Source: Rusavskia elegans (Eukaryota > Ascomycota > Lecanoromycetes > Teloschistales > Teloschistaceae). Taken from it: a stretch of 64,000 nt of DNA. The stretch spans positions 124,001-188,000 of the forward strand of contig SAUG01000018.1 in assembly GCA_011316305.1 (NCBI GenBank), in the 5' to 3' direction. The position numbers and the translations under genes are program-made. A model generated the notes under the pieces. That model made no database searches, was not told where the DNA came from, and was given only the letters and a program-made list of their open reading frames with translations. Below, one piece after another: positions 1 to 64,000 of this stretch. Each line of letters opens with the position of its first letter. Position 1 is the first letter of the stretch.

Positions 1-363
1 CTTCAAGGTCGATTCAATATTAATGTATTCATCGGCAGCTGTAAGTGGCTGCTGATACATTGGCATTGGTCATCTTGATATCAAAGGAGATCCGAGGATC
101 TTTCCGCAAGATCCTTTTCTTGGCATCGGATCCCGTGATTCCGCAAGGAGTTAGCGTGTTCTCGGCTGGGGCGTAGTCTGCAAGATGAGAACATCCCTCG
201 ATCCAAGAAGTTTGACTTTTTTCCATCGCAATGGAGGGGACCTTGTCAGTACATTATTCTTCAAGTACATTGGTTTCGACTATTTAGTCACCAAATGATC
301 GTACATACACCACTGTGAATATCACAACAGCGCCGGTAGCAGCAATACACATCCCCACCTTCC
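1..363. other. Upstream flank of the NIPA gene
   Basis: No gene is supported here. A 65-codon minus-strand frame (29-226) has no recognisable motif and no conserved neighbour exon. The stretch probably holds the promoter and 5' leader of the transporter that starts at 364. Confidence 0.4.
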
Positions 364-2292
364 ATGCCCCCTACTTGGATCGCTTCCGACCTGATCAATA
401 TCAATGGAGATACGGCAGACAAGGTGAGGGAGTGGTCCTCAGTCATTGGTATCGTCACTGCCATCGTCGGCAATGTCCTCATCTCCTTCGCCCTCAACAT
501 CCAACGCTACGCCCACCTTCGCCTGGGAAGAGAAAAAGATGTACAAGAGCATAAAAGCCATGGGACAGAGCAGGAGGACATCGCAGAGCAACGACTGAAA
601 GCCAACCTCGGTCAAGAGGATGGCCCTTCCAAGAGGCATTCCTTCAGCTCCGAGAGCTCTTCGCAATCTACCGTCAAGCCACGGGAGAAATTCGATATAT
701 CCGAGGATACAAGAACCTACCTGAGTTCGCCATACTGGTGGGCTGGCATCGTCCTCATGATAATCGGTGAAGGGGGCAATTTCCTCGCATATGGCTTTGC
801 CCCGGCCTCTATCGTTTCCCCACTCGGCGTCGTTGCTCTCGTGTCCAACTGCATCATCGCGCCATGGCTACTCAAGGAACGCTTTCGTCAAAAGGACCTC
901 TGGGGCGTCCTGGTTGCAATCGCCGGAGCTGTCGTTGTCGTCCTCAGCGCAAAGACTTCGGAAACCAAAATGGGCCCTCATCATATATGGCTGGCCATCA
1001 CTCGATGGGAATTCGAGCTGTACCTGGGCATCACCGCCGCTCTGATCATCATTCTGATCTGGGCCAGCGGAAAGTATGGACACAAGTCGGTTTTAATTGA
1101 CCTCGGCTTGGTTGGTCTCTTTGGTGGCTACACGGCACTGTCTACTAAAGGCGTTGCTTCTCTTCTGTCTGATACCCTGTGGCGTACATTCACTTTTCCC
1201 ATTACGTACTTACTTCTTGTTGTTCTTGTTGTTTCGGCGGTGATGCAGATCCGCTATATAAACCGTGCTTTGCAGCGTTTCGATTCCACTCAAGTTATCC
1301 CCACACAGTTTGTCCTGTTCACTCTCTCCGTCATCATTGGAAGTGCTGTCCTCTACCGGGACTTCGAGTCAGCAACCGCGGCAAGAGTGGGAAAGTTTAT
1401 TGGGGGATGTCTCCTGACCTTCCTTGGTGTCTACCTCATCACCAGCGGCAGATCGCGGGAGAAAGAGGATGCGGAAGAACATCTTGACGACGAAGAGGCT
1501 ATTGGGCTGATCGACGAAGAACAATTACAAGACGATGCCGAAGCCAACGAAGCCGCTCAATCGCCATCCAGGAGGAAATCTTCAATGAGCGAGATCAATA
1601 ACGGTAGCTCTAAATCCTCAAGACGCTCCTCCCGCCAGGCCTTCGCCGGCCAGTCTTCCTTGCCCCACACACCACTCCGCCAATCCACCACCACCACGGC
1701 GTCAGCCCTCTCCCGGTCCTCAACAAACCCACAAACACCCCCCACGTCCCACCACGGGCATTCATCGGAGTCTTACTACACACCTGCAACCCGTCCTCGA
1801 AACCTCGAACCCACAAGCTCCACCCCTCTCCTGCCCTCCGATGCCCAACGCTCTGGTCCCTCGACACCCAATCAACCACGCCGCCTGTCCCCAGCAAAGG
1901 CCGACCGTCCTTCCACTCTCACCCGCAACTCAATAGCCCATCTCCGACCCGGCCCCCTCATTTCTCCACTCTCATCCTCCCTCAGCGCTATCGTCGCCGA
2001 CTCCCTCCGACGCGGCGTCCACGATTCCCCTTCCTCCGCCGCAGCCGCGAGAAGGAGACCGAAAATCGATGCTTTAAAGAGGAATAAAAGCCAGAGGCGG
2101 CCGGCGGAGGCAGAGGATGTAGGGTCGCCGCTCAAGGGGAGAGGAGATAGGATTGGGAGTGAGAGTGGGGATGGAGAGGAGGGGGGAAGGAAACAGAGTA
2201 TCAGTGCTGCGCTGGGCGAGTTTTTGAAATTGAAGTTTAGGAGGGAGGGGGGTGGTAGTGGCGGGGAAGGGGAAGGGGAAGGGGGCCGTTAA
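364..2292 (+). CDS. NIPA/DUF803-type magnesium transporter
   Basis: A 642-residue single-exon membrane protein. The first membrane helix starts about 25 residues in (VIGIVTAIVGNVLISFALNIQ), followed by a charged cytosolic loop of about 90 residues. A cluster of roughly eight helices then runs from about residue 120 to 365, including the NIPA-like stretch around GEGGNFLAYGFAPASIVSPLG. NIPA proteins are DMT-superfamily carriers that move Mg2+ across plasma or endosomal membranes. Fungal members carry, as here, a long Ser/Pro/Arg-rich cytosolic tail (about residues 375-642) likely to be phosphorylated. The ATG at 364 lies just ahead of the first helix. The tail's last ~80 codons switch from C-rich to G-rich DNA. 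Family assignment is firm; the ion is known for the family and not visible in the sequence. Confidence 0.88.
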   Translation: MPPTWIASDLININGDTADKVREWSSVIGIVTAIVGNVLISFALNIQRYAHLRLGREKDVQEHKSHGTEQEDIAEQRLKANLGQEDGPSKRHSFSSESSSQSTVKPREKFDISEDTRTYLSSPYWWAGIVLMIIGEGGNFLAYGFAPASIVSPLGVVALVSNCIIAPWLLKERFRQKDLWGVLVAIAGAVVVVLSAKTSETKMGPHHIWLAITRWEFELYLGITAALIIILIWASGKYGHKSVLIDLGLVGLFGGYTALSTKGVASLLSDTLWRTFTFPITYLLLVVLVVSAVMQIRYINRALQRFDSTQVIPTQFVLFTLSVIIGSAVLYRDFESATAARVGKFIGGCLLTFLGVYLITSGRSREKEDAEEHLDDEEAIGLIDEEQLQDDAEANEAAQSPSRRKSSMSEINNGSSKSSRRSSRQAFAGQSSLPHTPLRQSTTTTASALSRSSTNPQTPPTSHHGHSSESYYTPATRPRNLEPTSSTPLLPSDAQRSGPSTPNQPRRLSPAKADRPSTLTRNSIAHLRPGPLISPLSSSLSAIVADSLRRGVHDSPSSAAAARRRPKIDALKRNKSQRRPAEAEDVGSPLKGRGDRIGSESGDGEEGGRKQSISAALGEFLKLKFRREGGGSGGEGEGEGGR

Positions 2293-3007
2293 CAACGAAG
2301 GGTGTGATGATTATGATTTTTGAGGGCGTTGTTGGTACGGGGATATAGATGTACATCGATATGAGTGGTTCACCTACTGGAGGAATGAACAGGATGGAAT
2401 AGTGGTACGTGATTACGATTTCAAGGTTCATTGACGTACGTTACATTATTTATCTGTTGGCTTATATACAATTCTTCCAAAACACACATACTGAGATGTT
2501 CAATCCCTAATTCAAACCCCGATATTATTGTTTACGTACAGGCTTACTTTCTTCCCCCACCTTCTCAATTCAGGTGGTTCCAGGGTACGTTATTGATATG
2601 ATGTGATCGATGTATGGAAGATGGCGTGGACTGTTTCATGAGATGGGGCAGGTGTTGGAAGGGGAAAAAGTGATCATTATATAGATAGACCTATTATTTC
2701 CTTCCTCAAACCGAAACCAAAACAATACATAAGTGAAAAGGGGGCCGTGAAAAATGTACCAAGAACATATACACCACAGTATCAAAAACGCATCGTATCG
2801 CAACTTCATCCCTTTTGTGCCCCCCTTTTCTGGGCAATAACTAACAACGAATAAATAAACAAAGACCCGCAAGCCAGTCTTACTTTCGCCACGTCCTGCC
2901 TGATTGGAGGGTCCTAGATTCCCGCATCCATTTTCATTCCACAGTTACTATCAATTTCTTTCGCCTCACACTCCCTTTCCCCTCCTCCCGGGTCAGATCA
3001 ATTCACA
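2293..3007. other. Convergent 3' flanks (NIPA / amine oxidase)
   Basis: An AT-richer stretch between two genes that end towards each other. It probably holds both 3' UTRs. I see no further gene; a plus-strand frame from 2904 is antisense to the amine oxidase 3' exon. Confidence 0.5.
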
Positions 3008-5266
3008 TCAAACCCTCAAACTCCCCTTATCCGCATTCTCCAACCCCCCTTTCTTAGCCGCAACCTGGGTCGGCGTCCGGGCACTACTGGGCGGGACATC
3101 CAGCGCCGGGTTCCTATTGAAGAAATTCCGCGGCCGCAATAGCAACGACATGGGTTCGGCGGGCATGACGGGGAAGTCTTCGGGGGCGGGGAAATGCGTG
3201 ATGCCGAAGGTGTGCCAGAGGACAATGTCGGTGTTTTCGATCGAGGTGTTCGCGGTGGCGGCGATCCAGGCGGGGAGACCTTGCGGGGGGGTCCCGGAGG
3301 TTTGGGGGACGTGCCGGCCGGCGGGGTGGATTTCGGTGTCGGAGTCTGTGTTGGTGGGGTTGTTACTTGTGTTTTTGGGGATGATGGATGGGGGTGTGGA
3401 TGGATGATGATGGATTAGGGAGGGAAATGGGGGAGATCAGGTGGTAGGATGGGAGAACATACATTTAGTGACATGAACAGCATGTCTAGCGAACCCGGCC
3501 CGATTCCAGACCAGCCCGTCCTTTTTAGGGAGCAGTGCTGGAACTTCCCGACTCACGAGCTTGTAGCTGACGGGTTTGTGGCTGTAAGGGTTGAGTTTGT
3601 TCGTATTGGCCATTTCCCACGTTCGGCTTGTGCTGCCGTCGTAATCGGCCATTGCTTCCAATGGGGTGGTGTATTTCTTTTTGTCGGGGTAGAATGCGTT
3701 GCCGTATTTGTTCTCGGCGCTTCCTACTTCACCAGCTCCTTGTCGGGCATCTACTTGGAAAACCGTGTTGTTCGGACCGTCGATGTTGGGATCTATACGC
3801 AGGCAGAAGAGATGCTGGTGGTTGTGTGCGTTGACTCCTGGATAGACTTCTGTTCCCCAGCCCTGAGGATCTTCGCCGGGGTTCAGAGCATACGTGTTTA
3901 GTATCCCTGTGAGCTTGATTTCCAATTGGACGACCCCGTCTTGGTGAAAGATCCAGTAGACACAATATTCGTAGTTGGCCGCGGTGAAGACATGGGAGAC
4001 GAGTAATTTGCGTCCGCGAGTGACAATGACAGAGTCATCCCGGAAATCTGTATGCTTGAACAGTATACCAGCATCCTCTTCGTGTATGCAAATAGCATTC
4101 TTGATAGTCTGGCTTGCGCCGGCGCGGTTGACGAAGGAGGCATCCATGTAGTGAATTGCTCCTTTGCAGTCACAGCCCAATGCCAGGCTGTTGGTCATGT
4201 AGCCGCCACCGTACTCACCGAGATCGAAGGCGTGTTTCCGCTGGTGTGGATGTTCTGGGTTGCCGTACGGTACGACCATCTCGGCAAGCGATAACCTGTA
4301 GAACACGCCTCTTTCGTTGCCCTTGTCGTTGTACGAGATGTTATTCAGCACGATGCCTTCTCGGTAATTAAAGCCTACATGGAACTTCCAGTTCTGCCAT
4401 TCGATGACCCGACCGTCAATCTTGAACGAGACTCCCTGAGGTTGAGTGATGTTCAGCGGTTTCAAATCCATCCGATAGCCCCCTTCGGCTTCAACGGCTG
4501 CTGCGTGGTAGTTGTTCGGTGGTGCTTGATTAAGTGGCCGCCGCACGGGTGGAACGTCAATGTGTATGATCTCTTGGGTATCCGCATTGAAAATTGGGGT
4601 AAAGTCAAGAGGATAGGTGTATTGGTTGTCATCGGGATGCGGTCTGTAGTACATCAAAGCTTGCTGTAGTCGGACTTTGTTGCCGAATCGCTCGTCGAAG
4701 CCGATGGTCCACGCTGCGAAAGTCAGCTACCATTTATCTCCATGTGTATCGATGAGTCCGCACGGTCGCAGTAAACCTTGTGCATATCTTCTTTTGGTAT
4801 TCCAATGAGTCCGCACTGTTCAATGACCTTGGGATCTTTCCGGACGACATGTTCCACAATCTGGAGATCCTCCATGGTAATCTGAGCAAGGTCAATGGCA
4901 GGACACATGACTGGGATTTCCAGGCCATACCAACGGTTGCACATCCTCGGTCAAGTTCCACTCCAAGATCTTCTCCTCATTCAGATCGACCAATCCATCG
5001 TAGACCTTGCTGCCCTTGCCGATGGCGACGACATCGGCGACTCTGTGCGGGCGAACGGTATGGTCCGGGTCAGCGAGCCATGGCTGCATATCAGCCTTCT
5101 TCGGCTCCATGACGGTGACGGCATTGAAGAACAACGATCCATGTTCTTTTCGCACGATAGCCGTCGTCTTCTCTATTTCTGATGCGGAGAGGGGATCGAA
5201 TGGATGGGGTGGGGGAGTGGTGCCGGCGACATGTTGGGCGACTTGCTTCAGACGATCCAGAACCAT
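3008..5266 (-). CDS. Copper-containing primary amine oxidase
   Basis: Four exons: 5266-4931, 4881-4764, 4713-3463, 3345-3008, giving 680 residues. Primary amine oxidases convert R-CH2-NH2 plus O2 to aldehyde, H2O2 and ammonia. The topaquinone precursor Tyr is about residue 399 in NYEY, the catalytic-base Asp about 315 in AFDLGEYG, the copper ligands are His 450 and 452 in HNHQH, and the third is the His of ITHFPAPED in the last exon. Spacing agrees with the yeast Hansenula polymorpha enzyme. There is no signal peptide, in line with the intracellular/peroxisomal fungal class, but the C-terminus (SLRV) is not a classic PTS1. Introns are 49, 50 and 117 nt; the second uses a weak GTGCGG donor. 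Nitrogen-source use of amines is the usual role. Confidence 0.95.
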
Positions 5267-5954
5267 TGTGAGTGCTGTTTGCTGTGAGTTTAGTTGTGGT
5301 CAATATTCAATTCTTAATTCACCGTGGGGCAAGAGGTAAGGAGATTGGAAGATGGAGGATTGGAAGACGGAGGATTGTATTGATTTCGACTGAAGCCTAT
5401 GTACCCAGGAGAAGGACAATTGCTCTGTTGTTGCTCGCATATACTGTCCCGATGAAGCTTGATTGAACCTTGACCCCTCGTGCATCAAGATGTGGGGTTT
5501 CCCATGTGCTCTCCGAGAAGGATGATGTAGGTCGATGAGGAGGAGATACGTGAGAGGAGCGGAATTCATGCCCTGATATGTCATAGCGGCTGTGCCCCAA
5601 GGAGAGGGGGCATATTGCTTAGGCCACTCAAAAGCCGAGGGATCGTTTTAACCCTCACGTTGACTATCTTAAGGTAGTAAGGTAACGTCTCTTGGGATAT
5701 GACTCTGTATCATGTGTACCAGGTGTCCTGGTCACCATGCCCCCCATACAATCTATTCTTGTTTAGAATACGACGAAATCATTTTTGGGGTTTCAATTGA
5801 TGAGTAGAAATTATGCTCTAGAATTTGGTAGGTGTGAGAAGTTACCGTATTCCCTGCACCATAACGCCATTTGCGGCCCCTTTCAACCGCCGCCGTACGC
5901 CGTAACATCCTACTATACATTTCACATATCGAAGATTGGTGTTGCCTTACGCCA
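5267..5954. other. Amine oxidase promoter and CAF1 3' flank
   Basis: No gene is supported. It carries the amine oxidase 5' region and the sequence downstream of CAF1. A 15-bp purine-rich unit (GATTGGAAGATGGAG) is repeated 2.3 times with one mismatch at 5343-5377, just upstream of the amine oxidase start. Confidence 0.45.
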
Positions 5955-7576
5955 TCACCCCCTTCCAAACCCTCGGAACCCTCCAAAGACTCCTCCGCCC
6001 CCGCCAGGGGTCATCGATCCCATCCCATTACTCTGGTTTTGCTGGTTCGATTGGTTCGGTGTACTCGCCAAACCTGGCTGTGATGATCCGGGGGTGCTCG
6101 GTGGCCCTTGGTTACCATTCTGTGTTGGATATATAGTCGCTCCATTGAGGTTGGGCGTCTCTTCGACACCACCGCCGGAAAGGTTGGCTTGCTGGAAGGC
6201 TGTCATGGATGATTGAAGCGTCGTTCCCACACCGTTCAGACCCCATACTTGACCGAGGTATTTCTCGTCGTCGATGCTGCCATTGAAGATAAGCTTCTTG
6301 ACCTCCCAGAAAGTCCGGCCGGTCAGCAAGCTATCCGAGCCCGCTTGATGCGCAGTCCCCACCCGTTTGACCCCAAGCTCGTCTGCCAGGTCCTGCAGCC
6401 CGGATTTTTGACCAAGATTCTGAAGTATTGTGTTCGCGGTGTGTGTCAGAGGGGCATCGTTGGCGGTACCGTATCTCTGCGCATGCTTGATCATGAACTT
6501 GATGTCGTAGATTGCCGGGAAGAAGATCCCGAGGAGTTTCCGATAGGCCGTCTCGTCTTCGGGGAGAGGTTTGCAGAGCATCAACTTGACCAGATATCCA
6601 AAGTCGTAGCCGGAGTGGAACGATATCCATTTGACATCGTCGTACATTACCAGGCCTGAGCTAATCAGCATCGCCCCAAATTCCGAGGGATCGATGCCTT
6701 GCTTCTCGTGAAGGTCAAGGTCCAAGCCTGCAGTAGCTAGGAATTCGATCGAATCCGAATTGTACATGTCGTCTTGAGTGGAGAATTGGAAGTTGAATTG
6801 CCATGTGCAAGGACAGGGAAGTAGATTATTCTGATATGCTGGTAGATTGAGACCGGCTGCCTCGGGAAATTGGGGTGGTGGACAATCGCTGTTGTCGTTG
6901 AAAAGGGTAATGCCAAGTTGAATAACCTTCAGCAGGTCTACGTTGCATCTGAGGGTTTGGTAGTGGTAATCCGCTTTTGTGGTGAATGCGCCCATCGGCC
7001 GCGCAACAATACCCGGGAATTCTGTGTCCTTTTCATCCGATTTAGCCTTGGAGATATGACTAGTGCAAGAGTAATATACAGCAGATTGGCGAGGAAACTC
7101 ACCATGCTGATGTAAGGATATTTTTCGACCAAATTTCTCAACAATTGCATTTCCTGCGCCAGATTTCCTCGCCACACATCTCGTATCCGACCTTTCAGAG
7201 GATTTTTGCTGCCACCTGCGGTACTGCCTCTTCGAACTTGCTCTCGTGCTTGTTGTTGTTGCTGCAGTGCGGCACCATGAGCGAAAGCCGACATGGCCCC
7301 CTGGCTTGCGAGCCCTGTACCGCTTCCGCCAAAGCCGCCGGTACTTCCGAATCCTGCTGCGAGTCCATTACTATTTCCTGATTGGCTGAAGAGGTTGATA
7401 TTTGAGTTGTGGTTGCCTTGATTGAGGGCATGATGTGGGTTGAAGGATGGTGGAGGGAGGTTCGAGGAGCCGGAGGATTGGTGTTGAGATGCGAGATGCT
7501 GTAGATGAGGTTGCTGAGGGTGAGAGAAGGGTCCAGGTAGCACCTGATGATTGAAATTTCTGACTGCTGGAGGCAT
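5955..7576 (-). CDS. caf1: CCR4-NOT deadenylase subunit CAF1/POP2
   Basis: Two exons, 7576-7103 and 7028-5955, encode 515 residues; the 74-nt intron joins ISM to DTEFPG in phase 0. CAF1 is the DEDDh-type 3'-5' exonuclease that shortens mRNA poly(A) tails in the cytoplasmic CCR4-NOT complex. Asp and Glu of DTEFPG (residues 159-161), Asp of FHSGYDFGYL and His/Asp of AHQAGSDSLLTG form the catalytic set. The N-terminal ~115 residues are Gln/Asn/Gly-rich, typical of filamentous fungi, and the C-terminus is a Gly/Phe-rich low-complexity tail (GGGGGVFGGF). The gene shares a roughly 400-bp divergent promoter with the NDUFB3 gene. Confidence 0.95.
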
Positions 7577-7972
7577 AGTCGTTGAGGCCTAGCACTCGGG
7601 CTGGGGGATTGATGGGAGCTCGTGCACGTAGAGGGACATTGACTGGTGTTTTTGCATTGAAACAGATCGCAAATTAAAGACAAATGGAAGGACAGTGTTG
7701 CTAATTTAAGTATCGCACAACATTTCAAACAATCTCGAGTAGGTAGGGTTCGATGTCGCAGAGGTTCACCTTGCGAAATCGCGGCAATCGAACAGCCGAT
7801 CTTACATAATCCCTGTGCCGATCATTGCGGAGCCGCATGAAGCCGACTTCAATGTTGAACATTGATCAGAGCTACCTTTACGGGGAGAGCCATACGTTTG
7901 CTATCAGTGATCGGAGGTAAGTTTATTCAATTTACCTGAGCCATTGGAACTCGATCTAACAGCTATAGCATT
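7577..7972. promoter_or_regulatory. Divergent promoter CAF1 / NDUFB3, with a 5' UTR intron
   Basis: A 396-bp region between two divergent start codons. On the plus strand a strong GTAAGT donor at 7917 and a TAACAG acceptor at 7962 outline a 46-nt intron in the 5' UTR of the complex I gene, 10 nt before its ATG. This is inferred from splice consensus only. Confidence 0.5.
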
Positions 7973-8313
7973 ATGGCGCCCCCGTCCCGACCAAATCTGA
8001 CGGGGTTCGACATTCGCAAGCTCGCCGCAGCTTCATCCCGCTCATCCTTGAGATCATTGAAAGATCCTTGGCACCGGATGTGAGTCTTTCTTTCGATGTC
8101 CGAGAAGCTTTTGAGGGAAGGCAAATTTACTTACTGTCGTCCAGGGAGGAATGGAGATACACGGGCCCCTTCACAAGGTGGAACCGCTTCAAAGGCGCTT
8201 TCCCGGGCTTGGGCATCGCCACCGTCGCCTTCACGTTCTATTGCGGATTTGAATATTTTTTCTTGAAGGATAAGCATCATGACGAAGGACATGGAGCGGA
8301 AGGACATCATTGA
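7973..8313 (+). CDS. ndufb3: Complex I subunit NDUFB3 (B12)
   Basis: Two exons, 7973-8079 and 8145-8313, give a 91-residue protein; the 65-nt intron splits a Met codon. The product matches the single-helix accessory subunit B12 of mitochondrial NADH:ubiquinone oxidoreductase. The family pattern LKDPW-x-RMEEWRY lies across the splice junction, followed by one membrane helix (about residues 60-78) and a His/Lys-rich C-terminus ending EGHH. It anchors in the membrane arm of complex I. Without splicing, only the second exon is visible as an open frame. Confidence 0.88.
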
Positions 8314-8818
8314 ATGGTGCCGAGGGATCAGGCGTTTTGGGGGGCCGTTGAGGAACGACGATCGGTTAATTTGTTGTTAAAGAAGAAGATCATGTGCTGG
8401 CCTGTCACGGCACCTCATATGGTTCATGGTATGAGAGTGATCTTCCGAACAGCGAGCTATGGCCGCCCTCGTTAGTCCTGGGGGTTCAAGCATTCATACC
8501 CACAGCCTAGATTACGTTGTGAATTACATTTACTTCCTGGATCGAACCATCAAAGGAAACCATCGAGATCAAAGCTAGATGAGATCAAGAATTGATTGAA
8601 ACTCAAGCAGTCATGGAATCCAGCTTGCTATTCTCCAAACGCGATTTTATGAATATCGCACAATGCTTGGCATTTGTGGAATCTTCAATATCGACAGATC
8701 TTTTGCCGATAACATCACACCAAATACAGAACCCTAATTGCGAACCGTACCGTTGCTGCAATAAGACTTGCTTGTCCGGGGTACATGATTGCTGGGAGAT
8801 CAGGATACGCAAAGGGCG
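8314..8818. other. Intergenic, NDUFB3 to WDR70
   Basis: 3' flank of the complex I gene and promoter of the WD40 gene. No supported gene; a minus-strand frame over 8603-9136 is antisense to the WD40 N-terminus. Confidence 0.4.
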
Positions 8819-10609
8819 ATGGAGGAAGATGATGTCGTGGTCGAGGAAAACAAGGCCCTGAAGAACTTTCTTCCAGGAGGATTTGGCAAGCAAGAGAAGG
8901 AAGCGAACATAGCCCTGCAATTCGAGAAAAGCAAGCGACAGAGCCAGGTGAAGCCCGCATTGGCAGATAGTAAACATCTTGAACACCCCAACGAAAGCAA
9001 GGGCGCATCCAAGTTTGACGACCGAGACGGCCCCGACATTGAAAGAGACGATGAAGATGACGACGACGAGGATGATGACGACGGCTCTGAGGAAGATGAG
9101 TACCCGGTCTCCCACGAGCTGGTCCTTAAAACCCACGAAAGACCCATCACGTCGATGACCCTAGATCCTTCCGGGTCCCGATTGATCACCTCCTCTACGG
9201 ACTGCACCGTCAAATTTCATGACTTTGCATCGATGACCCCTACAACTCTCAGAGCATTCAAATCAGTCGATCCTACAGCTACGAAGACCTCTGCCAGTTC
9301 AGAAACACATCCAATTCACCATGTCGAGTTCAACCCTGTATCTCCAAGTTCTATCCTAGTCATCTCAGCCATCCCGCAGGCAAAGATCCTCAGTCGTGAC
9401 GGTGAACCTCTGGCCGAGTCAGTCAAGGGCGATATGTACCTAAGAGATATGCACAATACGAAAGGTCATATATCAGAGATCACAACGGGCACGTGGCATC
9501 CTACGAATCGAGACCTCTGTGTCACGGCAGGAACAGATAGTACACTCCGAATCTGGGACTGCAGTATCAGGATGAGACAGGAGGATGTCATTGTTCACAA
9601 GTCCAGAGCAGCGGGTTCTGCAGGTAGGACGCGGATGACTGCTGTATGCTGGGGTTCATCACCGCAAGGGAACAGCAGCACTCTTGTTGCAGCCGCCCTA
9701 GACGGAAGTCTTGTGATGTGGAATGGAGAGGGACCCTACAACCGACCTTCCGCAGAAATTAGAGATGCCCATCAACGAGATACCTGGACCGGAGGCCTGG
9801 ACATCAGTTCTGACGGCCGTACGGTGGTGACTCGCGGCGGCGACGACACTATCAAGCTCTGGGACACCCGCAAATTCAAATCTCCTATCAGTAGCGTCTC
9901 TCATCCCTCAACAACCTCCCAATATCCCACAACGGGCATTAAATTCTCCCCTACATCCACCTCAATCGTAACAGGCTCCCCTGGAGGCAGCTTGTACATC
10001 CTCAATCCCGCAACTCTCACCCCAGAACACACCACCCCCATCACCCCATCCTCCCCCCTAATCTCCCTCCTCTGGCACCCCAAGCTCAACCAAATCCTCA
10101 CCGGCTCCGCAAATGCCGAAACCCATGTCCTGTACAACCCCTCCCTCTCCTCCCGCGGCGCCCTCGACATCATGTCTCGCGCCCCCAAACGCCGCCACAT
10201 CGACGACGACCCCTCCCTCACAACCGACACCTCCCTAGCCCTCACCGGCGACATCATCGCCCCCAACGGAAACCTCAACACCAACCGCAACAACAACGGG
10301 GAACGCCGCGCAGCACCTTTAACCGGGCTCACCGCCTCCGGCCGCTCCCGTGATCCTCGACGCCCGCATATCCCAATGACGACACCCTTCGCGAAGACAA
10401 ACCCCGACGAACGCCATGTGAGGGATAATATCCCGTTGAGCAGTATGCGGGATGAGGATCCGAGGGAGGCGTTGCTGAAATATGCGGAGAAGGCGGAGAA
10501 GGAACCGATGTTTACGAATGCCTGGAGGAAGACACAGCCAAAGACTATTTATGCGGATGTTAGTGATGGGGAGGAGGAGCCAGAGAAGAAGAAAGTTAGG
10601 ACGGGGTGA
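8819..10609 (+). CDS. wdr70: WD40-repeat protein, WDR70 type
   Basis: A single-exon, 596-residue protein from the ATG at 8819; the frame continues upstream only through a non-ATG start. After an N-terminal LPGGFGKQ motif and an Asp/Glu-rich run (about residues 78-98), WD40 repeats start at HELVLKTHERPITSMTLDPSGSR and continue to about residue 450. Diagnostic blocks are ISAIPQAKILSRDGEPLAE, KGHISEITTGTWHP, RGGDDTIKLWDTR and WHPKLNQILTG. The C-terminal REALLKYAEKAE...KTQPKTIYA segment is also typical of WDR70. In yeast and humans WDR70 acts with the DDB1-CUL4 ligase in histone H2B monoubiquitination and DNA break resection; the same role here is inferred by homology. Confidence 0.88.
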   Translation: MEEDDVVVEENKALKNFLPGGFGKQEKEANIALQFEKSKRQSQVKPALADSKHLEHPNESKGASKFDDRDGPDIERDDEDDDDEDDDDGSEEDEYPVSHELVLKTHERPITSMTLDPSGSRLITSSTDCTVKFHDFASMTPTTLRAFKSVDPTATKTSASSETHPIHHVEFNPVSPSSILVISAIPQAKILSRDGEPLAESVKGDMYLRDMHNTKGHISEITTGTWHPTNRDLCVTAGTDSTLRIWDCSIRMRQEDVIVHKSRAAGSAGRTRMTAVCWGSSPQGNSSTLVAAALDGSLVMWNGEGPYNRPSAEIRDAHQRDTWTGGLDISSDGRTVVTRGGDDTIKLWDTRKFKSPISSVSHPSTTSQYPTTGIKFSPTSTSIVTGSPGGSLYILNPATLTPEHTTPITPSSPLISLLWHPKLNQILTGSANAETHVLYNPSLSSRGALDIMSRAPKRRHIDDDPSLTTDTSLALTGDIIAPNGNLNTNRNNNGERRAAPLTGLTASGRSRDPRRPHIPMTTPFAKTNPDERHVRDNIPLSSMRDEDPREALLKYAEKAEKEPMFTNAWRKTQPKTIYADVSDGEEEPEKKKVRTG

Positions 10610-10955
10610 CGGATTTATGGCTTTAGGGTTGGACACGGAAGATTTGTATATATAATGATATTTTGTATTCATGTATTTATCAAGGCTTGGTGATCAAATG
10701 CCTTTGCTACTATTTCTGATATCATTTCCCTCGCTAGTCGTGGAACCCGATTCAGGGGTCAGTCCATGCAGATCTCTCGACTGAAAATCCAATCGTAATA
10801 TGGGCCACACAACCCAAGAATGATCTGAGGAGGAGCCACATTGCAAGTTCTGAGTAAACGATCTATCGAGGTACCGACTGCTCTACGCTCCTCATTGCAA
10901 TCGACTTTTGACACGACTCGCCTACGACTACAGATATATAAAGGCTACATTTACA
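10610..10955. other. Convergent 3' flanks (WDR70 / oxidoreductase)
   Basis: Sequence between two convergent stop codons. It appears to be 3' UTR only; no feature is recognised. Confidence 0.4.
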
Positions 10956-12386
10956 CTACACATCCACCGTCCTCCCCTCCTCGCTACTCCTCTTCGCTAA
11001 CTCAATAAGCCGTATCACCTCCCTTGCCTCCTCCGCCTTGACCACCACATCCCCCTTCCCCGCAACAGCAGCCGCGAATTGCGTGTAGATGGCTTTGTAT
11101 GTTGTGTCGGCTGTTGGTTGCAATGTTGGGTGGGGTTTGGATGTGAGGATGGAGTTGATGGGGGTTGTGAGGGTTCCTGTTGATTGTAATGATTGTTAAT
11201 TAGTATGAAATAAGCACTTTGAACTACATGTGTGCAGGATGGAGGGTATGTCACCCACCGGAATGATCTTGCGGCTCGATGCCGAAACCGGCGTCGCCGG
11301 GTCGCATGCCGGATGTGAGGTGTGCTTCTTGGGGATCTTCGTGGTACTGTCGAGAGCGAAAGCATCAGCCCAGTCTATTACCCATAGCTCGATGATGCAA
11401 ACCTTCTTATAAGAACCCCCCTCCCCCCTGACCCAAAACCGCAATTGTTCGGCTTCCAGCGATACCACAGCCACTTTGACCGTGGCCATCATGCCATCAG
11501 CATAGTGCATGAGCACCGTACATGAATCGTCATAACCACCGGTATTCTCAGCTCGTTGTGATCCCAAGAATCCGGTGATTTTCTGGGGAAGGCCGAATAG
11601 TTGGACGATTTGATCGATGAGATGGGCGCCGAGGTCGTAGATTGCGCCGCCGCCGGGCTGGGGAAGGGTTTTCCAGGGCTTGGAGTTGGCAAGAGTGGGT
11701 TTGTAGCGGTCGAAGTGGGATTCGATTTCTACGATTCGGCCGAGGGTGTGGGTTTGGAGGAGGGATTGGAGGGTGAGGAAGTCGGTGTCGAAGCGGCGGT
11801 CTGTTCGTTTGATCGAGTTAGTGAGAATGACTGGCGAAAAGAAAGATTATGACAATAGATAGATAAGGGGAGGCAATAGGGACTCACTTTGGTAGACTGT
11901 CAGCAGTTTGTCGTGTTTCTTAGCCAGGGCAATTAGTTCGTCTGCTTCGCGTGATGTGGGTACGAAAGGCTTTTCTACTAGGACTAAAATGCGTGTTAGA
12001 CATCTAGGTTGTGCTTTCTTTGCTGGTAAAGCATTCGATCAACGTGACAATTAGGTTTTCGAATGCCAATCCTGCCCAACAGAGTATCTCAGCAAGTTCG
12101 TACCATGCTTCCCATTCTCCAAAGCCAGCTTCGTCAATTGGAAGTGCGTGGCTGGTGTAGTAGTAATCGCAACAATTTCTACCGAGTCGTCCTTGACCAT
12201 CTCCTCTGTTGCTCTGTAGCTCTTGATGCCTGGATAAGCTTTCAAAGCGTCATTCTCTGGCGTAGGGTGCCGCTGGACAATAGCATAGAGGCTGAGCTCC
12301 GGGGTCACCTCAATCAGAGGGATATGGAAGACTTTGGCAGCGGACCCGTAACCGATTATACCGACGTTGTATGGTTTGGATGCCAT
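10956..12386 (-). CDS. Gfo/Idh/MocA family NAD(P)-dependent oxidoreductase
   Basis: Five exons (12386-12104, 11983-11888, 11800-11403, 11346-11259, 11176-10956) join in frame to 361 residues. The N-terminal Rossmann fold carries the nucleotide loop VGIIGYGSAAKVFHIPLI, then TTTPATH and the family's EKP motif (VLVEKPFVPT), whose Lys is catalytic. NRRFDTDF, the PGGGAIYDLGAHLID block with the typical Asp/His pair, and a C-terminal alpha/beta domain complete the fold. These enzymes oxidise or reduce sugars, inositols and related carbonyls. The start matches the short MASKPYNVGI leader. It lies 0.54 kb beyond the O-methyltransferase on the same strand and could be a tailoring enzyme of the mycosporine cluster or an unrelated neighbour. 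Substrate unknown. Confidence 0.9.
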
Positions 12387-12929
12387 CCTTGGCCGTCGAT
12401 AGATCAATGAGTACCTTAGGGAAAGCTCAAGACGTGCAGGTCAACCTGGATCACTGCTTCTTGAGGTAGGAAGCGCAGAGGCCTCCGTGATCGTGAATCT
12501 TGACATGGATAGGTTGTTTCGAATCAATCGAGCAATCGATCAAGTCTATGTCGTGACCTCGAAGCATCCAGGGCGACTTCCCCGCAGGTCCGTCGATCTG
12601 GGCTGCTACGGTGGCCTGTTGCGGCAGATGGTGCAGTCCCCAACGACACCTGACCATCCAGTCACGCCTCTCTAAGGACAAAGCTGAGCATTATCGCTTT
12701 GGATGCCATCAAGTTCACTCACATGGTCGTGCAGGCTCTCGCGTGCAGGCTCTCGTTAAACAGGTTTGATTATCATCTGACTCTGCTGCCTAGCTGTCAC
12801 CCAACTCCGTGAGCTATGCACCTTACCTGGCATCGCGCTTGTAACCTCGCTAATGCTTTTCTGCTCCTCAACCATCCTGTTATCAGCGTACGTGTTCGGC
12901 CTTGCAGACGACAATGGGCTTGTCGTCTG
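12387..12929. other. Intergenic, O-methyltransferase 3' flank to oxidoreductase promoter
   Basis: No gene supported. It holds a perfect 14-bp tandem duplication (CGTGCAGGCTCTCG twice, 12728-12755) and most of the perfect stem-loop described separately at 12904-12930. Confidence 0.4.
12728..12755. repeat. 14-bp perfect tandem duplication
   Basis: CGTGCAGGCTCTCG occurs twice head to tail without mismatch, between the oxidoreductase and the O-methyltransferase. No function is evident. Confidence 0.85.
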
Positions 12930-12930
12930 C
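12904..12930 (-). promoter_or_regulatory. Perfect stem-loop at the O-methyltransferase stop codon
   Basis: Arms GCAGACGACAA (12904-12914) and TTGTCGTCTGC (12920-12930) are perfect inverted repeats around a 5-nt loop. On the minus strand the hairpin starts with the last base of the TAG stop (12932-12930) and forms the beginning of the 3' UTR. It could affect termination, mRNA stability or 3' processing; the function is inferred only from structure and position. Confidence 0.6.
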
Positions 12931-13941
12931 TACTCAGCCAGCCCAATACACCTAGTGATTTCAACACCGTCCTGGCTCTATGTCAGCTTGCTCGAGCTCG
13001 TGATTTGGGATGCCTTTCACGTACGGGCTCTCCTGTTGGCTCGTAGCTATTGACAAGCTTGCTCTCATACACGAGGTTTGGGTTGCCCTTGAGTTCTGTG
13101 TTGATCTTCTCCTCTCCCTCCCTCTCCTTGTACATGTCCGCATTTCTTCCAAATTCAGACTTTACATCCATGCCGTTCGACATGTCCGTACTCGCCGCTT
13201 TTCTTTTCTTATCAACACTGCTTCGCACGTACTCGAGATACGGAGGATTTCCTGGTTTGATAACGTTATCGGCGGCCAAAACGGTACCCGGAGTGACGAG
13301 GTTGAGATGTTCGCACAGCTTGAGGTCGGATGTATATGCGGGCTTATAATGGTCCAGAAACATCAGGTCAATATGCTCGAGACTACCTTGGGAATGGAGA
13401 CGCTTGATCGAGTCCGCACTTGAACCAATGACAACTTTGACGATATCACTCAGACCTGCGAGGTCGGCCAGCGATGCGATGACAGCCCCAAACTCTGGAT
13501 TACGTTCCAGACTGAAGTATCTTTTACCTCCAGCCTTTCGAACGGCATCGCCAAATAGCAGAGCAGAGTATCCGATGTATCCACCCAGCTCAACCATTAC
13601 CTGTGGCTTTACTTCGGCAACCAGGTCGGCAACAATCTTGCCTTTGTCGGCCCCAACGTTCATGAGATACTTCTTCGTCCGGCCATACTCATCGATAGCC
13701 TTCAGCACGTTCTCGGGGGAGCCCCGGATTTCCTCTATCGAAGGGTGGCCGTAAACGAAATGGAGGAGCTCAATTTCCCGTCCGTCGTCAAACTACAGGC
13801 TATCATTAGTGATCCTAGTTATGACAGTCCAAGGTACGATCATACAAAAGCTTTTCCTTTTTCTTCTTGTGGAACGTACGCTTTCGTTTGATCGAAAGCG
13901 GCGTGCTTGACACTGTGCAGCGTCGAGGCTGGCATCTCCAT
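12930..13941 (-). CDS. SAM-dependent O-methyltransferase, mycosporine (MysB) type
   Basis: Three exons (13941-13846, 13792-13025, 12971-12930) give 301 residues; the last acceptor could lie 6 nt earlier, adding two residues. It has the catechol-O-methyltransferase-like fold: SAM motif VELGGYIGYSALLFGD (about 99-114), acidic SLERNPEFG (about 126-134), Mg-binding Asp179 in FLDHYK and Asp207/Asn208 in LAADNV. The blocks EYGRTKKYLMNVG and NPPYLEYVRSS resemble the cyanobacterial enzyme (Ava_3857) that methylates demethyl-4-deoxygadusol to 4-deoxygadusol. It is divergent from the sugar phosphate cyclase across 1.16 kb, and the ATP-grasp gene follows that cyclase, which supports a shared mycosporine pathway. 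General catechol methylation is the alternative. Confidence 0.88.
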
Positions 13942-15102
13942 TCTTTCCTTAGGGAATGTTTGCTCTAAGCCGGCTGCGTGTTGGAATGAGTGTTTGCATT
14001 GCCTTCGGCAACCATCTCACCCACGTTTTCGATTGCTTGGGCCTTCCCAGTCATACGTCGTCATCGCCGAGTTCGCTGGCATACGATTTTTGTTTAGTGG
14101 GGGTGGGAATCTTGCTCGGCGCCCCTCCTCTAACCCAGTCAGGCTTAAAGTGATCCCATGGTTGAACGTCAATATCAACGTCGCTTTCTACAGCCTATGA
14201 GCTTTGCAGTCCACTCAACATCCGCTGATGCGCTTCCGGCAGACTACGTATGCCGTGTTGAGGTCATCACCATCGTGGGGCTCAACATCGAAATTTCTCA
14301 ACTGTGGGTGGAAGAGCGGCGGCAATTGCCAGTGGCAGATCCTTCAGCTGCAGCCATGTCATTGGAGCCACAGTGCCACTGCAAGAGTCGATCCTGTACC
14401 ATGGACAGCCTAATGTGCTCTGACCCACGCAGAAGGTTCGTTTAAGATGAACTCTATCTACCCGAGATCTGACACCAGCTTGTTGGACCCACCTCTTCCT
14501 ACGTCTGGGGTGCAGAAAATGCAGGATCCTGGATGGATGATGATGTCAGCACAAGAATTTCAGAAAATCGCTGCATGCAGGGAAGGTTGAAGCAGAGTCG
14601 ATCCAAGATCGATCTTGTTGTTCCTCGGAGGTCGTACCGCATGCCAGGGCTGATTGGAACCGATGCCCCGGTTCCTGTGCATCACCACTATCTCGATTTC
14701 ATTGGCTTTGCAAGCTGTGCGTCGGCCAACAGCGCACTAAGTCTCATTCTAGTCACAGATCTCAGGTCGCAATACCTAGTCCCAAGCCTTTACCCGCGCC
14801 GCCTTCAAGCTAGAGTGGCTCGAGTGGATTGATATGCCTCAAGCACACAGTTTTACACCATATTGTTGCCGGGGTGAAACCCTTACTTGTTGGATTGACG
14901 TTATCGATTCTGGCCAAGCCGCCTATCGAGATGTTGTCACTACATCATCTTCGATGCAGTCGCTTTACTGGTCTTTGCCAGTCAAACACTACTAAATCCC
15001 TCAGAATCCACTCTTTCCCTATCCTAATCTAATTGTTGTTCTGAACCGTCGAACATTCCATTTTTTCAATTCAACCGTGTCCTTTCAAAATCTGACTTCA
15101 AC
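13942..15102. promoter_or_regulatory. Divergent promoter between O-methyltransferase and cyclase
   Basis: A 1161-bp region between divergent starts of two presumed pathway genes. No coding exon is convincing; several short plus-strand frames (13907-14832) lack motifs and splice partners. The last 80 bp before the cyclase ATG are pyrimidine-rich, as in many fungal 5' leaders. Co-regulation, for example by light, is an inference. Confidence 0.5.
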
Positions 15103-16791
15103 ATGTCTGATCTCACGGCTTCCGTTCTTGAGACAAAGAACGGCTTCCATGTCGACGGGTACGAGAAGATCTCGTACGATTTCACCTTTCTTGATGGTGT
15201 TTTCGATACGAAGAATCGCCAGCTAGCAGAATGCTACCACAAGTGGGGTCGTGTCCTCGCGGTCACTGACATGAACGTGTTCAACATGTACGGGAAGCAA
15301 ATCGAAAAGTACTTCGAACACTACAACCTTGAGCTCAAGGTTCACAAGACCAAGATTGGAGAGAAAGCCAAGACGATTCCGACGTTCTTGAGTATCGTCG
15401 ACTCCATGACAGAATTTGGCATCTATCGAAAGGTACTCGCAATACTTTCGTTTCGTTGCCAGACTTCTTGGGTGACAACGGTATTCACTGACGTGTACAG
15501 GAGCCCGTATTGGTTGTCGGTGGGGGCCTCGTCACTGATGTCGCTGGGTAAAAGCATTCTTGCCAGAGATGATATCAAGGCACTCTCCCATCAATCTCCT
15601 AAGGGTTCTTCATACGTCGAAGTCACGTGCTGACTGATCGTCTGTGCAGATTCGCCTGTGCCGCATACCGCAGAAACACCAATTTCATCCGAGTGCCCAC
15701 CACCGTGATTGGCCTGATAGACGCATCGGTGTCCATCAAGGTTGCCGTCAACTATGGCAACTACAAGAACCGCTTGGGTGCTTATCATGCACCGATGCAC
15801 ACTTTCCTTGATTTCACCTTCCTCCGCACATTGCCCAAGGCTCAGATCCGAAATGGGTTTGCCGAATTGATCAAGATCTCATCTTGCTCGCACCTCGCAA
15901 CCTTCGATCTTTTGGACAAATATTGCGAGAAACTGATCGACACCGGATTCGGCCGCGCGGACGGCGCTTCGGATGAGGTTCGCGATGCAGCGGACAAGAT
16001 CAATCGAGAAGGCATCCACGAGATGCTCAAGCTCGAGACGCCTAATCTTCACGAAATCGGCCTGGACCGGGTGATAGCATATGGTCACACGTTCGTCATA
16101 TAAGGCCTTGTCAATGAATCAGGGATGCTAAACATTTCTCAGATGGTCACCTCTGCACGAGCTTGTTCCTGAAACACCTCTCCGCCACGGTCACGCTATT
16201 TCCATCGACATGGCATACTCGGCCACCCTGGCCAACTGCAGAAAGCTCCTCAGCGATGAAGAGCACCGACGCATATTGAACTTGTTCTCCCGCGCCGGCC
16301 TATCAATGGACCACCATCAATTCGATGAAGAGATCCTCGACAAAGGTACAGCAGCTATCCTCAAGACCAGAGACGGCAAGCTTCGCGCTGCGGTCCCGAA
16401 CCCGCTGGGATCATGCACTTTCCTCAACGACGTCGATCATGCAGAGCTCACTGCGGCTTTACGGAGGCACAAGAAAATCATGAAGCAATACCCTCGCAAC
16501 GGTGAAGGGCTCGAAGCCTTTGTCGATGCAAGCGACACAGGATACACTGATAACAACCAGTCAGAGGTCGAAGCGCTTGAGGCTGCGGCCGAGGAGGCGG
16601 GCAATCTGAATGGCTCGATGGACGGCAGTACCGTTGTTCATGGTGGTCATGTCATTAAAGGCCATGCCAACGGGGTCAACGGTCATGCTAACGGATTGAA
16701 CGGTCACCTTATCGAGGAGAAGCTGGCCAACGGCTCGGCCAAAGGTCTGACTAACGGAGTCAATGGCTTCACCAATGTTGCCAAAGCATAA
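15103..16791 (+). CDS. Sugar phosphate cyclase, demethyl-4-deoxygadusol synthase type
   Basis: Four exons (15103-15432, 15501-15547, 15650-16090, 16143-16791) encode 488 residues of the dehydroquinate-synthase fold. The NAD loop is [12 protein letters not shown] (from about 116, spanning two splice sites). Zn ligands are Glu198 in GFAELIK, His272 in YGHTWSP and His288 in RHGHAIS, with the same 16-residue spacing between the two His as in fungal DHQ synthase. The family includes DDGS (from sedoheptulose 7-phosphate, first step to mycosporines) and EEVS; the divergent O-methyltransferase and downstream ATP-grasp favour DDGS. Exon 2 is only 47 nt. The last ~70 residues are an unusual tail with [16 protein letters not shown] repeats after an acidic stretch, outside the catalytic fold. 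Confidence 0.92.
16655..16720 (+). repeat. In-frame NGH/ANG repeat in the cyclase tail
   Basis: Direct repeats coding [14 protein letters not shown] and GH lie within the last exon of the cyclase. The units are near-identical in protein but vary at third bases, so the repeat is kept in frame rather than freshly slipped. Confidence 0.6.
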
Positions 16792-17247
16792 GCGGTAATG
16801 CTTGAGTGGGAATCATGGATGGAGGTGTGCAATAGACTTGAGGCGTAGGAAGATAGATAAGAACAGCTGTGATGTAAAAGTCGTCGTTTTCCTTCAAATC
16901 CGAGATAGAACTTCGTCGCAATGAAAAAGCTAAGAAGGCTTGTTGTATGCCATTGATGTCTTCGTACCTAACCTACCTTACTGAAACCAGACATAATGTC
17001 CGCCAAAAGATCCATCATATTAACATGTTCAGATGAAGCAAGCTATGTATCAGATGAATTGGTGATGACGTAGCCACATGAGCAGCTTTACCTTGTAAAT
17101 TTCTACAGCTTGTTCACTCCGATACTGCGTCATAATATGTTGAGGCTTCATCCACGTGCCCAGGGACAGATCCGTCTTCAATAATTCGATGGAGCAGCCT
17201 TTTCGAGCATCCATCGCATCGAGATCTGCAAAGAACCTCGCTTCGCC
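16792..17247. other. Intergenic, cyclase to ATP-grasp ligase
   Basis: 3' flank of the cyclase and promoter of the ATP-grasp gene (456 bp, same strand). No further feature seen. Confidence 0.4.
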
Positions 17248-18753
17248 ATGCTGAACGGAACTTCCCCCTGGCATCTCCACCTTGCTCAAAACGTTGCTTT
17301 GATCCTCACAAGCGTCCTCTTCCTCCCAATCACAACATTCATCCTCGTTTCCAGCTATGTGATCAGCTTCTTAATTCCTCAGGATGCCCCACGCAAACGG
17401 AGACGACTACGGGCCTCTCGGACCTTCGTTCCACAGACCATTCTCATCACTGGTGTCGGCATGAGCAAAGGCCTTGTTTTGGCACGACTGTTCTACGAAG
17501 CCGGTCATGATGTCATTGGCGCAGACTTTGAGCCTCATGGAGTGCAAGCATGCGGTAGATACTCGAGGAGCCTGAGGAGGTTCTTCAGATTACCCAAGCC
17601 CACGGCAGACGACGGTTCAGCATACTACATCAACGCCCTGCTACGGGTTGTCAAGCAAGAGCGGGTGGATCTATGGGTCAGCTGCTCCGGAGTCGCATCA
17701 GCAGTGGAAGATGGACAGGCCAAAGAAGTGATCGAACGGCGCAGTAGCTGTCGGGCCATCCAATTCGACGTCGCCACTACTAGCGCGCTCCACGAGAAAG
17801 ACACCTTCACGCAAGAGACCGAACGTCTTGGGCTGCCCGTACCGGAGACGCACAATGTGACGAGTCGAGATGCGGTTCACAAGGTCCTCCACAAGAGCCC
17901 GAAGAGGAACAGCTACATCATGAAGAGCGTGGGCGTTGACGACGCCGTGAGAGGCGACATGACGCTCCTGCCCCGACGAACCGTCAGTGAAACATACAAT
18001 CACGTGGCGCAGATAGCGATATCCGATCAGAAGCCTTGGGTCCTCCAACAATTCATCAAGGGCAAGGAATATTGCACGCACGCGCTGGTCATCGAAGGAA
18101 AAGTCAAGATGTTCGTGTCATGCCCAAGTGCAGAGCTTTTGATGCATTACGATGCCCTCCCATCGGATTCGGCGCTCAGTCGGGCGATGCTTGCCTTCAC
18201 GATGGAATTTGTGGCCAGGACTGGAAAGCGTATGACTGGACACCTTTCGTTCGATTTCCTCGTGGACGAGAAAGCCAACGAGAAGGGAGCCGAGCTCCTG
18301 CTCAAATCTATCGAATGCAATCCTCGTGCTCACACCGCCGTCACTCTCTTCTCTGGACAGGGGGCGGAAGTCAGCAAGTGTTACCTCAGCTTACTAGAGT
18401 CCAACATGGCGAACGGCGATGGGCACCTAGCAGACTCGGTTGAAGCGGAAATAGTGGTACCGAAGCAGCCAGCCAAGTACTACTGGGTTGGACATGATCT
18501 GGTCACGCTCGTGCTCCTACCTCTTTTACACCTTCTCCAAGGTCGCATTGGGGTCAAGGATTGGATACGGGGATGTTCCGAGTTCATGGCCCATGTTCTT
18601 TTTTGGCAAGACGGAACATTCGAAGTGTGGGATCCGTTACCATGGTGGTGGCTATATCACGTCTATTGGCCCGGGCAGTTCTTGGTTTCTATCTTACAAT
18701 GGCGGAAATGGAGTAGGGTTAATGTGAGTACGACAAAGATATTTGGATGTTGA
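17248..18753 (+). CDS. Membrane-anchored ATP-grasp ligase, mycosporine (MysC) type
   Basis: A single exon of 501 residues. A hydrophobic segment at about 14-44 predicts an N-terminal membrane anchor. Then come a Rossmann-like preATP-grasp part (ILITGVGMSKGLVLARLFYEAG, 65-86), ATP-binding Lys around YIMKSVGVDDAVRGD (223-237), the hinge WVLQQFIKGKEY (264-275) and the Mg-binding SIECNPRAH with Glu356 and Asn358. The C-terminus is Trp-rich (WDPLPWWWLYHVYWPG). In cyanobacteria the corresponding enzyme (Ava_3856) joins an amino acid to 4-deoxygadusol to give mycosporine-glycine; in fungi the partner may be Ser, Gln or Glu derivatives. Context with the cyclase and methyltransferase is the main support for this substrate. 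Confidence 0.88.
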   Translation: MLNGTSPWHLHLAQNVALILTSVLFLPITTFILVSSYVISFLIPQDAPRKRRRLRASRTFVPQTILITGVGMSKGLVLARLFYEAGHDVIGADFEPHGVQACGRYSRSLRRFFRLPKPTADDGSAYYINALLRVVKQERVDLWVSCSGVASAVEDGQAKEVIERRSSCRAIQFDVATTSALHEKDTFTQETERLGLPVPETHNVTSRDAVHKVLHKSPKRNSYIMKSVGVDDAVRGDMTLLPRRTVSETYNHVAQIAISDQKPWVLQQFIKGKEYCTHALVIEGKVKMFVSCPSAELLMHYDALPSDSALSRAMLAFTMEFVARTGKRMTGHLSFDFLVDEKANEKGAELLLKSIECNPRAHTAVTLFSGQGAEVSKCYLSLLESNMANGDGHLADSVEAEIVVPKQPAKYYWVGHDLVTLVLLPLLHLLQGRIGVKDWIRGCSEFMAHVLFWQDGTFEVWDPLPWWWLYHVYWPGQFLVSILQWRKWSRVNVSTTKIFGC

Positions 18754-19741
18754 TAGGTATGATTATGGTTGGATGAAAACAATTACCAACAATACATGAT
18801 CCATTGGGAAATCAATATCTTAGCTCACATTAATACAAGTGTCTTGGGTACCTTTAAGGTACCTTATGCTTTGACCGATTCGATATCAGAAACATACTAA
18901 ATACTCCAATTTGGCCACCTTTACAATACACAACCTTTGCAACACGCTAAAAACGGCCCGAAATTTAGCTAAGCTTAGTATACCCTATTAGAATATAAAA
19001 GCTTAAAAAGCTCTATTGGCATAGGAAGAAGCCTTAAATATAATAAAACGTTTACTTAAATTAGCAATATAGTAAGAGGTAATAATTTTTTCAAATTTAG
19101 GGGTAAGATCTTTCTGAGATCGTAGATATATAGAGGATTCAGCTAAATCCGTTAAGTCCGTACTGCAAAGGTAGGTGTGTTGCCAAGGTGGCCAAATTGG
19201 AGTAATGCGGAAGAGGTTTGTCCGGGTGCCGTGAATTCCCAGAGGTACCTTATGCAGAAGCCGTTTCGCTCTAAACAGTGATACGCGTGCTAGAGACCCG
19301 ACATGGCGGAATTCAGCGGAACGCTGAGCTTATGACCAATCATACTACACCAGCAGCTTTTCTCTTTACCGCTAAATCAAAGTGGCACATACCAGCTCAG
19401 TGTAACGCGGAGATCGGGCTTGACTCAACCTCGCGCGTCGCTCCTGCACTGGTCAAAGAAGCCGAGCTGCAACATGAGCGTCATGACAGGCAGCGTCTAT
19501 TATGTACACTCGCCATGGTTGCTTCTTTCGCTTTTGTATTCGTCCGTGTGGCTCTACGCCAAAGCTTCGGAGGCATTTCTAAGAGCGAGACAAAGCCACC
19601 GTCCCGTGCCTGTTTGCCTACCACAAGAATGATATAATAACGTCTCCGTCTTTGCACCTGTCGACCTGTACAGTTCAGATAGTTCCCCAAGGACGATCAG
19701 TCTATTCAGCTACCGCCTAATACTCATCCCTCGACCTTCCA
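18754..19741. other. Gene-free stretch containing a MITE
   Basis: Nearly 1 kb without a supported gene. It holds the inverted-repeat element at 18904-19202. Downstream frames (19278-19637) have no motif. The 13-mer AGGTACCTTATGC occurs at both 18857-18869 and 19243-19255, bracketing the element. Confidence 0.55.
18904..19202. mobile_element. MITE with TA target duplication (Tc1/mariner type)
   Basis: A 299-bp AT-rich element. The first 18 bp (CTCCAATTTGGCCACCTT) are exactly the inverse of the last 18, and imperfect inverted homology continues to about 40 bp on each side (ending CCTTTGCA). The dinucleotide TA flanks both ends (18902-18903 and 19203-19204). There is no open frame of note inside, so it would depend on a transposase elsewhere. 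TA duplication points to the Tc1/mariner/pogo superfamily. Confidence 0.8.
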
Positions 19742-20818
19742 ATGGACTTCATATATCCCAGACAGGTATGACCACCAACTCTCAAGATGCGCAAACACAC
19801 AGTCCATGGCTAACTTCCACTTCAGCAGCAGATGCCCCAACATGCTCCGTACCCTCCTAAGACCGCCGGCCTGGGCGGCATACCCACTGTGCATACCGAC
19901 GTCCCCGTCACTGCTATATTCCTCCTCCTCTTCATCTGTGCTGCCGTCGCCCACATGACGATATTCCAGCTCAATATGAGGCGAGGCCACAAGTTCATCA
20001 TGTCCGGGATGATGTTCGGCTTCTGCATGGCCCGGATAACCACTTGCATCATGCGCATCGTATGGGCCACTCGACCTCGCAACATCCAAATCGCCATCGC
20101 CGCCCAAATCTTCGTGGCCGCTGGTGTCGTATTACTCTTCGTCATCAATCTGATCTTCGCCCAACGCATCATCCGCGCCGCCCACCCGAACAGCGGATGG
20201 CATCCGGTCTTCAAGCATTCCTTCACGGCCATCTACGTGCTCATCGTCATCGCGCTCGTCATGGTCATCATAACGAATGTGCAGAACTTCTACACCTTGA
20301 ATGCCAACACTAAACGAATCGACCGCGCCGTCATCCTGGCTGTGGGGACATTCTACACCATCATCAGCATTCTACCGTTCCCCCTGGTCATTGGTGGGCT
20401 TCTCGTTCCTCGCAAGACTCGGGTCGAGAAGTTCGGCAGCGGCCGGTTCAGGACCAAGATCGCTGTCCTTCTTACAGCGTCGTTCCTCCTCTCTCTGGGG
20501 GCGGCGTTCCGTGTGGGCACGAGTTTCAAGACGCCAAGACCGATCGATAACCCCCCGACGTACTACAACAAAGGTTGCTTCTACTTCTTCAACCTGACCG
20601 TCGAGGTCCTGGTCGTCTTCCTGTATGTGGTCGTCCGAGTGGATCGGAGGTTTTACGTCCCGGACGGGAGTAAAGGACCCGGAGATTACTCAAGAAGGAA
20701 TTTATCGGATGAGAAGGAAGGGAATGTTGTGACGAGGATCAACACCGAAGAGGAGGTCTTCGATGACGCGCCGGCGCCTGAGTCGGCGGAGAACTTGAAT
20801 GGTGATCAGAGGGTGTAG
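19742..20818 (+). CDS. Multi-pass membrane protein of unknown function (DUF3112-like)
   Basis: Two exons, 19742-19765 and 19826-20818, give 338 residues: a 24-nt first exon (MDFIYPRQ) joined in phase 0 by a 60-nt intron. About seven hydrophobic helices run from about residue 35 to 280, for instance AIFLLLFICAAVAHMTIF and AIYVLIVIALVMVIIT. The loop motifs MRRGHKFIMSGMMFGFCMARI and YYNKGCFYFFNL resemble a fungal-only seven-helix family often labelled DUF3112. The tail is hydrophilic and acidic. No enzymatic residues are evident. A receptor-like role is possible but not shown. Confidence 0.75.
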
Positions 20819-21587
20819 AGAAGAATAATGACGAGTGGGATTGGAGAGGAATAGCGGGCGTTATGATACCCAGCAGATCTGCAGCGATTTTTACTTGTAT
20901 CCATCTGCTACAATATTAGTAATAATTTACCTCGAATATTCACTGACGTCATGTTATTTAAACCGATTATGGCAGAGAGGGCTGTCAAAAAAGCAACTGC
21001 GATAAGGGGCTGAGGGAGGGCGTACAACAGTCGATACCTCGGTGAGGAATATCGTTCTACGGACTGTTCGGATACCACTATACAGCTACCGATTCTGTTG
21101 AGAACATTCTTATGCAGCAGGCAATAGCCTTATAGTGACTTGCATCTGTTCCATGTGGAGCTGGTGTTCTAGATACTGTGCGTCCCCTATTGAAATCTAT
21201 TCTTATTTTGACGAGGGGGCGGGGGCTTGATGGGCATCGTCGGACTGCGCAACATTTGACGAAGTGTTTGCTGATGCGCCTCCACTAAGCAGACCGTCCA
21301 CGTCTGCCTCACGGCTTACGCATGCACATTGCGCTTCTTTGGCTTTGCTGTTCATATTTTTATGGCCCTTTCTTGACCTTCGTTGACCCTCTACCAGGAC
21401 CTATGTACAAACCAATATTGGCCTTCCACAGCCTCACGCTCCTGAAGCGCATCGCGGCCGCGCCGAATTTGAATCCTTCGTCGTAATTTCTTGGATTCCC
21501 TCTGCCGGACAATAAAATTTGAGCAGACACCCCGATCACATTGTACATAGTTCACGTGGAGAGCTGAAAGCGGCTTCAACAGTCAGA
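20819..21587. other. Intergenic, no feature seen
   Basis: A 769-bp stretch between two tandem plus-strand membrane protein genes. No open frame, tRNA or repeat stands out. Confidence 0.4.
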
Positions 21588-22784
21588 ATGCGACTCCCAG
21601 ACAATATCCTCCAGAAATCGAAAATCGTCCTCCATGGCGTCCAAGGACTTGTCATATTCCTCGCCTGGGCCATCACCATAGCCATCTTTACCAAAGACGG
21701 TTCTACAGATGGTCGGGTCAAATACTTCTTCGCTTTGGTACTGCATCCGCGATGTTTCCCACGATTATCCCAAGACTAATCGTCCGAACAGTGCTGGTTT
21801 TGCATCCCGCTCCTCATCTATCAAACCGCCATTCCCCAATTCGACCGCGTCAAACGTTTCTCCAATGCTTACGCCCACGCCGTTATCGATATCCTCCTCA
21901 CAATCTTCTGGTTCGCGGCGTTCATATCCGTCGCGACGTGGACGACGGACGGCATCAAGCACGGTGTAGCTAGACCTGGGCATGAGGGTTGCGCTGCCTT
22001 CAAATGGGGCGGAGGGGCTTCGAAATGCCATTTAAGTCAGGCTATCATTGGTATGGGTGTTGTGGTATTGTAAGTTTCCCTCTGTCAAACTTCACTCTCC
22101 CCCCAACGCAACGCGAGAGAGCGCCCCCAGACGAACCCGGGAAAGATTGCTTACGAGAATCATTCATGTGATAGCATCCTCTTCCTAGCCACATCCTTCA
22201 TCTCCATCAAAAACCTCCTCTACTACCGCCGCAACGGCTCCCTCCCCGGCCTCACTTCCTCCTCACAACATCCTACACCCCTCCCCCTCCACGACGACGA
22301 CGACCAAACCAAATACGCCTTTTCATCAAACCCCCACGATGAATTCGACAACGAAGACGACCATCTCGGCGGTGGCCCTAGCACTGCCCCAAACACGAGC
22401 TACGAACTCCTACATGACTCCCACGCCCACGGAAACCCCTCCACAACCAATACACATTCAGGCCCCTACGACGAAGAAGACACAAGCTACCATGGCTCCA
22501 CACTCGCAAACCCCCCACAGTTGCCGCCGCATCGAGATCCCTTCAGGGATAGAGACCCCAGTCCGTATCGGGTACCACACCCCGTAGAAGAGGAGGATAC
22601 AGGATACCAAGGCCGATACGACACAAGTGGTTACGGTGGTCACGGCGCAGGCACAAGGGCAGCGGGAGCAGGCGATCCGTTCCGGGATGATTTGGCATTA
22701 AGTCATGATCATGGCGGTTATGCGGGGGCGGAGGGAGCAGGCGGCAGGGTGGCGTTCCCGCATGCGGATTATGGAAGGACGTGA
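21588..22784 (+). CDS. MARVEL-domain four-helix membrane protein
   Basis: Three exons (21588-21737, 21792-22069, 22175-22784) assemble to 345 residues. Four membrane helices lie in the first ~150 residues: VLHGVQGLVIFLAWAITIAIF, VKYFFALCWFCIPLLIY, VIDILLTIFWFAAFISVA and IIGMGVVVFILFLATSFIS, the last split by an intron. This arrangement is typical of fungal MARVEL proteins of the plasma membrane or endocytic vesicles. The remaining ~190 residues form a hydrophilic His/Asp/Gly/Pro-rich cytosolic tail with repeated RDPFRD-like motifs. The coding strand flips from C-rich to G-rich in this tail. Without joining exons the helices fall in three different frames. Confidence 0.8.
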
Positions 22785-24206
22785 TGCTTTTGGGATAGCA
22801 ATGGGACGGGAAAGGGGAATCGGGAGGCTATATATCCTCGAAGATTGGAGAGCCGAGAGCGAGGAAGGGTAATTTAGCGTGGGAGGTGAGTTGTGGTGTG
22901 TGTATTATATGGGGTTTTCCTTTTTTTTTTATATATTTGTTTGGCCGTTTTTGCGAGGGAATGATGAGATGATCGTTATCTTCTAGGGTTCTTCATTTTC
23001 TGGGCGAGGTTGGGCTGCTCTAGAAACGATTCTGTCAAGGACATTCTTCCTATCTCAGGTATGTTGCGAGTTCCTTCCGCATGTCCCTTACCTTGGTAAA
23101 TATATTATACCCCTTCCATCATTCCTCTTCTTTTTTTTTTTTTGCATCAGACATACAATATATTACCTACTCTCCCCCTTTACCCTCGAATCATGTTCCC
23201 CATCTCATCTCAATATATTTTTCATTCATCCCCCTTTTTTTTGCTGGCTGGATGGCGGTATGATGTATTATTATTATTAAATTGGTTTCCTTTTCCCCCT
23301 CAAGAAGGGACGCCATTCCGGGCTTTTTGGCGGTTGCTGCTTTTTTTTTTTTTTTTTGAGTTTTTGTTGTTTGGGTGGTTGGGTGGGTGAGGATAGATAG
23401 GTGAGGTTGGATAGGTGGTTGTTTGTTTGAATATTCATATAAGTTTTTCACCAGGAGAGCGAGGGCGCGGTTCAGTGAGTGCTGGTGAAAACATCATGCC
23501 GAAAAGATGGTGTTGAAGGGGGTTGTTTTCCAGCGGGTGGTATGCATGCATGAGAGCTCTGTTTTTTGTTGTGAGTATGGAGTTGGGATAGAAGGAAAGA
23601 AGGAGAGTTTGTGTTGATGCGTTTGCTTTTCTCTTCCCTCCACCACCGGCTTTCTTCTTTTCGGACCGTTTTTGGAATTGGTTGAGGGGTTGTGGTGGGG
23701 TGGGGTGGGGTGGTGGATGTATAGGAATGCTGTGGGGGATGGGGGTGGATGATGGATGGGATGGATGGGATGGAGGTCGGGTACTCACCTTGCTGGGTCG
23801 AAGTGATAGGATATACATGTACATGTTGATGATACATGTGAGATGTAGAACATGGTTGCGGGATATTGATTCGATATTTGTCTTGGTATTAGATGCCTCA
23901 GTGCTTTCTGTGTGGAAAGCACATTTGGGATGCGTAGTTGAATGGGAGGCGAGAGAGATTGACATGTGTTGGAGTATTGAGGTGATTGATATTGGTTTTG
24001 GTTGATAAGGGAGGTTTGGGGTGGTACGTAGTATTGATCGAGGTGAAACGGTCTATTGAGGTATCTCTGTCTATATATCGTTGAAGAATTTGCATCCCTT
24101 TTATGTGAATCAATGCAAACAACGCTATGCAATCTTCCTCGCCGTTCCAATGCATACGCCATTCATGAATGTCATACAACCCACCACTCTCTTTCGTCGA
24201 CAATGC
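22785..24206. other. 1.4-kb intergenic region with T tracts and G-rich satellites
   Basis: Lies between convergent genes. It carries T runs (10 T at 22921, 13 T at 23131, 17 T at 23341) and short G-rich repeats of GGGGT/GGATG units (about 23690-23770). A consensus minus-strand splice donor (GTGAGT, 23788-23783) suggests an unannotated minus-strand transcript or a spliced 3' UTR. No coding gene is supported. Confidence 0.45.
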
Positions 24207-25991
24207 TCAAGCAACAGCAAACTTACTCCTAGCCCTCAACCTCGCTCCCATCACCCAAAGCCCCCACATCCCCAACACCCCCAGCACACTCAGTCCTCCC
24301 AACAAACTCGTCCCCCTCGCAACCCCCAAATCCAAAAACAACGGCCTCGCGAACAAGATCGCCGCGCACGCCAACGAGCTCCGAAAGAAATCATTGCTCG
24401 CGAACAACGAGGCTGCGTAATTCGGGTAACTCATGGGCACATAGACGAAAATACATTGGAAGACCACAAACCCGCTAGCAGCGTAGATGGTGATTCCGAT
24501 AACCGATGCGATCCAATGGATTGATGGATTTGCCGTCCACGCGAAGATGAAAAGCCCGATGACGGGTCCGAATACGCAGATTAAGGCGGGCACGAGACGG
24601 TGTTCTTGGGCTCGCATGCCGTGGGCTAGGATGTCGGGGATGAGGTAGAAATACAGGTAGGAGACGTATGTTGCGATTCCGAGGAGACAAGCGACGAAGA
24701 TGCAGAGGAATACGACTCCTATCTGTCCGATGTTGAAACCGTACATGGGCCCGTAGACGAGCGGGAAGACTTCGAAGAAGGAGTAGTAGATTGCGTAGAC
24801 GATGGAGGAGTAGATGTTTACGAAGGCGATGGCGGGATCTTTGATTGTGATTTCGAGAGGTTTTATCAGTGCGTCCAGGGCGATGGCGGAGGGTTTGAGG
24901 TGCTTTTGTGTGATTTCTGATTGCGCCATCAGGTGATTGGAGCCGGTGAGGGCGCGGAGGCGGGAGGCACGACGGAGCAGGATGTTGGGGGTGGATGTTT
25001 CGGGGAGGAAGAGCAGCATGAGGATTAGGATGGGGGCGGAGATCCAGACGATTTCCCAGAGGGACCAGCGCCAACCTTCCACGGGGACAGCGAAGCCGGA
25101 TAGGAGGGGTCCTAGAGCGGGACCGCAGTAGGCGGCCGAGACCCAGACCGTCAACGCGTAAGGCACTTTGAGCATGGAGTACATGTCTTGCATGGTTGCG
25201 CCTCCGGTGGCGAGACAGGGGCTACCGAGGAAACCTTGGATGAAGCGGAGGACAAGGAGACCGGCGAAAGATTCGGCGAGGGCGGTTGGGATGGAGAGGA
25301 TGAAGAAGAGGGAGAAGGTCGCGGCGTAGACCGGGTTGCGTCCGACAAGAGGCAGCTCGGAAAGGGGCGAAAACAAAAGGGGGCCGATGCCGTAGGCGAG
25401 GACGTAGAGGGCCAAAGGAAGAGAGGCGGCGGTCTCGCCTACGTTGAAGACGGACATGACTTCGTGGGTGCTTGAAGTATAGATGGCGCTGCCAGAATAG
25501 ACAGCAAAGGTATAGAGGCAGATGATCAGGGCGACAAAGCCACGTTTGAGGTTGGACCAGTTTTGGGGGTTCTCTGGATCATCTGTGGTGTACCAATCGA
25601 CAAGGATGTGGCCGTCTTCTGTTTTGGTTGGCGCTAGCGGGACGGATCTTGAGCGTTCGAGAGACAGTTCACGTTCAACTTGCAGGCGATCGTCAGTCCA
25701 TCGCTGGGTGTCTTCTCGGCTTTTGGTACGGGACAGGGTGGCAGCAGTGGCTTCAAGGTCGTCTCTTGAATTGGCCGATCTGATGGTGGATACCTCTGAG
25801 TCTGTTCTTGACGGCTGTTCTGAACTCGACGCTTTCTCCTTGGTGGGCGAGACCGCAAAGGAATTGAGGGCGGTGTTGTACGATTCAGGCAATTGGAAGC
25901 CAGGCTTTTCTTCTGGATACTGAAGGACTTTGTTGCGCGTCACGAATCGGATGAGCTGCCCAATGGGAGCGTCTCTGATGATGTCCGCCAT
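24207..25991 (-). CDS. MFS transporter, DHA1 drug:H+ antiporter type
   Basis: A single-exon 594-residue protein. The N-terminal cytosolic part carries the conserved MADIIRDAPIGQLIRFVT leader and a Ser/Thr-rich linker. The DHA1 entry motif DPENPQNWSNLKRGFVALIICLYTF follows at about 138-162, then roughly twelve helices. The motif-A-like loop is LFSPLSELPLVGRNPVY and the antiporter-region motif is GSPCLATGGATMQDMY. The order matches fungal multidrug exporters of the FLR1/CaMDR1/caffeine-resistance group, which pump azoles, benomyl-like and other planar compounds from the plasma membrane. The substrate here is unknown. It is divergent from the Sec72 gene. Confidence 0.9.
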   Translation of the reverse strand: MADIIRDAPIGQLIRFVTRNKVLQYPEEKPGFQLPESYNTALNSFAVSPTKEKASSSEQPSRTDSEVSTIRSANSRDDLEATAATLSRTKSREDTQRWTDDRLQVERELSLERSRSVPLAPTKTEDGHILVDWYTTDDPENPQNWSNLKRGFVALIICLYTFAVYSGSAIYTSSTHEVMSVFNVGETAASLPLALYVLAYGIGPLLFSPLSELPLVGRNPVYAATFSLFFILSIPTALAESFAGLLVLRFIQGFLGSPCLATGGATMQDMYSMLKVPYALTVWVSAAYCGPALGPLLSGFAVPVEGWRWSLWEIVWISAPILILMLLFLPETSTPNILLRRASRLRALTGSNHLMAQSEITQKHLKPSAIALDALIKPLEITIKDPAIAFVNIYSSIVYAIYYSFFEVFPLVYGPMYGFNIGQIGVVFLCIFVACLLGIATYVSYLYFYLIPDILAHGMRAQEHRLVPALICVFGPVIGLFIFAWTANPSIHWIASVIGITIYAASGFVVFQCIFVYVPMSYPNYAASLFASNDFFRSSLACAAILFARPLFLDLGVARGTSLLGGLSVLGVLGMWGLWVMGARLRARSKFAVA

Positions 25992-26675
25992 GAATAGGAT
26001 GAATAAATAGGGATATGCTTAAGGAAGCTGACAGGGGAAAGGGTCACTTCCAGAGTTGTGTCGTCTGCAGAGAGTATGGAAAAGGGGGAATACTCTTTGG
26101 GATGACGAACTAGCAACTTGAGGATAGACAGGACAAAAGAAGAAGGTATGACCAGACTTGCCAGATTATATAGGCATAACTGAAATGTGGGCTTACTTTA
26201 CTAATCGTGAGATGCTTGCAAATACGGGATGCTTAGGGCTTAGGTGATGGATGGAAACTTCTTCCGTGCTGGGAGTAAGTCCGTGGTGTGATTGAACGGA
26301 CGAAGAGACGTCCGGCTTCGTTCATGCTTGTGGGTCAGACGAATCTTACTCGCAACGTGGATGTCAAGATGACGGTTTGTCCGCTGCTGCACTTTGATTA
26401 CTATTGTGACTGCTGCGAAAGGGTGAGACGATGACAAATGCAACCGTAGGGAGTACCTGAAGATGGAGACCGGAGTCTTGGCAATGGAGTTAGTCGGCTT
26501 GGCACCCTTCAACTCCGAACTCGTGCAAACATTTCCAAAAACGTGTCGTCAAAAACCACCTTGCAAGTTCCTGCCGCGACACAGCACATCGCAACCATTC
26601 GGAACGCAGCATAGCACAGAGATCGAAGGTTCACCGAACAATCCGACCACCATCCGCTCCCGCCCAAACCCCAGA
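25992..26675. promoter_or_regulatory. Divergent promoter, MFS exporter / Sec72
   Basis: A 684-bp region between divergent start codons. An upstream in-frame ATG at 26463 of the Sec72 frame is judged non-coding because family similarity starts at the later Met. Confidence 0.45.
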
Positions 26676-27344
26676 ATGACAACAACAGCAACAACCCCCG
26701 ACCCCCTCGAAACATTCACCCTCCTCCCCCTCACCCTCGACCCAACCTCCAAATCCCTCTCCTCCCCCCTCCAGCACCTCACCAAACCCCTCAACAACCT
26801 CACCCACCTCCAACGCTCCCTCCTCTCAACCCCAACCCAAACCCCCCCACCCCCCTCCTCCACAAACCCCAAACGATCCGCTCAAATCGCAAAAATGCGC
26901 GACCAGGGCAACGCCTCCCTCCGAAAATCATCTTCATCCTCATCCACAGCAGCAGCGCAAGAAGCAATAACACTCTACACCTACGGCCTCGAAATGGCTC
27001 TCACGCGCCCCGCATGGGAACCCGTCCAGCTCGTCCGCGAAGAATGTGCCCTGCTTTACTGTAATCGCGCGCAAGCGTATATGGGAGCTCAAATGTGGCC
27101 CGAGGCGGCGGCCGATGCGGAATGCAGTGTTGAGTGTAAGCGGACGGGGAACGGGAAGGCGTGGTGGAGGAGGGGGAAATGTTTGTGTGAGATGGGGAGG
27201 TGGAGGGAGGCGAGGGAGTGGGTGGAGAGTGGGTTGGAGGTCGAGGGGGAGAAGGAGGGGGGGAAGGAGAGGGAGGAGTTGGTGGGGTTGGGGAGGGAGA
27301 TTGGGCGGTTTTTGGAGGAGGAGAGGAGGAGGGAGGGGAGGTGA
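26676..27344 (+). CDS. sec72: Sec72-like TPR subunit of the Sec63 translocon complex
   Basis: A 222-residue protein with its start placed at MTTTATTPDP, where family similarity (DPLETFTLLPLTLDPTSKSLSSP) begins. The conserved block NPKRSAQIAKMRDQGNASLRK precedes TPR helices: EAITLYTYGLEMALTRPAWEP, CALLYCNRAQAYMGAQMWPEAAADAECSVE and KAWWRRGKCLCEMGRWREAREWV. In yeast Sec72 docks cytosolic Hsp70 (Ssb/Ssa) to the Sec61-Sec63 ER translocon for post-translational import. The serine-rich linker in the first TPR and the Glu/Gly-rich C-terminus are peculiar to this copy. The first half of the frame is C-rich and the last 270 nt G-rich. Confidence 0.82.
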   Translation: MTTTATTPDPLETFTLLPLTLDPTSKSLSSPLQHLTKPLNNLTHLQRSLLSTPTQTPPPPSSTNPKRSAQIAKMRDQGNASLRKSSSSSSTAAAQEAITLYTYGLEMALTRPAWEPVQLVREECALLYCNRAQAYMGAQMWPEAAADAECSVECKRTGNGKAWWRRGKCLCEMGRWREAREWVESGLEVEGEKEGGKEREELVGLGREIGRFLEEERRREGR

Positions 27345-27603
27345 TGTTTCTTGTGGATTTATTGGTTGATTGCTCGTTGCAGGTGAGGCTTCGCAGCAGT
27401 GGGGAGTTATGTCAATCGGAACTTGGAGAAAAGGCAAGCGGTTCGAGGGAGCTGTTTTTGCACGATCAATTGTTTTCAGTGGTCTCAAGTCTAAGCAATG
27501 GTTGGTATCAGACGCATGAGATACCCCAGTCTCGAGATTCAAATTCGATGTTGTACAACAGTAGCTAGCGTTCTGCTCCATCAGCAAAATCCTGATGCTG
27601 GAA

Positions 27604-29169
27604 TTACAAGTACAATCCCTCGGGTTCACCCTCGCTCTTCGTCTTCATCACCCTCTCCCTCGCCGCTCGGAAATCCGCCATCTGCACCCTCATTCTCCGC
27701 TCTCGCAACGCCATCAGTCCGGCTTCGGAGCAGATGGCTTTGATGTCCGCGCCCGACAGGTCGTCTTTCTGATTGATGAACTCGTCAAGTTCGACGTCTT
27801 CGTTTAGTGACATCTTGGAGGTGTGCAGATTGAAGATTTTGCGTTTGGTGTTTTCTGACAAGTTAGCCAATGGGATGATATCAAGGGGGAAAGAGTCTTA
27901 CGATCAGGGTTCTCAAACAAAACTTTGCGGTCTATACGACCCGGACGAATGAGTGCGGGGTCCAGGGTATCAATCTTGTTCGTAGCCATGATGACTTTGA
28001 CGTCGCCACGATCATCAAATCCGTCCAGCTGATTCAGCAGTTCCAACATGGTTCGCTGCACCTCGCGCTCACCACCAGATGTGGATTCGTATCTTTTGGT
28101 TCCGATGGCATCAATTTCGTCGATGAAGACGATGGATGGTGCGTGCTCTGCGGCGACTTGGAAGATTTGCCGGACTAATCGGGGTCCATCACCAAGGTAT
28201 TTCTGTATCAGTTCGCTGCCGACAATGCGAAGGAAGGTGGCACTAGTTTGGTTGGCGACAGCTTTGGCGAGGAGAGTTTTTCCGGTACCAGGACCACCGT
28301 AGAGAATGACGCCTTTGGGTGGTTTGATACCCATTTCTTCATACAGCTCAGGGTGTAGGAGTGGTAGTTCGACGGCTTCACGGACTTCTTGTATTTGTGT
28401 TTCCAACCCACCAATATCCGCGTACGACTCGGTTGGCGCCTTGTCGAGCTTCATGACTGAGACCAAAGGATCGGCATCGTCGGTCAGGACTCCAACAACA
28501 GAGACGGACTTGTGATGTAACAGTATGCTGGCACCTGGTTCAAGAAGGTCTTTGTCGACGAAGGACATGATGGAGACATAGTATTCGGGGCCGGTAGCGC
28601 TGGAAACGATGGCGTGATCGTCATCAATCATCTCCTCCAGATTTCCGACACCCATGGGGCTCCCTCTCATGTCATCGACCTTACTCCGCTCATCGGCATT
28701 ACGGTCCAAAGCATCCGAGTCGCCGCCTGCCGAAGCTGGCGTTGCCGTGTTTTGCGCCTTTGCCTTTCTGATGCGCTCTTGATTCTCGACATACTCTTCT
28801 TCGAGGAGAAGGTGATCATGCACTCTTTGCATGCGGAGGTACTTGAGCTTACATCGAGAGGTCGGGTAGATGGTGGGGAGTTTGGTGGAGGCATTTGGGC
28901 CAGCAGCTCTGCGCTTCTTGCGACCTACTCGGGTTGTAGGTGGCGGCGGTTGCTCGTACTTGGGCTTTTTCTCCTGCATGCATCGATATGATTAGCTACA
29001 ACGAACGGACTGCTAGCAGCTTGGAGATGGAGAAAACCAAGACAGTACCTTTTTGTCCTTCTCATCCTTGTTGTCCCCACCTTGGCCAGGGTTGAGATTG
29101 GAGGTATTGTTGCCCTGTTGATGTCAGCCATCCATCGGGTTCGAAGCTGTCCGCTGATTGCCTCACCAT
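27604..29169 (-). CDS. rpt2: 26S proteasome regulatory ATPase Rpt2
   Basis: Four exons: 29169-29167, 29114-29049, 28973-27902 and 27854-27604, coding 463 residues. Exon 1 contributes only the ATG; splicing creates the N-terminus MGNNTSNL, a typical N-myristoylation site of Rpt2. Then come [18 protein letters not shown], the coiled coil, the OB region ending [18 protein letters not shown], Walker A GGPGTGKT (249-256), pore loop KYLGDG, Walker B VFIDEIDA (about 304-311), the arginine-finger region [11 protein letters not shown] and the C-terminal HbYX-type end LYL, which docks in the 20S alpha ring. The linker near [17 protein letters not shown] is longer than in yeast. Divergent from the Ubc1 gene. 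Confidence 0.95.
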
Positions 29170-29779
29170 GACGGAGATTTGCAAGTCTAACCTCCACTGA
29201 TCTAGTCCAGCGAACGCAGCAGATGAGGCCTGAGCAAACAAAAAGATGGCAAGACCTGATCAGACGGAGTAAGGATGGATATGACGTGGATGAACGGTGA
29301 TGGAATTCGAGGAGTTTGTAAGGGAGTGACGCGGAAAGAAAGTCGTCCAGATTGGCCCGAGCTCTCACCGCCTTGGGAGCCTCAATCGGCAGAATCTGGC
29401 CCTAACCGTGGTCGGGCCGAATTTGGTGTCGATCGAGCTTCAGTTCTGACTCTGTCTATCAAACAACAGCTTCCCAAAGTGTCGTAAATCCTTCATACCT
29501 CCTTTTGATGACTCATAGAGGTCTTTGCTATTAAACAAATAACACCGGCATGAGTTGACCATCTTTGTCACTCGGATTACGATTCGGCAAGGCTGCGCTC
29601 GTTGTCATCGAAGGCAGCACTCTCCTTCAAGCAGCTAATACAACATACAAGCCCTTGGATTTCGACACCATTGCTCCAACGCTCTCTTCTCTATTATCAA
29701 CCTTGCGATAATCGTTATTCTCATTTCCCTTATAAGACACCTTGGTACCCAACATTCCCTATCATAACTATCCACAACA
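29170..29779. promoter_or_regulatory. Divergent promoter, Rpt2 / Ubc1
   Basis: 610 bp between two divergent ubiquitin-proteasome genes. The yeast Rpn4 box (GGTGGCAAA) was not found by eye on either strand. Shared control is plausible but unproven. Confidence 0.45.
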
Positions 29780-30620
29780 ATGACCTCCAACCGCAACCGC
29801 CGCATCGCTAAAGAAATCGCCGACATCCACAGCGACAATCTCTCCAACATCAAAGCAAGCCCCGTCGGCAACGGCGACGATCTTACACATCTGAAGGGAT
29901 CATTCAAGGGGCCCCCTGGCACACCCTACGAGGGAGGCACATTCCAAATCGATGTTCGATTAGCCAGTGACTACCCCTTCAAACCTCCAACAATGAAGTT
30001 CGACACCAAGATCTGGCACCCTAACGTCAGCAGTCAAACGGTACCTCCTCCTCGAACCCCTTTGGATGGGCCCCTGCTGACTTGGGATCAGGGTGCCATC
30101 TGCCTCGACACCCTCTCCTCAGCCTGGTCTCCCGTCTTGACCGTCAAATCCGCTCTCTTGTCCCTCCAATCGCTGCTCAGCACACCAGAGCCTAAAGACC
30201 CACAGGACGCCGAAGTTGCTGGGATGCTGATACGAAACCCCAAAGAGTTCGAGCGGGTCGCGCAGGAATGGTCGGTCAAATACGCCGGAGCACCGAAGCG
30301 GGAGCGGGGAGAGGGCAGTGGTGGATCTGCAACACAGACGAAGAAACAACAAGAGAGGAGATCCAAAGCGGACGAAGAGGCAGAGAGGGTTGCCAAGTAC
30401 GTTTCTTGCCTAAAGGCGGGGCGAGCCTGACGCTGATCTTGGCAGATATCACGGCTACAACCAGAACATGATTGATGGATTCGTGTTCATGGGATTCGAT
30501 CTCGAGCGGGTCGTGGCTGCTTTTGAATTCGTCGGGATCGATCATAATGACGGCGAGGAATATGCTCTTGAAGAGGCGTACATTGGGGATATCACTGCCA
30601 GGTTACTGGGGGAGCCATAA
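29780..30620 (+). CDS. ubc1: Ubiquitin-conjugating enzyme E2 with UBA domain (Ubc1/E2-25K)
   Basis: Three exons (29780-30040, 30092-30396, 30446-30620) code 246 residues. The UBC fold begins RRIAKEIADI and includes FKGPPGTPYEGGTFQIDVRL, the HPN of IWHPNV and the active-site Cys91 in GAICLDTL, just after the first splice junction. A Lys/Glu-rich linker leads to a C-terminal UBA domain (about 198-246) with YNQNMIDGFVFMGFDLERVVAAF. This architecture is that of Ubc1/E2-25K, which extends Lys48-linked ubiquitin chains and supplies the proteasome pathway. The second intron splits a Lys codon. Divergent from Rpt2. Confidence 0.95.
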
Positions 30621-31266
30621 CATATTTGTCCAAACATTTCGGTCGCAGTCGTCAACATACAGGCGAATACGTAGCAGGGTGTTTTTGGAACAACGATGAC
30701 AAACTGTTGATTCGATTGGGTGTTTTCGGGCCACTGCCGGAGAAGCCGTTCTGGATCGCGGATGGAGAAGCCTTCACCCTCGTGATATTTCGAGAGTTAA
30801 GCTCTAAAGTTCTCAAGGGTTGACAACAGCGCTTTCAGCGGTGGCTACAGTACTTGATTACTAGAGATCCCTATGCTGTAGGATGCCACCGTCCATACCA
30901 CTACATCCACATGCACCTCGGTGGTGCGATCTCCAATCAGGTCAACGTCGTGATCAATTCAAAAACAACATGATGCATCGACCATGCGGGGTACTCAACC
31001 TCAACCATTGTGGCACCTACTGTAATCAGGTGAGTCTGGCGGAAGGGAAGTTCCGACATGGTTGTTCCCTCTTTGCTGCTCGCGTGTTGTCTTGAAAGTT
31101 TCCTGCACCTTTCACGCTGTGGAACACGCCCTTGCATACGCAATACCCGACCTATCTTTCTCTTCTGTAATACCCGCTCCTCTGAAATCACTTCGTCCTC
31201 CGCGTGAAACCGTTCTATCCATTTTAGACTCCATCGTACTCAGACCTGGACTATCGACGTAGGACG
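30621..31266. other. Intergenic, Ubc1 to ACS transporter
   Basis: 3' flank of Ubc1 and promoter of the MFS transporter. Short frames on both strands lack motifs; nothing else seen. Confidence 0.4.
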
Positions 31267-32874
31267 ATGACTACAAATCGATTTGCACAAGCCCTTACTG
31301 AAAAGGAAAAGACGGAACCTCTGACTGCGGTCGATTCGGGCAACGACAGCACAGAAGCTTATGTTGATAACCAGGCTATCGACCCTGGTCTAAATCGAAG
31401 TATTACCCGCCGATTCGACTTACATATCATTCCATGGCTCTTCGGCATCTGGCTTCTGGCGTTCATAGATAGGTCCAATATAGGCAACGCCCGAATCGAT
31501 GGTCTGGCTAAGGATCTGGACCTGGACGGTGCCAAGTTCAATATCGCATTGACCGTCTTCTATGTCCCTTATATCCTGATCGATGTACCATCCAATTGGT
31601 TTGTCAAATATTTCGGCGCCAACTACTACCTACCGGGACTCCTTATCGCATGGGGCATTGTTGGGATGTGTACTGGCTTCGTGAAGGATTATGGCGGCTT
31701 ACTTGCTTGTCGATTCTTCCTTGGTCTATGCGAGGGCGGGCTACTTGGTGGCCTCATCCTCTACCTTTCCATGTTTTACCGGCGACACGAACTTCTGTTC
31801 CGAATCGGCATGTTTTACTGTGCTGCACCATTGAGCGGTGCCTTTGGGGGGCTTTTGGCTACGGGCCTGGCACAGATACGACACGGGGGCTATAATCGCT
31901 GGCCATGGATCTTCATCGTCGAAGGTGCAATTACGGTAGCGTATGGCCCAGTGGCTGTATGGTTTCTTCCTGCGACACCTAGCCATGCGACTTTCTTGAC
32001 GAAGGTCGAGAGGGAAGCTGCGGTGCATCGAATGGGACTCGATGCTCATGGAGCCAGTAAGGAATCCAAAGTTGAGTCTGAGAGGTTTTCCTGGCACTGG
32101 GTTAGTATCAGATGTCAGCTTTGACATGAACCGAGCTGATTTCCTTTAGGTACGAATGGCGATTCTCAATGTCAACACCATCGTCCTCAGCTTGAATTTC
32201 TTTGCGATTATCACCCCGTAAGATGGCACACCCACGGAATCATAACTGAAAAGCACACGACTGATCTCATTAGCATCTATTCGTTCTCTTTGTTTCTACC
32301 AAGTATCATCTCCAATCTTGGGTACAACAGCGTCAAGGCCCAACTATTTACCGTTCCACCGAATGTGGCAGGATTCTTCGCCGTCATCCTATGCACATTT
32401 TTATCCGACAAGATCAAAGGCAGAGGTCCAATCATGTTAGGATGTTGCTCCATCGCCATCATCGGCTACATCATGCTCCTGGTCAAGACAACCCCCTTAG
32501 TCCATTACGGAGGAACATTTCTGGTGGCAGTGGGTGTTTTTCCTAGCTCCCCAGCAGTCATGGGCTGGCTAGCCAACAATCTCGCTCCCCATTACGTGAG
32601 AGCTACTGGAACCGGCTTGCAAATCGCTATTGCCAATTGCGCAGCCTTCATCGCGACATTCACGTACTTGGAGAAGGATAAACCAGCTTATACCACCGGA
32701 CATTCAATTAATCTGGGCATGCTGGTTCTTTCACTTGCGTTGTCAACGACGCACATCCTGTATGTGAAGTGTGAGAATCGGAAGCGGGAGAAGGGAGGAC
32801 GGGACTATCGTCTTGACGAAGGTGACGAGGGCATGTTGGGCTATAAGCATCCGTCGTTCAGATATACGATCTGA
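31267..32874 (+). CDS. MFS transporter, anion:cation symporter (Dal5/Tna1-like) family
   Basis: Three exons (31267-32100, 32150-32217, 32274-32874) give 500 residues with about twelve helices. The family entry FDLHIIPWLFGIWLLAFIDRSNIGNA appears at about residue 52, then VPSNWFVKYFG, the CRFFLGLCEGG motif and the YRRHELLFRIGMFYC loop. In the C-terminal half, LSDKIKGRGPIML corresponds to a motif-A repeat and WLANNLAPHYVRATGTGLQIAIANC to the conserved ACS block. Relatives carry allantoate, nicotinate, pantothenate or other carboxylates with protons across the plasma membrane. The specific substrate cannot be read from sequence. Exon 2 is only 68 nt. Confidence 0.9.
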
Positions 32875-33227
32875 GTGGCTCTGCTATCTATCGTGTCGCT
32901 CAAGAGGCAGTACTTCGGCGCCGACGAGTCCAAGACCATTAAAACATTTTCCTGCCAGAATTACGCAATCCGGTGACGGTGGGTCGCCAACGCAACAAAT
33001 ATGCCGATGACCATCTGGGTGCAGAAATGCTAAGCTGTTTTGGGGCAAAAAAGACCTTGAATATGGTCTTAGGGCTTTCGATGACTTATATAGATAATGG
33101 TTAAGTGATCCAAAGTATCACCAGAGATTAAAACTAAAGAATTTACCTTGTATCACAAGACTTCAAAGAGCACCCTCAGTATATACAACAAAGAGCCACC
33201 GCACGACTCTCTTGTCCGACATATATC
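32875..33227. other. Convergent 3' flanks (transporter / ACBP)
   Basis: 353 bp between two convergent stop codons, AT-rich; probably 3' UTRs only. Confidence 0.4.
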
Positions 33228-33968
33228 TCACCTTGTGTCAAAGCCATATTTTACCTTTAACGAATCGACCAGCACGGCGTACGTCTCCTGCGCTTGCTCC
33301 GCCGTCACACCCTCATCGACAATCTCCTGCCAGGCATTGATCTTGGCTTTGCCCTAAAGGGCCGTCAGTCCCAGACACACAACGATGACCGAGGCAAAAT
33401 CATACAAGAAGATCAAAAGCCCCAGGCCTGGCTGCGACCGCGAATGGAGGATCTTGGATCCCTTGTTTGTAAAGTGCGTATAGCTACGATGAGTGATGCC
33501 TTCTTAGCATCACTATTCACTAAGAGGGAAAAGGGAAGGAGGAAAGCGAATGAGGGAAAATAAAAGGAAAGGGTTAAATAATGTACTTCAAGCATTTCTT
33601 CGTCAGTCGGGCGAGCTTTGAGATGGTGGATGTCGTTGACTGCTTGTTGGAACGCGAGGCTTTGGGATTGGCGAGGTTGTGATCCCTGTTCATCTGGGTA
33701 TTAGAGCTCAGATGCTTCATAGAGTCAGATAGATCGAGATAATTGTGTAAAGACAAGATGATAGATACTCTGGCTTTGAAGTAAATTGTTCAGAACGTTT
33801 TGATTGTATCTGATTCAGGGGCTGACCGGGGGTAGATTACCTTTGCCCCCCACCACTCTAGTGCATCTATCAGCTTCACATATCAGCGGAGGTTGTTGGA
33901 AGTTGAGCCAGTGAGTATACACTGTGGTATTGATACTTACAGTCGTGAAGCCGTTGCATTGTTTCCAT
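33228..33968 (-). CDS. acb1: Acyl-CoA-binding protein (ACBP), 5' end uncertain
   Basis: Three exons are clear: 33693 (or 33685) to 33587, 33483-33406 and 33353-33228, joined in phase 0. They code SLAFQQAVNDIHHLKARPTDEEMLE, LYALYKQGIQDPP and then GKAKINAWQEIVDEGVTAEQAQ, ending LKVKYGFDTR. This is the four-helix ACBP fold; the Tyr/Lys of LYALYKQ and Lys/Trp of KAKINAW contact the acyl-CoA. ACBP is a cytosolic carrier of long-chain acyl-CoA esters. An in-frame TAA at 33703-33701 shows that the start needs an upstream exon. One candidate is ATG 33968 with a perfect GTAAGT donor at 33940, giving 112 residues, but the 247-nt intron would be long for this window. No long open frame reveals this gene. 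Confidence 0.72.
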
Positions 33969-34179
33969 GGATGTTTGGATGTCTCAGGAGAACGATCAGA
34001 CGAAGACTGCCAAGTCTATCGAATTCAATGCCAAGAATTTGCGATGATCCTCCAAAAATAAACCCACTGTTCTTATTGTTTGTAGTCTAGACCGCCGTTC
34101 CTGGTGCTCGAAGAAGCCAACGATTTGCCTGTTCTACCCATGCAGTGCTTGCTATTCAGGAGTTCCTCCCGTCGCCATC

Positions 34180-35420
34180 ATGACGGAGGATGACATATAC
34201 CGTACATCGACCCAGTACCGGCTGTGGTCATTCACCCCAGAGACCCTGGCTTCACTACGCGCAACCACCAATGCTACGGCCGCTGATAGTGTCAGAGCTG
34301 CTTTCCGTAACCTGCAATCAAGCTCAGAGCAGCAGGTCAAAGACCGTACTGGCGGTGATGGATCAGGGATCGAGGTCGATTGCCTCACAATTGATGAGGA
34401 GCAAAAGATTGTCAGCTTCTATTGCCTCAAGACTCTGGAGTTCGTCGACTTTTGCGAATATCCAACCAACGTCAAGGTAGCTCTTGGGTCCGATGGGATG
34501 ATTGTCCAGAAGAGGCATGGCTAACGAGCTGTTGCATTTGCCAGGCCACCGCAGTGCAATACCTCAAGCGCTTCTACCTCACCAATTCTCCCATGACCTA
34601 TCATCCCAAGGAGATCATGCGGACGGCCGTTTACTTGGCCATGAAAGCGGAGGACAGCTTCCACAGCGTCAAGAGCTTTGCCGAGAAACTGGACGTCACG
34701 ACTGAAGACATCCTCGCTTCCGAGTTCCTTTTGACCCAAGGTCTGCGGTTCAACTTTGACGTAAGGCATCCATATCACGGCCTGGAGGGCGGCTTCATGG
34801 AGCTGCTGGCCTTTACTAATGATAAAGGAGAGGCTGCCCCTGCGATCAATAAGTCACCGAAAGACATACGTGACGAAATGTTTGACATGTCTCCGCCACC
34901 GGGCATCTCCACCAAGGCGAAGGATATCAAAGAGCTCGTGATACGCTGCCAGACGGCTCATGGGAGGGCGAAGGAGCTGCTCAAAACCTCTGCTTTGCTG
35001 ACGGATGCCTACTTCCTCTACTCGCCCTCTCAACTATGGCTTTCAACACTATTCATGGTCGATGAACCTCTGGCGCGTTTCTACCTCGACACCAAGCTAC
35101 CTCCAGCGTCCGACATCAAGCCCAAATTGTTTACAGTGTTGCGACAATGTGCCGAAATGCTCCGTTCGTCACCGGCAGCTCAGCCGGACAAAGAAGAGAA
35201 GAAGGAGCTCAAGAGAATACAAAAGAAGCTGGAACAGTGTCGCAATCCTCACAAGCTGGATCTTGTGGCAATAAACAAGGCACAGAAGCGGGATCCCGAC
35301 ATGGACGGAGGGGATGGATTAGATGAGAATGTTGCGAAGAGAAGAAAATTGGAGAGGGAGCAATCGATGAAGGAATCAGAGGACCTGTTTGGACCGGTCC
35401 TTGCTGATAAGAAAGGATGA
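34180..35420 (+). CDS. ccl1: Cyclin H homologue (CDK-activating kinase / TFIIH cyclin)
   Basis: Two exons (34180-34476 and 34545-35420) code 390 residues. The N-terminal MTEDDIYRTSTQYRLWSFTPE is the cyclin H signature helix. The first cyclin box covers about residues 75-190 and includes CEYPTNVK|ATAVQYLKRFYLTNS across the splice, HPKEIMRTAVYLAMKAED and LLTQGLRFNFDVRHPY. The second box (KELLKTSALLTDAYFLYSPSQLW) is followed by a charged C-terminus. Cyclin H (yeast Ccl1, fission yeast Mcs2) activates the CDK7/Kin28 kinase that phosphorylates RNA polymerase II and, in many species, other CDKs. Divergent from the ACBP gene over about 0.2 kb. Confidence 0.92.
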
Positions 35421-35660
35421 CCGTATCAAAATTGACTCTACAAGACATTCTTCTTTGACAGCATCAACGGGTACAGCCCATATCGATAAAACGAGATCTC
35501 CCAAACAATTGCGTTAGCGTATAACCTTCGCGCAATATCGTGCGCTACTTGGCGAGGTCCAATGTGAATTTTTCGTCCAAACGCCTTCCGCCATCAGACG
35601 TGAAGCGAAAGAAAAAGACTCTTATGTTGCAAAAACAAGGCAAAAGGCAAAAGAAGAAGC
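35421..35660. other. Cyclin H 3' flank
   Basis: 240 bp between cyclin H and the tRNA gene; no separate feature seen. Confidence 0.4.
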
Positions 35661-35748
35661 TCTCCATCTGGGAATCGAACCCAGGTCTCCCGCGCTTGCG
35701 GAGTGACACTCTGACAAGCGGAAATCATGACCACTAGACCAATGAAGA
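35661..35748 (-). tRNA. tRNA-Asp(GTC) with a 17-nt intron
   Basis: Read on the minus strand, the 7-bp acceptor stem is TCTTCAT with ATGGAGA (one G-T pair). The D-arm contains AGTGGTCA, the anticodon stem is TCCGC/GCGGG with loop TTGTCAC, and the T arm is CTGGG-TTCGATT-CCCAG. The anticodon GTC decodes Asp. A 17-nt insert (GAGTGTCACTCCGCAAG) sits after position 37, the normal place of nuclear tRNA introns. The mature body is 71 nt before CCA. Read on the plus strand it gives a misleading protein frame. Confidence 0.9.
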
Positions 35749-36822
35749 TATACCTCCACTTTGCGCGTACAGACCCTATATATTTTTGTTGTTTAATGTG
35801 CTGCTGTTTGTCTTGAGGTCTTTCTTCTTGTCCTCAAGCGCGGTGAGAAAAGCGCTAGCTCGAATCGGCTTAGTTTACCATACCTGGCGCCAAGGAATGC
35901 AGGGAAATCTTTGATTTAGGGTCGGCGATAGCGATTAGCCCTTGAGAGACTGGAAGCAGAGCTTCAGAGATATTGTCAAAATGTAGGTAATATATATTTA
36001 TCTCACGTTGTTCCAAGGTCATAGACTTATTCTATTTTTAAAGCTCGATCTGATATAATTATAGCTCATTTCACTTGGGGTTTGGCGATATAGACTGCGG
36101 AGATGCCGCTTGCAGCTTATCGTATTTTACGGAGCCCGACGACACTTTACCCCCCCCCACAATACTCTTGCTCGGGAATGTCGAACAGTTCGTACCCAAG
36201 GATACAAGGCCGGCAGAAAGGCCTAGAATACTCTCAGCTCGATGCAACCAAAGCGAATCGCAAGATTAACAATGAAAAGAGTTTTAATCTGGATAAAGCC
36301 GAACTATCGCAATCGAAATCCGAAGAAGACAAGGCTTGCTGATAGAAAGGAGTGGTTGTACAAAAGTTTCCTCTATGGCAGCAATTGATGTGAAGGCAAA
36401 CCCGATGTCAACGATTGAACGCTATCGACAACTCGCGACTGATACCCCAGGTTCCTTTGCAGCTATTGGCTGACTTGAGGCCAATGCATGTTGAGCTGAA
36501 GCTGTCAGGCAACAGCCACCAAGCTAGCTGTCTGAGGAAAAGTTCGCATTGCCAAAACGAGGCTGCAGCGATAGCTAGTGGGGGTACTCCCGTACCATGG
36601 ATGACTGCTAGGTAACCCTTCAGCCTGGTGAAACCCCGCCATAAAAGAGGTACCTCCCCGTTAATTTGGTTTGTTCAATTCAGGTCTCTCAGCAATCTAC
36701 TGTTCTGTTGGAGTCTCACAGGAATCAATAGGGGGCAAGTTCACGGCCGAAGAGCTACTTATTGAGTTCATCTGAATCTTTCATCGAACTCTATTGCGTT
36801 TCTATTGAGCTTCGCTTGCAAG
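35749..36822. other. 1.07-kb intergenic region
   Basis: Between the tRNA and the AAA ATPase gene. AT-rich around 35960-36070, with a run of ten C residues near 36150. Short plus-strand frames (36075-36342, 36415-36615) have no motif and are not called. Confidence 0.4.
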
Positions 36823-39800
36823 ATGGCAGAGACCAACACGTTACCAGCCAGTCCTCTGGACGATCTTGATGACATGGTCTATGTCTCCGACGGAGATAAG
36901 AGTACTTTGAAGGACAATGTAATGCAACCACCGTCGGACGTCCAGCCAGGTATGATCCCGGACATCAAGGCTTTCTATCCTGGCGAGAGAGATGACCGCA
37001 CTGGTCGAGACATCGTCACCGACAAACGCCCTGACGATTTACCTGAACCCGAGGAAACCGATGAGAACGGTCGTTATGCCCTTGTCGTACGCTATGTCCG
37101 CTGTTATGATGGCCGCAAGCAGTTGTCTATTTCTTCTATTGTCGTCCAGAGTCCTTTGCTCAAGAGGGTCCTGAGTTGGGTCTTGAAGGACTACCCCTGC
37201 ATGGCGCCGGAACTCGATCGACTGGAAGTCGTTTCTCCCTTCCGCCCTTTTGTTCACCGCTGGCAGCGCCTAGTCTACGCATTGCAGTGCGAGCAAGATC
37301 CGGAAACCAAGTCACACATCCGGCTCTTCTACGATGCACTCAAGACTGAGCTTGACTTGACTCTGGAAACCCGCGACGACTTCTTTGATCACAGTACCAT
37401 CACATTCAATGCTCTCTGGATGATCTTCTCACCGGGCGATATCGTCTTCACGACCCACAACAAGCGTCAGGTCGCGGCAAAAGTCATCGATAGCATGATC
37501 AATTCTGGCAGGTACGAAGATGTTTACCGTCTCGAGTGTGAGATGATTCACTGTGATGGGACGTCGTTTGGCTGGGGAAAGCACTGGTTCGATATTCCCG
37601 AATTCGCTGGCATGCGAAAGATCAACGACCTCCCCGTCTATCCCATAGACTTTCACCACAATGTCGACAAGATTACTCAAAGACTGATAAGCAAGGGCAA
37701 GGCATACGAGCGACTGTTGGGCGTTCACCATAAGCAGTACCGGGGAATAGCTCTTGATGGTCATCACCCCTTCTATGTGCGATGACCTGTGCTTGGCTGC
37801 ATGGTCACTGCTGACAGAGTTTTCAGGTCGATAGCCGGATTATGATCGACGGCGAAACCTATGCATGCCACAATCCTGATCGTCAGATTTTCTTGAAGCC
37901 CATGAAAAAGGTCAAGACCCCAGCTTTCTACAACGCTAAACCGTCGGAACAATCCGACTCATCCGATGATGACGAATCGGATACAGAAGCAACTTATAAG
38001 TCGAAGAAACCAGGTTCAGTACCTGCGTTGACTGACGAACAACTCATGCTTTGCGGCAATTCTGTCAGGGGCTACTCGCTTCGTAACAAGCGATGGCTCG
38101 ATTTCTTTGTGGATAATATCAACGACATTGATTGGAAGAAGAATGCTTGGGATGATGTCGTACTCGACACGGAGCAGAAATCACTCATCTTTTCAATGAC
38201 CGAAGGCCATCGCCTCAATCATAAGGGGCCCCAAACAAAGGGTTTGAATATTGTGATCTGCGGACCTACAGGCATTGGTAAAACCTTTGCCGTTGAGTCT
38301 GTCGCTGAGAGCCTGCGCGCTCCATTATTGCATCTTACTTCTGCCGACATTGATTTAGACCCGAGTGACCCCGATCTCGAGTCACCGTTCACGGATCTCC
38401 TGGAGATGTGCGGAAAATGGAACGCTATTCTGCTCCATGACGAGGTGCAGGGCAGTCTGGTCGGCAATAAGCTCGACAAGTATGGAAACGAATGTCTATG
38501 TAAGTATATAACACGCTTCTTCACATCCGATGTTTCAGTATATATTAGATGCCCTGTTGAATGAAGTATGAGATATCGTTGACTGACAATCGATTCACAG
38601 TGCTCATGCAAGCTCTTGAAACGCATTCTACAGCTTTCTTCGTCACTTGCGACTCCGCCGCAGAAGAGTGCATGAACGAACGTTTCCTCAGTCGATTCCA
38701 CGTGGCTCTGAATCTACCTGAGCTCACCACAGCCACAAGAGAAACCATCTGGCAAAATTGTCTCGAATCTCACAAGGATATCAGCTTCTTCGTGGACCGT
38801 AAAACGCTGGCTGGGTGGCCGCTGAATGGTCGTGAGATAAACAACGCCGTGACAGCTGCCAAGACTCTAGCTATAAACGGGACTCTAGACATGAAGCAAT
38901 TGGAACGAGTTATCCCTGCCAGCAAACGGCCTATCATGAGGGTTCCGATCGTTCAGGATCCCTGGGATTCTCCGCCAGCGTCAAAGGACAAGAAGAAAAA
39001 GAAGGTCAAGAAACCTATTGTTGATGAGGCTCTAGAGATCTTTGAAGAACCTACACACAGGGACGATGACGACTGGGGAAACTGGGGTACCTGGGGAATC
39101 AAGAAGAAGACAAAGAAAGACCCTGTCGAAAGCGAGTTTCCTGATGGTTTCGGCATCCGCCAAGAGCAAGTCATTGATAAGGAAGTTGACACCCAGGCCA
39201 TTCGTAAATGCCGAACGTCGGACTGGGTCGGTTTCGATGCCTATAAGCGCCTGAGCTCATCACCGCCGTTCTCGCCTCCGCTTAATTGGGGCAAGACCTC
39301 GACATGGGCATCTGGAGCCCTCGAAAACGACCCTGGCTGGGACTTCTCGAAGCCGAAAAAGTCAGAGAAAGGAAAGGACGCCGCTGCGAAGAAGCCCAGA
39401 ATTCCTGAGGCTGCAGACGCACCGCCTGTGCCAGAGATTGATGACAGCTGGGGAGATTGGCGTAGTAAGAAAGACAAGAACGCCCAACAGGCGACTTCTC
39501 CTTCGCATGAAGTCACAATGCCAGCAGAGGGCGTTGCCAAAAAAGATGTGCTGCCCCTGCCGGACATCGATGATGGATGGGGGAGCATTGGCCGCAAGAA
39601 GGAAACGAAGGCTAAGAAGATCAGCAATACAGAGCCCGAAGCGCCTCCCTCTGCGGAGGCAGCAACATCCTCGCAGCCCCTGCTACCACCAGTAGAGGTT
39701 GATGAGTGGGATTTCTGGGCTTCCAGCAAGAAGAGCAAGAAGGGCAAGAAGAAGGCTGTCATTGACGAGCCTTTGAGTCTTCCACCAGCCGCCGAAAGCA

Positions 39801-40069
39801 TTCTGGGACAGGACAACGGAATCAAGCCCTCCTTGCACTCAGGGCAGATCTGCGACATCCGCGGCATCAAACAGAACATTCTCGAGGGTGCCCATGGCCA
39901 AACATGCGGGACTTCATCTATTGAGCGTGGAGGTGCCACCACCATAAAGCCTGGCAGCAAAATTTTCTCCAAGGCAGTAGCCCAGCCCAGCCAGTGTCGT
40001 TTCTGTGGAGGGCGTTCAGATGCGAAGAAAGGACAATACTGCAAGCATTGCGGGGCTCATGTTTTATGA
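36823..40069 (+). CDS. Divergent fungal AAA ATPase with WG/KK repeats and a C-terminal double CxxC
   Basis: Three exons (36823-37776, 37827-38499, 38601-40069) code 1031 residues. The first ~320 residues form the N-terminal domain common to large fungal AAA proteins (FNALWMIFSPGDIVFTTHN, FYVDSRIMIDG). The ATPase core has Walker A GPTGIGKT (464-471) and Walker B ILLHDE (519-524). The sensor-1 position reads VTCD where relatives usually have TTN, while the SRFH arginine finger is kept. From about 690 a low-complexity tail repeats an acidic-W-G-x-W...KK unit at about 697, 823, 866 and 909. It ends in CRFCGG...YCKHCG (about 1007-1030), a likely zinc ribbon. Function unknown; the first intron has a weak GTGCGA donor. 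An earlier ATG at 36805 is in frame. Confidence 0.82.
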
Positions 40070-40700
40070 GGGAGGAATGAAGATGGTCTGCAAAGGGTGT
40101 GAAACGACGATGAAGGGGTCTAATAAGACGAAGGTCTTGAAACTTCCTTGTTGGGTTTGTGAGAGTCGGACATGAATCTGAGTTTGACAACATGGATGTG
40201 ATGGGGGAGAGCGAATGTGTCTTCCTTAGCTTTTATCGACCTACAGGTGAAGAAATGATGGCAAGATATTTTCGGTAGAACTCAATAACGTCAACACCTT
40301 TATCGGTACTCTCCAACGTGATTCACCGCATCTAGAATCTCTTGCTAGAATCTGTAATAAGTAGAGTATGAGAAAAGGGGCTCAGGAGACGGCTAGTCAG
40401 GCGAACCGCGGGCTGATTAGTCAGCGAACCCTGCACCAATTTTTCGCCGGTGACGCACAAAGCGGAAATCAGACGGGGGGTGTTTGAGGCTTCAACAACT
40501 CTCTTGTACTTGCTCTTTCTCTTTCCTCTTTCCGATAGCATTTCCTACTCAATCCGCGCCTCGGTCTATCACCACCAGCCTCCGTCTGCCCTACTCCAGA
40601 CTCTTGGAGCAAAGAAAAGCTCTTTGAGAGCTATCGACAAGCCCCACCCACGAATCCCAGGCTTGGATACAGATCCTTGATTGCATCAACAAAGGCCACC
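40070..40700. other. Intergenic, AAA ATPase to Arb1
   Basis: 631 bp between tandem genes. The part before Arb1 (about 40490-40610) is pyrimidine-rich, as expected for a fungal 5' leader. No other feature. Confidence 0.4.
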
Positions 40701-42728
40701 ATGGTGTCCGCTTCAAAGGCTGCTCGGCAGGCCAAGCGTGCCGAAGACGGTAAAGACAAGAAGAAGACCGTTGCCTCCAAGGTCGGCTCCAAGGCCGCTT
40801 CCAACAATGCCTCGACAGCGTCTTCAGTGAACGGGGATGAGACACCTCCCATGATGGATGGCGATGGAGACCCTCTACCCAACGAAGACGAACCGGCGAC
40901 AACAGATGAGAAGATGTCAAAGGTTACCAAATTGACCGCCCAGATGGACAAACATGGTCTCTCGGACAGGGTGACGACGGGTGTCTTGGCCTCCCTGGCA
41001 CAAAGTCGAGATGTCAAAATCACCTCGGCCTCCCTTGTCTTCCACGGAAAAGTTCTTATCACAGACACAACGCTCGAGCTCAACTATGGTCGACGATACG
41101 GTCTTTTGGGCGAAAACGGTTGTGGGAAGTCTACCCTGCTGAAAGCAATCGACAAGCGAGAATACCCTATCCCAGAGCATGTCGATCTCTACCTCCTGAA
41201 CGAAGGCGCTCCTCCCAGTGATCTGGGCGCTCTAGAATGGGTGGTAAGGGAAGCTGAGAATGAGATGGAACGACTGGATAAGCGCGCGGAAGAGATCCTG
41301 GAGAAGAACGGCCCGGAGGATCCTATACTGGAAGATCTATATGAGGTAATTATACGTCCCATCCAGAATATGGGCTCGACTGACCTTTCCAGCGTATGGA
41401 AACCATGGATCCGTCGACCTTCCAAACCAGAGCCTCCCTTATCCTTACCGGTCTCGGATTCAACAAAAAGACGATACACAAGAAGACAAAAGACATGTCA
41501 GGAGGATGGCGTATGCGGGTAGCTTTGGCCAAGGCATTGTTTGTCAAGCCGTCACTACTGTTGCTTGATGACCCCACCGCCCATCTGGACCTGGAAGCCT
41601 GCGTGTGGCTGGAAGAATATCTGAAGAAATGGGACCGCACACTCATCCTCGTTTCCCATAGTATGGACTTCTTAAACGGTGTCTGTACAAACATGATTGA
41701 TATGCGCATGAAACAACTCATCTACTACGGCGGCAACTACGATACCTACATGAAGACACGTTCCGAACAAGAGACCAACCAAATGAAAGCATATACCAAG
41801 CAACAGGACGAAATCCAGCACATCAAGAAGTTCATCGCTTCTGCGGGGACCTACGCCAATTTGGTCAGACAAGCAAAGTCACGACAAAAGATCCTTGACA
41901 AGATGGAGGCTGATGGATTCATACAACCGGTACACCAAGATCGAGTCTTCACCTTCCGCTTCGCAGACGTCGAGAAACTACCTCCTCCTGTCCTCTCATT
42001 CGATGACGTTACCTTCGGTTATAGCGGTAAACCAGCAGATAATCTCTACGAGAACCTTGACCTTGGTGTCGATATGGATAGCAGAACAGCCCTCGTAGGC
42101 CCTAATGGTGTTGGCAAATCAACTTTACTGCGTCTCATGACCGGCAAGATCTCTCCAGTCTCGGGTACGGTGCAACGGCACACTCATCTCAAGCTCGGGC
42201 TTTACAGTCAGCATTCTGCCGAACAGCTTGACCTGACGAAGTCTGCTCTGGACTTCGTAAGGGACAAGTACTCGGAGAAGAGTCAGGATTATCAGTACTG
42301 GCGACAGCAATTAGGGCGATACGGCTTGTCTGGAGAATCACAGACTGCTCTGATGGGTACCTTGTCCGAAGGCCAGAAGAGTAGGATCGTGTTTGCGTTG
42401 TTGGCTATTGATGGACCAAACATGCTGCTTTTGGATGAACCTACTAATGGATTGGATATCCCAACGATTGATTCTTTGGCTGATGCCATCAACGCGTTCA
42501 GTGGTGGTGTTGTGGTTGTCTCTCATGACTTCCGGTAAGCTCCATAATATCAAGGGCAATCTTTTTTGGACGAGCTGGGTGGCTAATTGTACGATTCCTA
42601 GATTGCTCGACAAGATCGCTAAAGATATCATGGTGTGTGAGAACAAGACTATCAAGCGGTGGGATGGCACCATTGGCGAGTACAAGAATCACCTGCGGAA
42701 GAAAATGGTTACGATGGGACAGGTCTGA
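40701..42728 (+). CDS. arb1: ABC-F ATPase Arb1 (ribosome biogenesis/export)
   Basis: Three exons (40701-41345, 41393-42534, 42602-42728) code 637 residues. After a Lys/Ala-rich N-terminus there are two ABC cassettes and no membrane domain. Cassette 1 has GENGCGKST, signature MSGGW and [22 protein letters not shown]. Cassette 2 has GPNGVGKST, signature LSEGQKSRI and [21 protein letters not shown]. The end [23 protein letters not shown] is typical of Arb1/ABCF2. Yeast Arb1 shuttles between nucleus and cytoplasm and is needed for 40S and 60S maturation. In cassette 1 the Walker B Glu of DEPT is replaced by Asp (DDPT), as in this subfamily. The ATG at 40701 has a strong context (CCACCATGG). Confidence 0.95.
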
Positions 42729-43693
42729 TAAGACTCACTTTACACTGGGCAAAACTTGGACGAAGGAAATGAGCAGTGGATGGACAGCACGTAAAGGACG
42801 AATAAAGATCATGACCGATTACAGGCATTGGCAGACCATGGTAGAGGCGAACTAGACAAAAGGCGTTTAGGGATACCAGATAGATCTTGAATCCAGGTGA
42901 GTAGCAACTTACGTTTCTTTGCATAGCGCTCCTTTATGCCTCTACTGACTGATCACGTGCGTCTTTGCTCTCTCTTTATTCGCATCGCGCGCCCATGACA
43001 GTCCTTTATGCCAACGTGTGTTCGGTCATGCAGCTTTCAAGATCTCATCACTCTTGCTGTCATCATAGTTATCAACTTCAACACTACGCTACTTTCTCTT
43101 TCGTCCCAACACTCGCTGTGTATGGAAACGTCAGAAATTTGATTCACTGTTGCGGTTTCTCTCAGTATATATGTCGTTCTCCGCTCCTCCACTCCTTACC
43201 ACTCGCGATTGCTGCCAGCAGTACAGTGGACACCTGAAAGCTGACCAAGATGGGTTTGTCGTTGCTGTTCGTCATTTTCAGGTTCTACTATGATACCTCT
43301 GTCAAGGGTCTCATCCTATATTTTTGTTCAATATAGAATGCAGCCCATACAACAGTAATCTCACCTCACCGTATACCTAATCGTGTCACTTCTCTCTACA
43401 GATTTGTGCCGCAACACCCTTCTCTCACCACGGAAGAAACCTGTTGTGGGAGTTTACTGTCGAGGTTGAAGGGGGGCATATGGCGAGCCCTTCTTCCTTT
43501 CCTTCTCCTTTCCTTCTCCTTCCTTACATACATCGATTCCTCGACTTCCGTCATTGGTATTCGACATTTTCTTATCCAGGGGTTGCTTTCTTGTGCTTGT
43601 TGTTCTTGGACGTATACGTCTGTCCATCGTCGTCAGGTAGACAGGGATTACGTGTGCCTTTGAGTTCCGTTGGGCTAGCTCAGAATATCGGAG
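42729..43693. other. 965-bp leader region of the coiled-coil gene
   Basis: Pyrimidine-rich, with possible 5' UTR exons. An ATG in strong context at 43250 is followed directly by GTTTGT, and CTACAG/TTTCAG acceptor-like sites lie at 43284-43401. No coding gene could be assembled. Confidence 0.35.
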
Positions 43694-46600
43694 ATGGGTA
43701 AGTTCGGGGAGAAGTGCAAGCAGCTTTTTCAGAGGAAGGAGTCTGTATCCACAGATGATGCAGAGAATACGCAATCTCCGAAATCATGGCGGGCGAGGAA
43801 TGTCTTGAGGAAGATCAGAAGAGTGAGTTGATCCATGCTTACACCTACTACTGGTACTGTGGCTAACGCACATGCAGAACGTCTCTCGGTTCGCCAAGGA
43901 TACCACGGAGACGATCGTAGCTCCAAAGCGCCCAAAGGCATCGATCGAAGTTGCATCGGATGCTGTATTGGAGCCGCTGGAAAAGTCGGTGGAACATTCC
44001 AGTCTGCCAACAAGTATATCGAATTCCCTCATGAGTCCAGAGCAAACACGTTCCCCTGATCAGGGTGTAATGTCTCCCGGAGACTGTTTTCCCCAGCAAA
44101 GAACGAGAGGTCAGGCAGGCCAGTTGCCCGAGCCAGCAGGGATCACCACAGAGAGCGATGTGCCACCGGAGCAGGTGGTCTCTGAGACCAATATTCCTCA
44201 ATCTCGGGAAGAATCATGTCTTGCAGCAGCACCAGTAGTACTGTCCCCACCAGACGCGACGGAGTCACCAAAAACATCGAATGGAGACTCACAAGCACGA
44301 TACACATCTTCGTGCTACAGCACCCCGACACCAAAAAGTCGCTTTCACCATACCCCCGAAACGTCTCGATCGCCGGAGTCCAACTATCTGTGTACACCAC
44401 ATGATCGCAACAGCTACCTCAAGCTGCTAGATGATCCCATCCGGTGCTCGATAACTGCTGAGACGCCAGATCGGCATAACACGTCATGTGCTCCATGTAC
44501 CACCATTAGTGAAGCACTTGGAATCTTTGAGCGCAGTGTTGGCAGCGGTCCTGAAAGTTCAAACGTCTTCCTCAGTCTCGCACAGGTCCTTGCAGAACAT
44601 GCCGAACCTAAGAAGGAAGAAGCAATTGTGCAGGTTGAGGGTGCTGCAGAGAATAACGCCGCGGAGCAACCAGCTCCCGACACTGCCGACAACGACGATG
44701 AACCAGCTGGTGATAAAGCCAGCATCAAGTCCGAACCTCCAAGTGCCTGGGAGCGGGCAATGGAGTCTCAGGAGCAGTCTTTTCAGATCGAAATCGAAGA
44801 CCTGAAAGAAGACCATGCGGCAGAGGTTGGCGAACTCAAGGAGACTATTGCCAAGCTCGAAAAGGAGGCTGAAGCTGCGAAGAAGAGGAAAGCATACGTT
44901 GAGAGGGTCGCCAACAAGAAGATTGCGGACATCTCTAAGGAAAGGGATGCGGATGAGACGTACTACATTGGGCTGCTGGAAGCTGTCGAGTCAGAGAACA
45001 GCGATAAGCTGCGGGGAAAAGATGAGCAGCTACGGAGGAAAATTGATCAGCTACAAGAGAAGGATAAGCAGTTACAAGAGAAGGATGACCAGCTACAGGA
45101 AAAAGACGAGCAGCTGCAGGAAAAGGACGTCAAGATCAAACGCCAGAATGAATGGGCTGTAACCACCAGCGCCTGGAATACGGAACTCAAGTATGAGTTC
45201 GACGATACAAAGCTCAATGTCATCCGCCCACTGCAACAAGAAGTCGCTCGACTGACGGCCCTGGACCTTGAGAATCGACAGAGGATATCATATCAATCGT
45301 CTCAAATCACATTCCTGCGGAACACTCAAGCCCGGGTTCAGAACAGCGAAGCTCAGCTTCTGCCTAAACTCTTGGATGCATGCAAAGAACGCGATCAGTA
45401 TAAGGCCGATCTCGGGGAATACAGTGGCCGTTATAAACAAACACTCCGAGACCTTGCCGCAGCTCAACGCGATATCCACGAGAAGGAACAACGATTGAAG
45501 AATTTCAACTACGAAAACGAAGATCAACCACATCTCACTGAAGCAGCGGGCTTACTCGAGAGGACGAGGGAAGCATATCAAGCTCTCGAACAGAAGGCCA
45601 ATGAATGCTTGGCGAGGGAGCAAAAGGCACGGAAGAACCACGAACAGGATAAGAAAATCTGGAAACTAAAGGACACGCGGAAGCAGAAAATGATCGACAG
45701 TCTTGGAGCAAAGATCGTACTGCTTGAAACCTCGAATGCACGGCTTGTGAACGATCTGGAGCAGCGGGTTGGGCATGATCCTGGCCATAGAGAGGTGGAT
45801 AACCGACTGCCTTTCCTGTATGAGGAATCACGACACACGGTCGGTGAGCTCCAGGTATACGTTTCTCAACAGGAAACCCAGATCGCCGCTCAGGAGAAGG
45901 AGATGCATCAACATAAGATGACCATCTCCCTCCACACTCGGATACTTGAAGATAAAGACATCGAAGTGCAAAGCCTCCGGGAAGAAAAAATCAACGCCGA
46001 GCGCCAGATCGAGGAAATCCAAACCAAGGCCGACGAGCGAGAAATCGTTTCCGCAAACGAACTGGGCAAAGCAGCCGATGAAATCGAATGGTACCAAACC
46101 CAACTTCGGAAATACCAGAGTCAGATTCAGGGTATGACTGAGCGCGGTGTCCCAGCAGCGTTGATTGAAATCCACCAAGCGGAGATTCAGGAGCTACAGC
46201 AGTACATCGCCGACTTGGAGAAGGAAGTTTGGAGTCATCGAGCGCAGCAGCAAGAACAGAATATCAAAGATTGGCATGATGCTAATGCAGCGGCTGGCAG
46301 CGAACGAGCGAGCCAAATCCTGCGATTGAATTGGGAGAATGCGAATGAGGAGGTTAGGAAATTGACGCAAGAAGTTGCGGTGTTGCGTCAGGGGGGCGAT
46401 CCGCGGCAATTCGAGATTGCGGAACAGATGGCAACAGCGCGCGAGGAGTGTGAGCAACTTCAAGAGAGATTGGAAGTGAGCGAGCAGAAGACGGAGAGTG
46501 TGGTGGCAGATGTGTTGGTGCTGGGAGATCTTGCGGGCAAGATGTGGAAGAGCCTGCAGATGACTTGGGCTCGGGATGGGGAAGCTGAGTTGTTGGAGAC

Positions 46601-47591
46601 GCTGGGGCCCGTGGCGGAGGAGATTAATGGGGTGATGGGAAAGTATTGTGATGGCGAGGTCGAAGGCGATGCAAACACCGAAGGTGAGGAGGCGGACGTT
46701 GAAGATGACCCAGAGCTCGACGACTATGTTGAAGAAGCGGAAGGGTTGGTTCGGGAATCCGAAGGGAACACCACCACCACTCCAGCTCAGGATGGAGATG
46801 CCTTTCACATTCCATCGTCAGCATTCCGAGATTCATGGGCCTCTGCTGTCACCAATCATTTTGAGAGCGCACCCAAACATGATCGACTGGATGGAAATCA
46901 CCATATTTCGGCCTGTTCGTCTTACCGACCTGGACATACCTTCGCCGTGCCAGCGTCCTCCACCAACTCCTCCTCCTCCTCATCCTCTGATGTCCTAGAT
47001 TCAGAAGACGCACACGACCAGGAACACAGCCCTTCAGACCCCCTGGACTACACCAACTCTCAAGAACCCATCTCCAGCATCAAGACCAACCACAAACCAT
47101 TCGACGTCCTCAATAATTTCAACCACATCGACCTCGAGGCCAGCAATACCCTTACACCAGACTCACCATATCCCGACTCCTTATCCCCAAAGTCTCTAAT
47201 CCCCTACCAACTCACCGAAAAAGTGGAAGTCGAGCTCATCACCCAAGCAGCCTACGACCTTATATTCCCCATCCCTCCTCTTGGGAAGATGCTAGAAGGG
47301 CCAGTAGAATGGGGACACGAAATCCTATATGCTCCGCAAGCAAATCAATATAGGCACAACGGCGACGTTGGTCGGGAAGAGTATGGAGGGAGTGACGGGC
47401 TGGAAGAATATCGAGATGAGGATGGTCAGGAGGAGCAGGAAGGGAAGGCGGAGTACACCGAGGAGGATTTGGATGAGCTGATTGCTGAGTTTGCGGGTGG
47501 GAATGGGGGTTGGGGGTGGGAGGGGGATCTGGCTGTGGAGGTTGAGGATAGGGACGAAGTGGATGAGGAGGGTGGTGGTGTTGCGTTGTGA
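43694..47591 (+). CDS. Large coiled-coil protein of unknown function
   Basis: Two exons, 43694-43822 and 43878-47591, give 1280 residues (MGKFGEKCKQLFQRKES at the start). Residues ~60-320 are Ser/Pro/Glu-rich and disordered. A long coiled coil spans ~320-950, with a run of DEQLQEKDKQ-type heptad repeats near 419-465. From ~990 the tail is acidic with a Ser run and ends in Glu/Gly-rich sequence. Such proteins act as scaffolds or tethers (spindle pole, septum, Golgi or cell tips), but nothing here assigns a site. No motor, kinase or membrane motif is visible. The ATG at 43694 is followed by GTAAGT at 43698, so an alternative 5' splicing pattern is conceivable. Confidence 0.75.
45005..45140 (+). 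repeat. In-frame QLQEKD heptad repeat
   Basis: Seven-codon units of the type (D/K)-x-Q-L-Q-E-K repeat about six times within the coiled-coil gene. DNA units differ at several bases, so the repeat is old and maintained at protein level. Confidence 0.75.
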
Positions 47592-48185
47592 GTTTTGTTC
47601 TGCGAGTCGTTGTGCGAGAGTCTATACTGAGATTGCTTTCAAGCTTAGTCTACTACTGTGCTACAGAAAAATTTTGAGAACTTCTTAATCCACTCCGTTA
47701 TCAGGGTTTATCGTTTTGATATCGAATTCGCCAATAAAATTGGCCAGTAGCAGATGAAGATCATTGGTCAGCACCAATAGTAAGTCCAGATACTTTATTT
47801 CTTTTTGGGTTCAACTCCTAGCGGCGTTGATACAGTGGTCTTATGGTTTTGTTCACTCCAGTGGGCTAAGCCCGAGCAGATAGAAGAGTACCATGGATTG
47901 GATTCCCTGATTCCATACCACAAATCCGGCGACTTTGAGCACTTTTACCAGACCACGATCCATACAAAGTGTAACGAGCCAGGTAAGTTATCCACTTCTC
48001 TTTCTTCCTCTCCCCAGAGTCTTTCTCAGAGTATCGTCGTCTCGTCTCTCTCGGCTGTATTTCACCCATTATTTCTTCCTCTTTGCACAAGGGCAGCAAG
48101 CCCAGAAATCTATACATCGAGGAAATCTATACAGCTTCTTCAAACTTGGTGCTCTTGATTGCAGCCGAATACGACAGAAAGAAAG
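47592..48185. other. Leader region of a secreted protein gene, with possible spliced exon
   Basis: A strong GTAAGT donor at 47982 follows a stretch (47865-47981) open in one frame (WAKPEQIEEYHGL...CNEPG). It may be a 5' UTR exon of the secreted protein starting at 48186 or a small separate exon. No partner could be joined in frame with confidence. Confidence 0.35.
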
Positions 48186-48989
48186 ATGCATATCCCACCG
48201 ACATCCGTTTTGATCGCTGCCGCGATTTCCCTTCTCCTCAAGGGAGCAAGAGCAAGACCTGCACCTCTTGACTCGACTCTGCAGAGAATCGAATCATCAT
48301 CGCCCTCTCTATCAGGCCAAGATGCACCTGCCATCCACCGGACCACAGAAAACCACCCCACAGTCCCCAAAATCCCCCACAACGACCGCCACCTCGTCAA
48401 TCCCGCTTCCCCTATTCACCTTCCGCCTCCCACCGCCAACGATCTCATAGACATCAACAAGAGAGCCCCCCAATCCACCACCTCCCTCCCCCCTTACCCA
48501 ATGCACACCGATCCCGCCGACACCTTCCGCCGCCCCCCAATCGACATCTGGTTCCCTCACCACCCGGACCGCCGCTACGCGCCCGACTTCGACCCCCGCG
48601 CCTGCCAACGCCACACCGACGGCGGCGACTGGCCCGGCGACTACTGGGGCCACAACCGCCGCCCACACTGGTACCCCACCGTCGGCCAATTCGTCTGGAG
48701 CTCCGAAGACTGCGCCAAGTATTTCAACATGGTGGGCAACGGGTGGTATGATGGGGGATCTATTGGTGGGAAAGAGGGGAAGGAGGAGGTGGGGCGGGAT
48801 TGGGTGCGTCCGGATAGTTGGGATTATCAGATTGGGTGGGGCGATTATAAGGAGACGGATAAGGATAAGGATTACAAGGCTTGGGTGGAGAGTCAGAGGG
48901 AGTGGAGGGAGGGGGAGCCGGGGCTTAGGGATGAGAATGGGGGGTTTGTTATTGGGGAGGGGGGAGAGGGGGGGGAGAAAGAGTGGTGA
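48186..48989 (+). CDS. Predicted secreted protein, Trp/His/Asp-rich
   Basis: A 267-residue single exon. The start MHIPPTSVLIAAAISLLL begins a signal peptide with a probable cut after GARA (about 23). The mature part is Pro/His-rich to about residue 115, then rich in aromatic residues (DIWFPHHPDRRYAPDF, GDWPGDYWGHNRRPHWYP, GQFVWSSEDCAKYF). Two Cys (RACQRH and EDCAKY) could pair. A dibasic KR at about 95 could be a Kex2 site. The tail is Gly/Glu/Lys-rich. I do not recognise the family. The DNA flips sharply from C-rich to G-rich near 48725. Confidence 0.65.
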   Translation: MHIPPTSVLIAAAISLLLKGARARPAPLDSTLQRIESSSPSLSGQDAPAIHRTTENHPTVPKIPHNDRHLVNPASPIHLPPPTANDLIDINKRAPQSTTSLPPYPMHTDPADTFRRPPIDIWFPHHPDRRYAPDFDPRACQRHTDGGDWPGDYWGHNRRPHWYPTVGQFVWSSEDCAKYFNMVGNGWYDGGSIGGKEGKEEVGRDWVRPDSWDYQIGWGDYKETDKDKDYKAWVESQREWREGEPGLRDENGGFVIGEGGEGGEKEW

Positions 48990-50191
48990 TGTTTTGAGGG
49001 GAGGAGAAGGGGTGGTCGTGGGGATAGGGGGCAGGGTGTGATGGGTATATTTTGTTAGATCATAGTTGGGTTGATTTCTGTGGTGATTGTGGGTGGCTAT
49101 CTGTCTGGGGGAGGAGTCGAGGCTGGATTTACGGCACTGGAAAGAACTCGGAGGTATCTAGTCGATAAACGATTGTATATTAGATTACTCTATATACATC
49201 AGTGTTATCAAGTTGACGTCTATGCCCTCCAGGGCAATAAACAACCCAAAGACATCTCTATGATCCGAAAACTCAAAAATATTAGCCCATACCCCTTCTT
49301 TCCATCCATTTCAATGACCCTAGAAGACGTTCTTGAAGAAACTAGCTATGTCGTATTACACCCAGACTACACAACTCCATGCCACCAACAGCAACCTGAA
49401 TCGAACCTCCTAAGAAAATAAAAAAAATACATCAATACTAGACAACCCATCCTGCTGCTCCCTACGCCATCCTTCCGTACCAAGAATTTCACTGCATCTC
49501 AACTAACATTCTCAGTTCCTTCCACGCCAGCGGTTTCGAACGTGGGTTAGTTACTCTGCGCGGAAACGCAAAATCCATTACTACGCAACATGGGATCCAG
49601 TATATGACATTCAACCGCACGACAGAATCGATATGATCGTTCAAATGAGGCGAGGCGTGAAAAAGGTCGGGGGGAGTTGGATATTGGGTTGGGTAACAGC
49701 ATAAGAGTCTGGGCGAAGGAGGTGGATGAGGTAAGCGTGGAGTGGTCGTTGAGAGGCTTTGGGATATGTGAGGTGGTGTTGTAGGTTAGGATCTGGGGGA
49801 GAGATGGGCTAGGAGATGGGGAACAGGGGGAGGAGGAATCTTTCGATATTGTGGGCGTGGATTATGGGAGGAGCTTGTGTGGTCGGTGGAGGGGATTAGA
49901 TTGTATAGATGGTGGGTTTGCATGTATGTGACGATCTGGCTCCTGGAAACGCCACGGGGTAGGTATAATGACAATTTACGTATACCGACGTTGGGAAATA
50001 CCTCATATCTATGGTACCGATCTCGTATTGCAATTTGGGGACATCGGTATCAAGAACTATTTACCCCAACACCCATGTCCCAACACCAACACCAACACCG
50101 ACACCAACAAATCAAAACAACCCAAGTCAAAGAAAAAAAGACCATCTGCCCCAATACCACCATAAACCACCACCCCTCTCCACACTATACC
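48990..50191. other. 1.2-kb intergenic region
   Basis: Between convergent secreted-protein genes. Short frames (49071-49421, 49877-50350) show no motif. The CAACAC-type repeat at about 50085-50112 is a simple repeat. Nothing else seen. Confidence 0.4.
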
Positions 50192-51151
50192 TCAAGCCAC
50201 CCCCTCAACCGGCGGATCATGCATCGGATTCACTGGCAGACCCACCGCCCCATGCGGGAAGTCCACAGGGCGTGTAAGCAACTCGCCTTTTGGCGGAGAC
50301 ACAGGGCCATAAGGCCTAACCGGCTCCCCCAACCCAAAAGGGGAAAGTAGGCGGGCTCGTAAAGGAGGGTGGCGAGGCTTGCAGGCTTTCCACCACGGGC
50401 AGCCGTTGATGTCGGGGGGGCTGTGGCCTGGCTGGCGTTTTGGGAGAGAGGCGGGGGGGCACCAGAACCATTTGAAGTAGCATTGCGGCCTTGGCTTGGG
50501 GCTGTAAACGGTGTGGTATGGGGCGGGCTTGTCGTCTTCGTTACTGTTGGCGGCGACAGAGTCGTTCTCAAGATCGCGCTTGGTTTTGGGCGGCGAGTCC
50601 AGTCCTGGGCCGGTGGCTAGGGGATAGGATGCGGAGGCTGGGAGGTTGTCGTATAGTCGGGGCACGCTGCCGCCGTAGTTGCCCATGTTCCAGGGATTTG
50701 TTTTCCCGCCGTTCCACGAGGGGCGGGACAGAGCGTTTTTGCCGATGGTGGGGGGACCGCGTTTGCTGGACATGGAGGGGGGAGCGTTGTCGGGGGTTGA
50801 GGGGGGGTAGGTGGAGACGAGGGGGATATGCGGTTCGAGGATTGGGTTGATGGTACGCTTTGTGGGGGGACCGCCTTTGCCGGACATGGACGGGGGAGCG
50901 TTGTCGGGGGTTGAGGGGGGGTACTTGGAGACGAGGGGGATGTGCGGTTCGAGGATTGGGTTGATGGTGCGCTTTGAGCGTGGGGGGAAGTCGTGGTTGT
51001 GTTCGGCGATGGTGTACCCAACGCTTGTTACGGGCTTCGGTTCGATGCCGTAGGGGACGAGATCGGGAGACGGGAGGGGGAGTGCGGTGATGGTGGGGAT
51101 GAGGGTGGTGAGGAGGAGAGCGAGGCCGGTGGTGATTGACGACGTAAACAT
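50192..51151 (-). CDS. Secreted precursor with Kex2 sites and 38-residue repeats
   Basis: A 319-residue single exon with a signal peptide (MFTSSITTGLALLLTTLI, probable cut after ITA at 23). Dibasic KR sites occur at 60-61, 98-99, 130-131, 191-192 and 238-239. Between the first three lie two near-identical 38-residue units (KRTINPILEPHIPLVS then YPPSTPDNAPPSMS). Later segments carry Cys-bounded aromatic loops CYFKWFWC (224-231) and CPWWKAC (251-257) on either side of the last KR. This layout is that of Kex2-processed repeat proteins, a class that includes pheromones, repellent peptides and RiPP precursors. No UstYa/DUF3328 or other RiPP enzyme is seen in the window. Function is unknown; Kex2 cleavage is inferred. 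Confidence 0.7.
   Translation of the reverse strand: MFTSSITTGLALLLTTLIPTITALPLPSPDLVPYGIEPKPVTSVGYTIAEHNHDFPPRSKRTINPILEPHIPLVSKYPPSTPDNAPPSMSGKGGPPTKRTINPILEPHIPLVSTYPPSTPDNAPPSMSSKRGPPTIGKNALSRPSWNGGKTNPWNMGNYGGSVPRLYDNLPASASYPLATGPGLDSPPKTKRDLENDSVAANSNEDDKPAPYHTVYSPKPRPQCYFKWFWCPPASLPKRQPGHSPPDINGCPWWKACKPRHPPLRARLLSPFGLGEPVRPYGPVSPPKGELLTRPVDFPHGAVGLPVNPMHDPPVEGVA
50768..50974 (-). repeat. 114-bp tandem repeat in the Kex2 precursor
   Basis: Two head-to-tail copies, about 50974-50861 and 50860-50768 (second incomplete), almost identical in DNA as well as protein. This suggests a recent duplication or gene conversion. Confidence 0.85.
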
Positions 51152-52056
51152 TCTTGTTGATTGGGTATATGAATAAGGGAGAAGGGTAAGATGAGAGATG
51201 TCTCTATGAGATGTTGCTCATAGATATGCTTGAGAGCAATGGAAGGGGAGTGACAGAGTAGAAGTGACTTTTGTGGGGGCTGGGGGGAGGAAAGTGAATT
51301 TATATATTGGTTGGGGGAAGGGACCTTTCCATTCCGGGAAAATTGAAAGGCTAGCTTGGACCAAGTTTGAAAATTGAGCAAGAAAAGAATGGAGAGATAA
51401 GCCAGCAGCCGGTGAGAGGACTTACCAGTGGCTGAAATGACCACATGAGTGGAGATGATTGCCTATGATTGGAAATTCAGACAGCTAGCATGAAGGGAAT
51501 CTGGCTCGAGTGGAGAGGCGAATGGGTCAGAAGTTTGGTCAAGCTTGGGGATCGAACCGGAGGAAATGTGATACCTTACGAGAAAGTTTACCATTGGTAC
51601 AAAGACTGCGTGGCAGGTCTTGACGTCTGATTGGAACCCATAAATTTGAAGGTTGTGACAGATGGGCGGATTAGTTTATCACGAACTTATTCTTTGAGTC
51701 CGTTGGTGGCTCGGTGTATAAGGATGCTAGTGTGGGTGGTGATTAGAGACCTGCAAGATGTACGTGGCGTAAATTGTTAGTGAAGACTTGAACCTTTCGA
51801 CATGGAAAATGTACTCCATCTTGCAACATTAGGACTCGATTCGTACCTTGATCGGCCTACTCCTATACCTGGTCCGATCGCAGAATCTTGCAGCAAGCAT
51901 AATGTGCAATCTGGAAGACGACCTCGCCAACAGAAAAGAAACATCAAGATACGCCGAACAGACGAACAGAACTGTCACCACTATTCTACTAGACTTCAAG
52001 GTATTCCCCCATGACATGCAATCCTACAACGTATCTTCCATCCAAGACCCTATACC
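51152..52056. other. Intergenic between two secreted-protein genes
   Basis: 905 bp containing the promoter of the repeat precursor and the 3' flank of the next gene. Minor frames on both strands lack motifs. Confidence 0.4.
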
Positions 52057-52557
52057 TTAATCATAAGGCTTATTGCATGTCTCACTAGCACTCCTCGTCA
52101 CGAAATCGACATAGAGAGTAGGCTGTCCCTTTTCCTGCGCATACCCACCCATGCACATAGGTTCCTTCGTGTCACAGCACTTGTCCATAATCTTATGGAG
52201 TGCTGACGCTACCACTCCGTTCATCACAGACGTGTTTTCCTTATCGAATGCGTTGTAGGCGCAGACTTTGAGTCGACCGTGAACCCCATTGATGAAGCGG
52301 CCGTGGGGGATGAAGAGTAGTTTGTCAAAGTCGTTGGTTTCGAGTTGTGTGGCGTAGGATTGGAGATCCACAATGGGGAAGAGACTGCCTTCTGTGAAAC
52401 ATTGGGTTTGTTTTTTGATGGCACGGGCTTCGAGGGTTGATTTGGTTGAGTTGGTGGTGGAGATGATTACGGATTCATTCGTTGGGAGGGCTGCGACGGG
52501 GTTGATGAGAAGAAGGGATGCAAGGGAGATGAGGATGGGCGTTGATAGAAGACGCAT
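52057..52557 (-). CDS. Small secreted cysteine-containing protein
   Basis: A 166-residue single exon. The signal peptide MRLLSTPILISLASLLLINPVAA is followed by a short Ser/Thr/Asn-rich propeptide-like stretch with NES and NST sequons. The mature domain has six Cys (53, 99, 127, 128, 135, 161), including a CC-x6-C cluster (CCDTKEPMC), compatible with three disulphides. Size, signal and Cys content are effector-like, as in many fungal small secreted proteins. I do not recognise the family. It is the third predicted secreted protein within 4.4 kb. Confidence 0.65.
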   Translation of the reverse strand: MRLLSTPILISLASLLLINPVAALPTNESVIISTTNSTKSTLEARAIKKQTQCFTEGSLFPIVDLQSYATQLETNDFDKLLFIPHGRFINGVHGRLKVCAYNAFDKENTSVMNGVVASALHKIMDKCCDTKEPMCMGGYAQEKGQPTLYVDFVTRSASETCNKPYD

Positions 52558-55084
52558 TTTGAGGGACGGAGTTGAGATGGAGTTGGGGAGGAAGAGACGG
52601 AAGACCGAAGATGGTGAGAGTGGTAACTTGACAAGCAGAATCAGATCATAACGGGAGGTGGAAAATCAAACTTATTGTAGCTGTTCGATGACACATACAG
52701 GAATGGAGTTTGGTAGCTGTAAAGGAAAGCCGGTACACACGCGCAAGCTAGAGGCAGGCGAGCCAGGGGACTTTGGGGCTAGATCTGGGAATGTGAGCTG
52801 TTTTACCGTTGCTTATCGCATAAGGATTATTAATGGTGATTGCCTGAGAGATTGAAGGGCCCTTACTTACTTTGGTAAGCTCGAGTTGAAGAGAACACGG
52901 CCATGAAGGTGCCCTACATTGCCAGAAGTAAAGTGTCACAATGTACAGGTGGTCTCTTCCCAAGAGGTATGCTGGCTTGAAGCATGACCACAACCGGTAA
53001 GAATGAAAGGTATGTAATGAAGCCGGTTTTGAAGCCATAGCCTGTTTGGAAGATGACTCCATCGTTTGAGAGTGACACGAAAGTATGCATGGTTCCTTAC
53101 AATCGCGGAAAAAAAGATCGAAATACCTGCCGAGGTTCTAAGTCCTCTTTGAACATAGCATACTAGGCCGGTTGGGTGCCGTTACAGTACCATCTTGAAT
53201 GGCTCCTCACATATCCGACAGTAGTCGTGCCTTCAGATCTTGTCGATGATGGAAATTGAAAGCTGCGTTGCGCTACCAAAGGCATTCCTCACCCTTGTGT
53301 CTGACCTCAACACCAACCTTCAGTCCCGTGTCTCGGAGGCCCTGTTGCCGCCCACCTGTGCACGGTCTCGTAACGCAGACCTTAACGAGGGAACCTGATG
53401 ATTGTAAGAAAGGGTAATGGGAGACTTTGAAACAGTCTCCAGACCGACATCACCATCCCGGAAGGTAACCCTTACGCGCTGTGTGAAGATTGGGTCGAGT
53501 AGGTCGAGCAGCATCTATCTTTCCAAATGGAGACGCCCACTCAGCAAGCCAGGTACGAAACTATCGCCGGGGAAAACATGACTGCTGTGGTCGATAACTA
53601 GCAAAGTTGGTACCCCTGCGAGTTTCAGAATCAAGACATCACATGTGATGTATGGAAGGATCTGGCCAGCGCTGCAAGAGGATTGCGGCTCGGACGATAA
53701 GAGCTGCTTAAATCCTGCAAGCACGGCTGAGGTACGATTTCCGATGATAAGAGACAAGCTGCGGCCTCGGTCTAATACTTCGACCAATAATGGCGGTAAG
53801 GTTGATGTGAGAAACGCAGAAGCAGCTGGAAGCAGCGAAGTGTATATCCTACAATAAAGGGGTTCAAAGCACCCAGGCATTAGATTGCTGCGTCGGAGAT
53901 ACTGCATAGGGCCCGAATGCTCAATAAAAGGCCAGATTTGACGATGTCAATTGCCTTGATTGGAATAAGATGGACCGGGACCATGTCATGATAGGGGATG
54001 CAGTTCCTGGACCTTCTGCTGCTATCTCAAGCGTCTAGGAGTTGTAAAAGCAGCTCGTAGCCTATATCCTACCGGTATTAAATAGCAGTCGTGCTACCAG
54101 TGCATGATACGTGGGCAGAGAAGAAGGCTAGCCATCCAGACGAGTATAGAAGGGCCGGTCCACAAATTAGTGGGAAGACTCGAGGCTTGGGAAGATGAGC
54201 GAGGATACTAAAGAATATGCCATTGATTTTCTCTGGAAAATGCATTCGGCGATTGGGTGTAAATCCGAAACTCCAATTGGACAGTGTAGCTTCACTCTGG
54301 AGCACTGTTTGTAAGTATGTCGTGTAACTTGGGTAGCAGTGCAAACGACCGGGTTGCACCGGTATTGCTTATGGATCCGAGAGTTCTTAGCCAACTAAGT
54401 CCACGGTGTACCACAGCAGAAGAGTAAGCCCAGCTATCTCGGACATTCATGCAGCCTGTCAAGCCTGCATTCAAGACTATTCGGGGTACAAAGTAACCCT
54501 GGCACTGCATAGCCAGAGGCAAAAGGAGACAAAATAGACGGGGTAAAATCCAGGGCGAGTCCCAAACAACGGCATGAGTGCTGAGGTACCTGCCATTGAC
54601 GGTCAAGGCCCGGCGAAAAGCTCGCTGCCCAAGAAATGGCGCTACGTGGCGACATCTCGATTGATATTCAAGCAGTCTTCGTCGTTGGACATCATCGATT
54701 AAGGGAGGTCGATAAGTGAACGTCGTGGAGTCGAGGTGTCGAGAGGTCGAGGACTCGTGGTCAGGTGGCGAGGCTGAAATTAGCCGGCCACGATGCCAAT
54801 CTTGGCGACCAAACTGTATCAGGGTTAGGCGTTTCCACTGTCTTACTACCTAACTTCCATTACTACTCCCCTGCGCCGATCCTCCTCGTTCCAACACACC
54901 ACCAACAACTCCGCTTACTCGGCGCCAGTCAGACGGTCAGAGTAGCAGCAGCCATCATGTCTGATAACGACAGCCTCGCTGTAACACTTCGCTGCTGGCA
55001 GCATGTGTCTCAAGCATATACTACGCCGGCATCCTTAACATTCACCAGCGCGAATACCAACCCGCTGCTTCAAATCATTCAGTC
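52558..55084. other. 2.5-kb region without a supported gene
   Basis: Several minus-strand frames (53515-53907, 54078-54359, 54292-54606) are 90-130 codons long but lack motifs, conserved splice partners or coding-like composition. It may hold decayed genes, transposon remnants or long regulatory sequence. No inverted repeats comparable to the 18.9-kb MITE were noticed. Confidence 0.4.
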
Positions 55085-56310
55085 ATGGGGACCGAGGGCA
55101 ACTGGGGGCCGCCCATCATCATCCTCACCGCCGTCTTCCTCGCAATCGTTCTCTTCGTCCTCGCCTTACGCATCTTCACCAGAGTATGGATAGTCCACGC
55201 CTTCTGGTGGGACGACTTCACCATCATCCTCGCCGTCGTACGCTCTCCATCCTTCCTCCCACTACCCACGTTAATCTAACACACCACTCACAGCTAGGAA
55301 CCACCATCGGCGCCGCCCTAGACTTCGTCGAAGTCCACTACGGTTTCGGCAAACACCAAGAATTCCTCTCCGACCACGAAATCCGCCAGTTCCGCAAATA
55401 CACCTACGGCGAATGGATCCAAACTTTCGCAACCCTCATGTGGACCAAAGTCTCCATCTGCCTTTTCCTCATCCGCCTTCCGCAGAGTAAGGCGTTGAAG
55501 AGACCACTGCAATGGACCGTGGCTTTCCTGCTGTTCTCCAACACCATCTGCACGACCATCTTGATCATGCAATGCCAGCCCCTCCACGCCGCTTGGGACG
55601 ACAACGGCCAATGTATGAGTGTGAGCGCAATGGAAGCTCTGGTCCTAACCCAAGCCGTCATCTCCGTGGTGTCGGATTTCGCCTTCGCCGCTCTCCCCGT
55701 CTTCTTCCTCTGGCACACCCAGATCGATTTCCGGACAAAAGTCGGATTGTGGGTCCTAATGGGCTTGGGCGTGCTCACGGGCTTCTTTTGCCTCGTACGG
55801 ACGGTCATCAACAATCAATCCTTCCCTGAAGATGTGACTTATGGAGGCATCGTCAACTGGGTCTGGCGTCTCTTCGAAGTCTCCATCGGCATCATCGCGG
55901 CGTGTGTGCCGACCTTGAGGCCACTTTACCCCTGGTTAAAGAAAAGGATCAGGGGCGATCACACGAGTATCGATCCAAATATTCATTTTCCGCTCAGCGA
56001 TAAACCCCAGCCGTGGATCGAAAGCGCGGAAGAAGCCAAGCATGCGAGGCGGGAGGAAGTCAATGGATCAGCAGCAACAGCAGTGAGTGGGAAAAATAGA
56101 AGTCCGCAACCAACGACGCATCATGAGCATCGCGCCACGAATAGGGATACTCTAGGTGAAGAACTGGTCAGGGACGGCATCATTAATACGGATGAACCGG
56201 ATCAGGATAATATCCTCCCCGCGGATATACGAAAGCATAAGCCTGAGAGAGCAGAGACGGGGTTGGGGCAAGAAATGCACAAATATGGGATCGATGACTC
56301 GTTGGTATAA
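55085..56310 (+). CDS. Seven-helix SAT4/rhodopsin-domain membrane protein
   Basis: Two exons (55085-55237, 55294-56310) code 389 residues. The domain signature VWIVHAFWWDDFTIILAV closes exon 1. After the splice come GAALDFVEVHYGFGKH, FATLMWTKVSICLFLIRLPQ, a TILIMQCQPLHAAWDDNGQCM loop and VSDFAFAALPVFFLWHTQID, giving about seven helices to residue ~280. VPTLRPLYPW ends the domain, and a hydrophilic tail follows. This family (rhodopsin domain, SAT4, related to PTH11 without the CFEM) is expanded in Pezizomycotina and often sits near secreted proteins or secondary metabolism genes. Ligands are unknown. Confidence 0.88.
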
Positions 56311-56571
56311 GTCTTATATCAAGAATAGATATCTCGGTGTGCCAACGACTCCCATAACATTCCATAATCACATATCAAATTCCTTTAAAAAAGAATCCGA
56401 ACGATAGTAAATTCATCCGTTCATAATCAATCTCATTCCCTTCCCCTACCAGCAGCTAACTCTACTCTACATCCACCAAACCACCCTACCCTAATCCGCC
56501 CTTTCCCCTCCTCCCCCAATTCAAGAACAAAACCCACCAACAATGCCATCAACCATTCAAATCATACTCAT

Positions 56572-57627
56572 CTAAGTCGGCCCCAACTCGCTCAACACCT
56601 CGGGCGCAACTATATAACTGGGATACCCAGCATTGACCTGCATCCCCGTATTCCCACCCCCCTGCAGCTGCCTTACATTCACCGTCGCGACCTGACTCCC
56701 ATTGAACCCTTCCCCGCAATACGTCGCCATGGTCCGGAAAATCCCATACTCGCAGCGCGTGGGATCCGGCCAGTCGGCGGCCTTGGGGTCCGAAGGCAGC
56801 CACATGCCGAGCGCGCACCCTTCTTGCCACGAATTCCAGATCCATTGGTCGGTGGGCGGGGTGTTTTTCGGGTCGGACTTGTCGATGGACTCGCAGAATG
56901 CTTTGTAGTTGCAGGCGGTGCTGTTGAGGGGCTTGGTGGTGCGGGTGGGGGCGTCGGCGAAGGAGCCGGTGGCGTTGGCGCCGGGCATGGGGACGCAGGA
57001 GACGCCGTAGTAGGCGGGTTCGTCGCTGTAGTAGACGATGGAGGAGCCGGAGTCGTTGATGGTGCCGTCGGGGTCGCGGGTGCAGGTGTCGAATTCGGTG
57101 CCGTCTTGCACGTCGGGGCCGCAGGGGTCGGTCGTCTTGGGGAGCTCGTAGTAGTTGCTTGCGCCGCTGGGGACGAGTCCTAGATCGTACACGTCTCCCG
57201 TGGCCGTGGGGTAGGGGATGTCCTCGAAGCTGGCTGTTGACCAGTATTCCAGAAGTTCCTGTTCCGCCGCGGACTCCTCTGGGGTGGGCGGGGCGGGCGT
57301 ATAGGTGGCGTAGGCTTCGAGGACCTCTTGGAAGTCTTCGACTTGGTCTTGAAGAAGGGCTTCGGCAGATTCTTGGGAGACCGGGGGGTCGTAGTCGGGA
57401 TCGTAGTAGGCCCCGTCCGCACTGCCCACACTGCTTGCATTGTTCGCATTGCCCGCACTGTCCACACTGCTTGCATTGTCTGCATTGCCCGCACTGTCCA
57501 CACTACTTGCATTGTCCGCATTGCCTGCACTGTCCGCATTGCCCACATTGTCTTGGGGGGTTGGGATCGCGAAGGTGAGGAGGGGGAGGGAAAGAAGAAG
57601 GGTGGGGAGGATTCGGGAGAGATGCAT
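56572..57627 (-). CDS. Secreted glycoprotein-like protein with N-terminal SAGNADNASSVD repeats
   Basis: A 351-residue single exon. The signal peptide MHLSRILPTLLLSLPLLTFA is followed by three 12-residue units SAGNADNASSVD (residues 33-68), each bearing an NAS sequon for N-glycosylation. The rest is an acidic, Cys-containing domain (TTDPCGPDVQDGTEFDTC, VSCVPMPG, TACNYKAFCESIDK, EGCALGMWLP, TRCEYGIF, MATYCGEGF) with about nine Cys. The conserved-looking IWNSWQEGCALGMWLPSD and FNGSQVATVNV suggest a real fold. I do not recognise the family; a cell-wall or extracellular role is possible. Confidence 0.68.
   Translation of the reverse strand: MHLSRILPTLLLSLPLLTFAIPTPQDNVGNADSAGNADNASSVDSAGNADNASSVDSAGNANNASSVGSADGAYYDPDYDPPVSQESAEALLQDQVEDFQEVLEAYATYTPAPPTPEESAAEQELLEYWSTASFEDIPYPTATGDVYDLGLVPSGASNYYELPKTTDPCGPDVQDGTEFDTCTRDPDGTINDSGSSIVYYSDEPAYYGVSCVPMPGANATGSFADAPTRTTKPLNSTACNYKAFCESIDKSDPKNTPPTDQWIWNSWQEGCALGMWLPSDPKAADWPDPTRCEYGIFRTMATYCGEGFNGSQVATVNVRQLQGGGNTGMQVNAGYPSYIVAPEVLSELGPT
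57424..57531 (-). repeat. 36-bp coding minisatellite, three copies
   Basis: Three 36-bp units coding SAGNADNASSVD; the last copy differs at two residues. On the plus strand it appears as alternating GCATTGTCC/GCACTGTCC words. Confidence 0.85.
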
Positions 57628-58357
57628 TGTAGATGGATGGATGAGTGATGATTGTACTGGTCAACGAAAAAGGAGATGGATCGTTCTTGTCACCGCAAAT
57701 CCAAAAGCAATGCTTCTGATTCGGACGTCCAAGTTCTTCGAATGAAGTAAAATGTTCAAGAAGTCATGAATTGATATACTTTGCAATACCAAACCGTGTA
57801 ATACGCATACAGCAAAGAAACTTGCGTCCCGTCCAGATTGTGCCTATCGGACCGCATAAGCGATTGAAACGAGCGCAGCGACGATACTTGCTATTCGCGC
57901 AGGCCTTTCTCAAAGACCCCGCGGCTATTGTGTGTGCGCAAAGTTTCTACAAGTCACAAGAAGACAAAAAAGATAATAATAGAGAGGATAAGCTGAGGCA
58001 AAGAGAAGATTGATTTCGTGCCGTGGTGAAGGAAATGGTCGGATCCCGACTGGCTGAATTTTCCCGCAGCTGGCTTGCCACGTGAAAAGCCTCGACGGTT
58101 AACCAGAATAGCTACGAGATACGTGGTTGATTAAACAGTGGTTTTATTGTTCTTGACCGGCTTTGCCAGTCTGTGAATTGGTGTCCCGTTACCTGTCCGC
58201 GCCCTGGGTATCATGCTTACCCCTATCCATTCTCTATACCTCGGCCAATAATTACCGGAAGCGCTAAAAAGAATCCTCACGAGGAAGCGCATTATTGCCG
58301 CAGGAACGTGCGGATCTGCAGAACGTACTGTTGTAGGGAGGAAATACTTGCGGTATC
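57628..58357. other. Intergenic between two minus-strand genes
   Basis: 730 bp with the promoter of the secreted protein and the 3' flank of the coiled-coil protein. No further feature seen. Confidence 0.4.
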
Positions 58358-59689
58358 TCAAAAAAGTCCCTTGACCATGTCGAGGCAGTCTTCGACTGTG
58401 CTCTCGAGTTGGCCAAGCCGTGTCTTCAGGACTTTATTCTCCAGCGTCAGTATGTTGACCAAACCCCATGCTTCGGAGTCTTGAGAACTGTCATGGTGGA
58501 TATTTCGTGCTGATTGGATAGCAGTGGAGGTCAACTTCTTGTCGGATATCTTCGTCTGGCTACCTCCGCCTCGAGACTCCACATAGCTACTGGCGGTCGG
58601 TCCAAAATACTGATCTGCTGGAGTTGGTATTTGGCACGGGAGTGATTGTGAATCTGGTGAATTCATGGTGGAGACTGAAGACATGGACATGGTGGGTGAT
58701 GCTGCTCCGCGACGAGAAAAGAGGCTTTCGGCAGCACTGTCTTCGGACTCGATACTCATGTCACTGGCTGTGCTTGTCCTGCTCTTGGATGATCTCCGGG
58801 TATGCCGACCGTCCTGGACGATGTTTGCTTGAGTCGTTCTCACCGCATCTTCGGCCTCACGGCGAGCCAGCTTCTCTTGGGCGAGTTGATCGACGAGATC
58901 CATCATTGCTTTGTCTTGTTCGGCCAGTTTGGCAGTCATGTCATCGAGTTGCAGCTTGAGGTGCCTTGACCGCATCTCTGCGCCTTCACGTTCTTCCACC
59001 TGAGTTTCCTTCTCCTCCAGGACGTCGTGCAAAGCTTGCGAGCGTTGTTTGTAGGCCGTTTGCAGCTGCGACAGCAAGCCCTCGGCGTTGCGTTGTAGGT
59101 CCTTGAAAGCGGAAGGAGAAAAGGGATCTGGGGGAGAAGATGGGGAAAGAGCGGTTTTGACATCAAGATCATGCCATGCGTCGTGAACATCGGCAGGGGT
59201 TCGGGGCGCTTTAGGTGAGGGCTGCTTGGATGCGAAGAGAGAAAAGCGGGTGATGATGGGCGGCTTGGGAGGGGCCGGCTGTTTCTCTACGGCGGCGACG
59301 GTACTTTCAGGGAGGGAAGAAGTCATCTCGCCAATCGGGACGAGCTTCTCTTTGGTTGGGGATGGGACGATTGTTAAAGTGAATGGATCGGATTCACCGG
59401 TGAACCAGTCTGAGAGCTTGCTGGTGGAGCGAGTGGGTCGAGTGCGTGAGAGGTTTTGGGTGACGAGGGGTGGCAACTCGCTTGCTGATGGTGAGATATA
59501 CCGTGGTGGGTGAGTCAATGCGGGTGGTTGAGGCACCGTGTGCTGATGTGACAAGGAATGGTGACTGGCATTGTCGGTTGAGGAATTGTTGGTAACGAGT
59601 GAGTTCTTCGGATGAGTGGGTAAGTATGGCGAAGATTGTGATCGCGCATGGGTGGTTTGAGGTTTGCTCGGAGTGAAAAAGTCGAACAT
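58358..59689 (-). CDS. Ser/Pro-rich protein with a central coiled coil, unknown function
   Basis: A 443-residue single exon. The short N-terminal MFDFFTPSKP and the later SKLSDWFTGESDPF are conserved-looking motifs of a fungal-only family. A coiled coil covers about 190-290 (AFKDLQRNAEGLLSQLQTAYKQR...LAQEKLARREAEDAV), then a Ser-rich segment. A second short coil sits at the C-terminus (LVNILTLENKVLKTRLGQLESTVEDCLDMVKGLF). No catalytic motif or membrane helix. A scaffold or cytoskeletal adaptor role is possible but not shown. Confidence 0.75.
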   Translation of the reverse strand: MFDFFTPSKPQTTHARSQSSPYLPTHPKNSLVTNNSSTDNASHHSLSHQHTVPQPPALTHPPRYISPSASELPPLVTQNLSRTRPTRSTSKLSDWFTGESDPFTLTIVPSPTKEKLVPIGEMTSSLPESTVAAVEKQPAPPKPPIITRFSLFASKQPSPKAPRTPADVHDAWHDLDVKTALSPSSPPDPFSPSAFKDLQRNAEGLLSQLQTAYKQRSQALHDVLEEKETQVEEREGAEMRSRHLKLQLDDMTAKLAEQDKAMMDLVDQLAQEKLARREAEDAVRTTQANIVQDGRHTRRSSKSRTSTASDMSIESEDSAAESLFSRRGAASPTMSMSSVSTMNSPDSQSLPCQIPTPADQYFGPTASSYVESRGGGSQTKISDKKLTSTAIQSARNIHHDSSQDSEAWGLVNILTLENKVLKTRLGQLESTVEDCLDMVKGLF

Positions 59690-60656
59690 GAAGAGACAGA
59701 AGAGCTTTGTTCACTGCGAGAGTGATAGTGTTGGAAGGGTCGAGGCTGGGCGAGGAATGGAGTGACTGCGTATCGATAAGACTGGAGTGGACAGGAAGCT
59801 GCAAGGGAACGAGTCAAAAGAAGACCAGTATACGAGGGGGATTCAATCAATATCTTGAGTGGTATAGAGAACGCACCATCTGAAGCTGAGCTGTCTTCAT
59901 TATTAATATTCTTGTAGCGGACCGACCAGCTCAAATTACGGGAGGTTGGAACAAACCCCTGCAGTTCCATGAATTCCGCGTGGCGGGGGTTCGACATCGC
60001 GGGGTCGCGTTTCAGGCGCCTGCACCCGCACCCCACCCCACCCCTGGAATCGACAACCTGCAGCCCTCTCTCCGTACAGAGTACTCTACATGCGAACTTC
60101 CCGGTGCACTTCTCTGGTGGATTCTACTTTGAGACACGTAACAACATTCATATTCATGATGAACCCTATACAATCATCGTCATCTGCAAGACCTGGCACA
60201 TGGTGCTACGTGTAGCCAAGGCGTATAACCGAGTAATACCTTATCCGTTACGTCGGGGTATACAACGACTAAGGCTTTCCCCTTGGTAACGTCGTAGCTA
60301 TTCCGGCTGTCGATGCCTCTTGGTTGTCTATTTGAAAAAACTGCCGAGTACAGCTTATATTCTTGTAGAGTATTCCGTGCAGCTGGTGCAGCATGGATTG
60401 AGTCATGCACTGCCAACCCCCCAGCCACCTTATATCATCATCAGATGAAATCACGGGAATCCTCGTCATTCACTTCAGTATCATATCTTCTCCTTCTAAA
60501 AAATTACTGCTTACTATCAGGAACTTCCCGATTGTTGGAATTTTCTTTACACCCTCCGTCACTTCTCTTTGCCTTTGTTCTTTACACCACGTTGCCTCGT
60601 CACATCCCCCCTTTTCTGCTGATCGCACAACTACCGCATCTCTACTCTCGCATATC
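59690..60656. promoter_or_regulatory. Divergent promoter, coiled-coil protein / T5orf172 protein
   Basis: 967 bp between divergent starts. The plus-strand frame is open from 60405, but the product becomes family-like only from the Met at 60657; the preceding part is pyrimidine-rich leader. Confidence 0.45.
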
Positions 60657-62057
60657 ATGCCCTTCATCCCGCACACCCCAGAGTCCCTCATCCCTCGATC
60701 TGACTCCAAGAATGCGGCAACGACTTGTAAAGGCATCACTCTAAGTGGCCGCCCCTGCAGGAGAGATTTGAAGACTCAGGAGTCGGATGATGGCGTCATA
60801 GCTGTTGTTTCCAACGACGACGATGCTACCCAAGGTGCTGCTGCATACTTCTGCTACCGACACAAGGACCAAGCAGAAAAGTTAACACGGTCAAATCTCA
60901 CTTCAGGAGCAGCGGCCTTGTACCCCCTGAATAAGAGATCGAGCACCGACACCCTGATGGACAGACTTGGAGTTGTCGATCCCAACCATGAAAGACCCGG
61001 CCACAGGAAGAAGAAAGCGACCGCAAACAAAGAAGGTCTTCCACAGAAATGGCAGGATGTACCAGGGCCCTTGCTGGCCGTCTCAACCTCCGAGAAACCT
61101 GGCGCACGACCGAAGCCAAAACGAAGACGTCCACATCCACTGCTCGCACTCCTTTGCGGCGGAAGCTACGATGATGATGACGATGCCCGTCCTCTCACAG
61201 CACCTATTCCCCAAAAGCAAGAAACATCTTCCTTGCCAGGAACGCGAAGACCTGCCGCCCCTCAACGCACTCAACAAACCATGCACTCTTCCCGCAAAGC
61301 CGATGACCGCAGACGCTCGTCCTCCGCCCGCCCTGCCTTGGCGGACAAGTCCACAAACCCTCAAAATCGACCCCAAATGCCCAGAGACCCATCCTCACAA
61401 ACCGAGAACCTCCTCGCACTAATCCCAAAACACCTCTCTCCACAAACAACATCCCTTCTCCTCTCCGAACTTGCAAAACCAGTCTCTAAACACGACGAAG
61501 AAGGCTACATCTATATCTTCATGTTGACACCCACCGGCACCGGCACTGGCACTCCTCAGCCAAAAGACGCATCCGCCCTCCTGTCTACTACGCCCCTGCC
61601 TAGCCCGAGACAAAGACGCCCAAGTTCGAACGCACAGGTACAGGATGAGAAAGCTGCATGCAGAAGAAAAAGTGACGGCACCATCCTCCTCAAAATCGGC
61701 CGCGCATCCAATATCCAACGCCGCATGAACGAATGGACACGTCAATGCAATCACGATCTCAGCCTCGTTCGCTATTATCCTTATATCCCCTCCTCTTCTT
61801 CTCCTCCTTCTCCTCCACCTTCAGGCAAAACCTCAAGCTTACCTTTTGATGCGAGTGGTGTACCAAGGAAGGTTCCACACGCCCATAAAGTGGAACGACT
61901 CATCCATATCGAGCTCGCGGATAAAAGGGTCAAGAAGCGCTGCGAGGCGTGTGGAAAGGAGCATCGGGAGTGGTTTGAGGTTAGGGGGGATAGGGAGGGT
62001 GTTAAGGCTGTGGATGAGGTTGTTAGAAGGTGGGTGGGGTGGGGGGAGGGTAGGTAG
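60657..62057 (+). CDS. T5orf172 (DUF1766) GIY-YIG-like domain protein
   Basis: A 466-residue protein from MPFIPHTPESLIPRSD. An N-terminal module TCKGITLSGRPCRRDL with YFCYRHKDQAE looks like a small Cys/His metal site common to this family. A basic disordered linker follows. The C-terminal domain begins EEGYIYIFMLT, then KIGRASNIQRRMNEWTRQCNHDLSLVRYYPY and VERLIHIELADKRVKKRCEACGKEHREWFEV, the T5orf172 arrangement related to GIY-YIG nucleases. The GIY-YIG-like Tyr and Arg are present. Fungal members (fission yeast mug113 type) are linked to meiotic expression; nuclease activity is not established. A short Gly-Thr repeat (TGTGTGT) sits inside the domain. Confidence 0.85.
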   Translation: MPFIPHTPESLIPRSDSKNAATTCKGITLSGRPCRRDLKTQESDDGVIAVVSNDDDATQGAAAYFCYRHKDQAEKLTRSNLTSGAAALYPLNKRSSTDTLMDRLGVVDPNHERPGHRKKKATANKEGLPQKWQDVPGPLLAVSTSEKPGARPKPKRRRPHPLLALLCGGSYDDDDDARPLTAPIPQKQETSSLPGTRRPAAPQRTQQTMHSSRKADDRRRSSSARPALADKSTNPQNRPQMPRDPSSQTENLLALIPKHLSPQTTSLLLSELAKPVSKHDEEGYIYIFMLTPTGTGTGTPQPKDASALLSTTPLPSPRQRRPSSNAQVQDEKAACRRKSDGTILLKIGRASNIQRRMNEWTRQCNHDLSLVRYYPYIPSSSSPPSPPPSGKTSSLPFDASGVPRKVPHAHKVERLIHIELADKRVKKRCEACGKEHREWFEVRGDREGVKAVDEVVRRWVGWGEGR

Positions 62058-62580
62058 GGAGGAGGGCAGGCGAGGTCAGTGGTGAAATGTCTGCTTTGAT
62101 TTCCAATATGATTTTGATGTGATGCATATTGAGGACTATGATTTATGGAACTGTTATGAAAGTCTGTCGTCACTCTACTATCTCAAGGTTTTCTCCCTGC
62201 TATGCTCCCCTTTTCCATTATTGCGGTTGTTGGTCCCTCATGTGTGGTTAAATGCTATCTCAGTAGCTGCATCTTGATTCCTCTGTCACCTGCTAGCTTC
62301 ATGTGCCCCGCATCCAAGGTTGTTGCCTAAGCTTTCCAATTCGCTATCACCACCATCTCGTGGTATTTTTCTCACGTCACACAAACAACACATTGACGCA
62401 TTTCAACATTACTGTCATTCGTACTCGTCATCATCACCGTCGATGCCTCGACTGCCTTGTCCTCAAGCATTACCGACATTGCAATCGAGGTCAAGAGGTC
62501 TGTCCACTCAAGGTATGGAATCCTTGGTTCCCACTGCACATACTATATTCATTCATCGTTGACAAGTCCTCAGTCGCAGC
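62058..62580. other. Intergenic, T5orf172 to unknown conserved gene
   Basis: 523 bp between tandem genes; minor frames (62303-62580) are the pyrimidine-rich leader of the next gene. Nothing else seen. Confidence 0.4.
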
Positions 62581-63174
62581 ATGCCGTCCAACAAGAACCG
62601 TCTGTATGTGGTACTGTACGCTCGAGGCGGCGCCGCGAATCGTGGTCCACGCGTCGAAGAAACGTAAGTCGACGTCACGATGGTCTGCCAGTCCGACCGA
62701 TCTGATGGACGGCGGCTCAGATTCCATTGGGCGCTGGTCGTGGGACCGAAGGCCGAGATGACGTCCTCGAGGGGAACGCTCTTCCACGCCAAAGATACCT
62801 CGGGCCCGTGGGAGTTCGAGGAACGTGATATCAATGTCGTCAAGTCGGGTATGATGCTTGCGCGCATCGTCGTTGCCAAGGTCACCGACGACGAGCGTCT
62901 GAAGGCTGCCCTTCGAGGTGTCGATGTGGTGCAAGGCGGTACCACGTGGAATTGTGTTACGTGGGTGGAGCATGCGTTGCGGGCGGTCGCGGATGATGGG
63001 AAGGCTGTGGGGACGTCCAAATTAGATTGGGAGCTCGTGAGACAGACTGCGAAGGACTATGTCAAGAGAAAGAAGGCGGAGAATCGGTACAACAACAAGG
63101 CGCCGGAAGGGTATTACGACATGTCGTATACACCGACCTATGATATGCTTGAAGGGAGAGAGACAGTTCGATAA
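62581..63174 (+). CDS. Conserved fungal protein of unknown function (DUF6914-like)
   Basis: Two exons (62581-62663, 62721-63174) code 178 residues; the 57-nt intron splits a Thr codon between VEE and FHWALVVGPK. The start MPSNKNRLYVVLYARGG and the blocks FHWALVVGPKAE, TLFHAKDTSGPWEFEERDI, LARIVVAKV and TWNCVTWVEHALRAV are typical of a small fungal-only family. The pattern of HWAL, FHAK and NCVTW is reminiscent of NlpC/P60-like or permuted papain-fold hydrolases (Cys, His and polar residue), but that is inference. It converges on the next gene with only 27 bp between stop codons. Confidence 0.85.
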
Positions 63175-63201
63175 TGGGTCATGGATAGCAAGATTTCATG
63201 G

Positions 63202-64000
63202 TCATGGGACCTTTACTGATGGGTGCACACCCATCCAGCTGAAGTACCGATCCCGTAGCTCCTCCATTGCCAACTCTTTTGGCATGGGCTCCAAGAACTG
63301 ATCCACCACCCCAGGCCATAGCTGATTGATGGGGGCTGTTGCACACGCTGTGGTATACTCCCAATACGATGGATACCAGCCCGCAGTGTCCCAGTCAATA
63401 ATCCCGACGACTTCATCCCCACGCACCAATACATTCATGCTGTGCAGATCGCCATGCGTGAAACAAATCGGCCATGTCCCTTTGTGCTGCTCGACCAGCT
63501 GATCGATTTCAGGATATCGCGGGTGGTGTGCTTCATCCCAACCTTCTCGCAGATGACGATGGAAATCCGCCACGGTCTTGAACGGCCCATGGCGAGAAAC
63601 AGTACCCGGCAAGCGATCATCGAAAAAAGCACCCCCCGTGACGTTGGCGATCCCTATGTGCTCCGGATGGGGGATACTGCGTAACTCGGCCATCATCTGC
63701 CGGAGCTGCATCACGATCTTTTGCCTGGCAGATTCCGAACGTGAGGACCAACCGCTACCTGCCAAATCGCCTTTGATATGCTCCATGACAATGTACACAT
63801 CTCCTTTGCGCTCGAAGGCGCAATATACCTTTGGGACTGGAATGGATGTGTGTTGGGCGACGAATTGAAGGGTGGTGGCATCGGCTAGGGTCATGAAGTG
63901 ACTTTTCTTGACACAGACTCGATCGCCAAGGAGACGCATCACGTTGCCGCCGCGTCGTCTGGTTAAGCATCGAGTTGCTTGCATGCCGAATAGGGTCAAG
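63202..64000 (-). CDS. Aminoglycoside-phosphotransferase-like kinase, 5' end cut by window
   Basis: At least 260 residues are visible; the frame runs to the window edge without a stop, and the first in-frame ATG is at 63984, so the N-terminus may lie outside. Features of the APH/choline-kinase fold: VCVKKS (ATP-binding Lys), HTSIPVPKVYCAF, VYIVMEHIKGDLAG (hinge), Brenner motif FTHGDLHSMNVLV with the catalytic Asp, and GIIDWDTAGWYPSYWEY with the Mg-binding Asp. Fungal genomes hold many such kinases; substrates are mostly unknown and antibiotic resistance should not be assumed. Overlapping 3' UTRs with the facing gene are likely. Confidence 0.85.
   Translation of the reverse strand, partial: LTLFGMQATRCLTRRRGGNVMRLLGDRVCVKKSHFMTLADATTLQFVAQHTSIPVPKVYCAFERKGDVYIVMEHIKGDLAGSGWSSRSESARQKIVMQLRQMMAELRSIPHPEHIGIANVTGGAFFDDRLPGTVSRHGPFKTVADFHRHLREGWDEAHHPRYPEIDQLVEQHKGTWPICFTHGDLHSMNVLVRGDEVVGIIDWDTAGWYPSYWEYTTACATAPINQLWPGVVDQFLEPMPKELAMEELRDRYFSWMGVHPSVKVP

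Follow-up and report, generated by a model that had tools for sequence, protein, structure and literature searches.

The compact gene trio in the window, by which we mean the whole stretch of 64,000 nucleotides analysed here (contig SAUG01000018.1 of Rusavskia elegans), raises the question of whether it is a mycosporine biosynthetic cluster and, if so, which type of product it would make. The DNA belongs to a 44-Mb fungal assembly whose closest relatives are Teloschistaceae lichen fungi; the size of this assembly and the introns led us to discard a prokaryotic reading. The original prediction had placed a cyclase, an O-methyltransferase (OMT) and an ATP-grasp ligase (ATPG) side by side, and all three genes are indeed present and open within 12983-18753, with the OMT on the minus strand and the cyclase (DDGS, 488 aa, with GT-AG introns) and the ligase on the plus strand. 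The features of the locus are as follows.

12983 to 13792, minus strand: OMT exon 2; the whole COMT-type O-methyltransferase has 301 aa (open reading frame and family match)
13846 to 13941, minus strand: first exon of the OMT, whose start codon is at 13941 (gene model)
13942 to 15102, no strand: divergent OMT/DDGS intergenic region, 1161 bp (from the coordinates)
15103 to 15432, plus strand: DDGS exon 1 (gene model)
15501 to 15547, plus strand: DDGS exon 2 (gene model)
15650 to 16090, plus strand: DDGS exon 3, carrying the presumed Zn ligands E198 and H272 (gene model and alignment)
16143 to 16791, plus strand: DDGS exon 4, with the presumed Zn ligand H288 and an NG-rich, low-complexity C-terminal tail (gene model and alignment)
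17248 to 18753, plus strand: ATP-grasp ligase of the MysC/ATPG type in one exon; 501 aa with a hydrophobic N-terminus
19742 to 20818, plus strand: DUF3112 membrane protein gene, 336-338 aa depending on the acceptor chosen, one intron

Our observations concern the gene content, enzyme class, key residues and conserved neighbourhood of this trio.

Identity of the cyclase

The window cyclase is a predicted DDGS. It scored 485.7 bits against the DDGS structure 5TPR from Anabaena, 223.6 bits against the EEVS 4P53 and 108.9 bits against the best DHQ synthase. In agreement with the claim of a DHQS-fold cyclase with complete Zn ligands, the Glu/His/His set is fully kept at E198, H272 and H288 (alignment positions), residues that we take to be the Zn ligands from what is known of the DHQS family. 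The gene model of a relative was 94% identical over 100% of the query (P0001; among the 120 matches listed). Moreover, the 30-mer that identified the Phaffia rhodozyma DDGS, as given in the part of PMC10057719 available, is identical to the window cyclase at 24 of 30 positions; this 30-mer is the only Phaffia sequence compared, and all further comparison with that fungus is by sizes and layout.

A cyclase of this superfamily could also be an EEVS or a stray DHQ synthase, in which case the trio would make another product, gadusol-like or a pseudosugar. The superfamily is common to all of them, and the best NCBIfam model for the cyclase is aroB, although at 185 bits it stays under its cut-off of 305 and no curated model names DDGS. 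The score against EEVS is, however, less than half of that against DDGS, and at 100 alignment columns that separate cyanobacterial DDGS from EEVS 4P53 the cyclase is DDGS-like at 67 and EEVS-like at 4. This count used 70 cyanobacterial rows, 10 of the 80 having been dropped for truncated open reading frames; an earlier count that included them gave 47 columns, 30 of them DDGS-like, 3 EEVS-like and 14 other. A 14-residue fingerprint for EEVS and DDGS was published by Kean 2014 (as cited in the available part of PMC4426668). The phylogeny that had been suggested as a check placed the cyclase in a fungal group (100/100) within the DDGS group (96/98), apart from the EEVS and DHQS outgroups, each of which is a single partial segment flagged for a long branch. 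The tree comprised 20 of 120 fungal rows plus the window, 18 of 70 cyanobacterial rows plus 5TPR, and these two outgroup rows; its cyanobacterial rows do not form one side of a branch. On scores, diagnostic residues and tree we reject an EEVS or DHQS identity, and we give hardly any credence to a product of another kind. A PF01761 search of the assembly returned two matches, the window cyclase and C139, in which the DHQS domain runs into EPSP-synthase-like sequence, as in pentafunctional AROM (read by eye); the shikimate DHQ synthase is this separate AROM gene.

The ligase and the O-methyltransferase

A Pfam scan of the ligase at E 0.01 gave no ATP-grasp match, and no curated model names it; it scored 203.5 bits against NCBIfam PRK06849, under the cut-off of 406. 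Its Foldseek matches, PylC and 2PN1, point to the ATP-grasp fold, and of the 80 cyanobacterial DDGS loci, 75 have a ligase similar to it, with 29-32% identity in the six best of the 75 matches. A relative's gene model was 97% identical over 100% of the query (P0241; among the 120 matches listed). The PRK06849 score, the cyanobacterial identity and the Foldseek matches thus support the assignment to the ATP-grasp enzymes of the MysC/ATPG family and bear out the ligase claim.

The OMT had been described as COMT-like and as resembling the cyanobacterial methyltransferase. The first part stands: the protein scored 160.5 bits against the COMT 5zy5 and at most 54.8 bits (7cvu) against non-COMT entries, 3tr6 reaching 40.8. 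The second part does not, as identity to the cyanobacterial cluster OMTs is 24-28% among the top matches, the lowest E being about 1e-8, and two of those OMTs showed the reverse pattern, CCoAOMT-like over COMT. In the OMT tree, drawn from 19 of the 120 fungal rows and 18 of the 71 cyanobacterial ones, the COMT side was split from the cyanobacterial/CCoAOMT-type side at 100/100, the COMT and CCoAOMT-type rows being partial segments flagged for long branches. By structure-entry scores and tree, the window OMT is not a member of the cyanobacterial, CCoAOMT-like subfamily; it is a predicted COMT-type enzyme, with kinship to the cyanobacterial OMT at the superfamily level only. The gene model of a relative was 91% identical over 95% (P0121; among the 120 matches listed).

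Layout in other fungi and in known clusters

Using the locus tags among the 120 matches listed per protein (60 DDGS, 50 OMT and 41 ligase tags; tagged rows only), we found DDGS at most 2 tags from OMT in 20 of the 21 genomes where both are listed and at most 2 tags from ATPG in 12 of 13, and OMT and ATPG at most 3 tags apart in 14 of 15; DDGS was central in 7 of the 8 genomes with all three genes listed. The misses were Cladonia borealis, where the OMT lies 14 tags off DDGS, and Gyalolechia sp. 2, where the ligase tag is about 2450 away. Left out before the count were Aplosporella (K452DRAFT), whose DDGS and OMT numbers are far apart, tag numbers of this type seeming not to follow gene order, as well as the second OMT tags with LTR66 or LTR28 as prefix and a small number of tags that occur in a single list. 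Judged by protein identity and tags only, Haloplaca, Pycnora and Gyalolechia have OMT-DDGS-ATPG with neighbouring tags, as in the window, and Cryomyces, Neophaeotheca and Peltaster have neighbouring OMT-DDGS pairs. Many of the fungal homologues carry the source names hypothetical, EEVS, DHQS or COMT. The DUF3112 membrane protein gene lies 3' of the ligase in the window and adjoins the trio in three relatives too; that its product is a working fourth member, in transport or as a membrane scaffold for a membrane-associated ligase, is unlikely.

According to the available part of PMC10057719, the MYC cluster of Phaffia rhodozyma (OQ547787) encodes these three enzymes together in a compact block and was shown by experiment to make mycosporine-glutaminol. 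Protein sizes for DDGS, OMT and ATPG are 477, 284 and 500 aa in Phaffia and 488, 301 and 501 aa in the window. In both, OMT and DDGS are oppositely oriented and separated by a long intergenic region, and by analogy with IGR1 of Phaffia (same source) we infer that 13942-15102 may hold a promoter common to both genes. The two clusters differ in gene order (OMT-DDGS-ATPG in the window, DDGS-OMT-ATPG in Phaffia), in the ligase, which is codirectional with DDGS in the window and with OMT in Phaffia, and in the numbers of introns in DDGS, OMT and ATPG (3, 1 and 0 against 13, 6 and 5). Because the Phaffia trio makes a mycosporine, the window trio represents a further case of a known cluster: it is very probably a fungal mycosporine biosynthetic cluster, a reading that the cyclase tree and the proof in this one fungus support. 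The cluster kind is thus already known, and the R. elegans trio is a well-preserved new example. Our literature search on lichens and COMT, in texts available in part, found no account of an OMT-DDGS-ATPG cluster in lichen fungi, although one may still have been reported.

Among bacteria, a scan of genomes with a single fungal DDGS found no relative; a scan with alignment A1, headed by the 5TPR segment, gave 256 relatives. The best 80 of the 256 were kept and are all cyanobacterial by title, so that the comparison covers cyanobacteria and no other bacteria. In the cyanobacterial mysA-mysB-mysC clusters (Anabaena Ava_3858-3857-3856 and kin), DDGS is about 56% identical to the window DDGS and the ligases have a hydrophobic N-terminal stretch in 70 of 73 cases, as in the window, whereas the OMT is of the other subfamily.

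Predicted product and meaning of the cluster

By analogy with Phaffia and cyanobacteria, DDGS would convert sedoheptulose 7-phosphate to desmethyl-4-deoxygadusol in a Zn- and NAD-dependent reaction, and the COMT-type OMT would convert this to 4-deoxygadusol, a substrate assigned from cluster position because the OMT subfamily differs from the cyanobacterial one. The most likely product is a predicted mono-substituted mycosporine. Its amino component seems most likely to be glutamine-derived, glutaminol or glutamicol, a guess based on the Phaffia product and on the mycosporine-glutamicol of Cladonia arbuscula, a Lecanoromycete lichen (available part of PMC9318770). A Gfo/Idh/MocA oxidoreductase encoded upstream on the minus strand, at about 11.2-12.4 kb, was considered as the glutamine-to-glutaminol reductase and found no support.

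A di-substituted imino-MAA would result if a second amino acid were added by an NRPS or through a D-Ala-D-Ala-ligase-like gene outside the cluster (C156, L006). Within the reading frames of the window that were scanned, the prediction of no fourth gene stands: no AMP-binding or D-Ala-D-Ala-ligase domain, and hence nothing like the cyanobacterial MysD or NRPS enzyme, was seen in 35 frames and two spliced models. The window has 72 frames of at least 150 aa, many of them overlapping, and the scan, which leaves out short exons, could miss a split or short gene. Elsewhere in the genome, other contigs carry D-Ala-D-Ala-ligase-like and adenylation-domain matches. L006 codes for a PF07478 protein whose top NCBIfam model is also that of a cyanobacterial MysD-like ligase, both under the cut-off, so that these models cannot separate the two, and a fungal survey, in its available part, ties NRPS-like clusters to mycosporine-like compounds (PMC8403587). 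However, L006 is not linked to the cluster and is only weakly like the ligases of the cyanobacterial loci, being matched in 3 of 80 when searched with tblastn and in 4 of 80 when open reading frames were compared, with 47 bits at best, and the fungal cluster described in the available part of PMC10057719 has no fourth enzyme. We consider a di-substituted product very improbable and retain the mono-substituted mycosporine.

On balance, we lean towards a mosaic origin of the fungal mycosporine pathway, in which the cyclase and the ligase would have common ancestry with those of cyanobacteria and methylation would have passed to a eukaryotic COMT-type enzyme by non-orthologous replacement; this would also account for the COMT labels on such genes in the sources. 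The OMT offers a concrete case of a sunscreen-pathway step that apparently passed to an enzyme from a different subfamily. The sun-exposed lichen group of R. elegans is known for coloured anthraquinone screens, and the trio would equip it with the full set of genes for a second UV screen, one without colour. With such a complete set in the fungus, the origin of lichen mycosporines, from the fungus or from the photobiont, becomes testable.

Gene models and conserved neighbourhood of the trio

Gene models for the O-methyltransferase (OMT), the cyclase predicted to make desmethyl-4-deoxygadusol (DDGS) and the ATP-grasp ligase were established in the window (GC 0.51), which spans positions 124001-188000 of contig C81 in the 44.16-Mb, 217-contig Rusavskia elegans assembly. 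Their introns are GT-AG, and all three have relatives of full length.

Features of the locus and of the rest of the window
about 11199-12410, minus, Gfo/Idh/MocA-type oxidoreductase gene in at least two pieces, adjoining the OMT gene
13941-12983, minus, OMT, two exons, 301 aa
15103-16791, plus, DDGS, four exons, 488 aa (487 aa if an alternative acceptor three bases further on is used)
17248-18753, plus, ATP-grasp ligase, one exon, 501 aa
18902-19204, 303-bp repeat between ligase and DUF3112 genes
19742-20818, plus, DUF3112 membrane protein gene, directly downstream of the ligase
35659-35748, minus, tRNA gene (Rfam tRNA, 46.4 bits; no isotype from ARAGORN)
43827-47588, plus, 1254-aa open frame without a Pfam match at E 0.001

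Among the matches listed, the closest relatives were from Xanthoria sp. 2 for the ligase (97%), Flavoplaca for DDGS (94%) and Squamulea for the OMT (91%), all lichen fungi, presumably Teloschistaceae; the window DDGS shares 83% identity with its Cladonia borealis counterpart. As far as searches of the assembly see, each of the three genes is single-copy. The OMT query matched nothing beyond its own two exons and the ligase query nothing beyond its own gene, and the DHQ-synthase (DHQS) profile found two places, the window DDGS and a locus on contig C139 where, by eye, the DHQS domain continues into EPSP-synthase-like sequence, as in AROM.

Gene order was compared through printed locus tags (60 DDGS, 50 OMT and 41 ligase tags among the matches listed) in lichen fungi and in Cryomyces, Neophaeotheca, Peltaster and Zalaria, which we take to be black and plant-surface fungi. 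Within these matches, DDGS and OMT were at most two tags apart in 20 of the 21 genomes with both, DDGS and ligase at most two apart in 12/13, and OMT and ligase at most three apart in 14/15; DDGS lay between the other two in seven of eight genomes. The ligase model continues into the DUF3112 protein in 3 of 120 ligase relatives among the matches listed (Polycauliona, Blastenia and Gyalolechia). These fusions are probably mergers by annotation, and they show that the two genes adjoin in those fungi too. The two ends of the 303-bp repeat, each carrying TA, are inverted copies of one another (20 identical bases, TACTCCAATTTGGCCACCTT). In the assembly it matches 57 pieces; leaving aside the window's own copy, those above 200 bp are 71-86% identical, and from its sequence the repeat resembles a Tc1/mariner-type MITE.

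Identity of the cyclase and the ligase

Against solved structures, the window cyclase scored 485.7 bits with 5TPR, 223.6 with 4P53 and 108.9 with the best DHQ synthase. We take 5TPR, whose printed name is 3-dehydroquinate synthase, to be the Anabaena DDGS; its segment is 55-56% identical to six fungal DDGS relatives. Residues E198, H272 and H288, which we take from the DHQS family to be the Zn ligands, are all present. 4P53 is the EEVS ValA, according to the available part of PMC4426668. Diagnostic columns, 100 in all, were those with at least 95% conservation across 70 cyanobacterial DDGS and a different residue in ValA; the window cyclase agrees with DDGS at 67 of them, with ValA at 4 and with neither at 29. 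In a 42-row IQ-TREE analysis it fell within the fungal DDGS group (support 100/100), itself inside an all-DDGS group (96/98) that left one EEVS and one DHQS row outside, on long branches. The original prediction of a cyclase with complete Zn ligands is borne out, and the tree placement with DDGS rather than with the one EEVS or the one DHQS row, the scores and the 67 residues against 4 support its identity as a DDGS.

A Pfam scan of the ligase gave no ATP-grasp match at E 0.01, and its sole NCBIfam match, PRK06849, scored 203.5 bits, below the cut-off of 406; a cyanobacterial cluster ligase (L064) scored 537 bits with that family. By tblastn, 75 of the 80 cyanobacterial DDGS loci (the best 80 of 256 relatives) gave a match to the fungal ligase, the six best at 29-32% identity over 443-496 columns with E up to 6e-58. 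With E values from 5e-13 to 8e-12 and TM-scores (by query) of 0.39-0.45, an AlphaFold2 model (31-row alignment, pLDDT 78.8, pTM 0.80) matched PylC, 2PN1, the amino-acid ligase RizA and GAR synthetase, a predicted likeness to ATP-grasp entries at the level of fold and no further. Hydrophobic N-terminal stretches, found in 70 of 73 cyanobacterial ligases and in the window ligase, suggest a membrane-associated enzyme.

Fungal precedent and the question of a fourth enzyme

In the accessible text of PMC10057719, deletion of the genes and their expression in S. cerevisiae establish the function of the Phaffia trio, the fungal cluster consists of three core genes only, and the DDGS is named by a 30-residue stretch, 24/30 of which is identical in the window DDGS. 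The Phaffia cluster had earlier been found by genome mining (PMC5103461, in part), and mycosporine-glutamicol was measured in the lichen Cladonia arbuscula (available portion of PMC9318770). PMC9907504, on Teloschistales genomes and anthraquinones, has a listed count of zero for the word 'mycosporine'. With its real, open genes, DDGS identity, kept neighbours and Phaffia precedent, the trio is, as first proposed, very probably a conserved fungal mycosporine cluster.

No AMP-binding or D-Ala-D-Ala-ligase domain was found by Pfam in 35 window ORFs and two spliced models (the window has 72 stop-to-stop ORFs of at least 150 aa, many overlapping), in agreement with the original remark that no NRPS or D-Ala ligase-like gene is visible. 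On contig C156, near 220016, lies L006, a fungal D-Ala-D-Ala-ligase-like gene with one intron or more, and the genome also holds adenylation domains (14 of 78 candidates scored; none on C81); we know of no link of either to mycosporines. A fourth gene may operate in other fungi, since some NRPS-like clusters are tied to mycosporine-like products in a Hypoxylaceae survey (PMC8403587, available part).

Subfamily of the methyltransferase

The window OMT (Pfam Methyltransf_3) scored 160.5 and 136.2 bits with the COMTs 5zy5 and 6aw4, and at best 54.8 bits with non-COMT entries (7cvu; 3tr6, 40.8). Its D179-K182 (DHYK) and D207-N208, which we take to be COMT motif residues with COMT roles, align with their COMT counterparts. 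The cyanobacterial cluster OMTs L088 and L022 showed the opposite pattern: 122-135 bits with 3tr6, 116-128 with 3cbg and 97-101 with the plant CCoAOMT 5kva, but 35-47 with vertebrate COMTs. They also scored 95 and 112 bits with 2avd, which is labelled catechol-O-methyltransferase, is presumably the human COMT-domain protein COMTD1 and sits with the cyanobacterial OMTs in the OMT tree.

Direct similarity between fungal and cyanobacterial OMTs was weak (24-28% identity among the top matches, the lowest E being about 1e-8), with matches in 41/80 cyanobacterial loci by tblastn (E 1e-4) and 73/80 by ORFs (E 1e-3). A 44-row tree of partial segments, with long branches, separated fungal OMTs and two COMTs from cyanobacterial OMTs and four CCoAOMT-type rows at 100/100. 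The COMT-like assignment of the original prediction therefore stands, whereas the proposed resemblance to the cyanobacterial enzyme holds only at the level of the superfamily. The COMT label is itself not new for mycosporine genes, as a 'catechol o-methyltransferase' InterPro entry was put under mycosporine synthesis in Naganishia (PMC12204325, in the text available).

Together, the structure scores, weak direct similarity and tree split indicate that the two pathways use different subfamilies of one broad superfamily, CCoAOMT-like in cyanobacteria and COMT-type in fungi. The probable mosaic nature of the fungal pathway, seen in its methylation step, is the point of most promise.
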